A DNA stretch of 64,000 bases from Arenimonas composti TR7-09 = DSM 18010 (GTDB lineage: Bacteria; Pseudomonadota; Gammaproteobacteria; Xanthomonadales; Xanthomonadaceae). The DNA lies in NCBI RefSeq assembly GCF_000426365.1, contig NZ_AUFF01000001.1, positions 248,001-312,000 on the forward strand. The letters are read 5' to 3'. Shown here in pieces: positions 1 to 64,000 of this stretch (its first letter is position 1; each line of letters opens with the position of its first letter). The translations under genes were made by a program, and so were the position numbers. The notes under the pieces were generated by a model. That model saw only the letters and a program-made list of their open reading frames with translations. It was not told the origin of the DNA and searched no databases.

Positions 1-1
1 C

Positions 2-118
2 GTCGCGCAGTTCCCGTCGCTGGCCGAGGCGAAGGCCTGGGCCGAGGCCGATCCCTACGTCGCCGCCGGCGTTTACCGCCAGGTCGACGTGCGGCCGTTC
101 CGACCCGTCCTGCCGTGA
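2..118 (+). CDS. YciI-like protein, C-terminal fragment
   Basis: Only the last 38 codons are in the window. The frame ends in [17 protein letters not shown] and then RPFRPVLP before TGA. This matches the usual end of YciI-type proteins, small ferredoxin-like-fold proteins of uncertain role. The stop codon overlaps the GTG start of the next gene by four bases (GTGA), so the two are probably translated together. The family call rests on this tail alone; the conserved N-terminal His/Asp region is outside the window. Confidence 0.6.
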
Positions 119-1137
119 ACCGCCAGGGGGGCGTCACGATCAAGGACGTCGCCCGCGCGGCGCAGGTATCGGTCGCGACCGTGTCGCGGGCGCTCAACGG
201 CCACCACAACGTCACCCCCGACGTCCGCCGCCGCGTCGAGGCGGCCGCCGCCCAGCTCCGCTACGTGCCCCATGCGGCCGCGCGCAGCCTGTCCAGCCGG
301 CGCACGCAGACGCTCGGCGTCGTGCTGCCGGACCTGCACGGTGAATACTTCTCCGAACTCCTGCGCGGCATCGACCAGGTCGCGCGTGCGGCCGGCCTGC
401 ACCTGCTGGTGTCGAGCTACCAGGGGCATCCGGAAGCGCAGGGCGCGGCGCTGCGCACCCTGCGCGGCCGGGTCGACGGCCTGCTGGTGATGTCGCCATT
501 CGCCGGCCTGCTGCCCGCCCCGGAGACCGGCGACCACGCGACGCTGCCGATGGTGCTGATCAACTCGCCGGCCGCCCCCGGCAGCGATGCCCTGTGCATC
601 GACAACGAGGCCGGCGCCCGGGCGATGGTCGGCCACCTGCTGGCCTGCGACCATCGCCGCATCGCCTTCATCGCCGGCCCGGAAGGCAATTTCGACGCCG
701 GCGGGCGCCTCCGTGGCTACCGCGAGGCCCTCGCCGCCGCGGGGCCGGGTCTCGACGAATGGGTGCTGCCCGGCGACTTCACCCTGGCGGCCGGGCACCG
801 CGCCGCCGGCGAGTTGCTGGCGGCGACGCCGCGCCCGGACGCGGTGTTCGCGGCCCATGACCTGATGGCCCTGGGCTGCCTGTTCGGCCTGGCCCAGGCC
901 GGTGTCCGGGTGCCGGAGGACATCGCCCTGGCCGGGTTCGACGACATCCCGCTCGCGAGCTACATGCATCCGGCGCTGACGACGATCCGCGTGAACATCG
1001 CCGAGCTCGGCGAACGCGCCGCCCGCCTGCTGATCGCCCGCATCGCCGGCACCGATGCCGCGGCCGTGCCCGCGCCCTTCATCCCCGAACTGATCGTCCG
1101 CGACTCCAGCGGCAAGCGCGCTCTCGCCGGAGATTGA
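115..1137 (+). CDS. LacI-family transcriptional regulator
   Basis: The product is a 340-residue LacI/GalR-type repressor. The DNA-binding helix-turn-helix is at residues 7-30 ([20 protein letters not shown]), with the hinge helix near residues 50-60 ([10 protein letters not shown]). A periplasmic-binding-protein-like effector domain follows, starting at [18 protein letters not shown]. The C-terminal part ([19 protein letters not shown]) is typical of sugar-responsive members. The GTG start overlaps the stop of the YciI-like gene. It converges on the Entner-Doudoroff operon, so a sugar-catabolic target is plausible, but neither the effector nor the target is shown. The family is certain; the regulon is inferred. 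Confidence 0.93.
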
Positions 1138-1191
1138 CCCCGATCCCCGTGACTCCGTGTCCGATTGCCTTGCCCGTGTCGGGCAGCGACA

Positions 1192-3015
1192 TCACGCGCC
1201 GACCGAGATCGACAGGGCGCCCTGGTCGGCCGGCGTCACGTTCAGGCGGTTCAGCGCGAACAGCGAGCGGCCGAGGTCGGCATGCGCCGCCGGATGCGGC
1301 CGCGCCGGTTCGCGGCCGGCGAAGGTGGCTTCGTCGACTTCGGCGACGAGCACGTCGGCGTCCAGGTCGAGCAGCAGCAGATCCCCATCGCGGACCTTCG
1401 CCAGCGGGCCGCCGTCGACGGCTTCCGGGGTCACGTGGATCGCCGCCGCGACCTTGCCCGAAGCGCCGGACAGCCGGCCATCGGTGACCAGGGCGACGCG
1501 GCGGCCCTGGTTCTGCAGCAGGCCGAGCAGGGGCAGCAGCGAATGCTGCTCGGGCATGCCGTTCGCGCGCGGACCCTGGAAGCGCACGACCGCGACGAAG
1601 TCCGGCGGCAGCGCGCCCTGCTGGTGCAGCAGGTTCAGCGTGCGCGGGTCGTCGACGACCACCGCCGGCGCGTGGATGCGGCGGTGTTCCGGCTTCACCG
1701 CCGAGCGCTTGCCGAGCGCGCGCCCGAGGTTGCCGCGCAGCAGCGACAGGCCGCCGTGCGGATCGAAAGGATCGGCGACGCCGCGAACCACCTCGCGGTC
1801 GAGCGATTCGTGGGCGCCGTCGACCCAGACCAGGCGCCCGTCCACCAGGCGCGGCTCGCGCGTCCACGCGCGCAGCCCTTCGCCCGGAAGGATCGTCTCG
1901 ATGTCCTCGTGCATCAGACCGGCATCGAGCAGTTCGCGGAACACGAACGGCGTGCCACCGGCGGCGTCGAACCGGTTCACGTCGGCGTCGCCGTTCGGGT
2001 ACACCCGCGCCAGCAGCGGCACGATGCGCGCCAGCGCGTCGAAATCCTCCCAGTCGACGATCAGGCCGGCAGCCCGGGCGACCGCGACGAAGTGGATCGT
2101 GTGGTTGGTCGAGCCGCCGGTGGCGAGCAGGGCGACGATCGCGTTGACGATCGCGCGCTCGTCGACCAGTCGGCCGAGCGGCTTCCAGTCCTCGCCGAGC
2201 GCGGTGATGCGGGTGGCGGCGGCGACCGCGGCCTCGTCCAGCGCGGCGCGCAGCGGCGTGCCCGGATTCACGAACGACGAGCCGGGCAGCTGCAGGCCCA
2301 TCGCCTCCAGCAGCACCTGGTTGGAATTGGCGGTGCCGTAGAAGGTGCAGGTGCCGGCCGAGTGGTAGCTCGCGGCCTCGGCGGCCAGCAGCTCCTCGCG
2401 GCTGGCCTGGCCGTTGGCATAGCGCTCGCGCACGGCCTGCTTCTCCTTGTTCGGCAGGCCGGGCGGCATCGGCCCGCCGGGCACGAACACGCTCGGCAGA
2501 TAACCGAAGCCGAGCGCGCCGATCAGCAGCCCCGGCACGATCTTGTCGCAGATGCCCAGGTGCAGGGCGGCGTCGAACATGTCGTGGCTGAGCGCGATCG
2601 CCGTGGCCTGGGCGATCACATCGCGCGAGAACAGGCTCAGCTCCATGCCGTCGCGGCCCTGGGTGACGCCGTCGCACATCGCCGGCACGCCGCCGGCGAC
2701 CTGGGCGGTGGCGCCGAGCGCGCGCGCGGCGGCGCGCAGCCGCGGCGGGTAGTGTTCGTAGGGCGCGTGCGCCGACAGCATCTCGTTGAAGGCGGTGACG
2801 ATGCCGAGGTTGGGGGTCGCGTTGCCGGCGATGCGCGCCTTGTCCTCGCCCTCGGCGACCGCGAAACCGTGCGCGAGGTTGCCGCAGCTCAGCCGGCCGC
2901 GGTGCGGCGTGCGCCCGCGCGCGGCGGCGACCGCGGCCAGGTAGCGCGCACGCGGCTCGCGGCTGCGCTCGCGGATGGTCGCGGTGATTTCGGCGAGGCG
3001 GGGATGCAGGGTCAT
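1192..3015 (-). CDS. edd: phosphogluconate dehydratase
   Basis: This 607-residue cytosolic enzyme dehydrates 6-phosphogluconate to 2-keto-3-deoxy-6-phosphogluconate, the committed Entner-Doudoroff step. It belongs to the IlvD/Edd Fe-S dehydratase family; its length matches E. coli Edd (603). Cys-containing family motifs are visible (HLGICDKIVPGLLIGAL and SAGTCTFYGTANSNQ). The start is the ATG at 3015 (MTLHPRLAEI); an open frame continues upstream but overlaps pgl and has no family resemblance. It is last in the operon zwf-glk-pgl-edd, 19 bases after pgl. No eda aldolase gene follows; the next gene is the convergent LacI regulator. Confidence 0.96.
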   Translation of the reverse strand: MTLHPRLAEITATIRERSREPRARYLAAVAAARGRTPHRGRLSCGNLAHGFAVAEGEDKARIAGNATPNLGIVTAFNEMLSAHAPYEHYPPRLRAAARALGATAQVAGGVPAMCDGVTQGRDGMELSLFSRDVIAQATAIALSHDMFDAALHLGICDKIVPGLLIGALGFGYLPSVFVPGGPMPPGLPNKEKQAVRERYANGQASREELLAAEAASYHSAGTCTFYGTANSNQVLLEAMGLQLPGSSFVNPGTPLRAALDEAAVAAATRITALGEDWKPLGRLVDERAIVNAIVALLATGGSTNHTIHFVAVARAAGLIVDWEDFDALARIVPLLARVYPNGDADVNRFDAAGGTPFVFRELLDAGLMHEDIETILPGEGLRAWTREPRLVDGRLVWVDGAHESLDREVVRGVADPFDPHGGLSLLRGNLGRALGKRSAVKPEHRRIHAPAVVVDDPRTLNLLHQQGALPPDFVAVVRFQGPRANGMPEQHSLLPLLGLLQNQGRRVALVTDGRLSGASGKVAAAIHVTPEAVDGGPLAKVRDGDLLLLDLDADVLVAEVDEATFAGREPARPHPAAHADLGRSLFALNRLNVTPADQGALSISVGA

Positions 3016-3034
3016 CGCGTCACTCCACGCAGCT

Positions 3035-3742
3035 TCACGGGCACCAGTGCACCTGCAGCTTGCCGCCGGGCAGCTGCACCGCCGCGAGCACCGGCCAGCG
3101 GCGCACGCCGCCTTCGCGCAGCGCGCGCTCGAGCAGGGCGCGCTTGCCGACGCCACGCAGCAGCAGCAGGCGCGTCGCGGCGCGCGACAGTCCGGCCGGG
3201 GTCAGCGAGATCCGCTGCGGCCAGTCCTTCGCGCCGGGAATGCCGTCGGCGTCGATCGCGACATAGGGCTCGCTGGCCGCCAGCGCGTCGCCGAGCCCCG
3301 GCATGCCCGGGAACAGCGAGGCCACGTGCCCGTCGTCGCCCATGCCGAGCACGGCGACGTCGACTTCCTCGGGCAGCCAGGCATTGGCTTCCTCGAGCGC
3401 CTTGCCGCGGTCGCCGTCGTGGCGGGCGAGGGCGCGGAAATCGGCCATCGCCGCCCGCTCGCGCAGCAGCGCGTTGCGGATCAGCCGGCCGTTGCTGGCG
3501 TCGTCGGTCGGCGGCAGCCAGCGTTCGTCGACCAGGCCGACACGGACGTGGTCCCAGTCGAGGTCGACCTCCGCCAGTGCGCGATACACCGGCTCCGGGG
3601 TGCCGCCGCCGGACAGCAGCAGGCTGGCCTCGTTGAATTCGGTCAGCGCATCGCGCAGCGGCACGGCGATCGCCGCAGCCGCGCCGGTGGTCCAGGCGGC
3701 TTCGTCGGGATAGTCGTGCCAGTCGACCAGGGTGTGGCTCAT
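3035..3742 (-). CDS. pgl: 6-phosphogluconolactonase
   Basis: The 235-residue product is a DevB-type 6-phosphogluconolactonase of the glucosamine-6-phosphate-isomerase-like fold. It hydrolyses the lactone made by Zwf. Family signatures are visible: SGGGTPEPVY (substrate loop), GLVDERWLP and GMGDDGHVASLFPG, the last carrying the catalytic His. Its ATG overlaps the glk stop by four bases (ATGA) and edd begins 19 bases after its end, so it is inside one operon. Length is normal for the family. Confidence 0.95.
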   Translation of the reverse strand: MSHTLVDWHDYPDEAAWTTGAAAAIAVPLRDALTEFNEASLLLSGGGTPEPVYRALAEVDLDWDHVRVGLVDERWLPPTDDASNGRLIRNALLRERAAMADFRALARHDGDRGKALEEANAWLPEEVDVAVLGMGDDGHVASLFPGMPGLGDALAASEPYVAIDADGIPGAKDWPQRISLTPAGLSRAATRLLLLRGVGKRALLERALREGGVRRWPVLAAVQLPGGKLQVHWCP

Positions 3743-4743
3743 CGTCTACCTTCGGTGGTGGCGTCGGCGGCGATCGCGGCGGCGCCGAGCAGGCCCGGCT
3801 GCGGGTGCCGCACCGCCAGCGTCGGCAGTCGCGCCATCGCCGCGGCGAAGCGGCCCTTGTCCTCGAAACGGCGGCGGAACCCGCCTTGCTGCAGGGCTTC
3901 CAGCAGCCTTGGTACCAGTCCGCCCGTGAGGAAGACGCCATCCCAGGCGCCGAAGGCCAGCGCGATGTCGCCGGCGACCGCGCCGTAGAGCGCGCAGAAC
4001 AGTTCGATGGCGCGGCGCGCGCGCGGCTCGCCGGCGCCGGCCCGGGCCACGACGTCGGCGGGCGCCAGCGCCTCGCCGTCGCCGCCGTCGCGCTGCGCGA
4101 GCGCCCGGTAGAGGTTGGCGAGGCCGCCGCCGCTGACGACGCGTTCGACCGACACCCGCCCGAAGTCCGCATGCAGCAGGCGCAGCACGTCGATCTCCTC
4201 GGCGGTCGCGGGGGCGAAGCCGATGTGGCCGCCTTCGCCCGGCAGCGCGAACACCCGGCCCTCGCGGCGGATCAGGCCGGCGACGCCGAGGCCGGTGCCG
4301 GCGCCGAGCACGGCCCAGCAGCGGTCGGCGTCGTCGTCGAGGCCGGCCACGGAGAAGCCGGGGCCGCCGAGCGCGACCACGTCGTCGCCGCGCAGCAGCG
4401 GCAGCGCCCGCGCCATCGCCTCGAAATCGTTGACGAAGCGCAGGTCGTCCAGCGCCAGTGCCGCCATCAGCGCCGGTCGCGACAGCCGCCACGGATGGTT
4501 GGTGAGTTCGAGTTCGTCGCCGTCGACCAGTGCCGCGACCGCGAACACCGCCCGTCGCGGCGCCGCGCCGAAGGCGTCGAGATAGGCCCGCGCCGCCGCC
4601 TCCGGGCCGGCGAATCCGGCCACCGCGAAGGTGCGCTGGCTGTCGGCGAGCAACGGCGACTCCGCGTCGGGATCGGCGAGCGCGAACCGCGCATGGGTGC
4701 CGCCGATGTCGGCCAGCAGCACGGTGCCGGCGGCGCCCGCCAT
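3739..4743 (-). CDS. glk: glucokinase (ROK-independent Glk type)
   Basis: The 334-residue product phosphorylates glucose with ATP to feed Zwf. The N-terminal phosphate-binding motif LLADIGGTHARFALA, the FVNDFEAMARALP sequence with the catalytic Asp, the LGAGTGLGVAGLI loop and the FALPGEGGHIGF motif all match the Glk family of proteobacteria. The ATG at 4743 shares one base with the zwf stop (TGATG), and the gene overlaps pgl by four bases. The open frame continues far upstream inside zwf but only this part is Glk-like. Placing glk inside the zwf-pgl-edd operon links sugar phosphorylation directly to the Entner-Doudoroff route. Confidence 0.95.
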   Translation of the reverse strand: MAGAAGTVLLADIGGTHARFALADPDAESPLLADSQRTFAVAGFAGPEAAARAYLDAFGAAPRRAVFAVAALVDGDELELTNHPWRLSRPALMAALALDDLRFVNDFEAMARALPLLRGDDVVALGGPGFSVAGLDDDADRCWAVLGAGTGLGVAGLIRREGRVFALPGEGGHIGFAPATAEEIDVLRLLHADFGRVSVERVVSGGGLANLYRALAQRDGGDGEALAPADVVARAGAGEPRARRAIELFCALYGAVAGDIALAFGAWDGVFLTGGLVPRLLEALQQGGFRRRFEDKGRFAAAMARLPTLAVRHPQPGLLGAAAIAADATTEGRR

Positions 4744-6167
4744 CAGTCGCCGCCCCCGATCTCGTCGACGATCGACGCCGGCAGGAAGCGCTGCGCCTCC
4801 GGCGGCCCCCAGGAGCCGGCCGGGTAGGGCAGCACCGGCGTCGCCGCCGCCGCCCAGGCCGAGCTGATGCTGTCGATCCACGACCATGCCGCCTCGACCT
4901 CGTCGTCGCGCACGAACAGGGTCTGGTTGCCCTTCAGCGCGTCGACCAGCAGCCGCTCGTAGGCGATGCGCCGCTGCGGCGACGGCATCTGCAGGTCCAG
5001 CGCCATCGGCTGCAGTTCCAGCGCCGCCCATTCCGGCGCCGACAGGCTGCCCATCAGGCCGAGTTCGATGTGTTCCTCCGGCTGCAGGCGGATGCGCATG
5101 CGGTTCGGCGCCGCCCGCGCCGCGTCCGGACGCTCGAACAGCCAGTGCGAGACCGGCCGGAAGCACACCAGCACCTCGGTCGCGCGTTCGGCCAGGCGCT
5201 TGCCGGTGACCAGGCGGAAGGGCACGCCCGACCAGCGCCAGTTGTCGATGAAGGCCTCGACCGCGACGAAGGTCTCCACCGGCGCGTGGTGGCGGAAGCC
5301 CGGCACCGCCCGCCCGGCGACGACGCCGTCGCCGTAGCGGCCGCGCACGGTGTACCGGCCGACATCGGCGGCCTGCAGCGGGCGCAGCGCGCGCAGCACC
5401 TTGCGCTTCTCGTCGCGGATCGCGTCGGCATCGAGCTGGGCCGGCGGTTCCATCGCGATCAGCGCCAGCAGCTGCAGCACGTGGTTCTGCACCATGTCGC
5501 GCAGGGCGCCGTAATTGGCGTAATAGCCTTCGCGGCCATCGACGCCGGCGGTCTCGGCGACGACGATGTCCACCGATTCGATCCAGCGGCGGTGCCATAC
5601 CGCTTCCAGCAGGGTATTGCCGAGGCGCAGCGCCATCAGGTTCTGCACCGGCGCCTTGCCCAGATAGTGGTCGATGCGGAACACCCGGGTCTCGTCGAGG
5701 GCGCGGCGCAGCACGGCATTGATCGCGCGGGCGCTGCCGAGGTCGTGGCCGATCGGCTTCTCCAGCACCAGTCGCGACGGTGCGTCCAGCAGGCCGGCCC
5801 TCGCCAGCCCGCGCGCCGCCGGGGCGAACAGGTCCGGCGGCGTCGACAGGTAACTCACCGCCGGCGCGTGCGCGAACGGCGCCAGCGCGTCGGCGATGCC
5901 GGCCTCGTCCTGCAGGTCGACGGCGACGTAGCGGGTGCGCGCCATCAGTTCGGCGAAGGCGGCGGCATTGCCGCTGGCCTCGCGGCCGAGTCGCTCCTGC
6001 AGCCAGTTGCGGAAGGCCTCGTCGGAATCGAAGCCCTGGCGGCCGGCGGCGACCAGCTGGAAGCCGGGCGGCAGCAGGCGGTCGCGCCAGAGATGGATCA
6101 GGGAAGGAAACAGATAGCGCCGCGCGAGATCGCCGGTGGCACCGAACAGCAACAACCGGTCGAGCAT
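4743..6167 (-). CDS. zwf: glucose-6-phosphate 1-dehydrogenase
   Basis: The product oxidises glucose-6-phosphate to 6-phosphogluconolactone with NAD(P). It begins MLDRLLLFGATGDLARRYL, where GATGDL is the coenzyme-binding loop. The substrate-site signature reads RIDHYLGKAPVQNLMALR; the residue after the catalytic Lys is usually Glu and is Ala here. The 474-residue length from the ATG at 6167 fits the family start. A GTG at 6209 would add 14 residues (MRTAAILPGDLPVP) and cannot be excluded; neither start has a strong Shine-Dalgarno. It is the first gene of zwf-glk-pgl-edd and is divergent from smc. Confidence 0.94.
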   Translation of the reverse strand: MLDRLLLFGATGDLARRYLFPSLIHLWRDRLLPPGFQLVAAGRQGFDSDEAFRNWLQERLGREASGNAAAFAELMARTRYVAVDLQDEAGIADALAPFAHAPAVSYLSTPPDLFAPAARGLARAGLLDAPSRLVLEKPIGHDLGSARAINAVLRRALDETRVFRIDHYLGKAPVQNLMALRLGNTLLEAVWHRRWIESVDIVVAETAGVDGREGYYANYGALRDMVQNHVLQLLALIAMEPPAQLDADAIRDEKRKVLRALRPLQAADVGRYTVRGRYGDGVVAGRAVPGFRHHAPVETFVAVEAFIDNWRWSGVPFRLVTGKRLAERATEVLVCFRPVSHWLFERPDAARAAPNRMRIRLQPEEHIELGLMGSLSAPEWAALELQPMALDLQMPSPQRRIAYERLLVDALKGNQTLFVRDDEVEAAWSWIDSISSAWAAAATPVLPYPAGSWGPPEAQRFLPASIVDEIGGGD

Positions 6168-6221
6168 CGGCACGGGCAGGTCTCCAGGCAGGATGGCGGC
6201 AGTACGCACTGTCGCCCGTGG

Positions 6222-6249
6222 CGGGAACGTGCGCGAGGCCGGGTTCCCG
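6222..6249. promoter_or_regulatory. inverted repeat upstream of zwf, possible operator
   Basis: CGGGAAC (6222-6228) and GTTCCCG (6243-6249) form an inverted repeat with 7-base arms and a 14-base spacer. It lies in the 230-base divergent region between zwf and smc, just before the possible zwf GTG start. It is an operator candidate by position only; no protein can be assigned. Confidence 0.25.
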
Positions 6250-6315
6250 GACTATCCCACAGGGCCGCCGGGACCACCGTCAGGGTGCGCTCCGGGGCGC
6301 GGCCGCGCGGCCCGC

Positions 6316-6321
6316 TATAAT
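6316..6321 (+). promoter_or_regulatory. -10 element of the probable smc promoter
   Basis: A perfect TATAAT lies about 120 bases before the smc start in an otherwise G+C-rich spacer. No good -35 hexamer is found 16-18 bases upstream, so only the -10 is claimed. The predicted leader begins with a stable hairpin (6323-6350, arms GCCCGG..GGAGCG and CGCTCCGGGC) and contains a second G+C-rich hairpin near 6400-6425. Confidence 0.45.
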
Positions 6322-6442
6322 TGCCCGGCAGGAGCGTCCACGCTCCGGGCAGCCCTTGTCGATCAACGACTTGGCTGCGGGAAACCCCCTTCCACCCCCT
6401 GAGGGGCGGCGCTCCGGCGCCGCCGCGAGGCAGCCCCACCGC

Positions 6443-9400
6443 ATGCGTCTTTCCACGATCAAGCTGTCCGGGTTCAAGTCCTTCGTCGACCCGACCGTGC
6501 TGCACCTGCCGACCAACATGACCGGCATCGTCGGTCCGAACGGCTGTGGCAAGTCGAACATCATCGACGCGGTGCGCTGGGTGATGGGCGAGAGCTCGGC
6601 CAGCCGCCTGCGCGGCGATTCGCTGACCGACGTGATCTTCTCCGGCTCGTCCTCGCGCAAGCCGGTGAGCCAGGCCCAGGTCGAGCTGATCTTCGACAAC
6701 AGCGACGGCGCGATCGGCGGCGAATACGCGCGTTATGCCGAGATCTCGGTCAAGCGCATGGTCAGCCGCGACGGCCAGAGCAACTACTACCTCAACGGCG
6801 CCCGCTGCCGCCGCCGCGACATCACCGACCTGTTCCTGGGTACGGGACTGGGCCCGCGCAGCTACTCGATCATCGAGCAGGGGATGATCAGCCAGATCAT
6901 CGAGGCCCGGCCCGAGGACCTGCGCGTGTACCTCGAGGAAGCCGCCGGCATCTCCAAGTACAAGGAGCGCCGCAAGGAGACCGAGCAGCGCATCAAGGCC
7001 ACGCGCGAGAACCTCGAGCGCCTGACCGACCTGCGCGAGGAAGTCGACAAGCAGCTCGAGCACCTCAAGCGCCAGGCCCGCGCCGCCGAGCAGTACCAGG
7101 CGCTGCAGGGCGAGCGCCTGCAGAAGGACGCCCAGCTCAAGGCGCTGGAATTCCGCCGCTTCGACGCCGACCTGAAGGCGCTGCGGGACGCGCTGGTCGC
7201 CGACGAGACGAAGCTGCAGGCCCTGCTCGCCGAGCAGCGCCACGCCGAGGCACAGATCGAGCAGTGCCGCAGCCAGCACGGCGAGGCCAGCGAACGCCTC
7301 GGCAAGGCGCAGGCCGAGGTCTACCGGGTGGGCGGCGAACTCGCCCGCATCGAGCAGCAGATCCAGCACCAGAAGGAACTGCGCGAGCGCCTGGAAAAGG
7401 CACGCGCGGAGGCCGACGCCGCGTTCGCGCAAGTCGGCGAGCACATCAGTGGCGACGAGCGCCAGCTCGCGGAGCTGCACAACGCGATCGCCGAGGCCGA
7501 TCCGCGGCTGGAGGCGCTGCGCCGCGAGGACGCCGGCCGCCAGGAGGCACTCACCGCCGCCGAAGCCGCGCTGCGCGACTGGCAGCAGCGCTGGGACACC
7601 TACGCGAAGGCGCAGGCCGAAGCGGCGCGCTGGGCCGAGGTCGAACGCACGAAGATCGAATACCTCGAAAAGCAGGCGCTGGACGCAAGCCGCCGCCGCG
7701 ATCAGCTCGGCAACGAGCGCAGCGGCCTCGACACCACCGCGCTGGCGGCGACGCTGGCGCAGCAGACCGCCGACCACGACGCCCAGAAAGCCGGTCTCGA
7801 CCAGCTCGGCGAAGTGCTGGAGCAGCGCAAGGCCGCGCTCGCCGGGCTGCAGGACCAGCAGCGGCAGGCGCAGTCGGAACTGGCCGAGGTGCGCAAGACG
7901 ACGCAGGCCGCGCGCGGCCGCCTCGCCTCGCTGGAAGCGCTGCAGCACGCGGCGCTCGGGCAGGAGAAGAACGTCGCGCTGGAGTGGCTGAAGGGGCAGG
8001 GCCTGGCGGCGAACCCGCGCCTCGGCGAGGCGCTGACGGTCGAGCCGGGCTGGGAAACCGCGGTCGAGACCGTGCTCGGCAGCCTGATCGAGGCGGTGAC
8101 GGTCGATGCGCCGGCGCAGTGGCTGGAGGCGATCGCGGCGCTGTCGCAGGGGCGTGTCGCGCTCGTCGATGCCACGGTGGAGGACATCGCCGTGCCGGCG
8201 GATTCGCTGGCGGCGAAAGTGCAGGGGCCGGCGGCCGTGCGCCGCCTGCTCGCTTCGGTGAAGGCGCTGGAGTCGCGCGACGCGGCGGCGGCGCACGGAT
8301 TCGCGGAGGGCGCCTCGGCGATCACCCGTGGCGGCGAATGGCTCGGCGCCGGCTGGCTGCGCGTGCTGCGCAGCGGCGACGCGCACCAGGGCGCGCTGGC
8401 GCGCGAACGCGAGATCCAGAGCCTGCGCGCCGAGATCGACGCGCTCGCGAAGAAAGAGCAGCAGGTCAACGAGACGCTGACGTCGATGCGCGACCGCCTG
8501 CTCGAGGCCGAGCAGCACCGCGAGGACGCGCAGCGCGCGCTCTACCTCGCGCATCGCAGCGTGTCGGAACTCGCCGGCCAGCTGCAGGGGCAGAAGGGCC
8601 GGCTGGAATCGGCGCAGGCGCGCGTCGCCCGCATCGACGCCGAACTCGCGACGCTGGCGACGACGCACGCCGAGGCGCAGGCCAATGCCCGCGACGCCCG
8701 CGGCCGCCTCGAGCAGGCCGTCGCGAAGATGGGCGAACTCGAAACCGAACGGCAGCAGCTCGACGCCGACCGCCGCCGCCTTGGCGAGCAGCGCGACGCC
8801 GCCCGCACCGCCGCCCGCGAGGCGCGCGAGGCGACGCATGCGCTGGCGCTGCAGCTGGAGTCGCAGCGCGCGCGCGTGGTCGCGCTCTCGCAGTCGCTGG
8901 CGCGCATGGGCAACCAGAAGGCGCAGCTCGAAGTGCGCCTCAATGAACTGATCGCCCAGCTCGCCGACGGCGACGCGCCGGTGGTGGCGCTGCAGGCGCA
9001 GCGGCAGGCGACGCTCGACCAGCGCGTGATCGTCGAAAAGGACCTCGCCGCCGCGCGTTCGGCGGTCGACGGCATCGAGCAGGAGATGCGCGGCTACGAG
9101 CAGACCCGCCAGCAGCGCGACCAGCAGGCGCTGGCGCAGCGCGAGGCCATCGCGCAGCGGCGCATGCAGGAACAGGCGCTGAGCCTGCGCGCCGGACAGC
9201 TGTCCGAAGCGGTCGCCGCCGCCGGCATGGAACTTGCCGACGTGGTCGCCGCGCTGCCGGAAGACGCCGACGTCGACACCTGGACCCAGCAGCTCAACGC
9301 GATCGACGCGAAGATGCGCCGGCTGGAACCGGTGAACCTCGCGGCGATCCAGGAATACGGCGAGCAGAGCGAGCGCAAGACCTATCTCGACGCGCAGGAT

Positions 9401-9940
9401 GCCGACCTCGTCTCCGCGCTGGAGACGCTGGAAGCGGCGATCCGCAAGATCGACAAGGAGACCCGCGGCCGCTTCAAGGAGACGTTCGACCGCGTCAACG
9501 CCGGCGTGCAGGAGCTCTATCCGCGCCTGTTCGGCGGCGGCCATGCGTATCTGGAGCTGACGGGCGAAGACCTGCTCGACACCGGCGTCGCGATCATGGC
9601 GCGGCCGCCCGGCAAGCGCGTGTCGAACATCTCGCTGCTCTCCGGAGGCGAGAAGGCGCTGACGGCGGTCGCGCTGGTGTTCGCGATCTTCCGCCTGAAT
9701 CCGGCGCCGTTCTGCCTGCTCGACGAGGTGGACGCGCCGCTCGACGAGGCCAACGTCGGCCGCTTCAGCGCGATGGTCACCGAGATGAGCGAGAAGGTGC
9801 AGTTCCTCTTCGTGACGCACAACAAGGCGACGATGGAAGCCGCAAGGCAGATGTCGGGCGTCACCATGCGTGAGCCGGGCGTCTCGCGCCTCGTCTCCGT
9901 CGACCTCGCCGAAGCCGCCCGCCTCGCCGGCGCGGCCTGA
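6443..9940 (+). CDS. smc: chromosome segregation protein SMC
   Basis: The 1165-residue product is the bacterial condensin ATPase that organises and segregates the nucleoid. The N-terminal head has Walker A GPNGCGKSN (residues 31-39). Long heptad-rich arms full of Glu, Gln, Arg and Ala flank a hinge near residues 515-640. The C-terminal head carries the signature NISLLSGGEKALTA and Walker B FCLLDEVDAPLDEAN. The start is the ATG at 6443 (MRLSTIKLSGFKSF), the conserved SMC N-terminus. In relatives smc is usually followed on the same strand by zipA and ligA; here an island follows and those two genes are inverted. Confidence 0.97.
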   Translation: MRLSTIKLSGFKSFVDPTVLHLPTNMTGIVGPNGCGKSNIIDAVRWVMGESSASRLRGDSLTDVIFSGSSSRKPVSQAQVELIFDNSDGAIGGEYARYAEISVKRMVSRDGQSNYYLNGARCRRRDITDLFLGTGLGPRSYSIIEQGMISQIIEARPEDLRVYLEEAAGISKYKERRKETEQRIKATRENLERLTDLREEVDKQLEHLKRQARAAEQYQALQGERLQKDAQLKALEFRRFDADLKALRDALVADETKLQALLAEQRHAEAQIEQCRSQHGEASERLGKAQAEVYRVGGELARIEQQIQHQKELRERLEKARAEADAAFAQVGEHISGDERQLAELHNAIAEADPRLEALRREDAGRQEALTAAEAALRDWQQRWDTYAKAQAEAARWAEVERTKIEYLEKQALDASRRRDQLGNERSGLDTTALAATLAQQTADHDAQKAGLDQLGEVLEQRKAALAGLQDQQRQAQSELAEVRKTTQAARGRLASLEALQHAALGQEKNVALEWLKGQGLAANPRLGEALTVEPGWETAVETVLGSLIEAVTVDAPAQWLEAIAALSQGRVALVDATVEDIAVPADSLAAKVQGPAAVRRLLASVKALESRDAAAAHGFAEGASAITRGGEWLGAGWLRVLRSGDAHQGALAREREIQSLRAEIDALAKKEQQVNETLTSMRDRLLEAEQHREDAQRALYLAHRSVSELAGQLQGQKGRLESAQARVARIDAELATLATTHAEAQANARDARGRLEQAVAKMGELETERQQLDADRRRLGEQRDAARTAAREAREATHALALQLESQRARVVALSQSLARMGNQKAQLEVRLNELIAQLADGDAPVVALQAQRQATLDQRVIVEKDLAAARSAVDGIEQEMRGYEQTRQQRDQQALAQREAIAQRRMQEQALSLRAGQLSEAVAAAGMELADVVAALPEDADVDTWTQQLNAIDAKMRRLEPVNLAAIQEYGEQSERKTYLDAQDADLVSALETLEAAIRKIDKETRGRFKETFDRVNAGVQELYPRLFGGGHAYLELTGEDLLDTGVAIMARPPGKRVSNISLLSGGEKALTAVALVFAIFRLNPAPFCLLDEVDAPLDEANVGRFSAMVTEMSEKVQFLFVTHNKATMEAARQMSGVTMREPGVSRLVSVDLAEAARLAGAA

Positions 9941-9955
9941 CGCCGCTTCGCGGCG
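9941..9955 (+). terminator. hairpin directly after smc
   Basis: CGCCGC-TTC-GCGGCG starts on the base after the smc TGA. It is a short, very stable stem but has no T-tract, so it may act as a weak terminator or 3' end protector. Confidence 0.35.
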
Positions 9956-10224
9956 GCGCTGCGCGTGCCAGGTTGATTCGCGGACGGGCGGTGTCTGGCG
10001 TCCAGCGTCCTCAGTGCGAGCGGATTTCTCGAATCTCCGGAAGCTCAGCGCGCCGCAAATTGTCGTCACATTCAGGTGGTGGGTTACTCAGTAAGAGCCG
10101 GTAACGCGTCCCACTATGGAAGGGGTGGCCTGTTCCATCGTGGCGTGACTCAGGCCCCGCAGTCTCCGAAGAAGCCGGGGCTGTTCAGTCCCCGAAAACG
10201 AGCACTTCAAATCCTCCGGAAGGA
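9956..10224. other. left edge of the A+T-richer island, no gene seen
   Basis: Composition changes here from the roughly 70% G+C of smc to a more mixed sequence. No convincing coding frame was found. An imperfect inverted repeat, CCACTATGGAA (10111-10121) and TTCCATCGTGG (10133-10143), has one mismatch and an 11-base spacer. No transposase or attachment site is recognisable at this edge. Confidence 0.5.
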
Positions 10225-10788
10225 TCAGCGAACGCCGGCGCGCGAGAAACTCAGCGAACCAAGGCTGCTGCTCGGCTCATCCCGTTCGGATATTCCTGAA
10301 AGACCGGACAGCTTCACGATACGAATAAACGCATCTGCCGACGATTCCGCCGTAAACCTGCAAGACAGTTCCTGCTCGAACTGCACTGTGTCGATGTTGA
10401 ATGTCGCAAGGCTTATGCCCTCTCCCAAGTTGTCGAAAACCTTGGTATCAGTTGAAAGAAGCGTCAATTCTCCTTCATCGGTTTTGCAAACCGGGCCCCT
10501 TATCTGCAGCAGGGAGTTCGCCGCTGCATTCAAATATAGACCGTGTTTTCCCGAGTATAGGGGCGATGCTCGAATAACAACCTCTTTGCCGGCCTGGAGC
10601 CTGAACTCCTCCTGGAGTAGAGGAGCGTAGTAGTTCTGTGGCTTACAGCACAGAATAAACACTGCTTTACAAGCTGGACAAAAGCTTGTCCTAAGAGCTG
10701 CGTGGTAGACTGCAAAGAATATTCCAACGGTTGCGGTCAGCACAAAGGCCGCGCCAATTAGGGCGCTCGGATGTCGAGATCTTTCCAT
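10225..10788 (-). CDS. hypothetical membrane-anchored protein (island)
   Basis: I do not recognise this 187-residue protein. The N-terminus has one hydrophobic segment at about residues 9-31 (LIGAAFVLTATVGIFFAVY), then a Cys-containing stretch (SFCPACKAVFILCC), then a soluble region probably outside the membrane. A CxxC pair might bind metal or form a disulfide. Codon use and base composition are clearly poorer in G+C than the neighbours, which suggests recent acquisition. The ATG at 10788 has only a weak ribosome-binding site. It is divergent from the next island gene. The open frame is convincing by its unusual composition rather than by homology, so it could still be non-coding. Confidence 0.5.
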   Translation of the reverse strand: MERSRHPSALIGAAFVLTATVGIFFAVYHAALRTSFCPACKAVFILCCKPQNYYAPLLQEEFRLQAGKEVVIRASPLYSGKHGLYLNAAANSLLQIRGPVCKTDEGELTLLSTDTKVFDNLGEGISLATFNIDTVQFEQELSCRFTAESSADAFIRIVKLSGLSGISERDEPSSSLGSLSFSRAGVR

Positions 10789-10944
10789 CGGTCATCTCGG
10801 CATATTCATGATCAGGTTTTGCCAAGTCACAAGTGGTGGTGGGTGGGGCGATTTGACAACAAGTAGAGCTTGGCAGGCGCACGTGTCGCGTAAAGCGACT
10901 CTTGGGTATAAGGGGCACGGCCATTGATTAAGACTTGGTAGCAG

Positions 10945-11640
10945 GTGACGACTTTGAACAGAATTGCAGTTCGATCTCGAAATGATCCTGGAGAGATTGC
11001 GCTTAACGACGCGATCGTCCGAAACATATTGTTTACGGACTGCGCGCTGTCGATGACTGGTTGTAGGACTAGGTCAGCATTTACGGAATGCCGCTTCGAA
11101 AACATTGAGCTTCGAGAGTGCGCGGTCGGGCATCCCGTGTTTGATCGCTGCGAGTTCTCCACTGTTGTTTCTGATGATACGACAACGCTTTACGATTCTC
11201 TCTTTCTGCATTGCTCATTCAGCGGCGCCTTGCGAAACTTCAATTTTGGGAATGGTTACGCGGGCTCACCTTTTTTCTCGGAAGATCGATTTCGAGAAGA
11301 CTTGTCTGCCATGGAGCGTGCGGCGTATTGCGTTGACATTTGCGAGGCGCAAGTTGAAGACTGTGCTTTCGTTGGGTCGACGATCGCCAAGAAAATCAGG
11401 TTCAGACAGGGCCAGGCCATCATTCTGGCGGGCGAGAGTCTCGATGTCCGTCTGCGCCCTCTCTTGCTGTCAACAAACGATGAACAGTTAGGAGCGTTAA
11501 TTGCAGGGGCAGTGGCGTTTGGAGCAGAAGACGAACTCCATTTCTCTGTAGTTCCGCTTGGTGCAGAGCAAAAGTATGCCGGTTTCGTAGAAATCATTCG
11601 AAATCAGGGCGTCGAGGTAATCGAACGTCCGATTTGTTAG
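10945..11640 (+). CDS. hypothetical protein with pentapeptide-like N-terminal half
   Basis: The 231-residue product is not recognised by name. Residues 28-90 show a five-residue rhythm of Cys/Phe positions (for example FTECRFENIELREC and VFDRCEFSTV), as in pentapeptide-repeat right-handed beta-helix proteins, but the repeats are degenerate. The remainder is mixed alpha/beta and unassigned. It starts at GTG 10945. The last codon is TGT followed by TAG, and the IS5-type terminal repeat begins on the next base. The TAG forms part of a TTAG tetramer that fits the usual YTAR target of IS5, so the native C-terminus may have been altered. Composition is low in G+C, consistent with transfer. Confidence 0.55.
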   Translation: MTTLNRIAVRSRNDPGEIALNDAIVRNILFTDCALSMTGCRTRSAFTECRFENIELRECAVGHPVFDRCEFSTVVSDDTTTLYDSLFLHCSFSGALRNFNFGNGYAGSPFFSEDRFREDLSAMERAAYCVDICEAQVEDCAFVGSTIAKKIRFRQGQAIILAGESLDVRLRPLLLSTNDEQLGALIAGAVAFGAEDELHFSVVPLGAEQKYAGFVEIIRNQGVEVIERPIC

Positions 11641-12147
11641 GGAAGGTCTGAGCAAGTCGCCCGAAGTGTGCTGTTATCGCGCGAAGCGGACAAGGGCGCG
11701 ATCGATGGACCAGATGCGCTTCGGCGATGCGGAGTACGCCGCCAAGAAGAAGACAACCCGGCGCGAGGTGTTCCTCGCCGAGATGGACAAAGTCGTTCCC
11801 TGGGACTCGCTGCTGAAGATGATTGTGCCGTTCTACCCCGTTGCCGGCCGCGGCCGACGGCCCTATCCGGTGCAGACGATGCTGCGCGTGCGCCTGAGCA
11901 GAACTGGTTCGGCCTGAGCGATCCGGCGATGGAGAAGGCGCTCTACGAGCTCAGTTCGATGCGCAAGTTCGCCCGGTTGACCCTGCGGGCGATTCCGGAC
12001 GAGACCACCATCCTCAACTTCCGCCGCCTGATCGAGACCAACGAGCTCGCGCCGGTGATCTTCGACCGGGTCAACGCGCTGCGGACCCGCAAGGGCCTGA
12101 TGCTCAAGCGTGGCAGCATCGTCGACGCGACGATCATCGCGGAGACG
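11641..12147 (+). mobile_element. truncated IS5-type insertion sequence
   Basis: The left end reads GGAAGGTCTGAGCAAGTC, close to the terminal repeat I recall for IS5-subgroup elements (GGAAGGTCTGAACAAG). It is preceded by TTAG, which fits the YTAR target. A transposase reading frame starts at 11705. No right terminal repeat (expected ...CAGACCTTCC) is found before ligA, and transposase similarity ends near 12147, so about the last half of the element is missing. The right boundary is approximate. Confidence 0.8.
11705..12147 (+). pseudogene. IS5-family transposase, frameshifted and truncated
   Basis: The frame begins MDQMRFGDAEYAAKKK with TRREVFLAEMDKVVPW next, typical of IS5-subgroup DDE transposases. 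One base is missing near 11897: the first frame runs into TGA at 11915-11917, while the family sequence continues in another frame as QNWFGLSDPAMEKALYE, IPDETTILNFRRL and GSIVDATIIAE. Family members then continue with the catalytic core, but here similarity stops near 12147. The second Asp and the Glu of the DDE triad are lost, so the protein cannot be active. Confidence 0.85.
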
Positions 12148-12263
12148 GAACTCCCCATCTCTAGTTCCTTCTTGAATTCAGGCGTCGTACGACCAGGTCT
12201 GATTTCCGACCGAGGTGGCCAAGGCTGAAGCTCGCGATACCGGACACGGCCGGCCGATCCCGA
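12148..12263. other. junction between IS remnant and ligA, no gene seen
   Basis: This 116-base stretch joins the broken transposase to the ligA 3' end. No coding frame or repeat is supported. An imperfect G+C-rich palindrome (CGGACACGGCCGGCCGATCC, about 12241-12260) lies just beyond the ligA stop and could help end ligA transcription. Confidence 0.4.
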
Positions 12264-15333
<3,070 letters not shown>

Positions 15334-15516
15334 CCCGCTCTCCATCCGCGCATTCCGGGCGCGCGCAACGGCCGAATCATGCCCGATTTCCCCACCCCCC
15401 GGCATCACGGCCGCGTCGACGTGGCGCGCGGATTCCGGGGTCGTGGCCGGGTGACGACGCCGCAGCGTCGCCGCACGCTCCTTCCGCGCCAGAAGTCGCG
15501 GGCGCACAATGGCTGA

Positions 15517-16485
15517 ATGAAAGACTGGAAACCGACGGCGAACCTGAAGGCGCTGAAGCTGCGCGCCGACCTGTATGCACTGATCCGCAAATTCTTCGCC
15601 GAACGCGGCGTCCTCGAGGTCGAGACGCCGGTGCTGTCGGCGGCCGGCAACACCGACCGCAACATCGAGAGCTTCGCGCTCGACTTCGACGGCCCGAAGA
15701 CCGCCGGCGCGAGCCGGCGCTGGCTGCGCACCTCGCCGGAGTTCCCGCTCAAGCGCCTGCTGGCCGCCGGCGTCGGCGACTGCTACGAACTCGGGCGGGT
15801 GTTCCGCAACGGCGAGGCCGGTCGCCGGCACAATCCCGAGTTCACGATGCTCGAGTGGTACCGGGTCGGCTGGGACCACCAGAAGCTGATGGACGAGACC
15901 GCCGAGCTGCTGAAGGCGGCGATGGGTCTGGCCGGTCGCCGCGCCAGCGTGCGCGATTACAGCTTCCGCCAGCTCTACCAGGACAAGTTCGGTTTCGACC
16001 CGATGACGGCACCGGAAGAGGAGCTGCGGGCGCCGCTCGGCGTCTACGACATCGACCCGGCCGGGCTGAGCCGCGACGACTGGCTGGACCTGCTGATGAC
16101 CCACTTGATCCAGCCGACGATTCCGCCGTCGCGGATCCTTTTGGTCTACGACTACCCGCGGAGCCAGTGCGCGCTGGCGCGCATCCGCCCGGGCAAGGTG
16201 CCGGTCGCCGAGCGCTTCGAGGCCTATCTGGGGCCGCTGGAAGTGGCGAACGGTTACCACGAACTGAACGGGGCCGACGAGCAGCGCGAGCGCTTCGAAG
16301 CCGATCTGCAGCGCCGCCGCGAGCGCAATGCCGCGCTGCCACCGGTCGACGAGCGCCTGCTCGCCGCACTGCCGAAACTGCCGGATTGCGCGGGTGTCGC
16401 GCTCGGCATCGACCGGCTGATGATGGCGCTGTGCGGCACCGACCGGATCGCCGACGTCGTCGCGTTTCCCTTCGACCGGGCCTGA
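15517..16485 (+). CDS. epmA: elongation factor P--(R)-beta-lysine ligase (EpmA/PoxA)
   Basis: The 322-residue product is a truncated class-II lysyl-tRNA-synthetase paralogue that attaches beta-lysine to elongation factor P. It keeps the class-II core: motif 2 region RVFRNGEAGRRHNPEFTMLE and motif 3 GVALGIDRLMMALCG. It lacks the N-terminal OB fold of true LysRS, as expected for EpmA (E. coli 325 residues). The ATG at 15517 starts MKDWKPTANL. EpmB and efp are not in the window. A small lysyl-tRNA-synthetase-like protein of other use is the only alternative. Confidence 0.93.
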   Translation: MKDWKPTANLKALKLRADLYALIRKFFAERGVLEVETPVLSAAGNTDRNIESFALDFDGPKTAGASRRWLRTSPEFPLKRLLAAGVGDCYELGRVFRNGEAGRRHNPEFTMLEWYRVGWDHQKLMDETAELLKAAMGLAGRRASVRDYSFRQLYQDKFGFDPMTAPEEELRAPLGVYDIDPAGLSRDDWLDLLMTHLIQPTIPPSRILLVYDYPRSQCALARIRPGKVPVAERFEAYLGPLEVANGYHELNGADEQRERFEADLQRRRERNAALPPVDERLLAALPKLPDCAGVALGIDRLMMALCGTDRIADVVAFPFDRA

Positions 16486-16594
16486 ACGCGGGTATGTCAC
16501 CCCGACCGGCGTTGACCCATGATTCATCCACCCGGCGCGAGCCTTCACGTCGGGTGACAGCCCCGTCACCGATCCGACAGAAGGGAGTGCCACG

Positions 16595-17122
16595 ATGAAA
16601 ACCTTCCTCGCCCTCATCACCCTCGTGCTCACCGCGGCGATGCCGCTGCAGGCCTCCGCCCAGTACTACGGCGACCGCGACGGCTACCGCGGCGACCGCC
16701 GCACGCAGTCCCTGCGCTGCAAGTCCGAGGATTACCGCTACAAGCACTGCAGCGTGTCCGTCGACGGCGAAGTGCGTCTGGTGCAGCAGATTTCGCGCGC
16801 GCCCTGCGTGCGTGGCCGCAGCTGGGGCACCGACCGCGGCGGCATCTGGGTCGACGGGGGCTGCGATGCGCAGTTCGAGGTGATCGGCCGCGGCCGCGGT
16901 CCGGACCGCGGCTACGACCGCGGCGGCCGCTCGACCGTCGTGCACTGCAAGTCCGACGACTTCCGTCACCGCGAGTGCAGCATGCCGGTGCGTGCCCGCC
17001 ACGTGGAGATCCGCCGGCAGATCAGCCGCACCGACTGCCATGAAGGACGCAACTGGGGCTGGCGCTACGACCGTCTGTGGGTCGACCGCGGCTGCGAGGC
17101 GGACTTCGTCGTCTATTACTGA
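16595..17122 (+). CDS. secreted DUF3011 protein with tandem repeats
   Basis: The 175-residue protein has a Sec signal peptide (residues 1-23, MKTFLALITLVLTAAMPLQA then SAQ). Two copies of a roughly 60-residue module follow. Copy 1 starts RCKSEDYRYKHCS and copy 2 starts HCKSDDFRHRECS; each has a second Cys (RAPCVRGRSWG, RTDCHEGRNWG) and ends with W-V-D-x-G-C. This is the DUF3011 pattern found in periplasmic or secreted proteins of Xanthomonadales-like bacteria; function unknown. The four Cys per copy suggest disulfides. Its stop overlaps the stop of the convergent gene by seven bases. Confidence 0.85.
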   Translation: MKTFLALITLVLTAAMPLQASAQYYGDRDGYRGDRRTQSLRCKSEDYRYKHCSVSVDGEVRLVQQISRAPCVRGRSWGTDRGGIWVDGGCDAQFEVIGRGRGPDRGYDRGGRSTVVHCKSDDFRHRECSMPVRARHVEIRRQISRTDCHEGRNWGWRYDRLWVDRGCEADFVVYY

Positions 17123-18048
17123 GCCGGTCGACGGCTACGCTTCGGGACGGCCCGGCGATTCGCCGGGCCGTCCGCATTTCCGGGCCCCGACGCATTTCCG
17201 GGCCAGGACGATGCTGGCGCCGCGTCGCGTCGCGCAGCAGTCTTCGACGCCTTCACCTTCGCCGTCGTCTTCGTCGTCTTCGTCTTCGTCTTCGTCGTCT
17301 TCTTCGTCGCCTCGCGGCGCGGCGGCCTCTTTCCGCCGGTCGGCGTGGCCAGACCTTCGCTGAAGGCGCCCGCCAGCCCCGCGGCGGTGCGGCTGGCGTT
17401 GCGGGCCGCATCGATCGCCCGCGCCGCCGCGCTCTGGCCGGCGGTGCCGGCGAGGTCGAGGATCTGCCGACGCAACGCCCCGGCGAAGCGCAGCGGCGGC
17501 ATCGCCAGTGCCAGCGCCTCGCCGCTCCAGGCTTCCAGGGTCGAGGGCGCCATCCGCAGCGCCTCCGCCAGCGGCGCCGGCAGCCAGTCGCTGCCGAGGC
17601 GGCGCACCCGGCAGACGCTGTCGGCGTAGCGGCCGGCCGCCCAGGTCTGGGCGACCGCGGAAATCGTTTCGGTGAGCAGCGGCGCCAGTGGCGTCCAGCG
17701 CAGCAGCGGCTTGTCCAGGCCGGCGGGCAGCCACTGCCGCAGCACCATCGCCAGGCCTTCCCGGGTCGCCAGCGGGGTCAGGCTGGTCTGGGCGCTGGCG
17801 ACGCCGAGGATCGCCTCGACCTCCCAGCTCGCCGGCTTCAGCCCGTGCCGCCGGTAGATCGCCTGCACCAGGCGCCGCCGCGTCGCCACCACGCTGCGCC
17901 GCTCGCCGGCATCGCGCAGCGTGGCCGGCACCAGTGGCGTCAGCATCGGCAACCGCGCCAGTACCACCTGCAGTGCCGCGGCGGCGCCGGCCTTGACGCA
18001 GGCGGCGTGGAGCAGGGGCTCGATGGAGGCGGGGGCGGGCGTCGACAT
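17116..18048 (-). CDS. orphan protein with histone H1-like basic tail
   Basis: I do not recognise the 310-residue product. The first 230 residues are Ala/Leu-rich and probably helical, with no clear membrane segment or catalytic motif; a distant link to YcjF/EcsC-like helical domains is only a guess. The last 80 residues are strongly basic and Lys/Thr/Ala-rich (KKTTKTKTKTTKTTAKVKAS), like the C-terminal domains of bacterial histone H1-like proteins. The tail is encoded by TTC/GTC triplet runs at about 17260-17320, which could slip. The start is ATG 18048; longer starts have no support. DNA or polyanion binding is inferred from the tail. Confidence 0.65.
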   Translation of the reverse strand: MSTPAPASIEPLLHAACVKAGAAAALQVVLARLPMLTPLVPATLRDAGERRSVVATRRRLVQAIYRRHGLKPASWEVEAILGVASAQTSLTPLATREGLAMVLRQWLPAGLDKPLLRWTPLAPLLTETISAVAQTWAAGRYADSVCRVRRLGSDWLPAPLAEALRMAPSTLEAWSGEALALAMPPLRFAGALRRQILDLAGTAGQSAAARAIDAARNASRTAAGLAGAFSEGLATPTGGKRPPRREATKKTTKTKTKTTKTTAKVKASKTAARRDAAPASSWPGNASGPGNADGPANRRAVPKRSRRPAQ

Positions 18049-18094
18049 CGGCCGAGGATAATCGCGGCCGGATTTCCCCGCTAATCCTCGCCCC

Positions 18095-18280
18095 GACTCA
18101 AGAGTCAGGGGTAGGAGATAAGAGGTAGTGAAGCTGTCGGGCAATCCAATCGTTGCCGGATCGCGGCGACGCGCCCAAACTCCCGCGTCCCCGCTCTACT
18201 GCCTCCACCTCCACCTCCTACCTCGCACTTCCTACTTCCTAATTCTTACTTCTTACTTCTCACTTCTTAGTTCCCACCCC
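18095..18280. repeat. purine-rich/pyrimidine-rich palindromic spacer before mtnA
   Basis: The spacer starts with a small hairpin (GACTC-AA-GAGTC, 18095-18106). A purine-rich arm follows (GGGGTAGGAGATAAGAGG, about 18108-18125), then unrelated sequence, then a pyrimidine-rich arm of repeated CTTCTTACTTCTCACTTC words (18225-18270). It resembles the spacers at 24341-24418 and 40225-40298. The open frame running through it into mtnA is judged non-coding. Confidence 0.6.
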
Positions 18281-19336
18281 ATGGACTTCGACCGCTACGA
18301 CCGCATCCGCCCCATCCGCTGGGAAGGCGACCACCTCGCGCTGCTCGACCAGCGGCGGCTGCCGGCGGTGGTCGAGTACGTGCAGTGCGCCGACAGCGAC
18401 GCCGTCGCCACCGCGATCCGCGACCTGGTGGTGCGCGGGGCGCCGGCGATCGGCATCGCCGCGGCCTGGGGCGCGGTGCTGGCGGGGCAGGCGGTGCAGG
18501 CCGCCGACGGCGCCCAGGCGCTCGAGCTGATGACACCGGCCCTGGGCCGGCTGCAGGCGGCGCGGCCGACCGCGGTGAACCTGATGTGGGCGCTGGCGCG
18601 CGTGCGGCGCACGCTGCTGGCCAGCGGCAGCGACTGGCTGAACGTGCTCGCCGGACAGGCGCGTTCGATCGAGGCCGAGGACCTGGCCGCCAACCGGCAC
18701 ATGGGCGCGCTCGGCGCCGCCCTGATCGCGCCGGGCAGCGGCGTGCTGACCCATTGCAATACCGGCTCGCTGGCCACGGCCGGCTTCGGCACCGCGCTCG
18801 GGGTGATCCGCGCCGGCGTCGCCGGCGACCGCATCGCGCGCGTGTTCGCCAGCGAGACCCGGCCGTGGCTGCAGGGGGCGCGGCTGACCGTGTGGGAGCT
18901 GCTGCAGGACGGCATCCCGGCGACCCTGGTCGCCGATGCCGCCGCCGCCCACCTGATGAAGACCGGTGCGGTGCAGTGGGTGATCGTCGGCGCCGACCGC
19001 ATCTGCGCCAACGGCGACACCGCCAACAAGATCGGCACCTATTCGCACGCGATCGCCGCCCGCCACCACGGGCTGAAGTTCATGGTCGTGGCGCCGTCGT
19101 CGACGGTCGACATGGACACCGCCCGCGGCGAGGACATCGAGATCGAGATGCGCGACCCCGCCGAGCTGCTGGCGGTTTCGGGCCAGCGCACCGTCGCCGA
19201 GGGCGTCGAGGCCTGGAACCCGGTCTTCGACGTGACGCCGGCGGAACTGATCGATGCGATCGTGACCGAACGCGGCGTCGTCGAACGGCCGACCGTGCAG
19301 GGCATGCGGGCGCTGTTCGCCGAGGGTGGCGCATGA
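18281..19336 (+). CDS. mtnA: S-methyl-5-thioribose-1-phosphate isomerase
   Basis: The 351-residue enzyme converts methylthioribose-1-phosphate to methylthioribulose-1-phosphate in the methionine salvage pathway. Family motifs are clear: [18 protein letters not shown] near residue 50, the [19 protein letters not shown] loop with the catalytic Cys, the VGADRI motif with the catalytic Asp, and [14 protein letters not shown]. It belongs to the eIF-2B-like isomerase family. The ATG at 18281 ([14 protein letters not shown]) is chosen because upstream residues come from a low-complexity spacer. Its stop overlaps the next gene's start (ATGA). Confidence 0.96.
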
Positions 19337-20322
19337 GCCCGCGGGTGGCGGTGCTGGTGCCCTGCTACAACGAGGGCCTGACGATCGCCAAGGTCGTGCG
19401 CGATTTCCGCGAGGCATTGCCGGACGCGGCGATCCACGTGTTCGACAACAACTCCGGCGACGACACCGCGGCGCGGGCGCGCGAGGCCGGCGCCGAGGTG
19501 CACGCGGTCGTCCGCCAGGGCAAGTCGGAGGTGATGCGGCGTGCGTTCGCCGACGTCGAGGCCGACATCTACGTGATGGTCGACGGCGACGACACCTATG
19601 ACGCCGCTTCCGCCGGCGATCTGGTCGCCTGCGTCGCCGCCGGCGCCGACATGGCCGTCGGCGTGCGCCGGGCCACCGGCGAATCCGCCTACCGGCCCGG
19701 TCATGTGTTCGGCAACCGGATGTTCTCGGCGGTGCTGGCGCGCCTGTTCGGGCGCGGCTGCAGCGACATCCTCAGCGGCTACCGGGCACTGTCGCGGCGC
19801 TGCGTGAAGTCCTTCCCGGTGCTGTCGGCGGGTTTCGGCATCGAGGCCGAGCTCACCGTCCACACGCTCGGCATGCACATGCCGATCGCCGAGGTCGCGA
19901 CGCCCTACGGCGAACGCCCGCCGGGCTCGCACAGCAAGCTCAACACGTACCGCGACGGGCTGCGCGTACTGGCGACGATCGGCCGGCTCTACGTCGCCGA
20001 ACATCCGCTGCGCTTCTACGGCGGCAGCGCGCTGGTGCTGGCGCTCGTGTCGGTGCTGCTGGCGCTGCCGCTGCTGTTCACGTATCTCGACACCGGCCTG
20101 GTGCCGCGGCTGCCGACCGCGGTGCTGTCGACGGGGCTGGCGATCGTCGCCGCGGTGTCGCTGACGGCCGGCCTGATCCTCGATACCGTCACCCGCGGCC
20201 GTCGCGAGCAGAAGCTGCTGGCCTACCTGGCGCTGCCGGCGCCGGCGGCGCGGGATCGCACGAGCGCGTCGACCAGCAACGCGCCGGCCGCGAGCGCGAA
20301 CCACGGCAGCGGGTGCAGGTAG
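19333..20322 (+). CDS. family 2 glycosyltransferase, membrane-anchored
   Basis: The 329-residue product has an N-terminal GT-A domain of family GT2: [24 protein letters not shown], the DxD-like VDGDDTYD and the [15 protein letters not shown] region. This resembles polyprenyl-phosphate sugar transferases. Two predicted membrane helices follow (about 235-262 and 270-295). The last 25 residues (from about [13 protein letters not shown]) are low complexity. It is probably cotranscribed with mtnA. Its last 100 bases overlap, on the opposite strand, the end of the GT-C-type gene. The sugar and acceptor are unknown. Confidence 0.85.
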
Positions 20323-21608
20323 CGCAGCACCGGCGCGTGCGCGAACAGCAGCATCGAGGCGATCAGGCCGAGGCTGGCGAGGGCGAGCAGGGCGACGATC
20401 CGGGTGCGCGGGCCGTCGCCGTCGCGGCGGGCGACCACGACGAACGCCGCGAGCACCAGCAGCGGCAGCGCCCACAGCAGCGCCGCCAGCACCGGCACCC
20501 CGGCGCGGAACCAGCGCGTCGCGGCGCTCGCGCGCTGCTCGACGCCTTCGAGGTCGACGCCGAGGCGGGCGCGGGCGACGTCGATCGTGCGCAGGTCCGG
20601 GCCGCGGATGCCGAGGTCGTCGTCGACGCGGTGGGCGCGGGTCGCCGGGTCGTAGTAGCCGGCGGCGTTGTGGCGTGCCAGCGCCAGCAGGGCGAGCGGA
20701 TCCTCGCGCAGCGCGCGTCCGGCCACGATGCCGGCGGTCGCCTGCGCGTCGCGGCTGTGGCGGCCGATCGCCGCGAACAGGCCCTGCGGGCTCCAGACGT
20801 GGCCTTCGCGGGCCCCCGGATCGTCCAGCGGCAGCGACACGTCGGCGAGCACCGCGGCGCCGTCGGCATCGGTGCCGGCGAAATGTTCGGCGCGCACCAG
20901 CGGCGCGACCACGCCCAGCCGCATCATGCCGCCCGCCGGCATCAGGCTCGGCGGGCCGTCGACGCGGCGACCGTATTCGGCGGCGTAGGCGGCCAGCAGC
21001 ATGGCCGGGATCGCCAGCGCCAGCGCGAAGCCGCCCAGTCGTGAGAGCCGGGCGCCTCCGGCGCGCGCGAACACCCACGCCGGCAACAGCACCGCCAGCC
21101 CCAGCACCACCGGCAGCAGGCTGAAGCGGAAGCTCACCGCGGCCACGCCGGCCACCGCCGCGGCGAACAGCCAGCGCCAGTGGCGCGCGCGCAGCCACTG
21201 CGCCCAGCACACGACGTGCAGCGCCAGCATCAGGCCGCCGGCGGCTTCCGCCATCAGCATCCGCTCGTAGAGCAGCTGCGCCGGCTCCAGTGCCAGCAGC
21301 AGCGCCGCGGCGGCCGCGAGCCGCCGCCCGACCTGCAGTTTCCGGTGCAGCAGCACGAACAGCAGCAGCGCGCTCGCCACGCCCATCGCCGACTGCAGCG
21401 CCAGCACGGCCCACGCGCTTGCGAACGGAAGGGCGAGGCGCCCGAGCAGGCGCCCGTAGGTCCAGGAGCGGTCCTCCGGGATCCAGCCGGTCGTGGCGGC
21501 GTGCAGGTAGCTGGCCGAGTCGCCCATGAACAGGCGCAGCTGCGGGTCCACCGCGAGGGTCGCCGCCTTCAGCGCCAGCAGCGCCAGCGCCAGCCACAGC
21601 AGCCACAT
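20223..21608 (-). CDS. polytopic GT-C-like membrane protein
   Basis: The 461-residue protein has about ten predicted membrane helices. An early motif LFMGDSASYLHAA sits in the first large loop, where PMT/ArnT-type GT-C glycosyltransferases carry an acidic catalytic residue. A large hydrophilic loop (about 225-360) comes before the last three helices. This suggests a lipid-linked-sugar transferase working with the adjacent GT2 enzyme, which would make the polyprenyl-phosphate donor. The family is inferred from topology, not from a full motif. The start is uncertain: ATG 21608 or GTG 21644. It is convergent with the GT2 gene and divergent from gyrA. Confidence 0.65.
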   Translation of the reverse strand: MWLLWLALALLALKAATLAVDPQLRLFMGDSASYLHAATTGWIPEDRSWTYGRLLGRLALPFASAWAVLALQSAMGVASALLLFVLLHRKLQVGRRLAAAAALLLALEPAQLLYERMLMAEAAGGLMLALHVVCWAQWLRARHWRWLFAAAVAGVAAVSFRFSLLPVVLGLAVLLPAWVFARAGGARLSRLGGFALALAIPAMLLAAYAAEYGRRVDGPPSLMPAGGMMRLGVVAPLVRAEHFAGTDADGAAVLADVSLPLDDPGAREGHVWSPQGLFAAIGRHSRDAQATAGIVAGRALREDPLALLALARHNAAGYYDPATRAHRVDDDLGIRGPDLRTIDVARARLGVDLEGVEQRASAATRWFRAGVPVLAALLWALPLLVLAAFVVVARRDGDGPRTRIVALLALASLGLIASMLLFAHAPVLRYLHPLPWFALAAGALLVDALVRSRAAGAGSAR

Positions 21609-21738
21609 GCCGGGGCGTGTCCCGGAAGCCGGCGTTTTGCTCACTTGGGCAGGAAAAACAAGGTCTTGGGCAGGGTCGGCATGGTAACATCGGCGGCTTG
21701 TGCCAATGGCCGTACGCGGCCCCCGGAAGCGACCACGA

Positions 21739-24340
<2,602 letters not shown>

Positions 24341-24342
<2 letters not shown>

Positions 24343-24418
24343 TTCGTACGAGGTAGTCAGGGAGAAGGGCGAGTGGCGCCGCCTTTCCCTACCTCGTACC
24401 TCGTAGGAACTACGAACT
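24341..24418. repeat. palindromic spacer after gyrA
   Basis: AGTTCGTA (24341-24348) pairs with TACGAACT (24411-24418), and GTACGAGGTAG (24346-24356) pairs with CTACCTCGTAC (24389-24399). The element includes the last two bases of the gyrA stop. It could fold as a terminator-like structure but lacks a T-tract. It belongs with the similar purine/pyrimidine palindromes at 18095-18280 and 40225-40298. Confidence 0.65.
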
Positions 24419-24471
24419 CCGCGCGCCGGACCACGGGAACCTTCCCCCCGGGCCTGTACCCTAAGGCCACG

Positions 24472-26589
24472 ATGAAGACCCCGACGCTCCCGAACCCGAT
24501 CCCGAAAGCCGCGGCCTGGCTGACCGCGATCCTCGCGCCGCTGCTGGCCGCCACCGCGTTGGCGGCGGCGCCCGACCCGAACCCGGCGGCCGGCGCGCTG
24601 CCACCGGCGACGACGCCGCAGGCGGTCGCCGAGCGCATCGCCGCCGCCCGCGACCGCGTGCTGCCTGTCGTCGTCAGCATCCTCACGGTGCGCGAGGACT
24701 ACCAGCAGGGCGATTCGGTGCTCAGCGTCTCCAGCGGCAGCGGCACGGTGATCAGCCCGCAGGGCCACATCGCCACCAATGCGCACGTGACCCGCAACGG
24801 CCGCAGCTTCCGCGTCGTGTTCGCCGACGGCCGCGAACTGCCGGCGAAGCTGGTCGGCACCGACACCCTGTCCGACCTCGCGGTGCTGCAGGCGCTGCCG
24901 CCGACGTCCGAGACCTTCGCCCACGCCGAGTTCGCGACGACGCTGGACCTGCAGCCCGGCGAGACCGTACTGGCGATGGGCGCCCCGTGGGGGCTGTCGA
25001 ACTCGATGAGTGCCGGCGTCGTCAACAACCCGCGCCGCCTGCTGGTGTCGCTGTTCGACGACGAAGCCGATTACGAGGACCGCCTCGGCACCGACGAGCC
25101 GACCGGCCGCTACTACGCCTGGATCCAGCACGACGCCGCGATCGCCCCCGGCAATTCCGGCGGGCCGCTGGTCGACCTCGACGGCCGCATCGTCGGCGTC
25201 AACACCCGCGGCATGATCTTCGGCGGCGACCTGGCGTTCGCGATTCCCGGTCCGGATGCCGCCGAAGTCGTGCGCACGCTGATCGCCAGCGGCGAAGTGC
25301 GGCGCACGACCCTCGGTTTCCGTCTGCGTTCGCTGAAGGGCACCGGCCAGCGCGAGGGCGTGCTGGTGAACGCGATCGAGCGCGGCTCGGTCGCCGAGGC
25401 CGCTGGCCTGCGCGCCGGCGACCGCATCCTGAGCCTCGACGGCGCCGCCGTCAGCGCGCCGCAGCCGGTCGACGTGCCGGCGCTGCAGCGGCGCATCGCC
25501 GAATTGCCGCCGGCGCGCGACGTCGTGCTCGGCATCGATCGCGACGGCCGCCGCCTCGAGCTGCGCCTGCGTGCGCGGCCGCAACCGCGCGACCGTGGCC
25601 GCGACAGCGCCTTCGCGCCCTTCGGCGTGTCGCTGTCGGAACTCACCGAGGCGATGGGTCGCCGCCGCGGCCTCGATGCCGATAAAGGCCTGCTGGTGAC
25701 CGGCGTGCGCCCGGGCGGGCCGGCGGCGATCGCCCGCCCGGCGCTGGCCGCCGGCGACCTGATCCGCCGCGTCGACGGCCGCGAGGTCGCGTCGGTGGCC
25801 GAGCTGCAGGCCGCCGCCGAGGCCGCGCGCGGCGACAACCGCGCGTTGGTGCTCGAGTTCCAGCGGGATTCCGAACGCCGGCTGGCGCTGCTGCGCCCGG
25901 TCTGGGGCGACCGCGTGCGCACGCCGTCGCCGGAGATCGCCAAGGCCTGGGCCGGTGTCGAGGTGCAGCCGGTCACCGCCTCGCTGGCGCGCGAACTGAA
26001 GCTGCCCGGCGCCGGCTTCCGCATCACCCGGCTGTACCCCGGCAGCCCGCTGGCGGCCGCCGGTGCCCGCGTCGGCGACCTGCTGACCGCGCTCGACGGC
26101 GAGCCGCTGACGGTGCCCAACGAGACCTCCGCCGACGCCTTCCACCAGCGCGTGCGCGACCAGGCGATCGGCGCGCAGGTCGAGTTCGCGGCGCTGCGCG
26201 ACGGCCAGCCGCAGCGCTTTGCGGCGACCCTCGGGGAATCGCCGGTGAACACCTCCGGCCTGCGCACCCTGGCGCTGGGCAGGCTGCGCGCGCAGCTGCG
26301 CGAGCTCGGCTTCTACGATCGCGCGGCGCGCCGCCTGCCGGCCGACCAGGCCGGCGTCGTCGTCGACGGTGTCGAGCCCGGCGGCCCGGCCGGGCTGGCG
26401 CACCTGGCCGGCGGCGACGTGATCGTCGCCGTCGGCGGCCGTGTGGTGCGCGATCTCGACAGCCTGGTGGCGGCGGTCGACGCCGCGCTCGCGGAAGGCA
26501 ACGGCAGCGTCATCCCGCTGCAGGTGATCCGCGGCCAGGAAACCCGCGTCCTCTACCTCGAACGTTACTGGCTCACGGAGGCCCCCTGA
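24472..26589 (+). CDS. secreted trypsin-like serine protease with PDZ domains (HtrA/Deg-like)
   Basis: The 705-residue product has an N-terminal signal region (residues about 13-38, ending ATALAAA) and should be periplasmic. The chymotrypsin-like domain has a full triad: His105 (ATNAHV), Asp135 (LSDLAVLQA) and Ser229 (APGNSGGPLVD). At least three PDZ-like modules follow, around residues 290-370, 395-480 and 500-590, with a further one near 620-700 (GVVVDGVEPGGPAGLAHLAGG). The architecture is longer than DegP/DegS (two or one PDZ). ATG 24472 is preferred because it precedes the signal peptide. It shares one base with the following gene (TGATG). Confidence 0.85.
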   Translation: MKTPTLPNPIPKAAAWLTAILAPLLAATALAAAPDPNPAAGALPPATTPQAVAERIAAARDRVLPVVVSILTVREDYQQGDSVLSVSSGSGTVISPQGHIATNAHVTRNGRSFRVVFADGRELPAKLVGTDTLSDLAVLQALPPTSETFAHAEFATTLDLQPGETVLAMGAPWGLSNSMSAGVVNNPRRLLVSLFDDEADYEDRLGTDEPTGRYYAWIQHDAAIAPGNSGGPLVDLDGRIVGVNTRGMIFGGDLAFAIPGPDAAEVVRTLIASGEVRRTTLGFRLRSLKGTGQREGVLVNAIERGSVAEAAGLRAGDRILSLDGAAVSAPQPVDVPALQRRIAELPPARDVVLGIDRDGRRLELRLRARPQPRDRGRDSAFAPFGVSLSELTEAMGRRRGLDADKGLLVTGVRPGGPAAIARPALAAGDLIRRVDGREVASVAELQAAAEAARGDNRALVLEFQRDSERRLALLRPVWGDRVRTPSPEIAKAWAGVEVQPVTASLARELKLPGAGFRITRLYPGSPLAAAGARVGDLLTALDGEPLTVPNETSADAFHQRVRDQAIGAQVEFAALRDGQPQRFAATLGESPVNTSGLRTLALGRLRAQLRELGFYDRAARRLPADQAGVVVDGVEPGGPAGLAHLAGGDVIVAVGGRVVRDLDSLVAAVDAALAEGNGSVIPLQVIRGQETRVLYLERYWLTEAP

Positions 26590-27458
26590 TGCGCATGCGC
26601 CCGCTCTTCCTCGCCCTGCTGCTGGCGCTGCCGGCCGCGCCCGTGCCGGCGGCGGTGCCGGACGAGGTCTTCGACGATTACCAGGGCATCTACCGCGACC
26701 TCAGCGTGCGCCATGCCGGTGCGGTGGTGACGGTGAAGTTCGTGATGTCGGTGACCAATGCCGGCAACGAACAGCGGGTCGAGGACCGCACCCAGGCCGT
26801 GATCGTCTCGCCCGATGGCCTGCTGCTGCTGCCGGCGCGCGCGGTCAGCGTCGACTTCTCCGCCTTCGGCCTGGTGCCAGCGGGGCAGACGGCGCCGGTC
26901 GCCAACTCCAGCGAGTTCCGCGTGCGCCTGGCCGATAGCGAGGACTGGCTGCCGGCCGACCTGGTGACCCGCGACGCCGAACTCGGCCTGGCCTGGCTGC
27001 GCCTGCGCGAGCCGCCGCGCGGCTTGCCGCACGTCGACCTGGGCCAGGGCGCCCCGGTGGCGCCGGGTTCGGTGTTCTTCACCCTGATGCGCGCGTCCGA
27101 CGAATGGGGCGGCGGCATCATGATCCAGCCCGGCCTGGTGCGCGGCGAGACGCGGACGCCGACGCGGCGGCTGATGGTCGACGCGATGCCGGGGCTCGGC
27201 TTCGCCCACGACGGCCGCCCGGTCGGTTATGCCGACATCGACTTCGCGGCGCTGATGCGCACCGGCGCGGGCACCGGCATGGGCCTGGATCTCGCGGAGC
27301 AGGGACTGCGGATGATCCCGATCGACAAGGTCGCGGCGGCCACCGCGCAGGCGGCGAAGCTGCCGGTCGCCGGCGGCACCGTGCTGCCGGTGCCGGTGCC
27401 GGTACCGCCGGCAGGCGAGGGCAGCGACGGGCCGGAAGGCGCGGCGAGCGCCGACTGA
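26589..27458 (+). CDS. probable inactive trypsin-like paralogue of the upstream protease
   Basis: The 289-residue protein has a signal peptide (MRMRPLFLALLLALPAAPVP) and one domain that tracks the upstream protease's trypsin fold (AVVTVKFVMSV..., QAVIVSPDGLLLLPARAVSV, ELGLAWLRL). The His position of the triad (TNAHV upstream) reads LPARAV, and no GNSGGP serine motif is present, so proteolysis is unlikely. It ends in a Pro/Gly-rich tail. Coupling through TGATG suggests it works with the active protease, perhaps as a regulator or scaffold; that role is inferred. It is homologous in outline only, and I found no named family. Confidence 0.6.
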   Translation: MRMRPLFLALLLALPAAPVPAAVPDEVFDDYQGIYRDLSVRHAGAVVTVKFVMSVTNAGNEQRVEDRTQAVIVSPDGLLLLPARAVSVDFSAFGLVPAGQTAPVANSSEFRVRLADSEDWLPADLVTRDAELGLAWLRLREPPRGLPHVDLGQGAPVAPGSVFFTLMRASDEWGGGIMIQPGLVRGETRTPTRRLMVDAMPGLGFAHDGRPVGYADIDFAALMRTGAGTGMGLDLAEQGLRMIPIDKVAAATAQAAKLPVAGGTVLPVPVPVPPAGEGSDGPEGAASAD

Positions 27459-27604
27459 ACCGCGGCGGCGCATCCGCGCGCTGCCCGCGAACCGCCACCG
27501 AATTTCCCCGCGAACGCCGCTGACCGCCCGACCGTCGCCATTGCGTGGCGGCGCGGCAGCGGCGGCGTGCTCCTATACTTCGCGCATCTCCGGGGAGTGT
27601 CGTC

Positions 27605-30600
27605 ATGTCGATCCTGCTGCGTCATTCGCGCCGCGTCGTCGCGGTCTTCTTCGTGGTCCTGCTGCTGGCGCTGGCCGCCGGCTGCAAGCAGGAGGCGAAC
27701 CGGATTCCGGAACTGCAGGGCGGCACCGCGCCGGTCGACGCGCGGCCGCAGGTCGAGGGTTTCGCGCTGGTTTCCGCGGGGCGCAGCCGCGGCGGCACGG
27801 CGGCGATCGAACTGGAGTTCTCGATGCCGCTGGCGTCGAGCCAGGCCTTCGACGAACTGCTGGTCGTGACCGGCACCGACGGCGCCCCGATCGAAGGCAG
27901 CTGGGTGCTCGACGAGGACGACGGCACCCGCCTGCGCTTCCCGTACATCGAGGCGAGCCGCGAATACGACGTGCTGCTGCGCGCCGGTCTCGCCGCCGCC
28001 GACGGCTCCACCCTCGGCCGCGACGAGACGCGGCGCGTGCAGGTCGGTGCGATCGAACCGTCGGTCGCCTTCGCCTCGCAGGGCAGCGTGCTGCCGGCGC
28101 GGGAAACGCGCGGCCTGCCGGTGGTGTCGGTGAACGTGCCCGAGGTCGACGTCGAATTCCTGCGCGTGCGCGACGCCGAGGTCGCCAACTTCTTCGTCGG
28201 TTACCAGCGCGGCGGCCGTCGCGGCAGCTGGGAACTCGACGAGTCGCGCTGGGAGGACCGCAAGGCCATCACCAGCGTCGCCGATTCGGTCTACCTCAAC
28301 CGCTTCGTGCTCGGCGGCGGCCAGAACGAGCGCCAGCTGACCCACCTGCCGGTGCAGAACATCGCCGAGCTGCAGACGCCGGGCCTGTACTTCGCGCTGA
28401 TGCGCCGCGTCGGCGGTTTCCAGGACGACTACCAGACCGCGATCTTCTTCGTCAGCGACATCGGCGTGCACGTGCGGGTGTACGGCGACAGCGTGCTCGT
28501 GCACGCGGCCTCGCTGAAGACCGGCAAGGCGCTCGGCGACGTCGAGCTGCAGGTGCTCGACCGCAAGGGCGAAGTGGTCGCGCGCGCGCGCACCGATGCC
28601 ACCGGCAATGCGCTGGTGGCCTACAAGCTCGACGGCAGCCACGTGCTGGTCGCGCGCAGCGGCAACGACGTGTCGATGCTGCCGTTCAACCAGCCGGCGC
28701 TGGACCTGTCCGAGTTCGCGGTCGCCGGCCGCGGGCAAGCCTGGTTCGACGTGTTCGCCTGGTCCGGCCGCGATCTCTACCGGCCGGGCGAGACGCTGCG
28801 GGTGTCGGCGCTGATGCGCGATCACGACGGCCGCGCGGTCGAGCCGCAGCCGCTGTTCCTGAGCCTGAAGCAGCCCGACGGCAAGGTGTACCTGGAAACC
28901 CAGCTCACCGTGGGCGAAGGCGGCTACTTCCAGTGGACGCACACGCTGCCGGCCGATGTGCCGACCGGCCGCTGGGCGGTCGAGTTCCGCACCCGCCCGG
29001 GCGCCGGCGAGGTGGTGCAGGGCATGACCCTGCGCATCGAGGAATTCCTGCCCGAGCGCATGAAGCTGACGCTCGACAGCGGCGCCGCGACGCTGACGCC
29101 CGGCCAGGCGCTGCCGCTGCAGGTCGAGGCCGCCTACCTCTACGGCGCGCCGGCGGCCGGCAACCGCTTCACCGCCCGCGTCGCGGTGGTGCCGGACTCG
29201 CATCCGGTCGCGGCCTTCCCGGACCATCATTTCGGCGACCCGCTGGTGACGCTGCCGAAGGAGCCGGTCGACGCGATCGACGAGGCACTCGACGACGAGG
29301 GCAGGCTGCAGTCCGATGTCGCCCTGCCGGAGGAAGTCGCCGCGGCGAAGGCGCCGGTGGCGGTCGTGGTCAGCGGCAGCGTCTACGAGAGCGGCGGCCG
29401 CCCGGTCACCCGCACGGTGCGCCGGACCGTGTGGCCGGCGCCGGTACTGGCCGGCGTGCGCCCGCTGTTCGATCCGGTCGAAGGTTCGCCGGCACAGGGC
29501 AATGCCGGCTTCGAGCTGCTGCGCAGCGACGCCGCCGGCCAGCGCCGCGCCGGCGCGCTGAAGGTCGCGCTGGTGCGCGAACACCGCCTCTACCACTGGG
29601 TCCAGGACAGCCACGGCGGCTGGGGCTACGACTACACCGCCCGCTACGAGACCGTCGAAACCCGCGACGTGCAGGTGCGCGCGGACGGCGACGTGCGCGT
29701 CGACTTCCCGGTGGAGTGGGGTGAGTACCGGCTCGAGGTCACCGACGTCGAAACCGGCGTGCTGACGCGGCTGCCGTTCGTCGCCGGCTGGAGCTGGAAC
29801 AACCAGAACCGCGGCCTCGATGCCCGCCCCGACAAGGTCAAGCTGGCGCTCGACGCCACCGGCTACCGCACCGGCGACACCCTGCGCGTCACGGTGACGC
29901 CGCCGCAGCCGGGCGAAGGCCTGCTGATCGTCGAATCGGACCGCCTGCTGCACGTGCAGCCGCTGGCCGCCAAGCCGGGCGAAACCTACGAGATCCCGGT
30001 CACCGCCGACTGGGAGCGCCACGACGTCTACATCACCGCGCTGGTGCTGCGTGGCGGCTCGGCGCTGGAGAAGACCACGCCGGCGCGCGCGGTCGGCGTC
30101 GTGCACGTGCCGATGGACCGCCGTGACCGCACGGTGCCGGTCACCGTCGAGGCGCCGGCGCAGACGCGGCCGGAACAGGCGCTGCCGGTGACGATCCGCG
30201 CCCCGGCCCTGGCCGGCAGGAAGGCCTGGGCGACGGTGTCGGCGGTGGACGTCGGCATCCTCAACATCACCCGCTTCGGCGTGCCCGACGCCGCCGCGCA
30301 TTTCTTCGCGCAGCGGCGCCTGGGCATCGATGCCTACGACCTGTACGGCCGCGTCATCGAAAGCTTCGAGGGCGAGACCGCGCGCCTGCGCTTCGGCGGT
30401 GACATGGCGCTGGGACCGCTGCCGCAGGCGCGGCGGCCGACCGCGCGGGTGCTGACCGTCGACCTGTTCTCCGGTCCGGTCGTGCTCGACGCCCAGGGCA
30501 ATGCGACGGTCGAGGTGATGGTGCCGGACTTCAACGGCACGCTGCGCGTCTCGGCCCTGGTATGGACCGACGAGCAGTACGGCCAGGGCAGCACCGAGAG

Positions 30601-32518
30601 CGTGCTGCGCGCGCCGATCCTCGCCGAGGTCAGCGCGCCGCGCGCGCTCGCCCCGGGCGACCGCAGCACGGTCACGCTCGACCTGCAGAACTACACCGGC
30701 AACGCTGCCGAGTTCGCGGTGACGCTGGAGACGATCGGCCCGATCGCGATCGCCGGCGAGCGCCGTTCCGTGCGCCTCGATCCGGAGGCGAAGACGACGC
30801 TGACCTATCCGCTGTCCGGCACCGAAGGCTGGGGCACCGGCACGATCCGACTGCGCGTCGAAGGTGGCGGCCACACCGTCAACCGCCAGTTCGACGTGCC
30901 GGTGCGCGCCGCCTGGTCCGGCGTCGTCCGGTCCGAGGCGCGCACGATCAGCGCCGGCGGCAACCTGGCGCTGGGCACCGACGTCGCCGCCGGGCTGATG
31001 CCGGGCACCGTGTCGGCGCGGCTGACGGTGACCGCGAACCCGCCGATCCCGTTCGCGCGCGCGCTGCAGGACCTGCTGGCCTATCCCTACGGCTGCGTCG
31101 AGCAGACCACCACGCGCGGTTACGCGGCCCTGCTGCTCGATACCGACACTGCCGCGCGCATGGGCTTCGGCGGCCTCGACGCCGAGGAGCGGCGCAAACG
31201 CCTGGAGAGCGCCTTCAGCCGGCTGGCGGCGCTGCAGGGCGGCAACGGCCACTTCACGATGTGGGGCAACGGCAGCAACGTGCCGATCCTGTCGCCGTAC
31301 ATCGCCGAGTTCCTGCTGAAGGCGCGCGACGCCGGCTTCGCGGTGCCGGAGGCGATGCTCGACAAGACCCTCGCGCGCCTCGGCGAGGACATGCTCACCG
31401 GCGGCTCCCGCTTCTACGAATACGACCAGGCCGACCACCTGCGTTTCGCCTACCAGGCCCATGCCGGCTACGTGCTGGCGCAGGTCGGGCGGGCGCCGCT
31501 GGGCACGCTGCGCGCGCTGTACGACAACGAGCGCGGCAAGTCGCTCAGTCCGCTGCCGCTGATGCACCTGGGGCTGGCGCTGGCGAAGCAGGGAGACACC
31601 GGCCGCGGCGACCGGGCGATCGCGGAAGCGCTGGCGATGGCCGGCAAGCGCCCGCGCTGGCTCGGCGACTATGGTTCGGACATCCGCGACGAAGCGCTGC
31701 TGCTGGCGTTGCTGGCCGAGGACGGGCGCCGTCCGCAGGGCTACGAGGACCGCCTGCTGGCGCTGTCGCGTTCGCTGCAGGCGCGCAATGCCGGGCGCTG
31801 GGTCTGGTACAGCACGCAGGAGCAGATCGCGATCGCGCGGCTGGGCCGGGCGCTGCTGGAAGGCGGTGACGCGGTCGTGCGCGGCGAACTGCGCGACGGC
31901 GGCGCCACCGACGCGATCGACGGCCGCCGCGTGTTCAGCCGCGACCTCGGTTACGGCGATCTCGCCGCCGGCATCCGCTTCAGCTCGGGCGCCGACCGCC
32001 AGCTGTTCGCCAGCATCGACGTGGCCGGCGTGCCGCGCGAGGCGCCGAAGCCCGACGACTCGCAGATCGCCGTCAGCCGTACCTGGTACAACCCGGACGG
32101 CACGCCGTGGAAGCCGGGACCGCTGCGGGAAGGCCAGGTGCTGGTCGCCGCCGTTTCGATCCAGTCGCGCGAGGCGATGCCGGACGCGCTGGTCGTCGAC
32201 CTGCTGCCGGCCGGCCTGGAGGCGGAGAACCTCAATCTCGCCGATCCCGAGCAGTGGGCCAGCGTCACGATCGACGGCGTCACCCTCAGCGACCGCAGCG
32301 GCGAGGCCTGGATCAAGCACGAGGAGTACCGCGACGACCGTTACGTCGCCGCGCTGCACCTGTACGCGGGCCAGAAGGCGCGCCTGTACTACATCGTCCG
32401 CGCGGTGACCCCGGGCACCTACGTGGTGCCGCCGCCGCAGGTCGAGGACATGTACCGGCCGCAGATCCGCGGTGTCGGCCGCGCGGTGCCGGAAGCGGTC
32501 ACGGTGGTGCAGCCCTGA
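27605..32518 (+). CDS. bacterial alpha-2-macroglobulin lipoprotein (YfhM type)
   Basis: The 1637-residue product is a periplasmic protease-trapping protein anchored as a lipoprotein: the N-terminal signal ends in the lipobox LALAAGC. Successive macroglobulin beta-sandwich domains lead to a bait region and the thioester motif YGCVEQT (Cys1164 to Gln1167), which lets it bind an attacking protease covalently. Its length matches E. coli YfhM (1653). The start is ATG 27605 with GGGGAG nine bases upstream. It is directly followed by pbpC, the usual partner; the pair is thought to protect and repair the envelope after breach. Confidence 0.95.
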   Translation: MSILLRHSRRVVAVFFVVLLLALAAGCKQEANRIPELQGGTAPVDARPQVEGFALVSAGRSRGGTAAIELEFSMPLASSQAFDELLVVTGTDGAPIEGSWVLDEDDGTRLRFPYIEASREYDVLLRAGLAAADGSTLGRDETRRVQVGAIEPSVAFASQGSVLPARETRGLPVVSVNVPEVDVEFLRVRDAEVANFFVGYQRGGRRGSWELDESRWEDRKAITSVADSVYLNRFVLGGGQNERQLTHLPVQNIAELQTPGLYFALMRRVGGFQDDYQTAIFFVSDIGVHVRVYGDSVLVHAASLKTGKALGDVELQVLDRKGEVVARARTDATGNALVAYKLDGSHVLVARSGNDVSMLPFNQPALDLSEFAVAGRGQAWFDVFAWSGRDLYRPGETLRVSALMRDHDGRAVEPQPLFLSLKQPDGKVYLETQLTVGEGGYFQWTHTLPADVPTGRWAVEFRTRPGAGEVVQGMTLRIEEFLPERMKLTLDSGAATLTPGQALPLQVEAAYLYGAPAAGNRFTARVAVVPDSHPVAAFPDHHFGDPLVTLPKEPVDAIDEALDDEGRLQSDVALPEEVAAAKAPVAVVVSGSVYESGGRPVTRTVRRTVWPAPVLAGVRPLFDPVEGSPAQGNAGFELLRSDAAGQRRAGALKVALVREHRLYHWVQDSHGGWGYDYTARYETVETRDVQVRADGDVRVDFPVEWGEYRLEVTDVETGVLTRLPFVAGWSWNNQNRGLDARPDKVKLALDATGYRTGDTLRVTVTPPQPGEGLLIVESDRLLHVQPLAAKPGETYEIPVTADWERHDVYITALVLRGGSALEKTTPARAVGVVHVPMDRRDRTVPVTVEAPAQTRPEQALPVTIRAPALAGRKAWATVSAVDVGILNITRFGVPDAAAHFFAQRRLGIDAYDLYGRVIESFEGETARLRFGGDMALGPLPQARRPTARVLTVDLFSGPVVLDAQGNATVEVMVPDFNGTLRVSALVWTDEQYGQGSTESVLRAPILAEVSAPRALAPGDRSTVTLDLQNYTGNAAEFAVTLETIGPIAIAGERRSVRLDPEAKTTLTYPLSGTEGWGTGTIRLRVEGGGHTVNRQFDVPVRAAWSGVVRSEARTISAGGNLALGTDVAAGLMPGTVSARLTVTANPPIPFARALQDLLAYPYGCVEQTTTRGYAALLLDTDTAARMGFGGLDAEERRKRLESAFSRLAALQGGNGHFTMWGNGSNVPILSPYIAEFLLKARDAGFAVPEAMLDKTLARLGEDMLTGGSRFYEYDQADHLRFAYQAHAGYVLAQVGRAPLGTLRALYDNERGKSLSPLPLMHLGLALAKQGDTGRGDRAIAEALAMAGKRPRWLGDYGSDIRDEALLLALLAEDGRRPQGYEDRLLALSRSLQARNAGRWVWYSTQEQIAIARLGRALLEGGDAVVRGELRDGGATDAIDGRRVFSRDLGYGDLAAGIRFSSGADRQLFASIDVAGVPREAPKPDDSQIAVSRTWYNPDGTPWKPGPLREGQVLVAAVSIQSREAMPDALVVDLLPAGLEAENLNLADPEQWASVTIDGVTLSDRSGEAWIKHEEYRDDRYVAALHLYAGQKARLYYIVRAVTPGTYVVPPPQVEDMYRPQIRGVGRAVPEAVTVVQP

Positions 32519-32535
32519 CCGCAGCCCCGGCTCCG

Positions 32536-34887
32536 GTGCCTGCGCCAGCGCGCCGCCGGCCGGGATGGCGGCGCGCGGCCTGGGCGGTGGCGCTGGTGCT
32601 CGGCGGGCTGTGGCTCGCCGACCGCCTGTTCCCGCCGCCACTGCCGGAGGGTGGCGGCGCCACCGTCGTGCTCGCGGCCGATGGCCAGCCGCTGCGTGCC
32701 TTCGCCGATGCCGACGGCGTCTGGCGCTATCCGGTCACGATCGACCAGGTGTCGCCGGCCTATCTCGAGGCCCTGGTCAACTACGAGGACCGCTGGTTCC
32801 GCTGGCACCGCGGCGTCAATCCGGTGGCGATGCTGCGCGCCGGCTGGCAGTGGGCGCGCCACGGCGACGTCATTTCCGGTGGCTCGACGCTGACGATGCA
32901 GGTCGCGCGGATCATCGAGCCGCATCCGCGCACCGTATTCGGCAAGGCGCGGCAGATGTTGCGGGCGCTGCAGCTCGAATGGCGGCTGTCGAAGGACCAG
33001 ATCCTGACGATCTATCTCAACCATGCGCCCTTCGGCGGCACCGTCGAGGGCGTGGAGGCGGCGAGCTGGGCCTACCTCGGCAAGCCGGCGCGGCAGCTGT
33101 CGCAGGCGGAGGCGGCGCTGCTGGCGGTGCTGCCGCAGGCACCGAGCCGGTTGCGCCCCGACCGCGCGCCGGACGCGGCGCGGGTGGCGCGTGACAAGGT
33201 GCTGGCGAGGATGCAGGCGCTCGGCGTCTGGAGCGCGGAAGACGTCGCCGACGCGCGCATCGAAGCGGTGGTCGCACGTCGCCTGCAGCCGCCGCTGTCG
33301 GCGGCGCTGCTCGCCCAGCGGCTGCGCGCGGCCGCGCCGGGCGAGGCGCGCATCACCAGCACGATCGACGCCGACCTGCAGCGGGCCCTCGAGGAGCGCG
33401 TCACGGCCTATTTCGCGCGCCTGCCGGAGCGCACCTCGGCGGCGCTGCTGGTGGTCGACAACGAGACGATGACGGCGCGCGCCTACGTCGGCTCGCTGGC
33501 TTTCGCCGATCCGACCAGCCTCGGCCACGTCGACATGGTGCGCGCGACGCGCTCGCCGGGCTCGACGCTGAAACCCTTCCTCTACGCGCTGGCGATCGAC
33601 GACGGCCTGGTGCATTCGGAGAGCCTGCTGGTCGATGCGCCGCAGAGCTTCGGCGACTACCGCCCGGTGAACTTCGACCCGAGCTTCAACGGACCGGTGT
33701 CGGTCGCCGATGCGCTGCGGCTGTCGCTGAACGTGCCGGCGGTGGACCTGCTCGACCGCCTCGGCCCGGCGCGCTTCACCGCCCGTCTCGCGCACGCCGG
33801 GCTCAGCCTGCGGCTGCCGCGCGGTGCGAAGCCGAACCTCGCGATCATCCTCGGTGGCACCGGCACCCGCCTCGAAGAGCTGGTCGGCGCCTTCGCCGCA
33901 TTCAACCGCGACGGTCTCGCGGCGAACGTGCGCTACCGCGCCGACGCGCCGCTGCAGGAGCGCCGGCTGATGTCACCGGGCGCGGCCTGGATCGTCCGCG
34001 AGATCCTCGAGCAGCACGGCCGGCCGGGCCAGCGCGAGGACGTGTTCGACCGCACCGGCCGGCCGCCGGTCGCGTGGAAGACCGGCACCAGCTTCGGTTT
34101 TCGCGATGCGTGGGCGCTGGGCGGCACCCGGCGCTGGACCGTCGGGGTCTGGGTCGGGCGCCCGGATGGCACGCCACTGCCCGGCCAGTACGGCGCGATC
34201 ACCGCCTTGCCGCTGTTGTTCGAGGTGATCGACAGCCTGCCGGTGCGTCCCGGCGATGCTGGCGCGCGGACGCTCCCCGACAGTGTGCAGCGGGTCGAGA
34301 TCTGCTGGCCGCTGGGCCTGCCACCGGATCCGCATGCGCCGCAGCTGTGCCGGCAGAAGCGGCAGGCCCTGGCGCTCGCCGGCATGCTGCCGCCGACCCT
34401 GCCGGAGCGCGAAACCCGCGCCTGGGGCGCCGGCCGGCTCGCCGTCGACGTCGATGCCGCCAGCGGCGAACGGCTGTCGGCGACCTGCACCGGCGAACAC
34501 CGGCGCCGGCGCCACGAGTTCGCGCGCTGGCCGAGCCTGGCCTATCCCTGGCTGCCGCTGGCGGAACGCCGGGCCGCGGCGATCCCGCCGCTCGCGGCCG
34601 ACTGCGCCGCGGATTCGTTCGCGGCGATGGAGACGCTGCGCATCGACGGTCTCGGCCCGCGCAGCCGCATCGCCCGCCCGCCGAACAGCGACCGCGCCGC
34701 GACGCTGCGCCTGCGCGCGCTCGGCACGCCGGGCCGGGTGCGCTGGCTGGTCAACGGCCGCCTCGCCGGCGAAACGGTCGGCTCCCGCCACTGGACCCGC
34801 GCCTTCGCCGAGCCGGGCGGCTTCCGCATCACCGCGCTGGCCGAGTCCGGCGCCTGGGACGAAGTCGAGGTCGAAGTTCTCCGCTAG
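32536..34887 (+). CDS. pbpC: penicillin-binding protein 1C
   Basis: This bifunctional peptidoglycan synthase has an N-terminal membrane helix (AAWAVALVLGGLWLADRLF) and a GT51 glycosyltransferase domain with catalytic Glu84 in NYEDRWFRWHRGV and GGSTLTMQVARI. The transpeptidase has S343 in GSTLKPF (SxxK), SLN, and KTGTSFGFRDAW. The last 100 residues form the PbpC C-terminal domain. No ATG fits the start. GTG 32536 gives 783 residues (E. coli 770); CTG 32515, which overlaps the upstream stop, is an alternative. It is cotranscribed with the alpha-2-macroglobulin gene. Confidence 0.94.
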   Translation: MPAPARRRPGWRRAAWAVALVLGGLWLADRLFPPPLPEGGGATVVLAADGQPLRAFADADGVWRYPVTIDQVSPAYLEALVNYEDRWFRWHRGVNPVAMLRAGWQWARHGDVISGGSTLTMQVARIIEPHPRTVFGKARQMLRALQLEWRLSKDQILTIYLNHAPFGGTVEGVEAASWAYLGKPARQLSQAEAALLAVLPQAPSRLRPDRAPDAARVARDKVLARMQALGVWSAEDVADARIEAVVARRLQPPLSAALLAQRLRAAAPGEARITSTIDADLQRALEERVTAYFARLPERTSAALLVVDNETMTARAYVGSLAFADPTSLGHVDMVRATRSPGSTLKPFLYALAIDDGLVHSESLLVDAPQSFGDYRPVNFDPSFNGPVSVADALRLSLNVPAVDLLDRLGPARFTARLAHAGLSLRLPRGAKPNLAIILGGTGTRLEELVGAFAAFNRDGLAANVRYRADAPLQERRLMSPGAAWIVREILEQHGRPGQREDVFDRTGRPPVAWKTGTSFGFRDAWALGGTRRWTVGVWVGRPDGTPLPGQYGAITALPLLFEVIDSLPVRPGDAGARTLPDSVQRVEICWPLGLPPDPHAPQLCRQKRQALALAGMLPPTLPERETRAWGAGRLAVDVDAASGERLSATCTGEHRRRRHEFARWPSLAYPWLPLAERRAAAIPPLAADCAADSFAAMETLRIDGLGPRSRIARPPNSDRAATLRLRALGTPGRVRWLVNGRLAGETVGSRHWTRAFAEPGGFRITALAESGAWDEVEVEVLR

Positions 34888-34917
34888 ATCGCACGCGCCA
34901 CGCCCGGGCCGGAGACC

Positions 34918-35400
34918 TCAGCCGCCGATCGCAGCCAGCACGTGCTCCGCGGTGCTGACCCGGAACTCCCCCGGCGCCTCGACGAACACCTGCTTCACCA
35001 CGCCGTCTTCGGCGTACAGCGCGAAGCGCTTCGCGCGCAGGCCCATGCCGAAGGCGCTGGCGTCGAGTTCGAGGCCGAGCGCCTGCACGAAGGCACCGTT
35101 GCCGTCGGCGAGCATCAGCAGGTCCGCGGGCACGTTCTGGCTCTTGCCCCAGGCATCCATCACGAAGGCGTCGTTGACCGCCAGGCAGGCGACGCTGACG
35201 CCGCGCGCGCGGAAGTCGTCGATGCGCTCGACGAAGCCCGGCAGGTGCTTCTCCGAACAGGTCGGGGTGAAGGCGCCGGGCACCGCGAACAGCACGACCT
35301 TGCGGCCGTCGAACAGTTCGCGGGTGGAGACCGCCTGCACGCCGTCGCGCAGTTGATTCAGGGTGGCGTCGGGGATGCGATCGCCGGGCTGGATGGACAT
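34918..35400 (-). CDS. Prx5-type peroxiredoxin
   Basis: The 160-residue thiol peroxidase reduces H2O2 and organic peroxides. The peroxidatic Cys48 is in VPGAFTPTCSEKHLPGF, the Prx5/AhpE-like signature. The fold continues with VNDAFVMDAWGKSQ and ends at VSTAEHVLAAIG. No glutaredoxin domain is fused, so an external thiol must recycle it. ATG 35400 (MSIQPGDRIP) has AGGAG eight bases upstream. A TAGAAT -10-like box lies at 35427-35432 on this strand. It is divergent from the hsp20 gene. Confidence 0.93.
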   Translation of the reverse strand: MSIQPGDRIPDATLNQLRDGVQAVSTRELFDGRKVVLFAVPGAFTPTCSEKHLPGFVERIDDFRARGVSVACLAVNDAFVMDAWGKSQNVPADLLMLADGNGAFVQALGLELDASAFGMGLRAKRFALYAEDGVVKQVFVEAPGEFRVSTAEHVLAAIGG

Positions 35401-35472
35401 GGGCGTCTCCTGCGGTTGGGAAGCGAATTCTAAACGCCCGCGGACGCGCCGGTGGCCGCGGCGACGCCCGAC

Positions 35473-35500
35473 CTTGAAGGCGCGCACCGCGACCCTAGAT
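35473..35500 (+). promoter_or_regulatory. sigma-32-like heat-shock promoter of hsp20
   Basis: CTTGAA (35473-35478) is followed after 14 bases by CCCTAGAT (35493-35500). This agrees well with the sigma-32 consensus CTTGAAA-N(11-16)-CCCCATNT. It lies 50 bases before the Hsp20 ATG and on the correct strand. No housekeeping promoter of similar quality is seen here. Confidence 0.7.
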
Positions 35501-35549
35501 CCGGGCCAGGACGCGGCGCCGACGCCGCCCGAACCATGGAGACACCGCG

Positions 35550-35984
35550 ATGAACATGAGCCGTTACCCGAGCCCGCGCCACCTGCAGGAAGAGATCCGC
35601 CAGGTGTTCGACAAGTTCTTCCAGCCCGACGACACCGACGCGTCGAACGTCGTCACCGCACAGTGGGTGCCGCGCGTCGACATCCGCGAGGAAGCGCAGC
35701 GCTTCGTGATCTACGCCGACCTGCCGGGCGTCGACCCGGAGAAGATCGAGGTGCAGATGGACAAGGGCATCCTGTCGATCAAGGGCGAGCGCAATACCGA
35801 AGCCGCCGAGCAGCACGAGGGCTATACCCGCATCGAGCGCGCGCACGGCGTGTTCTTCCGCCGCTTCGCGCTGCCCGACAGTGCCGATGCCGACGGCATC
35901 ACCGCGACCGGCCGGCACGGCGTGATCGAGATCGCGATCCCGAAGCGGCCGGAGACCACGCCACGCCGCATCCAGGTGACGTGA
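35550..35984 (+). CDS. Hsp20/alpha-crystallin small heat-shock protein
   Basis: The 144-residue ATP-independent holdase keeps unfolding proteins soluble. The alpha-crystallin domain runs from about residue 40 (WVPRVDIREE) through the conserved ADLPGVDPEKIEVQM, GILSIKGER and FALPDSADADGI. The C-terminal I/V-x-I/V oligomerisation motif is IQV near the end. A sigma-32-like promoter lies immediately upstream. The CbpA co-chaperone gene follows after 76 bases, forming a small heat-shock locus. Confidence 0.95.
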   Translation: MNMSRYPSPRHLQEEIRQVFDKFFQPDDTDASNVVTAQWVPRVDIREEAQRFVIYADLPGVDPEKIEVQMDKGILSIKGERNTEAAEQHEGYTRIERAHGVFFRRFALPDSADADGITATGRHGVIEIAIPKRPETTPRRIQVT

Positions 35985-36060
35985 GCGGCGCGCTCACCGT
36001 CGCAGCGTAGAATCGGGACCCGCGGCGAACCCGCGGGTCTCGTGTTCGCAGAGGACGACG

Positions 36061-36963
36061 ATGCAGTTCAAGGACTATTACGAGACGCTCGGCGTCGAAC
36101 CGTCGGCCGGCGAGGGCGAGATCAAGAGCGCCTACCGCCGGCTGGCGCGCAAGTACCACCCGGACGTCAGCAAGGAAGCCGGCGCCGAGGAGCGCTTCAA
36201 GGCGATCAACGAGGCCTACGAGGTGTTGCGCGACAAGGAGAAGCGCGCCGCCTACGACCAGCTGAAGGCGCGCGGCTATCGTCCCGGCGACGACTTCCGG
36301 CCGCCGCCGGATTTCGGCGGCGCCGGCTTCGGCAACGGCAATGGCGGCTTCCGCTTCGAGACCGACTTCGGTGGCGGCGGCGGCTTCAGCGACTTCTTCG
36401 AATCGCTGTTCGGCGGCGGTCGCGGCGCCGGCTTCGGCCGCGGCGGACGCGCGCAGCCGGCCGGCGACACCCGCGCCAAGCTGGCGATCCCGCTCGAGCT
36501 GGCCTACACCGGCGGCAAGCAGCGCATCGAGGTCGAGGGCCGCAAGCTCGACGTCAACATTCCCGCCGGCATCGGCCCCGGCAAGGTGATCCGCCTCGCC
36601 GGCCAGGGCCAGCGCGGCGCGGCGCTGCTGCTGGAAGTCGACTACCGGCCGCATGCCGAGTTCGAGGTCGACGGCCGCAACATCCTCTACACGCTGCCGG
36701 TCGCGCCCTGGCAGGCGGCGCTCGGCGCCACCGTCAGCGTGCCGACCCTCGGCGGCGCGGTCGAGGTGCGCGTGCCGCCGGATTCCGATACCGGCCGCAA
36801 GCTGCGCCTGCGCGGCCGTGGCCTGCCGGCCTGGGGCGGTGCGCCCGCCGGCGACCAGATCGTCGAGCTCGAGGTGCGCGCGCCGAAGGCCAGCACCGAG
36901 GCCCAGAAAGCCCTCTACCGCCAGATGGCCACCACCTTCGATTTCGACCCGCGCCGGGCCTGA
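36061..36963 (+). CDS. cbpA: DnaJ-like co-chaperone CbpA
   Basis: The 300-residue type-II J-protein stimulates DnaK. The J domain covers residues 5-70 with HPD at 33-35 (KYHPDVS). A Gly/Phe-rich linker (about 85-130) and two beta-sandwich client-binding domains follow (from about RAKLAIPLELAYTGGKQ). It lacks the DnaJ zinc finger, as CbpA does. A TAGAAT box at 36008-36013 may provide its own promoter. E. coli CbpA is 306 residues. The CbpM modulator gene is not adjacent. Confidence 0.93.
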   Translation: MQFKDYYETLGVEPSAGEGEIKSAYRRLARKYHPDVSKEAGAEERFKAINEAYEVLRDKEKRAAYDQLKARGYRPGDDFRPPPDFGGAGFGNGNGGFRFETDFGGGGGFSDFFESLFGGGRGAGFGRGGRAQPAGDTRAKLAIPLELAYTGGKQRIEVEGRKLDVNIPAGIGPGKVIRLAGQGQRGAALLLEVDYRPHAEFEVDGRNILYTLPVAPWQAALGATVSVPTLGGAVEVRVPPDSDTGRKLRLRGRGLPAWGGAPAGDQIVELEVRAPKASTEAQKALYRQMATTFDFDPRRA

Positions 36964-37043
36964 GCCGTAATTCGGCCGCGCCTGAGCCGGACTTCGGCCG
37001 CGCCGGTGCAGGGTCTGCGGGTGGCCGGGCTGCGCATCGCCGG

Positions 37044-37138
37044 GCGCGGACACGCATGAACCCATCCATGGGGCTCTTCGATTCGCGCACAGGGACGTGC
37101 GCGAAGAGCTACATGGACGTATTCATGCGTGTCCGCAC
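37044..37138. repeat. long imperfect inverted repeat (about 95 bases)
   Basis: The left arm (37044-37090) contains GGACACGCATGAA, TCCATG, GCTCTTCG and CGCGCAC. The right arm (37097-37138) carries their exact complements in reverse order, with only a few mismatches and a 3-base bulge (ATT). The loop is about six bases (AGGGAC). It lies in the 298-base gap between cbpA and a convergent receiver gene. It could be a miniature mobile element or a structured RNA; no family is recognised. Confidence 0.85.
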
Positions 37139-37214
37139 AGGCCACTGCACATGACGGCCGCCCGCGAACCCTCCAGCCGGCGGCGGCTCTTCGCAAGGCT
37201 GTGCGCCGGAAAAG

Positions 37215-37240
37215 AAAAACCCCGGCGAGGCCGGGGTTTT
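37215..37240 (-). terminator. rho-independent terminator of the receiver gene
   Basis: The stem ACCCCGGC-GAG-GCCGGGGT is flanked by A-runs on the left and T-runs on the right. Read from the minus strand, GCCGGGG is followed by TTTTTCTTTT. It lies about 22 bases after the stop of the receiver gene and can work in both directions. Confidence 0.85.
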
Positions 37241-37261
37241 CGGGAAGGGGGCGAGGGTGGA

Positions 37262-37630
37262 TCAGGCGCCGGCGAGAAGGGAGTTGATGACCTCGATGAG
37301 CGCGTTCTCGTTGAAGGGCTTGGTGATGTAGGCCTTGGCCCCCTGGCGCATGCCCCAGACCTTGTCGGTCTCCTGGTCCTTGGTGGTGACCAGCACGATC
37401 GGGATGTGCGCGGTGGTGGCTTCCTTCGAGATCGCGCGGGTGGCCTGGAAGCCGTTGAGGTTCGGCATCACCACGTCCATCAGGATCAGGTCGGGCTTCT
37501 CTTTCTTCGCCATCTCGACGCCGGCGGCGCCGTCCTCGGCCGTCAGGGCCTCGTGGCCGAGTTTCTCGACAATGCGCTTCATGCCCATCAGCTGGGACGG
37601 GGAATCATCGACGATCAGGATGCGGGACAT
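37262..37630 (-). CDS. CheY/PilH-like single-domain response regulator
   Basis: The 122-residue receiver domain stands alone. The acidic pair is D8/D9 (LIVDDS), the phospho-acceptor is Asp52 (LILMDVVMPNLNG), Thr83 region reads IVLVTTKDQ, and the conserved Lys is K104 (YITKPF). The sequence resembles PilH, a type IV pilus chemosensory regulator, but no pil genes are near, so this is only the closest type. GGAGG lies seven bases before the ATG. A strong terminator follows. Confidence 0.88.
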   Translation of the reverse strand: MSRILIVDDSPSQLMGMKRIVEKLGHEALTAEDGAAGVEMAKKEKPDLILMDVVMPNLNGFQATRAISKEATTAHIPIVLVTTKDQETDKVWGMRQGAKAYITKPFNENALIEVINSLLAGA

Positions 37631-37692
37631 GTAGAGGCCTCCAACGGGTGGCTGATTGTATGCCGGGCGTGCCGTCCGGGCGCAACCCGGGT

Positions 37693-38685
37693 TCAGAGGC
37701 GAACGACCGTTCGTCCGACGGAACCGCCGGCCAGCATGTTCGGGAACACGCCGGGCAGCGCGTCGAGGTCGGTTTCGGCCGTGGCGATCATCGCGAGGTC
37801 GGCGGGTTTCCAGGCCCCGGCGAGGCGCTCCCACACCTGTTCGCGCATCGGCCGCGCCGTGCCGGCGGAGGCGATGCCGAGCAGCGACACGCCGCGGATG
37901 ATGAAGGGCATCACCGTCGTCGCCAGGCCATGGCCGGCGGCGAGTCCGCAACTGGCGATGTTGCCGTAGGGCTGGATCACGCGGGTCAGCGCGGCGAGGG
38001 TCGCGTCGCCGACGTTGTCGATCGCGCCGGCCCAGCGCGCGGTTTCCAGCGGACGCGTCGCATCGGCGAGGGTGTCGCGTGGCAGCACCTCGCGGGCGCC
38101 GAGCCGGCGCAGCCAGTCGGCATGTTCGGGCTTGCCGCTGATCGCATGCGCCTCGTAGCCGGCGCGGCTCAGGATCGCCAGCGCGAGGCTGCCGACGCCG
38201 CCGCTGGCGCCGGTGACGACGATCGGACCGGCCTCCGGCGTCTGCCCGTTCTGCTCCATCCGCAGCAGCGACAGGCCGGCGGTGAAGCCGGCGGTGCCGA
38301 GCACCATCGCCTCGCGCAGGTCGAGCCCGGCGGGCAGCGGAATCGTCCATTCCGCCGGCAGGCGCACGATCTCCGAATAGCCGCCGTCGCGGGTTTCCGA
38401 CAGGCCGCTGCCGGTGCAGAGCACTGCATCGCCTTCGCGGAAGCGCGGGTCGGTCGACGCGAGCACATGGCCGGCGACGTCGATGCCACCGACCAGCGGG
38501 GAGCGGCGCAGGATCCTGCCGCTGCCGGTGCCCGCCAGCGCGTCCTTGTAGTTGACGCTGGACCAGGCGGCGCGGATCACCACCTCGCCGGGAGACAGGT
38601 CGTCGAGCGAGAGCGTCTCGAGACCGGCGCGGTGGCCGCCGTCGGCGTGGATGCGGAAGGCGCGGAAGGCGGCGGGCGTGCTCAT
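37693..38685 (-). CDS. YhdH/AcuI-family NADPH-dependent acrylyl-CoA reductase-like oxidoreductase
   Basis: The 330-residue medium-chain dehydrogenase/reductase lacks the zinc sites of alcohol dehydrogenases. Features: AWSSVNYKDALAGTG, GIDVAGHVLAS, the NADPH-binding loop VTGASGGVGSLALAILSR and ISGKPEHADWLRRLGA. These fit YhdH/AcuI enzymes that reduce acrylyl-CoA to propionyl-CoA or detoxify similar compounds; the substrate here is inferred. It has its own ATG at 38685 and lies 75 bases after lpdA with a hairpin between. A generic quinone oxidoreductase is the alternative. Confidence 0.85.
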   Translation of the reverse strand: MSTPAAFRAFRIHADGGHRAGLETLSLDDLSPGEVVIRAAWSSVNYKDALAGTGSGRILRRSPLVGGIDVAGHVLASTDPRFREGDAVLCTGSGLSETRDGGYSEIVRLPAEWTIPLPAGLDLREAMVLGTAGFTAGLSLLRMEQNGQTPEAGPIVVTGASGGVGSLALAILSRAGYEAHAISGKPEHADWLRRLGAREVLPRDTLADATRPLETARWAGAIDNVGDATLAALTRVIQPYGNIASCGLAAGHGLATTVMPFIIRGVSLLGIASAGTARPMREQVWERLAGAWKPADLAMIATAETDLDALPGVFPNMLAGGSVGRTVVRL

Positions 38686-38719
38686 GGTGCGGTCCTTTCT
38701 GCGGGTCCTGAAACGACGA

Positions 38720-38740
38720 GAGGCGCCCGGGGGGCGCCTC
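38720..38740 (-). terminator. perfect G+C palindrome between lpdA and the oxidoreductase
   Basis: GAGGCGCCC-GGG-GGGCGCCTC lies about 20 bases after the lpdA stop. On the minus strand it is followed by TCGTCGTTT, a poor T-tract. It may attenuate reading from the sucAB-lpd operon into the next gene. Confidence 0.55.
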
Positions 38741-38759
38741 CTGACGGAACGACGTTGGC

Positions 38760-40184
38760 TCAGTTGGCCTTGTGGATGGCGCGCTTGTCGACCGCCATCG
38801 CGGCGTCGTGGATCGCCTCCGAAAGCGTCGGGTGCGCGTGGCAGATGCGCGCCAGGTCCTCGGCGGAACCGTGGAACTCCATCGCCAGCACGCCTTCGTG
38901 CACGAGCTCGGAGACGTTCACGCCGACCAGGTGCATGCCGAGGATGCGATCGGTCTCCTCGTGCGCCAGTACCTTCACGAAACCCGCCGGTTCGGCCATC
39001 GCCACCGCGCGGCCGATCGCCGCGAAGGGGAAGCTGCCGGCCTTGTACGGGATGCCCTCGGCCTTGAGCTGCTGCTCGGTCTTGCCGACCCAGGCGATCT
39101 CCGGCTCGGTGTAGATCACCCACGGGATCGTGTCGAAATTGACGTGGCCGGGCAGGCCGGCGATCAGTTCGGCGACCGCGATGCCTTCCTCGAAGCCCTT
39201 GTGCGCCAGCATCGGGCCGCGCACGCAGTCGCCGATCGCCCAGACACCCTCGACGCCGGTCGCGCAGTGCGCGTCGACCTCGATCATGCCGCGCTGGTCG
39301 AGCTTCACGCCGGTGCCGTCGGCGAGCAGGCCCTTCGTCGCGGCGCGACGGCCGACGGCGACGAGCAGCTTGTCGACGACCAGGGACTGTTCGCCCTTGG
39401 CGTCGGTATAGCTCAGGTGCACGCCGTCCTTCTTCACCTCGGCCTTCGAGACCTTGGCGCCGAGGCGGATGTCGAGACCCTGCTTCTTGAATTCGCGGGC
39501 GGCGACCTTGCTCACTTCCGCGTCGGCGGCGGCGAGGAAGTCCGGCATCGCCTCGAGGATGGTCACCTCGGCGCCGAGGCGCTTCCAGACGCTGCCGAGT
39601 TCCAGGCCGATGACGCCGGCACCGATCACGCCGAGACGCTTCGGCACTTCGCTGAAGTCGAGCGCGCCGACGTTGTCGACGATGCGGTCGCCGTCGAACT
39701 TCGCGAACGGCAGCTCGATCGAGTCGGAGCCGGCGGCGAGGATCACGTGCTTGCCCTGCAGCTCGACCTCGCTGCCGTCGTGCTGCTTCACCTTGACGAT
39801 GCGGTCGGGGTGCAGCACGCCGAAGCCGTAGTACGCGGTGATCCTGTTCGCCTTGAACAGCTGGGCGATGCCGCCGGTGAACTGTTTGACGATCCTGTCC
39901 TTGCGGCCGACCATCGCCGCGACGTCGATCTTCGCGTCGCTCGTGGTGATGCCGTGCTCGGCGAACAGGTGGTGCAGGTTGTGCCACTGGCGCGAGCTGT
40001 CGAGCAGCGCCTTGGACGGGATGCAGCCGACGCGCAGGCAGGTGCCGCCGAGCGCCGGCTTGCCGTCCTTCCACACGGCGGCGTCGATGCAGGCCGTCTT
40101 CAGGCCCAGCTGCGCGGCGCGGATGGCCGCGTGGTAGCCGGCGGGGCCGGCGCCGATGACGACTACGTCGTACTGCTCTGCCAT
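38760..40184 (-). CDS. lpdA: dihydrolipoyl dehydrogenase (E3)
   Basis: The 474-residue FAD enzyme reoxidises lipoamide in the 2-oxoglutarate dehydrogenase complex and passes electrons to NAD. FAD site VVVIGAGPAGYHAAIRAAQ; redox disulfide Cys49/Cys54 in GGTCLRVGCIPSK; NAD site LGVIGAGVIGLELGSVW; and the catalytic His-Glu pair in HAHPTLSEA. It follows sucB after a 143-base spacer that contains a palindrome. The order sucA-sucB-lpdA indicates it serves this complex. Confidence 0.97.
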   Translation of the reverse strand: MAEQYDVVVIGAGPAGYHAAIRAAQLGLKTACIDAAVWKDGKPALGGTCLRVGCIPSKALLDSSRQWHNLHHLFAEHGITTSDAKIDVAAMVGRKDRIVKQFTGGIAQLFKANRITAYYGFGVLHPDRIVKVKQHDGSEVELQGKHVILAAGSDSIELPFAKFDGDRIVDNVGALDFSEVPKRLGVIGAGVIGLELGSVWKRLGAEVTILEAMPDFLAAADAEVSKVAAREFKKQGLDIRLGAKVSKAEVKKDGVHLSYTDAKGEQSLVVDKLLVAVGRRAATKGLLADGTGVKLDQRGMIEVDAHCATGVEGVWAIGDCVRGPMLAHKGFEEGIAVAELIAGLPGHVNFDTIPWVIYTEPEIAWVGKTEQQLKAEGIPYKAGSFPFAAIGRAVAMAEPAGFVKVLAHEETDRILGMHLVGVNVSELVHEGVLAMEFHGSAEDLARICHAHPTLSEAIHDAAMAVDKRAIHKAN

Positions 40185-40224
40185 TTGCTGCTACCTCGGC
40201 GCATCGCGCCAGAAAATGGTGGAT

Positions 40225-40298
40225 GGAGATGAGAAATGAAAAGTGAGAAATGAGAAATGAAGAGAGCGGCAGCGCTACGACTTCATTTCTCACTTCTT
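40225..40298. repeat. purine-rich/pyrimidine-rich palindrome between lpdA and sucB
   Basis: AAGTGAGAAATGA (40241-40253) is perfectly complementary to TCATTTCTCACTT (40283-40295). The left arm also contains three copies of GAGAAATGA. This A+T-rich element contrasts sharply with the flanking genes and could be an RNA hairpin that separates sucB and lpdA expression. It shares word content with the spacer before mtnA. Confidence 0.75.
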
Positions 40299-40327
40299 GG
40301 CTTCATATCGTTTCTGCCGCCAGGCCC

Positions 40328-41542
40328 TCAAAGCCCCAGCAGCATCCGATGCGGGTTCTCGAGCTGGTTCTTGATGTCGACCAGGAACAGCACCGCGTCC
40401 TTGCCGTCGATGATGCGGTGGTCGTAGCTCAGCGCGATGTACATCATCGGCGCGATCACGACCTGGCCGTTCTCGGCGATCGGGCGCTCCTTGATGGCGT
40501 GCATGCCCAGGATCGCCGACTGCGGCGGGTTGACGATCGGCGTCGACATCAGCGAGCCGAAGGTGCCGCCATTGGTGATGGTGAACGTGCCGCCCTGCAG
40601 GTCCTCGAGCTTCAGGCCGCCTTCGCGCGCCTGCTTCGCGTAACCGGCGATCGCGCCTTCGACGTCGGCGAAGCTCATGTTCTCGACGTTGCGCAGCACC
40701 GGCGTCACCAGGCCCTTGTCGGTCGCGACCGCGATCGAGATGTCGGCATAGCCGTGGTAGATCACGTCGTTGCCGTCGACCGAGGCGTTGACGATCGGGA
40801 ACTTCTGCAGCGCGTTCGCGGCGGCCTTGGCGAAGAAGCTCATGAAGCCGAGCTTGATGCCGTGCGACTTCTCGAAGCCCTCGCCGAGCTCCTTGCGCAT
40901 CGCCATGACCTTCCCGAGGTTGACCTCGTTGAACGAGGTCAGCATCGCGATCGAGTTCTTCGACTGCATCATCCGCTCGGCGATGCGCTGGCGGATGCGC
41001 GTCATCGGCACGCGCTGCTCGGGACGGGCGCCGCCGCCGACCTTGATGTGGTTGACGATGTCTTCCTTGGTCACGCGGCCGCCGCGGCCGGTGCCGGCGA
41101 CATCGGCCGGGTTCACGTCGTTGCGGGCGGCGTGCGCGGCGGCGCCGGGCGGCAGGCCGGCAGGCGCCGCCGAAGAACCCGCTGTAGGAGCGGCCGTAGG
41201 AGCGGCCGTAGGAGCGGCTTTAGCCGCGATGCTTCCCCCCGCCGCCGGAGCATTCGCGCCTGAAGGCGCTCCTACAGAAGCAGGGGCGGGGGCGGCGGCG
41301 ACCGCGCCTTCCTCGATGACCGCCACGACCTGCTGGCTGGTGACGGTGTCACCGGCCTGGAACTTCAGTTCCTTCAGCACGCCGTCGACCGGCGAGGGCA
41401 CTTCCAGCACCACCTTGTCGGTCTCGAGGTCGAGCAGGTTCTCGTCGCGGCGCACGGCGTCGCCGACCTTCTTGTGCCAGCTGGCGATGACGGCGTCGGA
41501 CACGGATTCCGGCAGGACCGGGACTTTGACTTCGATGCTCAT
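40328..41542 (-). CDS. sucB: 2-oxoglutarate dehydrogenase E2, dihydrolipoyl succinyltransferase
   Basis: The 404-residue E2 core transfers succinyl groups from E1 to CoA. The lipoyl domain (1-77) has lipoyl-Lys43 in [11 protein letters not shown] flexible linker (about 80-135), the E1/E3-binding domain ([18 protein letters not shown]) and the catalytic domain with His375/Asp379 ([12 protein letters not shown]) follow. Linker residues 89-122 are encoded by REP-like palindromes and read VGAPSGA...IAAKAAPT plus two more AAPT units. The gene begins 21 bases after sucA. Confidence 0.97.
41180..41278. repeat. REP-like palindromes inside the sucB linker
   Basis: At about 41183-41230 the unit GTAGGAGCGGC is present three times in tandem (two copies shortened to 12 bases), the last completed as TTTAGCCGCGAT. 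An inverted unit, CGCGCCTGAAGGCGCTCCTA, lies at about 41255-41274. The same repeat family is in ligA and after the DUF2058 gene. The reading frame is intact. Confidence 0.9.
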
Positions 41543-41563
41543 GGACGAGGTCCTATGGAAGGA

Positions 41564-44380
<2,817 letters not shown>

Positions 44381-44470
44381 GACCCTGGCCTGAGCCCCCG
44401 TCCGGGTGGCTAAGTGGTTGAAAGGAATGGAAAGGCCCTGCGGCGACCGGGGTCGCGACAAGGCCGGCGA

Positions 44471-44476
44471 TTATAG
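44471..44476 (-). promoter_or_regulatory. -10 element of the probable sucA-sucB-lpdA promoter
   Basis: TATAAT reads on the minus strand, flanked by CCGGC on one side and CGCCGG on the other. It is in the 108-base gap between the GNAT gene and sucA. No convincing -35 hexamer is present at the usual spacing, so activator help is possible. Confidence 0.45.
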
Positions 44477-44488
44477 CCGGGGCGGGCT

Positions 44489-45445
44489 TCAGATGCCCAG
44501 CGCACGCAGTTCGCTGACCTCGCGCGAGCGCTCCCAGACGTTGCCGAAATGCTCCTGCAACTGGCGGGTGTGCGCCGCCTGCGCCGGGCTCCAGTCGCCG
44601 TCCCAGCGGCTGCCCAGCACGCGGAACAGGAAGCCGTCGTGGTCGTTGGCGAGGAAGGCGGAGGGGTACTGGTGGTCGATCGGGTCGACCGGCGTGCGGA
44701 ACTGGAAGACCGTGCTCAGCCGCTGCGCCATGGCCATCAGCGGGTGCCCGCTGGAGGCCAGCGAGACCGGTTCCTGCAGCAGAATCCGCACGACGCCGCC
44801 GCGGCCGGCGATGGCGAACTCGCGCAGCGCTTCCAGCACCTGCGCATCGCCGTAGAGGGCCGGTTCGAGGTCGCGGGTATAGATGAGGATCTCGCGGCGC
44901 GCGGCCTTCACCAGCGCCAGCACCGCGGCGATCGCCTCGCGCAGGTCGGTCACCGGCTGCGCGGGCACCGACGGGCCACGCACCGGCACGCGCCGCTCCG
45001 GTGCCGGCATCGGGGTCAGTTCAAGGCGCATCGCCTGGTGCTGGATGCCGGCTTCGTCGAAGCGCTCGCCGCAGGGCTGGAAGCCGTGGCGCGCGTAGAA
45101 GGCCTCGGCAGTGACCTGGGCGTGCAGGCCGACTTCGCTCCAGCCTAGATGGCGGGCGTGGTCGAGCAGGGCGATCAGCAGGGCGTCGCCGACACCGCGG
45201 CCGCGCCATTCCGGCAGCACGGCCATGCGGCCGATCTTCTTCTCGCGGGTCAGCCGGCCGGTGCCGATCGCGCGGCCGGCCTCGTCGCGGGCGATCACAT
45301 GCCAGGCGCTGGCGTCGAACGCGTCCTCCTCCATGTCGGCGGGCACGCCCTGCTCGAGCACGAACACCGTTTCGCGCACGCTGCGCAGGTCGGCCTGGTC
45401 GGTCTGGAAGTCGGCGGGCTGGACGTGGAAACCGGTCGGGATCAT
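44489..45445 (-). CDS. GNAT acetyltransferase fused to an uncharacterised C-terminal domain
   Basis: The 318-residue protein has an N-terminal GNAT domain (about 1-150): VFVLEQGVPADMEEDAFD, acetyl-CoA-binding MAVLPEWRGRGVGDALL and ARHGFQPCGERFDEAGI, close to ElaA-like proteins. After a Pro/Arg linker, residues 170-318 form a separate domain: REILIYTRDLEPALYGD, GGVVRILLQEPVSLAS and PSAFLANDHDGFLFRVLG. The layout suggests a phospholipase-D-like fold but HxK motifs are missing. The substrate is unknown. ATG 45445 lies four bases after roxA ends, so it is coupled to roxA. Confidence 0.82.
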   Translation of the reverse strand: MIPTGFHVQPADFQTDQADLRSVRETVFVLEQGVPADMEEDAFDASAWHVIARDEAGRAIGTGRLTREKKIGRMAVLPEWRGRGVGDALLIALLDHARHLGWSEVGLHAQVTAEAFYARHGFQPCGERFDEAGIQHQAMRLELTPMPAPERRVPVRGPSVPAQPVTDLREAIAAVLALVKAARREILIYTRDLEPALYGDAQVLEALREFAIAGRGGVVRILLQEPVSLASSGHPLMAMAQRLSTVFQFRTPVDPIDHQYPSAFLANDHDGFLFRVLGSRWDGDWSPAQAAHTRQLQEHFGNVWERSREVSELRALGI

Positions 45446-45449
45446 GGCG

Positions 45450-46637
<1,188 letters not shown>

Positions 46638-46719
46638 GGCAGTCTCGGCACCGGGGGGCGGGAAGAAAGTCCGGGGATAATGGCGCCCCGTGGCCGGATC
46701 GTCGTTGATCCCCGTCAAT

Positions 46720-49556
<2,837 letters not shown>

Positions 49557-49559
49557 GTC

Positions 49560-50312
49560 TCAGCCGTCCGACATCGTGATCCGGCCGCGGATATCCTGAT
49601 GCAGGACCTCGCCGCTGCCGACGCGACCGATGTGCAGGTCGCCGTCGACACCGGTCACCGAGACCGACCCGGAGTTCACGCGCCGGATCTGGGCATTGCC
49701 GCCGATGCGGTCGATCTCGACGTCGCCGGAGCCGACGGCGTCGACACGCACGTCGCCGCGCACGCGCACCGCCTCGAGGTCACCGGAACCGACCGACAGC
49801 ACATGCAGGCTGCCGACGCCGTCGATGTCGGCGTCGCCCGAACCCACGGCGATCTCGACTGCGCCGGCGATGTCGCGGGCGCTGAGCTCACCCGAGCCCA
49901 CGTCGGCGACCAGGCGGTCGACGCCACGCACTGCGGCGTCGCCGGAGCCGACGTCCACCGTGTAGGCCAGGCCGGCCGGCAGCGAGGCCTGCACGGTCAG
50001 CCCGGACGAGCCGAAGTTCCAGCCAGGGGCGCCGTCGCGCTCGAGGACGATCACCAGGGTGTCGCCGTCCCGACGGGTCTTCACGTCCAGTTGCCGCAGC
50101 AGCTCGGCAGTGGAGGCGCAGGCGTGCACGTCGAGCCGGGCCTGGTCCGCGGCGGCATCGCCGGTCAGCCGCAGGTCGTGCGAATCGACTTCGAAACGGA
50201 CGTGGGTGACGCCGGTGAGCGACGGCGTGATCTCGCGGCTTTCCTCGTGCCGGCAGTTGCCGGCGTTCGCGAGGGCGGGGGCGAGCAGGAACAGCAGGGC
50301 AAGGCGCTTCAT
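49560..50312 (-). CDS. secreted DUF4097/DUF2807-like beta-solenoid protein
   Basis: The 250-residue product has a signal peptide (MKRLALLFLLAPALANA) and then a globular region followed by about six repeats centred on VGSGD/VGSGE spaced by 17-20 residues. This is typical of the right-handed beta-solenoid domain of putative adhesins (DUF2807/DUF4097). It probably sits in the periplasm or at the surface. It is the last gene of the six-gene GntR/ABC operon; 17 bases separate it from the lipoprotein gene. Function is unknown. Confidence 0.82.
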   Translation of the reverse strand: MKRLALLFLLAPALANAGNCRHEESREITPSLTGVTHVRFEVDSHDLRLTGDAAADQARLDVHACASTAELLRQLDVKTRRDGDTLVIVLERDGAPGWNFGSSGLTVQASLPAGLAYTVDVGSGDAAVRGVDRLVADVGSGELSARDIAGAVEIAVGSGDADIDGVGSLHVLSVGSGDLEAVRVRGDVRVDAVGSGDVEIDRIGGNAQIRRVNSGSVSVTGVDGDLHIGRVGSGEVLHQDIRGRITMSDG

Positions 50313-50329
50313 GCGGAAACTCCGTGGGC

Positions 50330-50899
50330 TCAGCCGTCGACGTCGCATTCGTCGAAATCGCTGCGGTCGAAGCGGGCGTAAGGCGCGAACTCCGGCACCG
50401 CCGCGATGAACGCGTCCTGGGCCGCCTTCAGCCGCGGCAGGCTGTCGCACAGCGCCCGGGCCTCGGCCCTGATGCGGGCGGTGGTCGGCTCGAAACGGGC
50501 TTCGATCGCCGCGTCGTCCTCGCCCTTCAGGGCGCCGGTGATCGCGGCGGCGACCGCGTCCTTCGCCAGCTCGGCGCTACGGATGCCGATCGCGGCGCCG
50601 GCTTCGGCGATCCGGAGGTATTCGGCGCGGTAGGCGAGGGCCGCGGCGCGCTGTTCGGCGTCCATCGCCACCGCGACGCCGTCGATCAGCAGGTCGCCTT
50701 CCGGGGTCAGCCTGGCGCGGGCCAGGCCGCCAGTGCCGCCGAAACTCAGCAGGTCGTCGGCGAGGTCATCGCGCATCGCCTGGATCGCCTCGTCCGCCAG
50801 GCTGCCGGCTTCGACGCCCGGGTCACGGTCGCCGCGACCGCAGGCCGCGAGGCTCAGGACGGCGGCGAACACGGCGGAAGTCAGGAACATTCGGTTCAT
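50330..50899 (-). CDS. DUF2884-like lipoprotein
   Basis: The 189-residue protein has a lipoprotein signal (MNRMFLTSAVFAAVLSLAAC, lipobox ending in C). The mature part includes LLIDGVAVAMDAEQRAAAL and a helical GAAIGIRSAELAKDAVAAA region, resembling DUF2884/YggN periplasmic proteins. ATG 50899 has GGAG at a good distance. It sits between the ABC permease and the beta-solenoid gene, so it is likely part of that envelope operon. The family match is moderate. Confidence 0.75.
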   Translation of the reverse strand: MNRMFLTSAVFAAVLSLAACGRGDRDPGVEAGSLADEAIQAMRDDLADDLLSFGGTGGLARARLTPEGDLLIDGVAVAMDAEQRAAALAYRAEYLRIAEAGAAIGIRSAELAKDAVAAAITGALKGEDDAAIEARFEPTTARIRAEARALCDSLPRLKAAQDAFIAAVPEFAPYARFDRSDFDECDVDG

Positions 50900-50962
50900 C
50901 GTTCTCTCCGGAGTCGGAACGAAGCGGGCCGGCACGGGCCGGCCCGCGTCGTCGAGGTGCGG

Positions 50963-51901
50963 TCAGCCCTCGTCGCGCCAGCGGCGAAGCCGGACGGACA
51001 GGGCGATCATCGCGATGCCGACCACGGCGCCGATCCAGATGTCGGCGTGGGCGAAGGTTTCCCAGCTGCTGGTGATGCCGATCAGGTCGGGCAGGTCCTG
51101 CGGGCCGTCGAAGTTCCCTTCCGGCTGCCGGGCGATCGTCGGGATCCAGGCGCCCGGCGCGACGCTCAGCAGGCCGCGGTAGATCACGTACCAGACCTTG
51201 TCGTGGGCGATCGTGACGCCGGGGAAGATGTCGATGAAGCTCAGCATCGCCCCGGTCAGCACCGGCAGCGCCGTCGCCCACAGGAAGGGCAGGCGGCCGG
51301 CCCAGGCCGAGCACAGCATCAGCCAACCGACGGTCGGCAACGCCCACATCAGCTGCACCGGCATCGCCGCGAGGACCGTCGCCACGACCTTGAACGGATG
51401 CGAGGCGGTGACCATGCCCATCGCCCCCGGAACCCCGGAGACGACGCCGGCCAGCAGCGTCACCAGCCAGATCACGACGCCGATGGCGATGCCGATCGCC
51501 AGCGCCATCAGCGGCGTCAGCGCCAGCGCCCAGGCGGCCTTCGAGGCGACCATCTGCCGGTCGGTGATCGGCATCGACTTCCAGAACAGGATGCTGCGGT
51601 CGCGGCGGTCGTCGTACAGCGAGCCGAGGGCGTAGAAGAAGACCACGAAGGCCGCGACGGTCAGGGCCAGCGTCACACCCGACATCAGGGCCATGTCGCC
51701 CATGACGCCGAGCTCGCGGGCATGTTCGGAGACGTTCGTGATCTGCATCTCGCCGACGTGCCGGCGGATCGTGAGCGCGCCGGCGATCGAGCCGACCAGG
51801 GAGAAGAGCACGCCGATGCCGCCGACGATCAGCGGCGCCCAGAAGAAGCCGCCGCGGTTTTCCCAGTACTCCCGTTTCAGGAGCCACTTGAACGTGTTCA
51901 T
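50963..51901 (-). CDS. ABC-2 type transporter permease
   Basis: The 312-residue membrane protein has about six helices. The N-terminus MNTFKWLLKREYWENRGGFF and the cytoplasmic sequence LYDDRRDRSILFWKSMPITD are typical of ABC-2 permeases of the YtrC/D-like type. Its ATG overlaps the ATPase stop by four bases, so the two proteins form one exporter. The substrate is unknown; in Gram-positive YtrA systems the role is in the cell-envelope stress response, and here it is inferred to be envelope-related. Confidence 0.9.
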   Translation of the reverse strand: MNTFKWLLKREYWENRGGFFWAPLIVGGIGVLFSLVGSIAGALTIRRHVGEMQITNVSEHARELGVMGDMALMSGVTLALTVAAFVVFFYALGSLYDDRRDRSILFWKSMPITDRQMVASKAAWALALTPLMALAIGIAIGVVIWLVTLLAGVVSGVPGAMGMVTASHPFKVVATVLAAMPVQLMWALPTVGWLMLCSAWAGRLPFLWATALPVLTGAMLSFIDIFPGVTIAHDKVWYVIYRGLLSVAPGAWIPTIARQPEGNFDGPQDLPDLIGITSSWETFAHADIWIGAVVGIAMIALSVRLRRWRDEG

Positions 51902-52758
51902 GCGTAGGTTCCCTTCATGGTGGCGACGAACAGGTCGGCGATGCCGGGGTTGCGGACCTCACCGAAGCTCGCGAGCTCGCTGCGCGGGCGGCCGTCGAAC
52001 AGCATCACGGACTTGCCGAAGACGGTGCGCTCGTCGATCGGGCGCAGGGCGCGGGCGGCCTCGGCGCGGTCGGCGGGGACCATCACTTCGTGGAAGCGCT
52101 CGCCGACCTCGTCCATCGAGGCCGAGAGCACGATCTTGCCGTCGCGAATGAACATAAGGTCGGTGAGGATGTGCTCGATCTCCTCGACCTGGTGGGTCGT
52201 GACGACGATCGTCTTCTCCTCGTCGAAATAGTCCTCGAGCAGGTTCTGGTAGAACTGCTTGCGGTAGATGATGTCCAGGCCCAGCGTCGGCTCGTCGAGC
52301 ACCAGCAGCCTGGCGTCGATCGCCATCACCAGCGCCAGGTGCAGCTGCACGATCATGCCCTTGGACATTTCCTTGACCCGGGCCTCCGGCGTCAGCTTGG
52401 TGCGGGCGAGGTAGCGTTCGGCCTTCGCGCGGTCGAAGCGGGGGTGTACACCTTCGACGAAGGCCAGTGCGTCCTTCACCTTCAGCCAGCGCGGCAGCAC
52501 CGCGACGTCGGCGATGAAGCAAACGTCCTGCATCAGTTCGTCGCGCTGGGTGCGCGGATCCTTGCCGAGGACCTTCAGCTCGCCCTCGAAGGGCACCAGG
52601 CCCAGGGCGGCCTTCAGGGTCGTGGTCTTGCCGGAGCCGTTGGGGCCGATCAGGCCGACGATGCGGCCGGCCGGGATGTCGAAGTCGATGCTGTCGACGG
52701 CGGGTTTCGCCTTGCCGTACTGCTTGCGCAGGCCACGGGCGGAAATGACGGCGCTCAT
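51898..52758 (-). CDS. ABC transporter ATP-binding protein (YtrB-like)
   Basis: The 286-residue ATPase has Walker A IGPNGSGKTTTLK and Walker B ARLLVLDEPTLGLD; the H-loop is in VVTTHQVEEIEH. The signature is unusual: KEMSKGMIVQLHL instead of LSGGQ, as in several YtrB/EcsA-like exporters. ATG 52758 overlaps the gntR stop by four bases. The subunit pairs with the permease just downstream. A longer open frame to 52842 is inside gntR and ignored. Confidence 0.93.
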   Translation of the reverse strand: MSAVISARGLRKQYGKAKPAVDSIDFDIPAGRIVGLIGPNGSGKTTTLKAALGLVPFEGELKVLGKDPRTQRDELMQDVCFIADVAVLPRWLKVKDALAFVEGVHPRFDRAKAERYLARTKLTPEARVKEMSKGMIVQLHLALVMAIDARLLVLDEPTLGLDIIYRKQFYQNLLEDYFDEEKTIVVTTHQVEEIEHILTDLMFIRDGKIVLSASMDEVGERFHEVMVPADRAEAARALRPIDERTVFGKSVMLFDGRPRSELASFGEVRNPGIADLFVATMKGTYA

Positions 52759-53123
52759 CGGCTGCCCTCCTTGTCGGCGTCGCGCATCAGCTTCTCGATG
52801 TTCAGGCCGAGCCGGTTGATGCGCTCGACCACCAGCGGCCACTCTTCCTTGAGGAAGCGCTCGCGTTCGGTCGCGAGCAGCTTCTCGCGGGCGCCTTCGG
52901 TCACGTACATGCCAAGTCCCCTTCGTTTTTCCACGAGTTCCTCGTCCGCGAGTTCCTGGTAGGCGCGCGAGACGGTGATCGGATTGAGCTGGTATTCGGC
53001 GGCGATCTGCCGCACCGAGGGCAGCGCCTCACCCGGCTGGAGGACGCCGTCGAGCATCATCGCGACGACCTTGTCCTTGAGCTGGCGGTAGATCGGCGCG
53101 CTGTCGTTCCAGGCGATATTCAT
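52755..53123 (-). CDS. GntR-family regulator, YtrA subfamily
   Basis: The 122-residue protein has a winged helix (residues about 12-80; YRQLKDKVVAMM, LPSVRQIAAEYQLNPITVSR and KRRGLGMYV) and only a short 40-residue C-terminal helix pair, the hallmark of the YtrA subfamily. Such proteins usually repress their own ABC operon and respond to envelope stress or antibiotics. It lies one base after the small first gene and overlaps the ATPase gene. A near-perfect palindrome overlapping the operon's -10 box is its likely operator. Confidence 0.94.
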   Translation of the reverse strand: MNIAWNDSAPIYRQLKDKVVAMMLDGVLQPGEALPSVRQIAAEYQLNPITVSRAYQELADEELVEKRRGLGMYVTEGAREKLLATERERFLKEEWPLVVERINRLGLNIEKLMRDADKEGSR

Positions 53124-53124
53124 C

Positions 53125-53367
53125 TCAGGACTCCTGGCGCGGGGTCGGCAGGGCCAGCGAGACGTAGGGCATGGCCAGGTGGCGAACCAGCGCGTTGCGG
53201 GTCGCGTTGGCCGCCGGGGCCGCCGCCATCGGCAGGATCAGCTCACCGGCTTCGACGGTCGTGGCGGCGCCGGTGTCGCGCGGCGGCTCGCCCAGGCCGT
53301 AGCCGGTCAGGACGGACATCAGCGCGACGGCCAGACCGATCACGTTGTTCCGGAATTTCGGGTTCAT
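53125..53367 (-). CDS. small exported or membrane protein, first gene of the YtrA operon
   Basis: The 80-residue product starts MNPKFRNNVIGLAVALMSVL with one hydrophobic segment (about 9-25), then a soluble, Ala/Pro-rich tail. It is not recognised. GGGAGG four bases before the ATG supports translation, and it directly precedes gntR. It may be a small membrane partner of the transporter or only a leader peptide; neither is proven. Confidence 0.65.
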   Translation of the reverse strand: MNPKFRNNVIGLAVALMSVLTGYGLGEPPRDTGAATTVEAGELILPMAAAPAANATRNALVRHLAMPYVSLALPTPRQES

Positions 53368-53406
53368 GGGACCTCCCGGTGGGGGTGGGGGTGGGTTAGA
53401 TGTCAG

Positions 53407-53446
53407 GTGTTGTAGGTAACTATAACACTAGATTTCCGGTGGTCAA
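53407..53446 (-). promoter_or_regulatory. promoter and overlapping palindromic operator of the YtrA-type operon
   Basis: On the minus strand, TTGACC (53441-53446) and TATAGT (53419-53424) are separated by 16 bases, a strong housekeeping promoter. A 22-base imperfect palindrome at 53407-53428, with arms GTGTT.TAG and CTA.AACAC, covers the -10 box and the probable start site. It is ideally placed for repression by the GntR protein encoded second in the operon. A further GTGTT half-site lies just upstream. Confidence 0.75.
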
Positions 53447-53516
53447 CACCCGATTCCACCTTTTTCGACCAAACTGATGGCCTAGCCCGGTCCGTCCCCC
53501 CGGGCGGAGTCGCGCG

Positions 53517-54074
53517 ATGAATGCCTGGATCCCGGCCGCCCTGGCCCTGCTGCTGGCCGCCCCTGCCACGCGGGCGGAAGCGCCCCTGCTCGAGCACGAC
53601 TACCGCCGCCTCGCGTCCGAAGAGGTGGTGAACCTCGCGGAAACCTACGGCGGCGACGTGCTGCTGATCGTCAACACCGCCAGCAAGTGCGGCTTCACTC
53701 CGCAGTACGAGGGTCTCGAGGCCCTGCACGCCGCCTACGCCGCGCAGGGTTTCGCGGTGCTGGGCTTCCCGTCGAACGACTTCCGTGGCCAGGAGCCCGG
53801 CAGCGAGGAGGAGATCCGCGACTTCTGCACGCTGACCTATGGCGTGCAGTTCCCGATGTTCGAGAAGGTCGTGGTGACCGGCGAGGCGGCGACGCCGCTG
53901 TACCGCGAACTCAGCGCCGCCGCCGGCGAGGCGCCCGGCTGGAACTTCCACAAGTATCTGGTCGGCCGCGACGGCCGCCTGATCGCCAGCTTCGGCAGCC
54001 GCACGAAGCCCGACGACGCCGAACTGGTCGCCGCGATCGAAGCCGCGCTGGCGGCGCCGCGTCCGCCACGCTGA
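53517..54074 (+). CDS. periplasmic glutathione peroxidase-like protein
   Basis: The 185-residue thiol peroxidase has a signal peptide (MNAWIPAALALLLAAPATRA). Catalytic Cys58 is in VNTASKCGFTPQYEGL, then GFPSNDFRGQEPGS contains the conserved Gln, and the Trp is in APGWNFHKYLVGRDG. It should reduce peroxides in the periplasm, most likely using thioredoxin-like donors, as most bacterial Cys-GPx do. A typical cytosolic BtuE lacks a signal peptide, so export is the distinctive point. It is divergent from the YtrA operon. Confidence 0.92.
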   Translation: MNAWIPAALALLLAAPATRAEAPLLEHDYRRLASEEVVNLAETYGGDVLLIVNTASKCGFTPQYEGLEALHAAYAAQGFAVLGFPSNDFRGQEPGSEEEIRDFCTLTYGVQFPMFEKVVVTGEAATPLYRELSAAAGEAPGWNFHKYLVGRDGRLIASFGSRTKPDDAELVAAIEAALAAPRPPR

Positions 54075-54139
54075 CGCACGATCGCCGCCGTTCGGATGCA
54101 GATCGCCACCAGCGGGGGCGCCGGATGCCGGCGCTGCCG

Positions 54140-54168
54140 TTGCCGTGGCGGCGCGGCGCCGCGACAAT
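54140..54168 (+). promoter_or_regulatory. possible promoter of the FKBP gene
   Basis: TTGCCG (54140-54145) and GACAAT (54163-54168) are separated by 17 bases; each matches four of six consensus positions. The site lies about 50 bases before the ATG. It is a weak prediction. Confidence 0.35.
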
Positions 54169-54218
54169 AGCCCCCGCCGTGCCGGTCCCGGCCCGTCTTC
54201 CCCAGGAGTGTTTCCCCG

Positions 54219-55004
54219 ATGAATTCCGCCCTGCGTTCCCTCGCGCCGCTGGCCGTCGCCAGCCTGGTGCTCGTCCTCGGCGCGTGTGCTCCCGAGAAGC
54301 CGTCCGCCGACGCCGCTCCGGCGGCGGGAAGTGACGGCGCCGCCGCTGTCGCCGCGGACGACACCGGCTTCGTCGCGATCGACGGCCTTCCGAGCAAGCG
54401 CGCGCAGGCGAGCTACATGATCGGCACCGAGATGGCCAAGACCCTGGAGCCGCTGGCCGAGGACATCGACGTCGACCTGCTGGTCCAGGGCCTCGCCGAC
54501 GAGATGGCCGGCAAGTCGAAGCTGACGGCGGAGCAGGCGCAGCTGATCCAGGCCGGCTTCATGGTCGAGATGCAGACCCGCGCCCAGGCCCGCCGCGCCG
54601 AGCAGGCGCAGCGCAACGCCACCGAAGGTCCAGCCTTCCTCGCCGAGAACAAGGCCAAGCCGGGCGTGCACACCACCGAGTCGGGCCTGCAGTACCGCAT
54701 CGAGCGTGCCGGCAACGGCCCGAAGCCGGGTCCGGCCGACGTCGTGCGCATCGCCTACGAAGGTCGCCTGCTCGACGACACCGTGTTCGATTCGTCGGAA
54801 ATCCAGGGCGGTCCGCAGGAAATGTCGCCGCAGGGCGTGATCGCGGGCTTCGCCGAGGCGCTGCAGCTGATGCCGGTCGGCAGCAAGTACGTGTTCTGGA
54901 TCCCGTCCGAGCTGGCCTACGGCGAGAACGGCGGCGGTCCGGTGCCGCCGAACGCCGTGCTGCGCTTCGAGGTCGAGCTGCTCGAGATCGCCGAGCGCCA
55001 CTGA
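54219..55004 (+). CDS. FKBP-type peptidyl-prolyl isomerase lipoprotein
   Basis: The 261-residue protein has a lipoprotein signal (LAVASLVLVLGAC), an N-terminal dimerisation helix region (about 55-150, SYMIGTEMAKTL), and a C-terminal FKBP domain (about 155-258; VRIAYEGRLLDDTVFDSS, VIAGFAEALQLMPVGSKY, YGENGGG). This is the Mip/FkpA architecture, assisting folding in the periplasm. AGGAG precedes the ATG by nine bases. Glu replaces the usual hydrophobic or Trp residue in VIAGFAEAL, as in other Mip-like forms. Confidence 0.93.
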   Translation: MNSALRSLAPLAVASLVLVLGACAPEKPSADAAPAAGSDGAAAVAADDTGFVAIDGLPSKRAQASYMIGTEMAKTLEPLAEDIDVDLLVQGLADEMAGKSKLTAEQAQLIQAGFMVEMQTRAQARRAEQAQRNATEGPAFLAENKAKPGVHTTESGLQYRIERAGNGPKPGPADVVRIAYEGRLLDDTVFDSSEIQGGPQEMSPQGVIAGFAEALQLMPVGSKYVFWIPSELAYGENGGGPVPPNAVLRFEVELLEIAERH

Positions 55005-55050
55005 GTTTCCTTGCATCTGCGCCGCCGCACGGTGGCGCCCGAATCGGACA

Positions 55051-55070
55051 GGGGCGGCCCCCACCGCCCC
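55051..55070 (+). terminator. G+C hairpin between the FKBP gene and ugd
   Basis: GGGGCGG (55051-55057) and CCGCCCC (55064-55070) form a stable stem with a 6-base loop. There is no T-tract. It lies 47 bases after the FKBP stop and 15 bases before ugd, so it may also affect ugd translation. Confidence 0.35.
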
Positions 55071-55084
55071 GCTAGGGGGTAGTC

Positions 55085-56425
<1,341 letters not shown>

Positions 56426-56427
56426 CG

Positions 56428-56655
56428 ATGGCCGGGGATCCGCAGGCGCTGGAGGCGCGCATCGCCGAGCTGGAAACGCGGGTGGCGTTCCAGGAACATG
56501 CGCTCGCCGAGCTCAGCGATGCCCTCGCCGAGGCGCGCATCGAGATCTCCCGCTATTCGGAAGCGCTCGTGCGCGCGTCCAGCGAACTGCACCAGCTGCG
56601 CTCGCTGATGCAGGCCAACGACCCCGGCGACGAACCGCCGCCGCCGCATTACTGA
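56428..56655 (+). CDS. slyX: SlyX family protein
   Basis: The 75-residue product is a small coiled-coil protein: EARIAELETRVAFQEHALAE followed by LSDALAEARIEISRYSEAL, ending in the conserved DEPPPPHY. This matches SlyX, a widespread proteobacterial protein of unknown function. It is sandwiched by ugd (two-base gap) and the DUF2058 gene (six-base gap), so the three are probably one transcript. Confidence 0.92.
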   Translation: MAGDPQALEARIAELETRVAFQEHALAELSDALAEARIEISRYSEALVRASSELHQLRSLMQANDPGDEPPPPHY

Positions 56656-56661
56656 ACGACC

Positions 56662-57357
56662 ATGAGCAATTCGCTGCGCGACCAGCTTCTCGGACTCGGA
56701 TTCAAGGCGCCGCCGCCGGAGCCGCGCAAGCCGCGCCCCGAAGGCAAGGGCGGCGAGGGCAAGCGTCCGGACGGCAAGCGTCCCGACGGCAAGCGTCCCG
56801 ACGCGGCGGCCGGGCGCGCACGGCCAGCGCAGGACAAGCGCGCCGACGGCCGCAGGCCGGCCCGTGACGACGGCGGCCGCCGCCGCGACGGCGTTCGCAA
56901 GACCGGCACGGGCGCTGCGCCGCGGTCGCAGGAAGAGATCGACCTCGCGAAGGCCTACGCGATCCGCGCCCAGAAGGAGAAGGAGGAGCGGCTCGCCGCC
57001 GAACGCCAGCGCCAGGAGGAAGCGCGCCAGCGCCGCGAGGCGAAGGCGAAACTCGCGACGCTGGTGCAGGGCAGGGCGCTGAACGACGCCGCCGCCGACA
57101 TCGCCCGGCACTTCCCCTACGGCGGCAAGATCAAGCGCATCCACGTCACCGCGGCGCAGCTGAAGGCTTTGAACGCCGGCGAGCTCGGCGTGCTGCAGCT
57201 CGACGGCCGCTACCTGCTGGTCGACGCCGCGCTGCTCGCCGAGGCCGAGGCGATCTTCCCGCCCGCGATCGCGCTGAAGGTCGACCCGTCGGCGCCGGCG
57301 GAAGACGATCCCTACGCCGACCCGAAGTACCAGGTCCCCGACGACCTCGTCTGGTAG
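56662..57357 (+). CDS. DUF2058 (YaiL-like) protein with tandem repeat
   Basis: The 231-residue protein starts MSNSLRDQLLGLGFK, the conserved DUF2058 N-terminus; the C-terminal domain (about 130-231) has HFPYGGKIKRIHVTA and QLDGRYLLVDAALLAEA. Between lies a very basic, low-complexity linker including three exact GKRPD units encoded by 15-base tandem repeats (56758-56802) and an Arg/Glu/Gln coiled coil (residues 90-130). In E. coli the relative (YaiL) has a nucleoprotein/polysome-associated annotation only; function here is unknown. Confidence 0.9.
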   Translation: MSNSLRDQLLGLGFKAPPPEPRKPRPEGKGGEGKRPDGKRPDGKRPDAAAGRARPAQDKRADGRRPARDDGGRRRDGVRKTGTGAAPRSQEEIDLAKAYAIRAQKEKEERLAAERQRQEEARQRREAKAKLATLVQGRALNDAAADIARHFPYGGKIKRIHVTAAQLKALNAGELGVLQLDGRYLLVDAALLAEAEAIFPPAIALKVDPSAPAEDDPYADPKYQVPDDLVW

Positions 57358-57363
57358 CGCCCC

Positions 57364-57388
57364 TGTGGGAGCGCCTTCAGGCGCGAGC
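57364..57388. repeat. REP-like palindrome between DUF2058 gene and metH
   Basis: TGTGGGAGCGCCTTCAGGCG plus CGAGC matches the REP family found in ligA and sucB. Here it has its usual position, in the 47-base gap between convergent genes, where it may act as a bidirectional terminator. Confidence 0.8.
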
Positions 57389-57404
57389 TCTCCCCACCAG
57401 CCCC

Positions 57405-61168
<3,764 letters not shown>

Positions 61169-61172
<4 letters not shown>

Positions 61173-62098
61173 GGTTTCTGCGCCAGCAGGGTGATGACTT
61201 CGAAATGGGGCGGCCGCTTCTCGCGCGTCACCGGCTCGCAGACCTGGACCGTGAGGCCCGCCTTCTCGGCATGCCGGCGCAGTTCCTTCGGGGCGAAACC
61301 GAGGTTGACGTGGCCGTAGGGGGTCACCGCCGCGCGGTGTTCGTGCCGGCCGAGGCAGGTGACCACCAGGCGGCCGCCGGGGCGCAGCACCCGGGCCGCC
61401 TCGGCGATCGCCTGCGCCGGCCGCGCCGCGTAGGTCAGTGCATGCATCAGCAGGCTCAGGTCGAAGCTGGCATCGGCGAAGGGCAGGGCGTGCATGTCGC
61501 CTTCGCGCACCTCGACCTGCGGGTAGCGGCGCAGCCGCTCCTGCGCGGCGGCGACCACGCGCGGGCTGGAGTCGATGCAGGCGTAGCGGCGCGCGTGCGG
61601 GGCCAGCAGTTCGGCGAGCACACCGTCGCCGGACGCGACGTCGAGCACGTCGCCGGGTTCGAGCAGCGGCAGCGTCGAGCGCGCCAGTGCCTCCCAGGTG
61701 CGGCCCGGGGAATAGTGGCGCTCCATGTCGCCGGCGACCGAGTCGGCCCAGTTCTGGTCGGCGGCGCGGGTGGCCAGCACGGCGGGCAGGCGTTCTGCGT
61801 CCTGGCGCAGCAGCGGATCGTCGGTGCTGTCGCGGAGCGCCTCCCACAGGCGCGTCTCGGCCGGGTCGAGCGACTCCGCATTGAGCCGGTAGTAGGCCGA
61901 CACGCCGGCGCGGCGGTCGCGCACCAGGTCGGCTTCCTTCAGGCGGGCCAGGTGGGTGGAAACCCGCGGCTGCGCCAGCCGGGTGATCGCCGACAGCTCG
62001 GCGACCGTCAGCTCCTCGCGCTCGAGCAGGGCGAGCAGGCGTACCCGGGTCGGGTCGGCGAGCACCTTGAGACAGCTCGACCAGGCTTCGAGGTCCAT
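61169..62098 (-). CDS. ArsR-type regulator fused to a SAM-dependent methyltransferase
   Basis: The 309-residue protein has an N-terminal ArsR winged helix (about 5-80; [37 protein letters not shown]) and a C-terminal class I methyltransferase (motif [45 protein letters not shown]). Fusions of this type occur next to methionine or arsenic genes. Its TGA overlaps the metH TTG start, so it may tune metH with methionine/SAM levels; that is inferred. ATG 62098 follows GGAAAG; a TTG at 62116 is possible but less likely. Confidence 0.88.
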
Positions 62099-62128
62099 CT
62101 TTCCATCCGGATTCAAAGATAAAGGCGA

Positions 62129-62157
62129 AGCCTAGGCGCCGGCCCGGCGACGGTCAA
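62129..62157 (-). promoter_or_regulatory. possible promoter of the ArsR-methyltransferase/metH operon
   Basis: On the minus strand, TTGACC (62152-62157) and TAGGCT (62129-62134) are separated by 17 bases. The -35 is good and the -10 is weak, leaving room for activation. It is 31 bases before the ATG. No known SAM or SAH riboswitch pattern could be recognised in the short leader. Confidence 0.4.
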
Positions 62158-62244
62158 CCGCTACGGGGACGCGCGCGGGGCCGGGGGATACGGTGCGGTA
62201 CGCAGGGCCGGTAGAATCGGGTTTTTCCCCTCGAGGATCCCGCC

Positions 62245-63393
<1,149 letters not shown>

Positions 63394-63441
63394 ACCGCGC
63401 CGGCGCGGTGAACGCGCGCTGAAGTCGAAGTCGCCGTCCCC

Positions 63442-63476
63442 CGCGAACCCCGCCCCGTGCGGGGTTTCGCGTTTTT
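63442..63476 (+). terminator. rho-independent terminator of the acyl-CoA dehydrogenase gene
   Basis: CGCGAACCCCGC (63442-63453) pairs with GCGGGGTTTCGCG (63459-63471), with a 5-base loop and a following TTTTT (63472-63476). It is about 48 bases after the stop. Confidence 0.88.
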
Positions 63477-63507
63477 GCCGCGGCTGGCCGCAACCTGCCG
63501 TCGGGAC

Positions 63508-63513
63508 TACAAT
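63508..63513 (+). promoter_or_regulatory. -10 box of the large glutamate dehydrogenase gene
   Basis: TACAAT is 34 bases before the ATG. A poor -35 (CTGGCC region) lies at the usual distance. It is called only because it follows a terminator and precedes an isolated gene. Confidence 0.4.
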
Positions 63514-63546
63514 TTCGCCTTTATCCACGCCATGCGAGAGCGCGCT

Positions 63547-64000
63547 CCATGAACGTCACTGCCCCGGCTTCGGCCGATCCCCTGAGTGCCATCGTCGCCG
63601 CCATGCCGGGTACCGGCGGGAGCGGCGACGGCAGCCTCCCGGAACGCTTCGCGCGCGGCTTCTTCGCGCGGCTGCCGGAGGATGAACTGGAGGGTCGCCC
63701 GGCGACCGACTGGGCGAAGGTCGCGGCGGCCTTCCTCGCCTTCGCCGGCGAGCGCCAGGCGGGCATCGCCCGCGTCTCGGTGAGCAACCCGGGCCTGGCT
63801 GCCGACGGCTACGAGAGCACCCATACGATCGTGCGCATCGTCAACGACGACATGCCGTTCCTCGTCGACTCGGTGCGCATGGCGCTGGCGCAGCGCGACG
63901 TCGGCCTGCACCAGATCGTGCACCCGGTGCTGAAGGTCACCCGTGACGCCGACGGCCGCCTGCTCGACGTCGGCAGCGGCGAGGCCGAGTCGCTGATGTA
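63547..64000 (+). CDS. NAD-specific glutamate dehydrogenase, large type (N-terminal part)
   Basis: Only the first 151 codons are inside the window. The sequence TIVRIVNDDMPFLVDSVRMA followed by LHQIVHPVLKVTRD is the conserved start of the 1600-residue NAD-GDH family (GDH2/L-180), which deaminates glutamate to 2-oxoglutarate. This would feed the TCA cycle served by sucAB. ATG 63547 is the first start after the -10 box. The catalytic domain lies beyond the window. Confidence 0.9.

Follow-up and report, generated by a model that had tools for sequence, protein, structure and literature searches.

REP elements of the GTAG super-family have been described (BMC Genomics 2013, PMC3733652), in the parts of that paper drawn on here, as large families with head-to-head pairs and a link to RAYT (REP-associated tyrosine transposase). 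The same parts report that some GTAG REPs lie inside the ORFs of DNA-repair and other genes, including a DNA ligase of O. terrae, that the REP TAG can serve as a stop codon, and that inserts are suggested to be tolerated in flexible linkers or loops; those parts hold no test of the reading frame or the encoded amino acids against a null, and 'lysobacter' gives no match in the paper. In the portions of the open-access literature consulted, including PMC3767692, PMC2229807 and PMC10969869, we found no frame test for REPs in print. GTAG REPs within genes have been published before, as have Rickettsia palindromes inserted in frame; the case presented here is a quantified one with a frame test.

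The repeats analysed here come from a 64,000-nucleotide stretch of Arenimonas composti TR7-09 = DSM 18010 (the window), from the genome to which it belongs (G000) and from related genomes. They are ordinary GTAG-type REP elements, sharing with the super-family, as the cited parts of PMC3733652 describe it, the GTAG tag, the short palindrome, high copy number, pairing, a RAYT gene, intragenic units and TAG stops. The explanation that best accounts for the results, and which we consider likely, is that the intragenic copies are survivors in linkers or loops that have been filtered according to the peptide that they encode.

The repeat family and its insertions in sucB and ligA

The REP unit is 22 bp long and follows the pattern GTAGGAG-X4-TTCA-X4'-CGA, in which X4 is self-complementary and GTAG lies at one end of a short palindrome. 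The window has six matches to the REP 23-mer at up to 3 mismatches, versus 0.01 expected, and its genome (3.16 Mb) has 471 REP places at up to 2 mismatches, versus 0 for a reversed control pattern. Exact copies number 404 in G000 and 317 in G053, a genome of another genus, and exact-pattern copies are present in 73 of 248 genomes and 23 of 44 genera of a family-wide sample. The head-to-head pattern (12-42 nt spacers), which reads alike both ways, gave 69 matches per strand, some of which overlap. Among 97 clusters in G000, 32 lie between convergent genes, 2 between divergent genes, and 33 are co-directional or intragenic, with 30 unclear; in 27 of the 97 the TAG of the GTAG head is itself the stop codon of an adjoining coding frame. 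PMC3733652 describes the same habits for GTAG REPs.

There are five Y1_Tnp matches in the genome and REPs lie near one of them; REPs were not found within the 3.3-kb loci of the other four. The RAYT gene (Table 1) is flanked by three REPs on one side, the nearest overlapping the gene end, and by four on the other, within L137:1226-2034 (G000:C2 ~479703-480511). This arrangement makes it a candidate source element of the family, and the repeats have probably been spread by a RAYT encoded in the same genome.

Table 1. Coordinates of the features discussed; positions are those of the window unless another locus is named.
Feature	Position	Strand	Basis and remarks
sucB, dihydrolipoyllysine-residue succinyltransferase (2-oxoglutarate dehydrogenase E2), 404 aa, frame intact	40328..41542	-	Translation, TIGR01347, Pfam
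GTAG-REP unit in sucB, stem CGCC, sucB orientation, GTAGGAGCGCCTTCAGGCGCGA; GTA GGA GCG CCT TCA GGC GCG = VGAPSGA	41254..41275	-	Motif match, translation
Spacer of the sucB head-to-head REP pair, 24 nt, divisible by 3, without which the two units could not both be favoured	41230..41253	.	Frame analysis
GTAG-REP unit in sucB, stem CGGC, loop TTTA, oriented against sucB, GTAGGAGCGGCTTTAGCCGCGA; read in reverse as IAAKAAPT	41208..41229	+	Motif match, translation
Two tandem 12-bp REP-head copies in sucB, GTAGGAGCGGCC; read as AAPT AAPT	41184..41195 and 41196..41207	+	Exact matches
ligA, NAD-dependent DNA ligase, REP insert in the adenylation domain	12264..14537	-	Protein profile; start codon chosen by homology
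GTAG-REP unit in ligA, VGAPSGA	14015..14036	-	Motif match, translation
GTAG-REP unit in ligA, IAAEAAPT	13963..13984	+	Motif match, translation
GTAG-REP unit in ligA, IAAEAAPT	13924..13945	+	Motif match, translation
Intergenic REP copy, GTGG head, between convergent genes, an ordinary type of location	57365..57386	+	Contig position 305365; coding + to the left, - to the right
RAYT gene, 173 aa	L137:1321-1842 (G000, C2)	-	NF047646, 110.8 bits, cut-off 80

E2 components have Ala/Pro-rich interdomain linkers. SucB scores 552.6 bits against TIGR01347 (cut-off 378.65; NCBIfam profile scan) and contains Pfam lipoyl (residues 4-76), E3-binding (132-162) and catalytic (174-402) domains. A preliminary description, made from the letters of the window, had assigned residues 89-122 to REP-like DNA reading VGAPSGA, IAAKAAPT and repeated AAPT; this is confirmed at 41278-41177 on the minus strand, between the lipoyl and E3-binding domains, where the segment comprises two intact GTAG-REP units and a 12-bp REP head in two copies, the head having two exact matches in the window versus 0 expected. 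The REP-encoded stretch is predicted to be disordered: in an AlphaFold model built on an alignment of 40 SucB sequences, and modest as a whole (mean pLDDT 66.6, pTM 0.47), block-mean pLDDT is 87-93 over residues 1-80 versus 30-43 over residues 81-130, and secondary structure is absent between residues 79 and 131. The RNA structure of the sucB insert is ordinary (z -1.73; 12 of 200 shuffles equally low). The tandem head duplication at 41184-41207, which gives the in-frame AAPT repeat, is possibly a slippage-prone site.

The preliminary description also had VGAPSGA and IAAEAAPT in LigA in the frames used in SucB, and this too holds, with VGAPSGA present once and IAAEAAPT twice over 13924-14036. 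The net insertion of ~50 aa is flanked by residues that align with positions 160 and 164 of ligase chain 2owo (E. coli LigA). The anchored segment has 82 residues here versus 32-33 in 24 of 24 other genomes, the comparison covering genomes in which both anchors were found and leaving out the genus genomes G023 and G025. A housekeeping DNA ligase is thus shown to carry a 50-residue repeat insert. The sites had been characterised as linker-like, which stands for SucB and applies also to the inserts in Lpd, MetG and MazG, which lie in linkers; in contrast, the LigA insert lies in a loop, as probably do those in PurF, ABC-F and MurL.

Reading frames of the intragenic copies

Of the six frames in which a unit can be read, two carry stops (forward TAG, reverse TGA) and four are open, i.e. 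two per unit orientation. The open forward frames give VGAxSxA (Ala/Gly/Ser/Pro-rich) and CRSxFxRD (Cys/Arg/Phe), and the open reverse frames IAxExAPT (likewise Ala/Gly/Ser/Pro-rich) and SRLKxLL (Arg/Leu/Lys-rich). The first of each pair, i.e. the favoured frames, encode small flexible residues, and the alternatives encode Cys, Arg, Phe, Leu and Lys. For both units of a head-to-head pair to be read in favoured frames, the spacer must be a multiple of 3 nt.

Coding calls were made with a phased Markov model seeded with the codon-position GC order; its training set was the genes in the sequence retrieved around REP places. A cluster was called intragenic where a single stop-free frame had a coding score to its left and to its right, with the repeat itself unscored and scores limited to the ORF; clusters lying within 200 nt of the end of a stretch were excluded (10 in the survey with the Arenimonas model, 6 in other genera). 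The G000 survey took in 222 units of ~400-470, with the rest of the genome amounting to roughly 85%, and covered all listed exact places on C1 and, on C2-C5, mainly head-to-head pairs among the matches listed. For the null, intergenic clusters of the same genomes were placed in silico in six frames and the stop-free placements kept. Host genes were named from protein-profile scans, the Lpd of G009 being unscanned and named by homology. Two of ten G000 intragenic calls (C3:115069 and C5:5699) were 3-mismatch chance matches, with no units at <=2 mismatches, and vanish under the strict definition; clusters 334899 and 338557, which lie 5' of start codons, were dropped with ORF-limited scoring. Loose matching in linkers (up to 6 mismatches) was rejected, Ala-rich codons matching the favoured frame even in REP-free linkers; because such codons alone give loose matches, only strict-definition units were counted for Lpd and SucB.

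Thirteen intragenic clusters were obtained: eight in G000 (LigA, SucB, IcmF, Lpd, a methyltransferase, an ABC-F ATPase, MazG and PurF), three in G009 (Lpd, MetG and MurL), one in G003 (indolepyruvate oxidoreductase) and one in G053 (MetG). They contain 27 units, 26 of which are in favoured frames (25/26 in Arenimonas, counting the SucB tandem head as one degenerate unit, and 1/1 in G053); the stricter definition gives 25/26 overall and 24/25 in Arenimonas. All units are favoured in 12 of the 13 clusters, versus 5.1 expected under a size-matched null (P = 3.4e-5) or 5.4 without size matching (P = 1.6e-4). The sole exception is MurL of G009 (L291:2008-3462), in which one SRLKPLL unit lies beside a favoured VGAPSGA unit. 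The preliminary description anticipated that a genome-wide scan would show a frame bias beyond chance, and a scan of a portion of this genome and of related genomes bears this out. Its proposal of a single frame is right in that a favoured frame exists but has to be amended to one per orientation, i.e. V-G-A-x-S-x-A forward and I-A-x-E/K-x-A-P-T in reverse. All 9 spacers of intragenic head-to-head pairs are divisible by 3, as against 19 of 59 intergenic spacers in G000 (pooled over genomes, Fisher P 0.011); this test weighs mainly in G000, because the intergenic spacers of G003 (31/43), G009 (15/19) and G005 (13/21) are mostly multiples of 3.

Could so small a sample, in which related insertions may have been counted separately, have produced the preference by chance? 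There are only 13 clusters, Lpd and MetG each occur twice, and the null expectation for a cluster is 0.23 to 0.66. The Lpd (G000, G009) and MetG (G009, G053) clusters may indeed share ancestry. However, the eight G000 clusters lie in eight different genes and are all favoured, with nulls of 0.23 for seven and 0.49 for one, the product being ~1.7e-5. Strict units are also present in the Lpd linkers of 7 of 21 genomes (a further 4 of 25 loci were unreadable), with 11 of 11 units favoured, although these are not all independent and two of the seven genomes were already counted. We thus regard chance as a very unlikely cause, and the preference among survivors as non-random, with the proviso that the 13 clusters are not all demonstrably independent.

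Another reading is that frames have been misassigned or that the genes are decaying, such that the repeats are untranslated. Twelve clusters do have same-frame coding flanks with a stop inside (7 in the Arenimonas-model survey, 5 in other genera), but when read by eye each of them resembles a junction at which one gene stops and another begins, instead of a broken gene. Among the 12 scanned host proteins, 11 score above the NCBIfam curated cut-off, with the methyltransferase passing only that of Pfam, and ligA is the sole match in the genome at E <= 1e-60. Misassignment or decay is, in our assessment, extremely improbable; open frames and intact protein families suggest that the REP inserts would be translated.

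Depletion within genes and the cause of the preference

The preliminary description had expected an excess of in-frame coding REPs. None was observed: with the flank-scoring coding model, intragenic clusters make up 8/97 in G000, 3/40 in G009, 1/60 in G003, 0/31 in G005 and 0/3 in G001, and in other genera 1/100 (G053), 0/26, 0/5 and 0/5, whereas ~89% of the surveyed C1 bases are called coding. The G053 MetG cluster is intragenic under the coding model of G053 itself; under the Arenimonas model the count there is 0/99. Intragenic REPs appear rarer in G053 than in G000 (1/100 and 8/97, with 317 and 404 exact copies, respectively), the two having been sampled differently. The rarity of REPs within genes therefore points to a filter on survivors, not to preferential insertion, and it is in the former sense only that the proposed portable coding module can be retained.

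We propose that RAYT-driven insertion would leave REP copies mostly settled between genes, and that copies landing inside genes would mostly be lost because they break the protein. A copy or head-to-head pair would survive inside a gene where it leaves the frame unshifted, brings no stop into that frame and encodes a peptide that does no harm at a site able to tolerate it. Purifying selection on the encoded peptide would then be the filter that keeps the Ala/Gly/Ser/Pro-rich frame. Nearly all examined intragenic copies are in the linker-like frame, and such repeats can therefore leave translated footprints when the peptide is harmless.

A mechanical bias is an alternative: if the transposase preferred a target, for instance C[CT], that is tied to a single codon phase, new copies would enter in the favoured frame with the peptide unselected. 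A target preference may exist, because in G000 the base at -2 is C for 81% of the 190 exact intergenic units and for all 18 exact intragenic ones, with -1 mostly C or T; reverse units have [AG]G as the equivalent flank, and it is most frequent, by a small margin, in the favoured phase (18282 versus 17441 and 14399). In G000 coding sequence, however, C[CT] is found least often before codon position 1, which corresponds to the favoured forward frame (16143 versus 22676 and 21877), and CC[CT] is lower still (1665 versus 4831 and 7358). A mechanical bias thus predicts the opposite of what is observed for forward units and almost no preference between the two open reverse frames, and we consider it improbable. 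The favoured frames also match the codon usage least well (mean log w -1.94 to -2.10 versus -1.16 to -1.70). Because codon usage predicts the opposite and the phase of the flanking bases fails to explain the bias, selection on the peptide is the simplest remaining cause.

The histories of the SucB and Lpd linkers bear on whether that selection might be more than purifying. SucB units at 0-2 mismatches are present in G000, G010 and G021 (one unit only in the last); those of G010 are decayed, with 2 mismatches each, and G020 has a decayed pair with 3 and 4, the decayed units of both genomes having been left out of the frame statistics. Strict units are present in 2 of 86 distinct SucB stretches. 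Arenimonas-named records have SucB 81-89% identical to that of the window, and in the SucB of its nearest relatives by identity no REP unit was found. A bare REP-head match in the SucB of L114 was not counted. In a 24-genome tree with weak deep branches, the SucB carriers G000, G010, G020 and G021 fall in about three places, G010 and G021 being in a weak clade with G019, and G014, which has an Lpd REP, lies beside G005, which is without one. These positions suggest that REP gains or losses have been recent in places, as far as the weak deep branches allow. The Lpd linkers carry stems CGGC, CGCC and GGAC, the last read as VGGTSVP and IGTEVPPT, and the Lpd of G023 has the same REP peptides. The Lpd REPs may reflect several separate insertions, or a single old insert whose stem was later replaced.

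The preliminary description suggested that the insertion may be neutral or useful, and an adaptive reading would hold that REP-encoded Ala/Pro linkers have been co-opted, improving E2, Lpd or MetG, with the repeat family a useful source of linkers. The same linkers have been struck in several genomes by different stem types, the SucB carriers are scattered in the tree, and this reading gains some support because Ala/Pro-rich linkers matter in E2 proteins. With each stem seen, the REP sequence (GTAGGAG-stem-TTCA-stem) has an open frame rich in Ala, Gly and Pro whichever way it is oriented. REP-free relatives, however, have Ala/Pro-rich SucB and Lpd linkers anyway, without recognisable REPs, the LigA insert falls where relatives have a segment of fixed length, REPs are depleted in genes, and neutral tolerance accounts for the same data. 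We thus consider co-option unlikely. It is similarly unlikely that REP/RAYT constitutes a standing source of flexible linker peptide, with some E2, Lpd and MetG inserts positively selected and a selfish repeat partly kept for its peptide. Filtering of survivors by the harmlessness of their peptide is the reading that we prefer.

Some neighbouring sequences may have other origins. The Lpd linkers of L438 (G008; ...SPPGRGTEGEG...PLPRGEG) and L445 (G004; PSPRPSPARGEG) resemble translations of another repeat family, and in the IcmF of G000 (L173:1584-5495) the segments NRGQSPFPSGDAANGSRFGEMGSDPI and ACGERRSGLPDRRKPTFQWERR, beside the REP array, may derive from other repeats.

Relation to known elements

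The results make testable how a 'non-coding' repeat enters proteins. Four of the six frames are open, yet survivors use essentially two of them, contrary to codon preference, and in this way selection on the peptide can be told apart from mere avoidance of stops. The linkers of Lpd, MetG and SucB carry such inserts in more than one genome, that of MetG in two genera (G009 and G053). With respect to annotation, such REP peptides in proteins of Lysobacteraceae should be annotated as REP footprints and not mistaken for conserved motifs.

The Ala/Pro-rich linkers of E2 proteins are similar in composition to the SucB and Lpd linkers of REP-free relatives, but those are ordinary coding sequence, whereas the linkers described here are in part repeat DNA. 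MITEs (ERIC/RU, Correia) fused in frame to ORFs, as reported in the parts of PMC2229807 drawn on here, likewise place a small mobile sequence in a protein, though they belong to another class of element. Other relevant elements are the palindromic elements of Wolbachia and those of Rickettsia (RPEs). The RPEs, in the parts of the literature consulted, are ~100-150 bp long and occur in AT-rich obligate intracellular bacteria, whereas the units described here are 22 bp long, GC-rich and accompanied by a RAYT in the genome; on the basis of size they are set apart from RPEs. In its behaviour the REP unit nonetheless works like an RPE, being inserted in frame in conserved genes, absent from the LigA of the 24 other genomes compared and from the SucB of the nearest relatives by identity, and read in a preferred frame.
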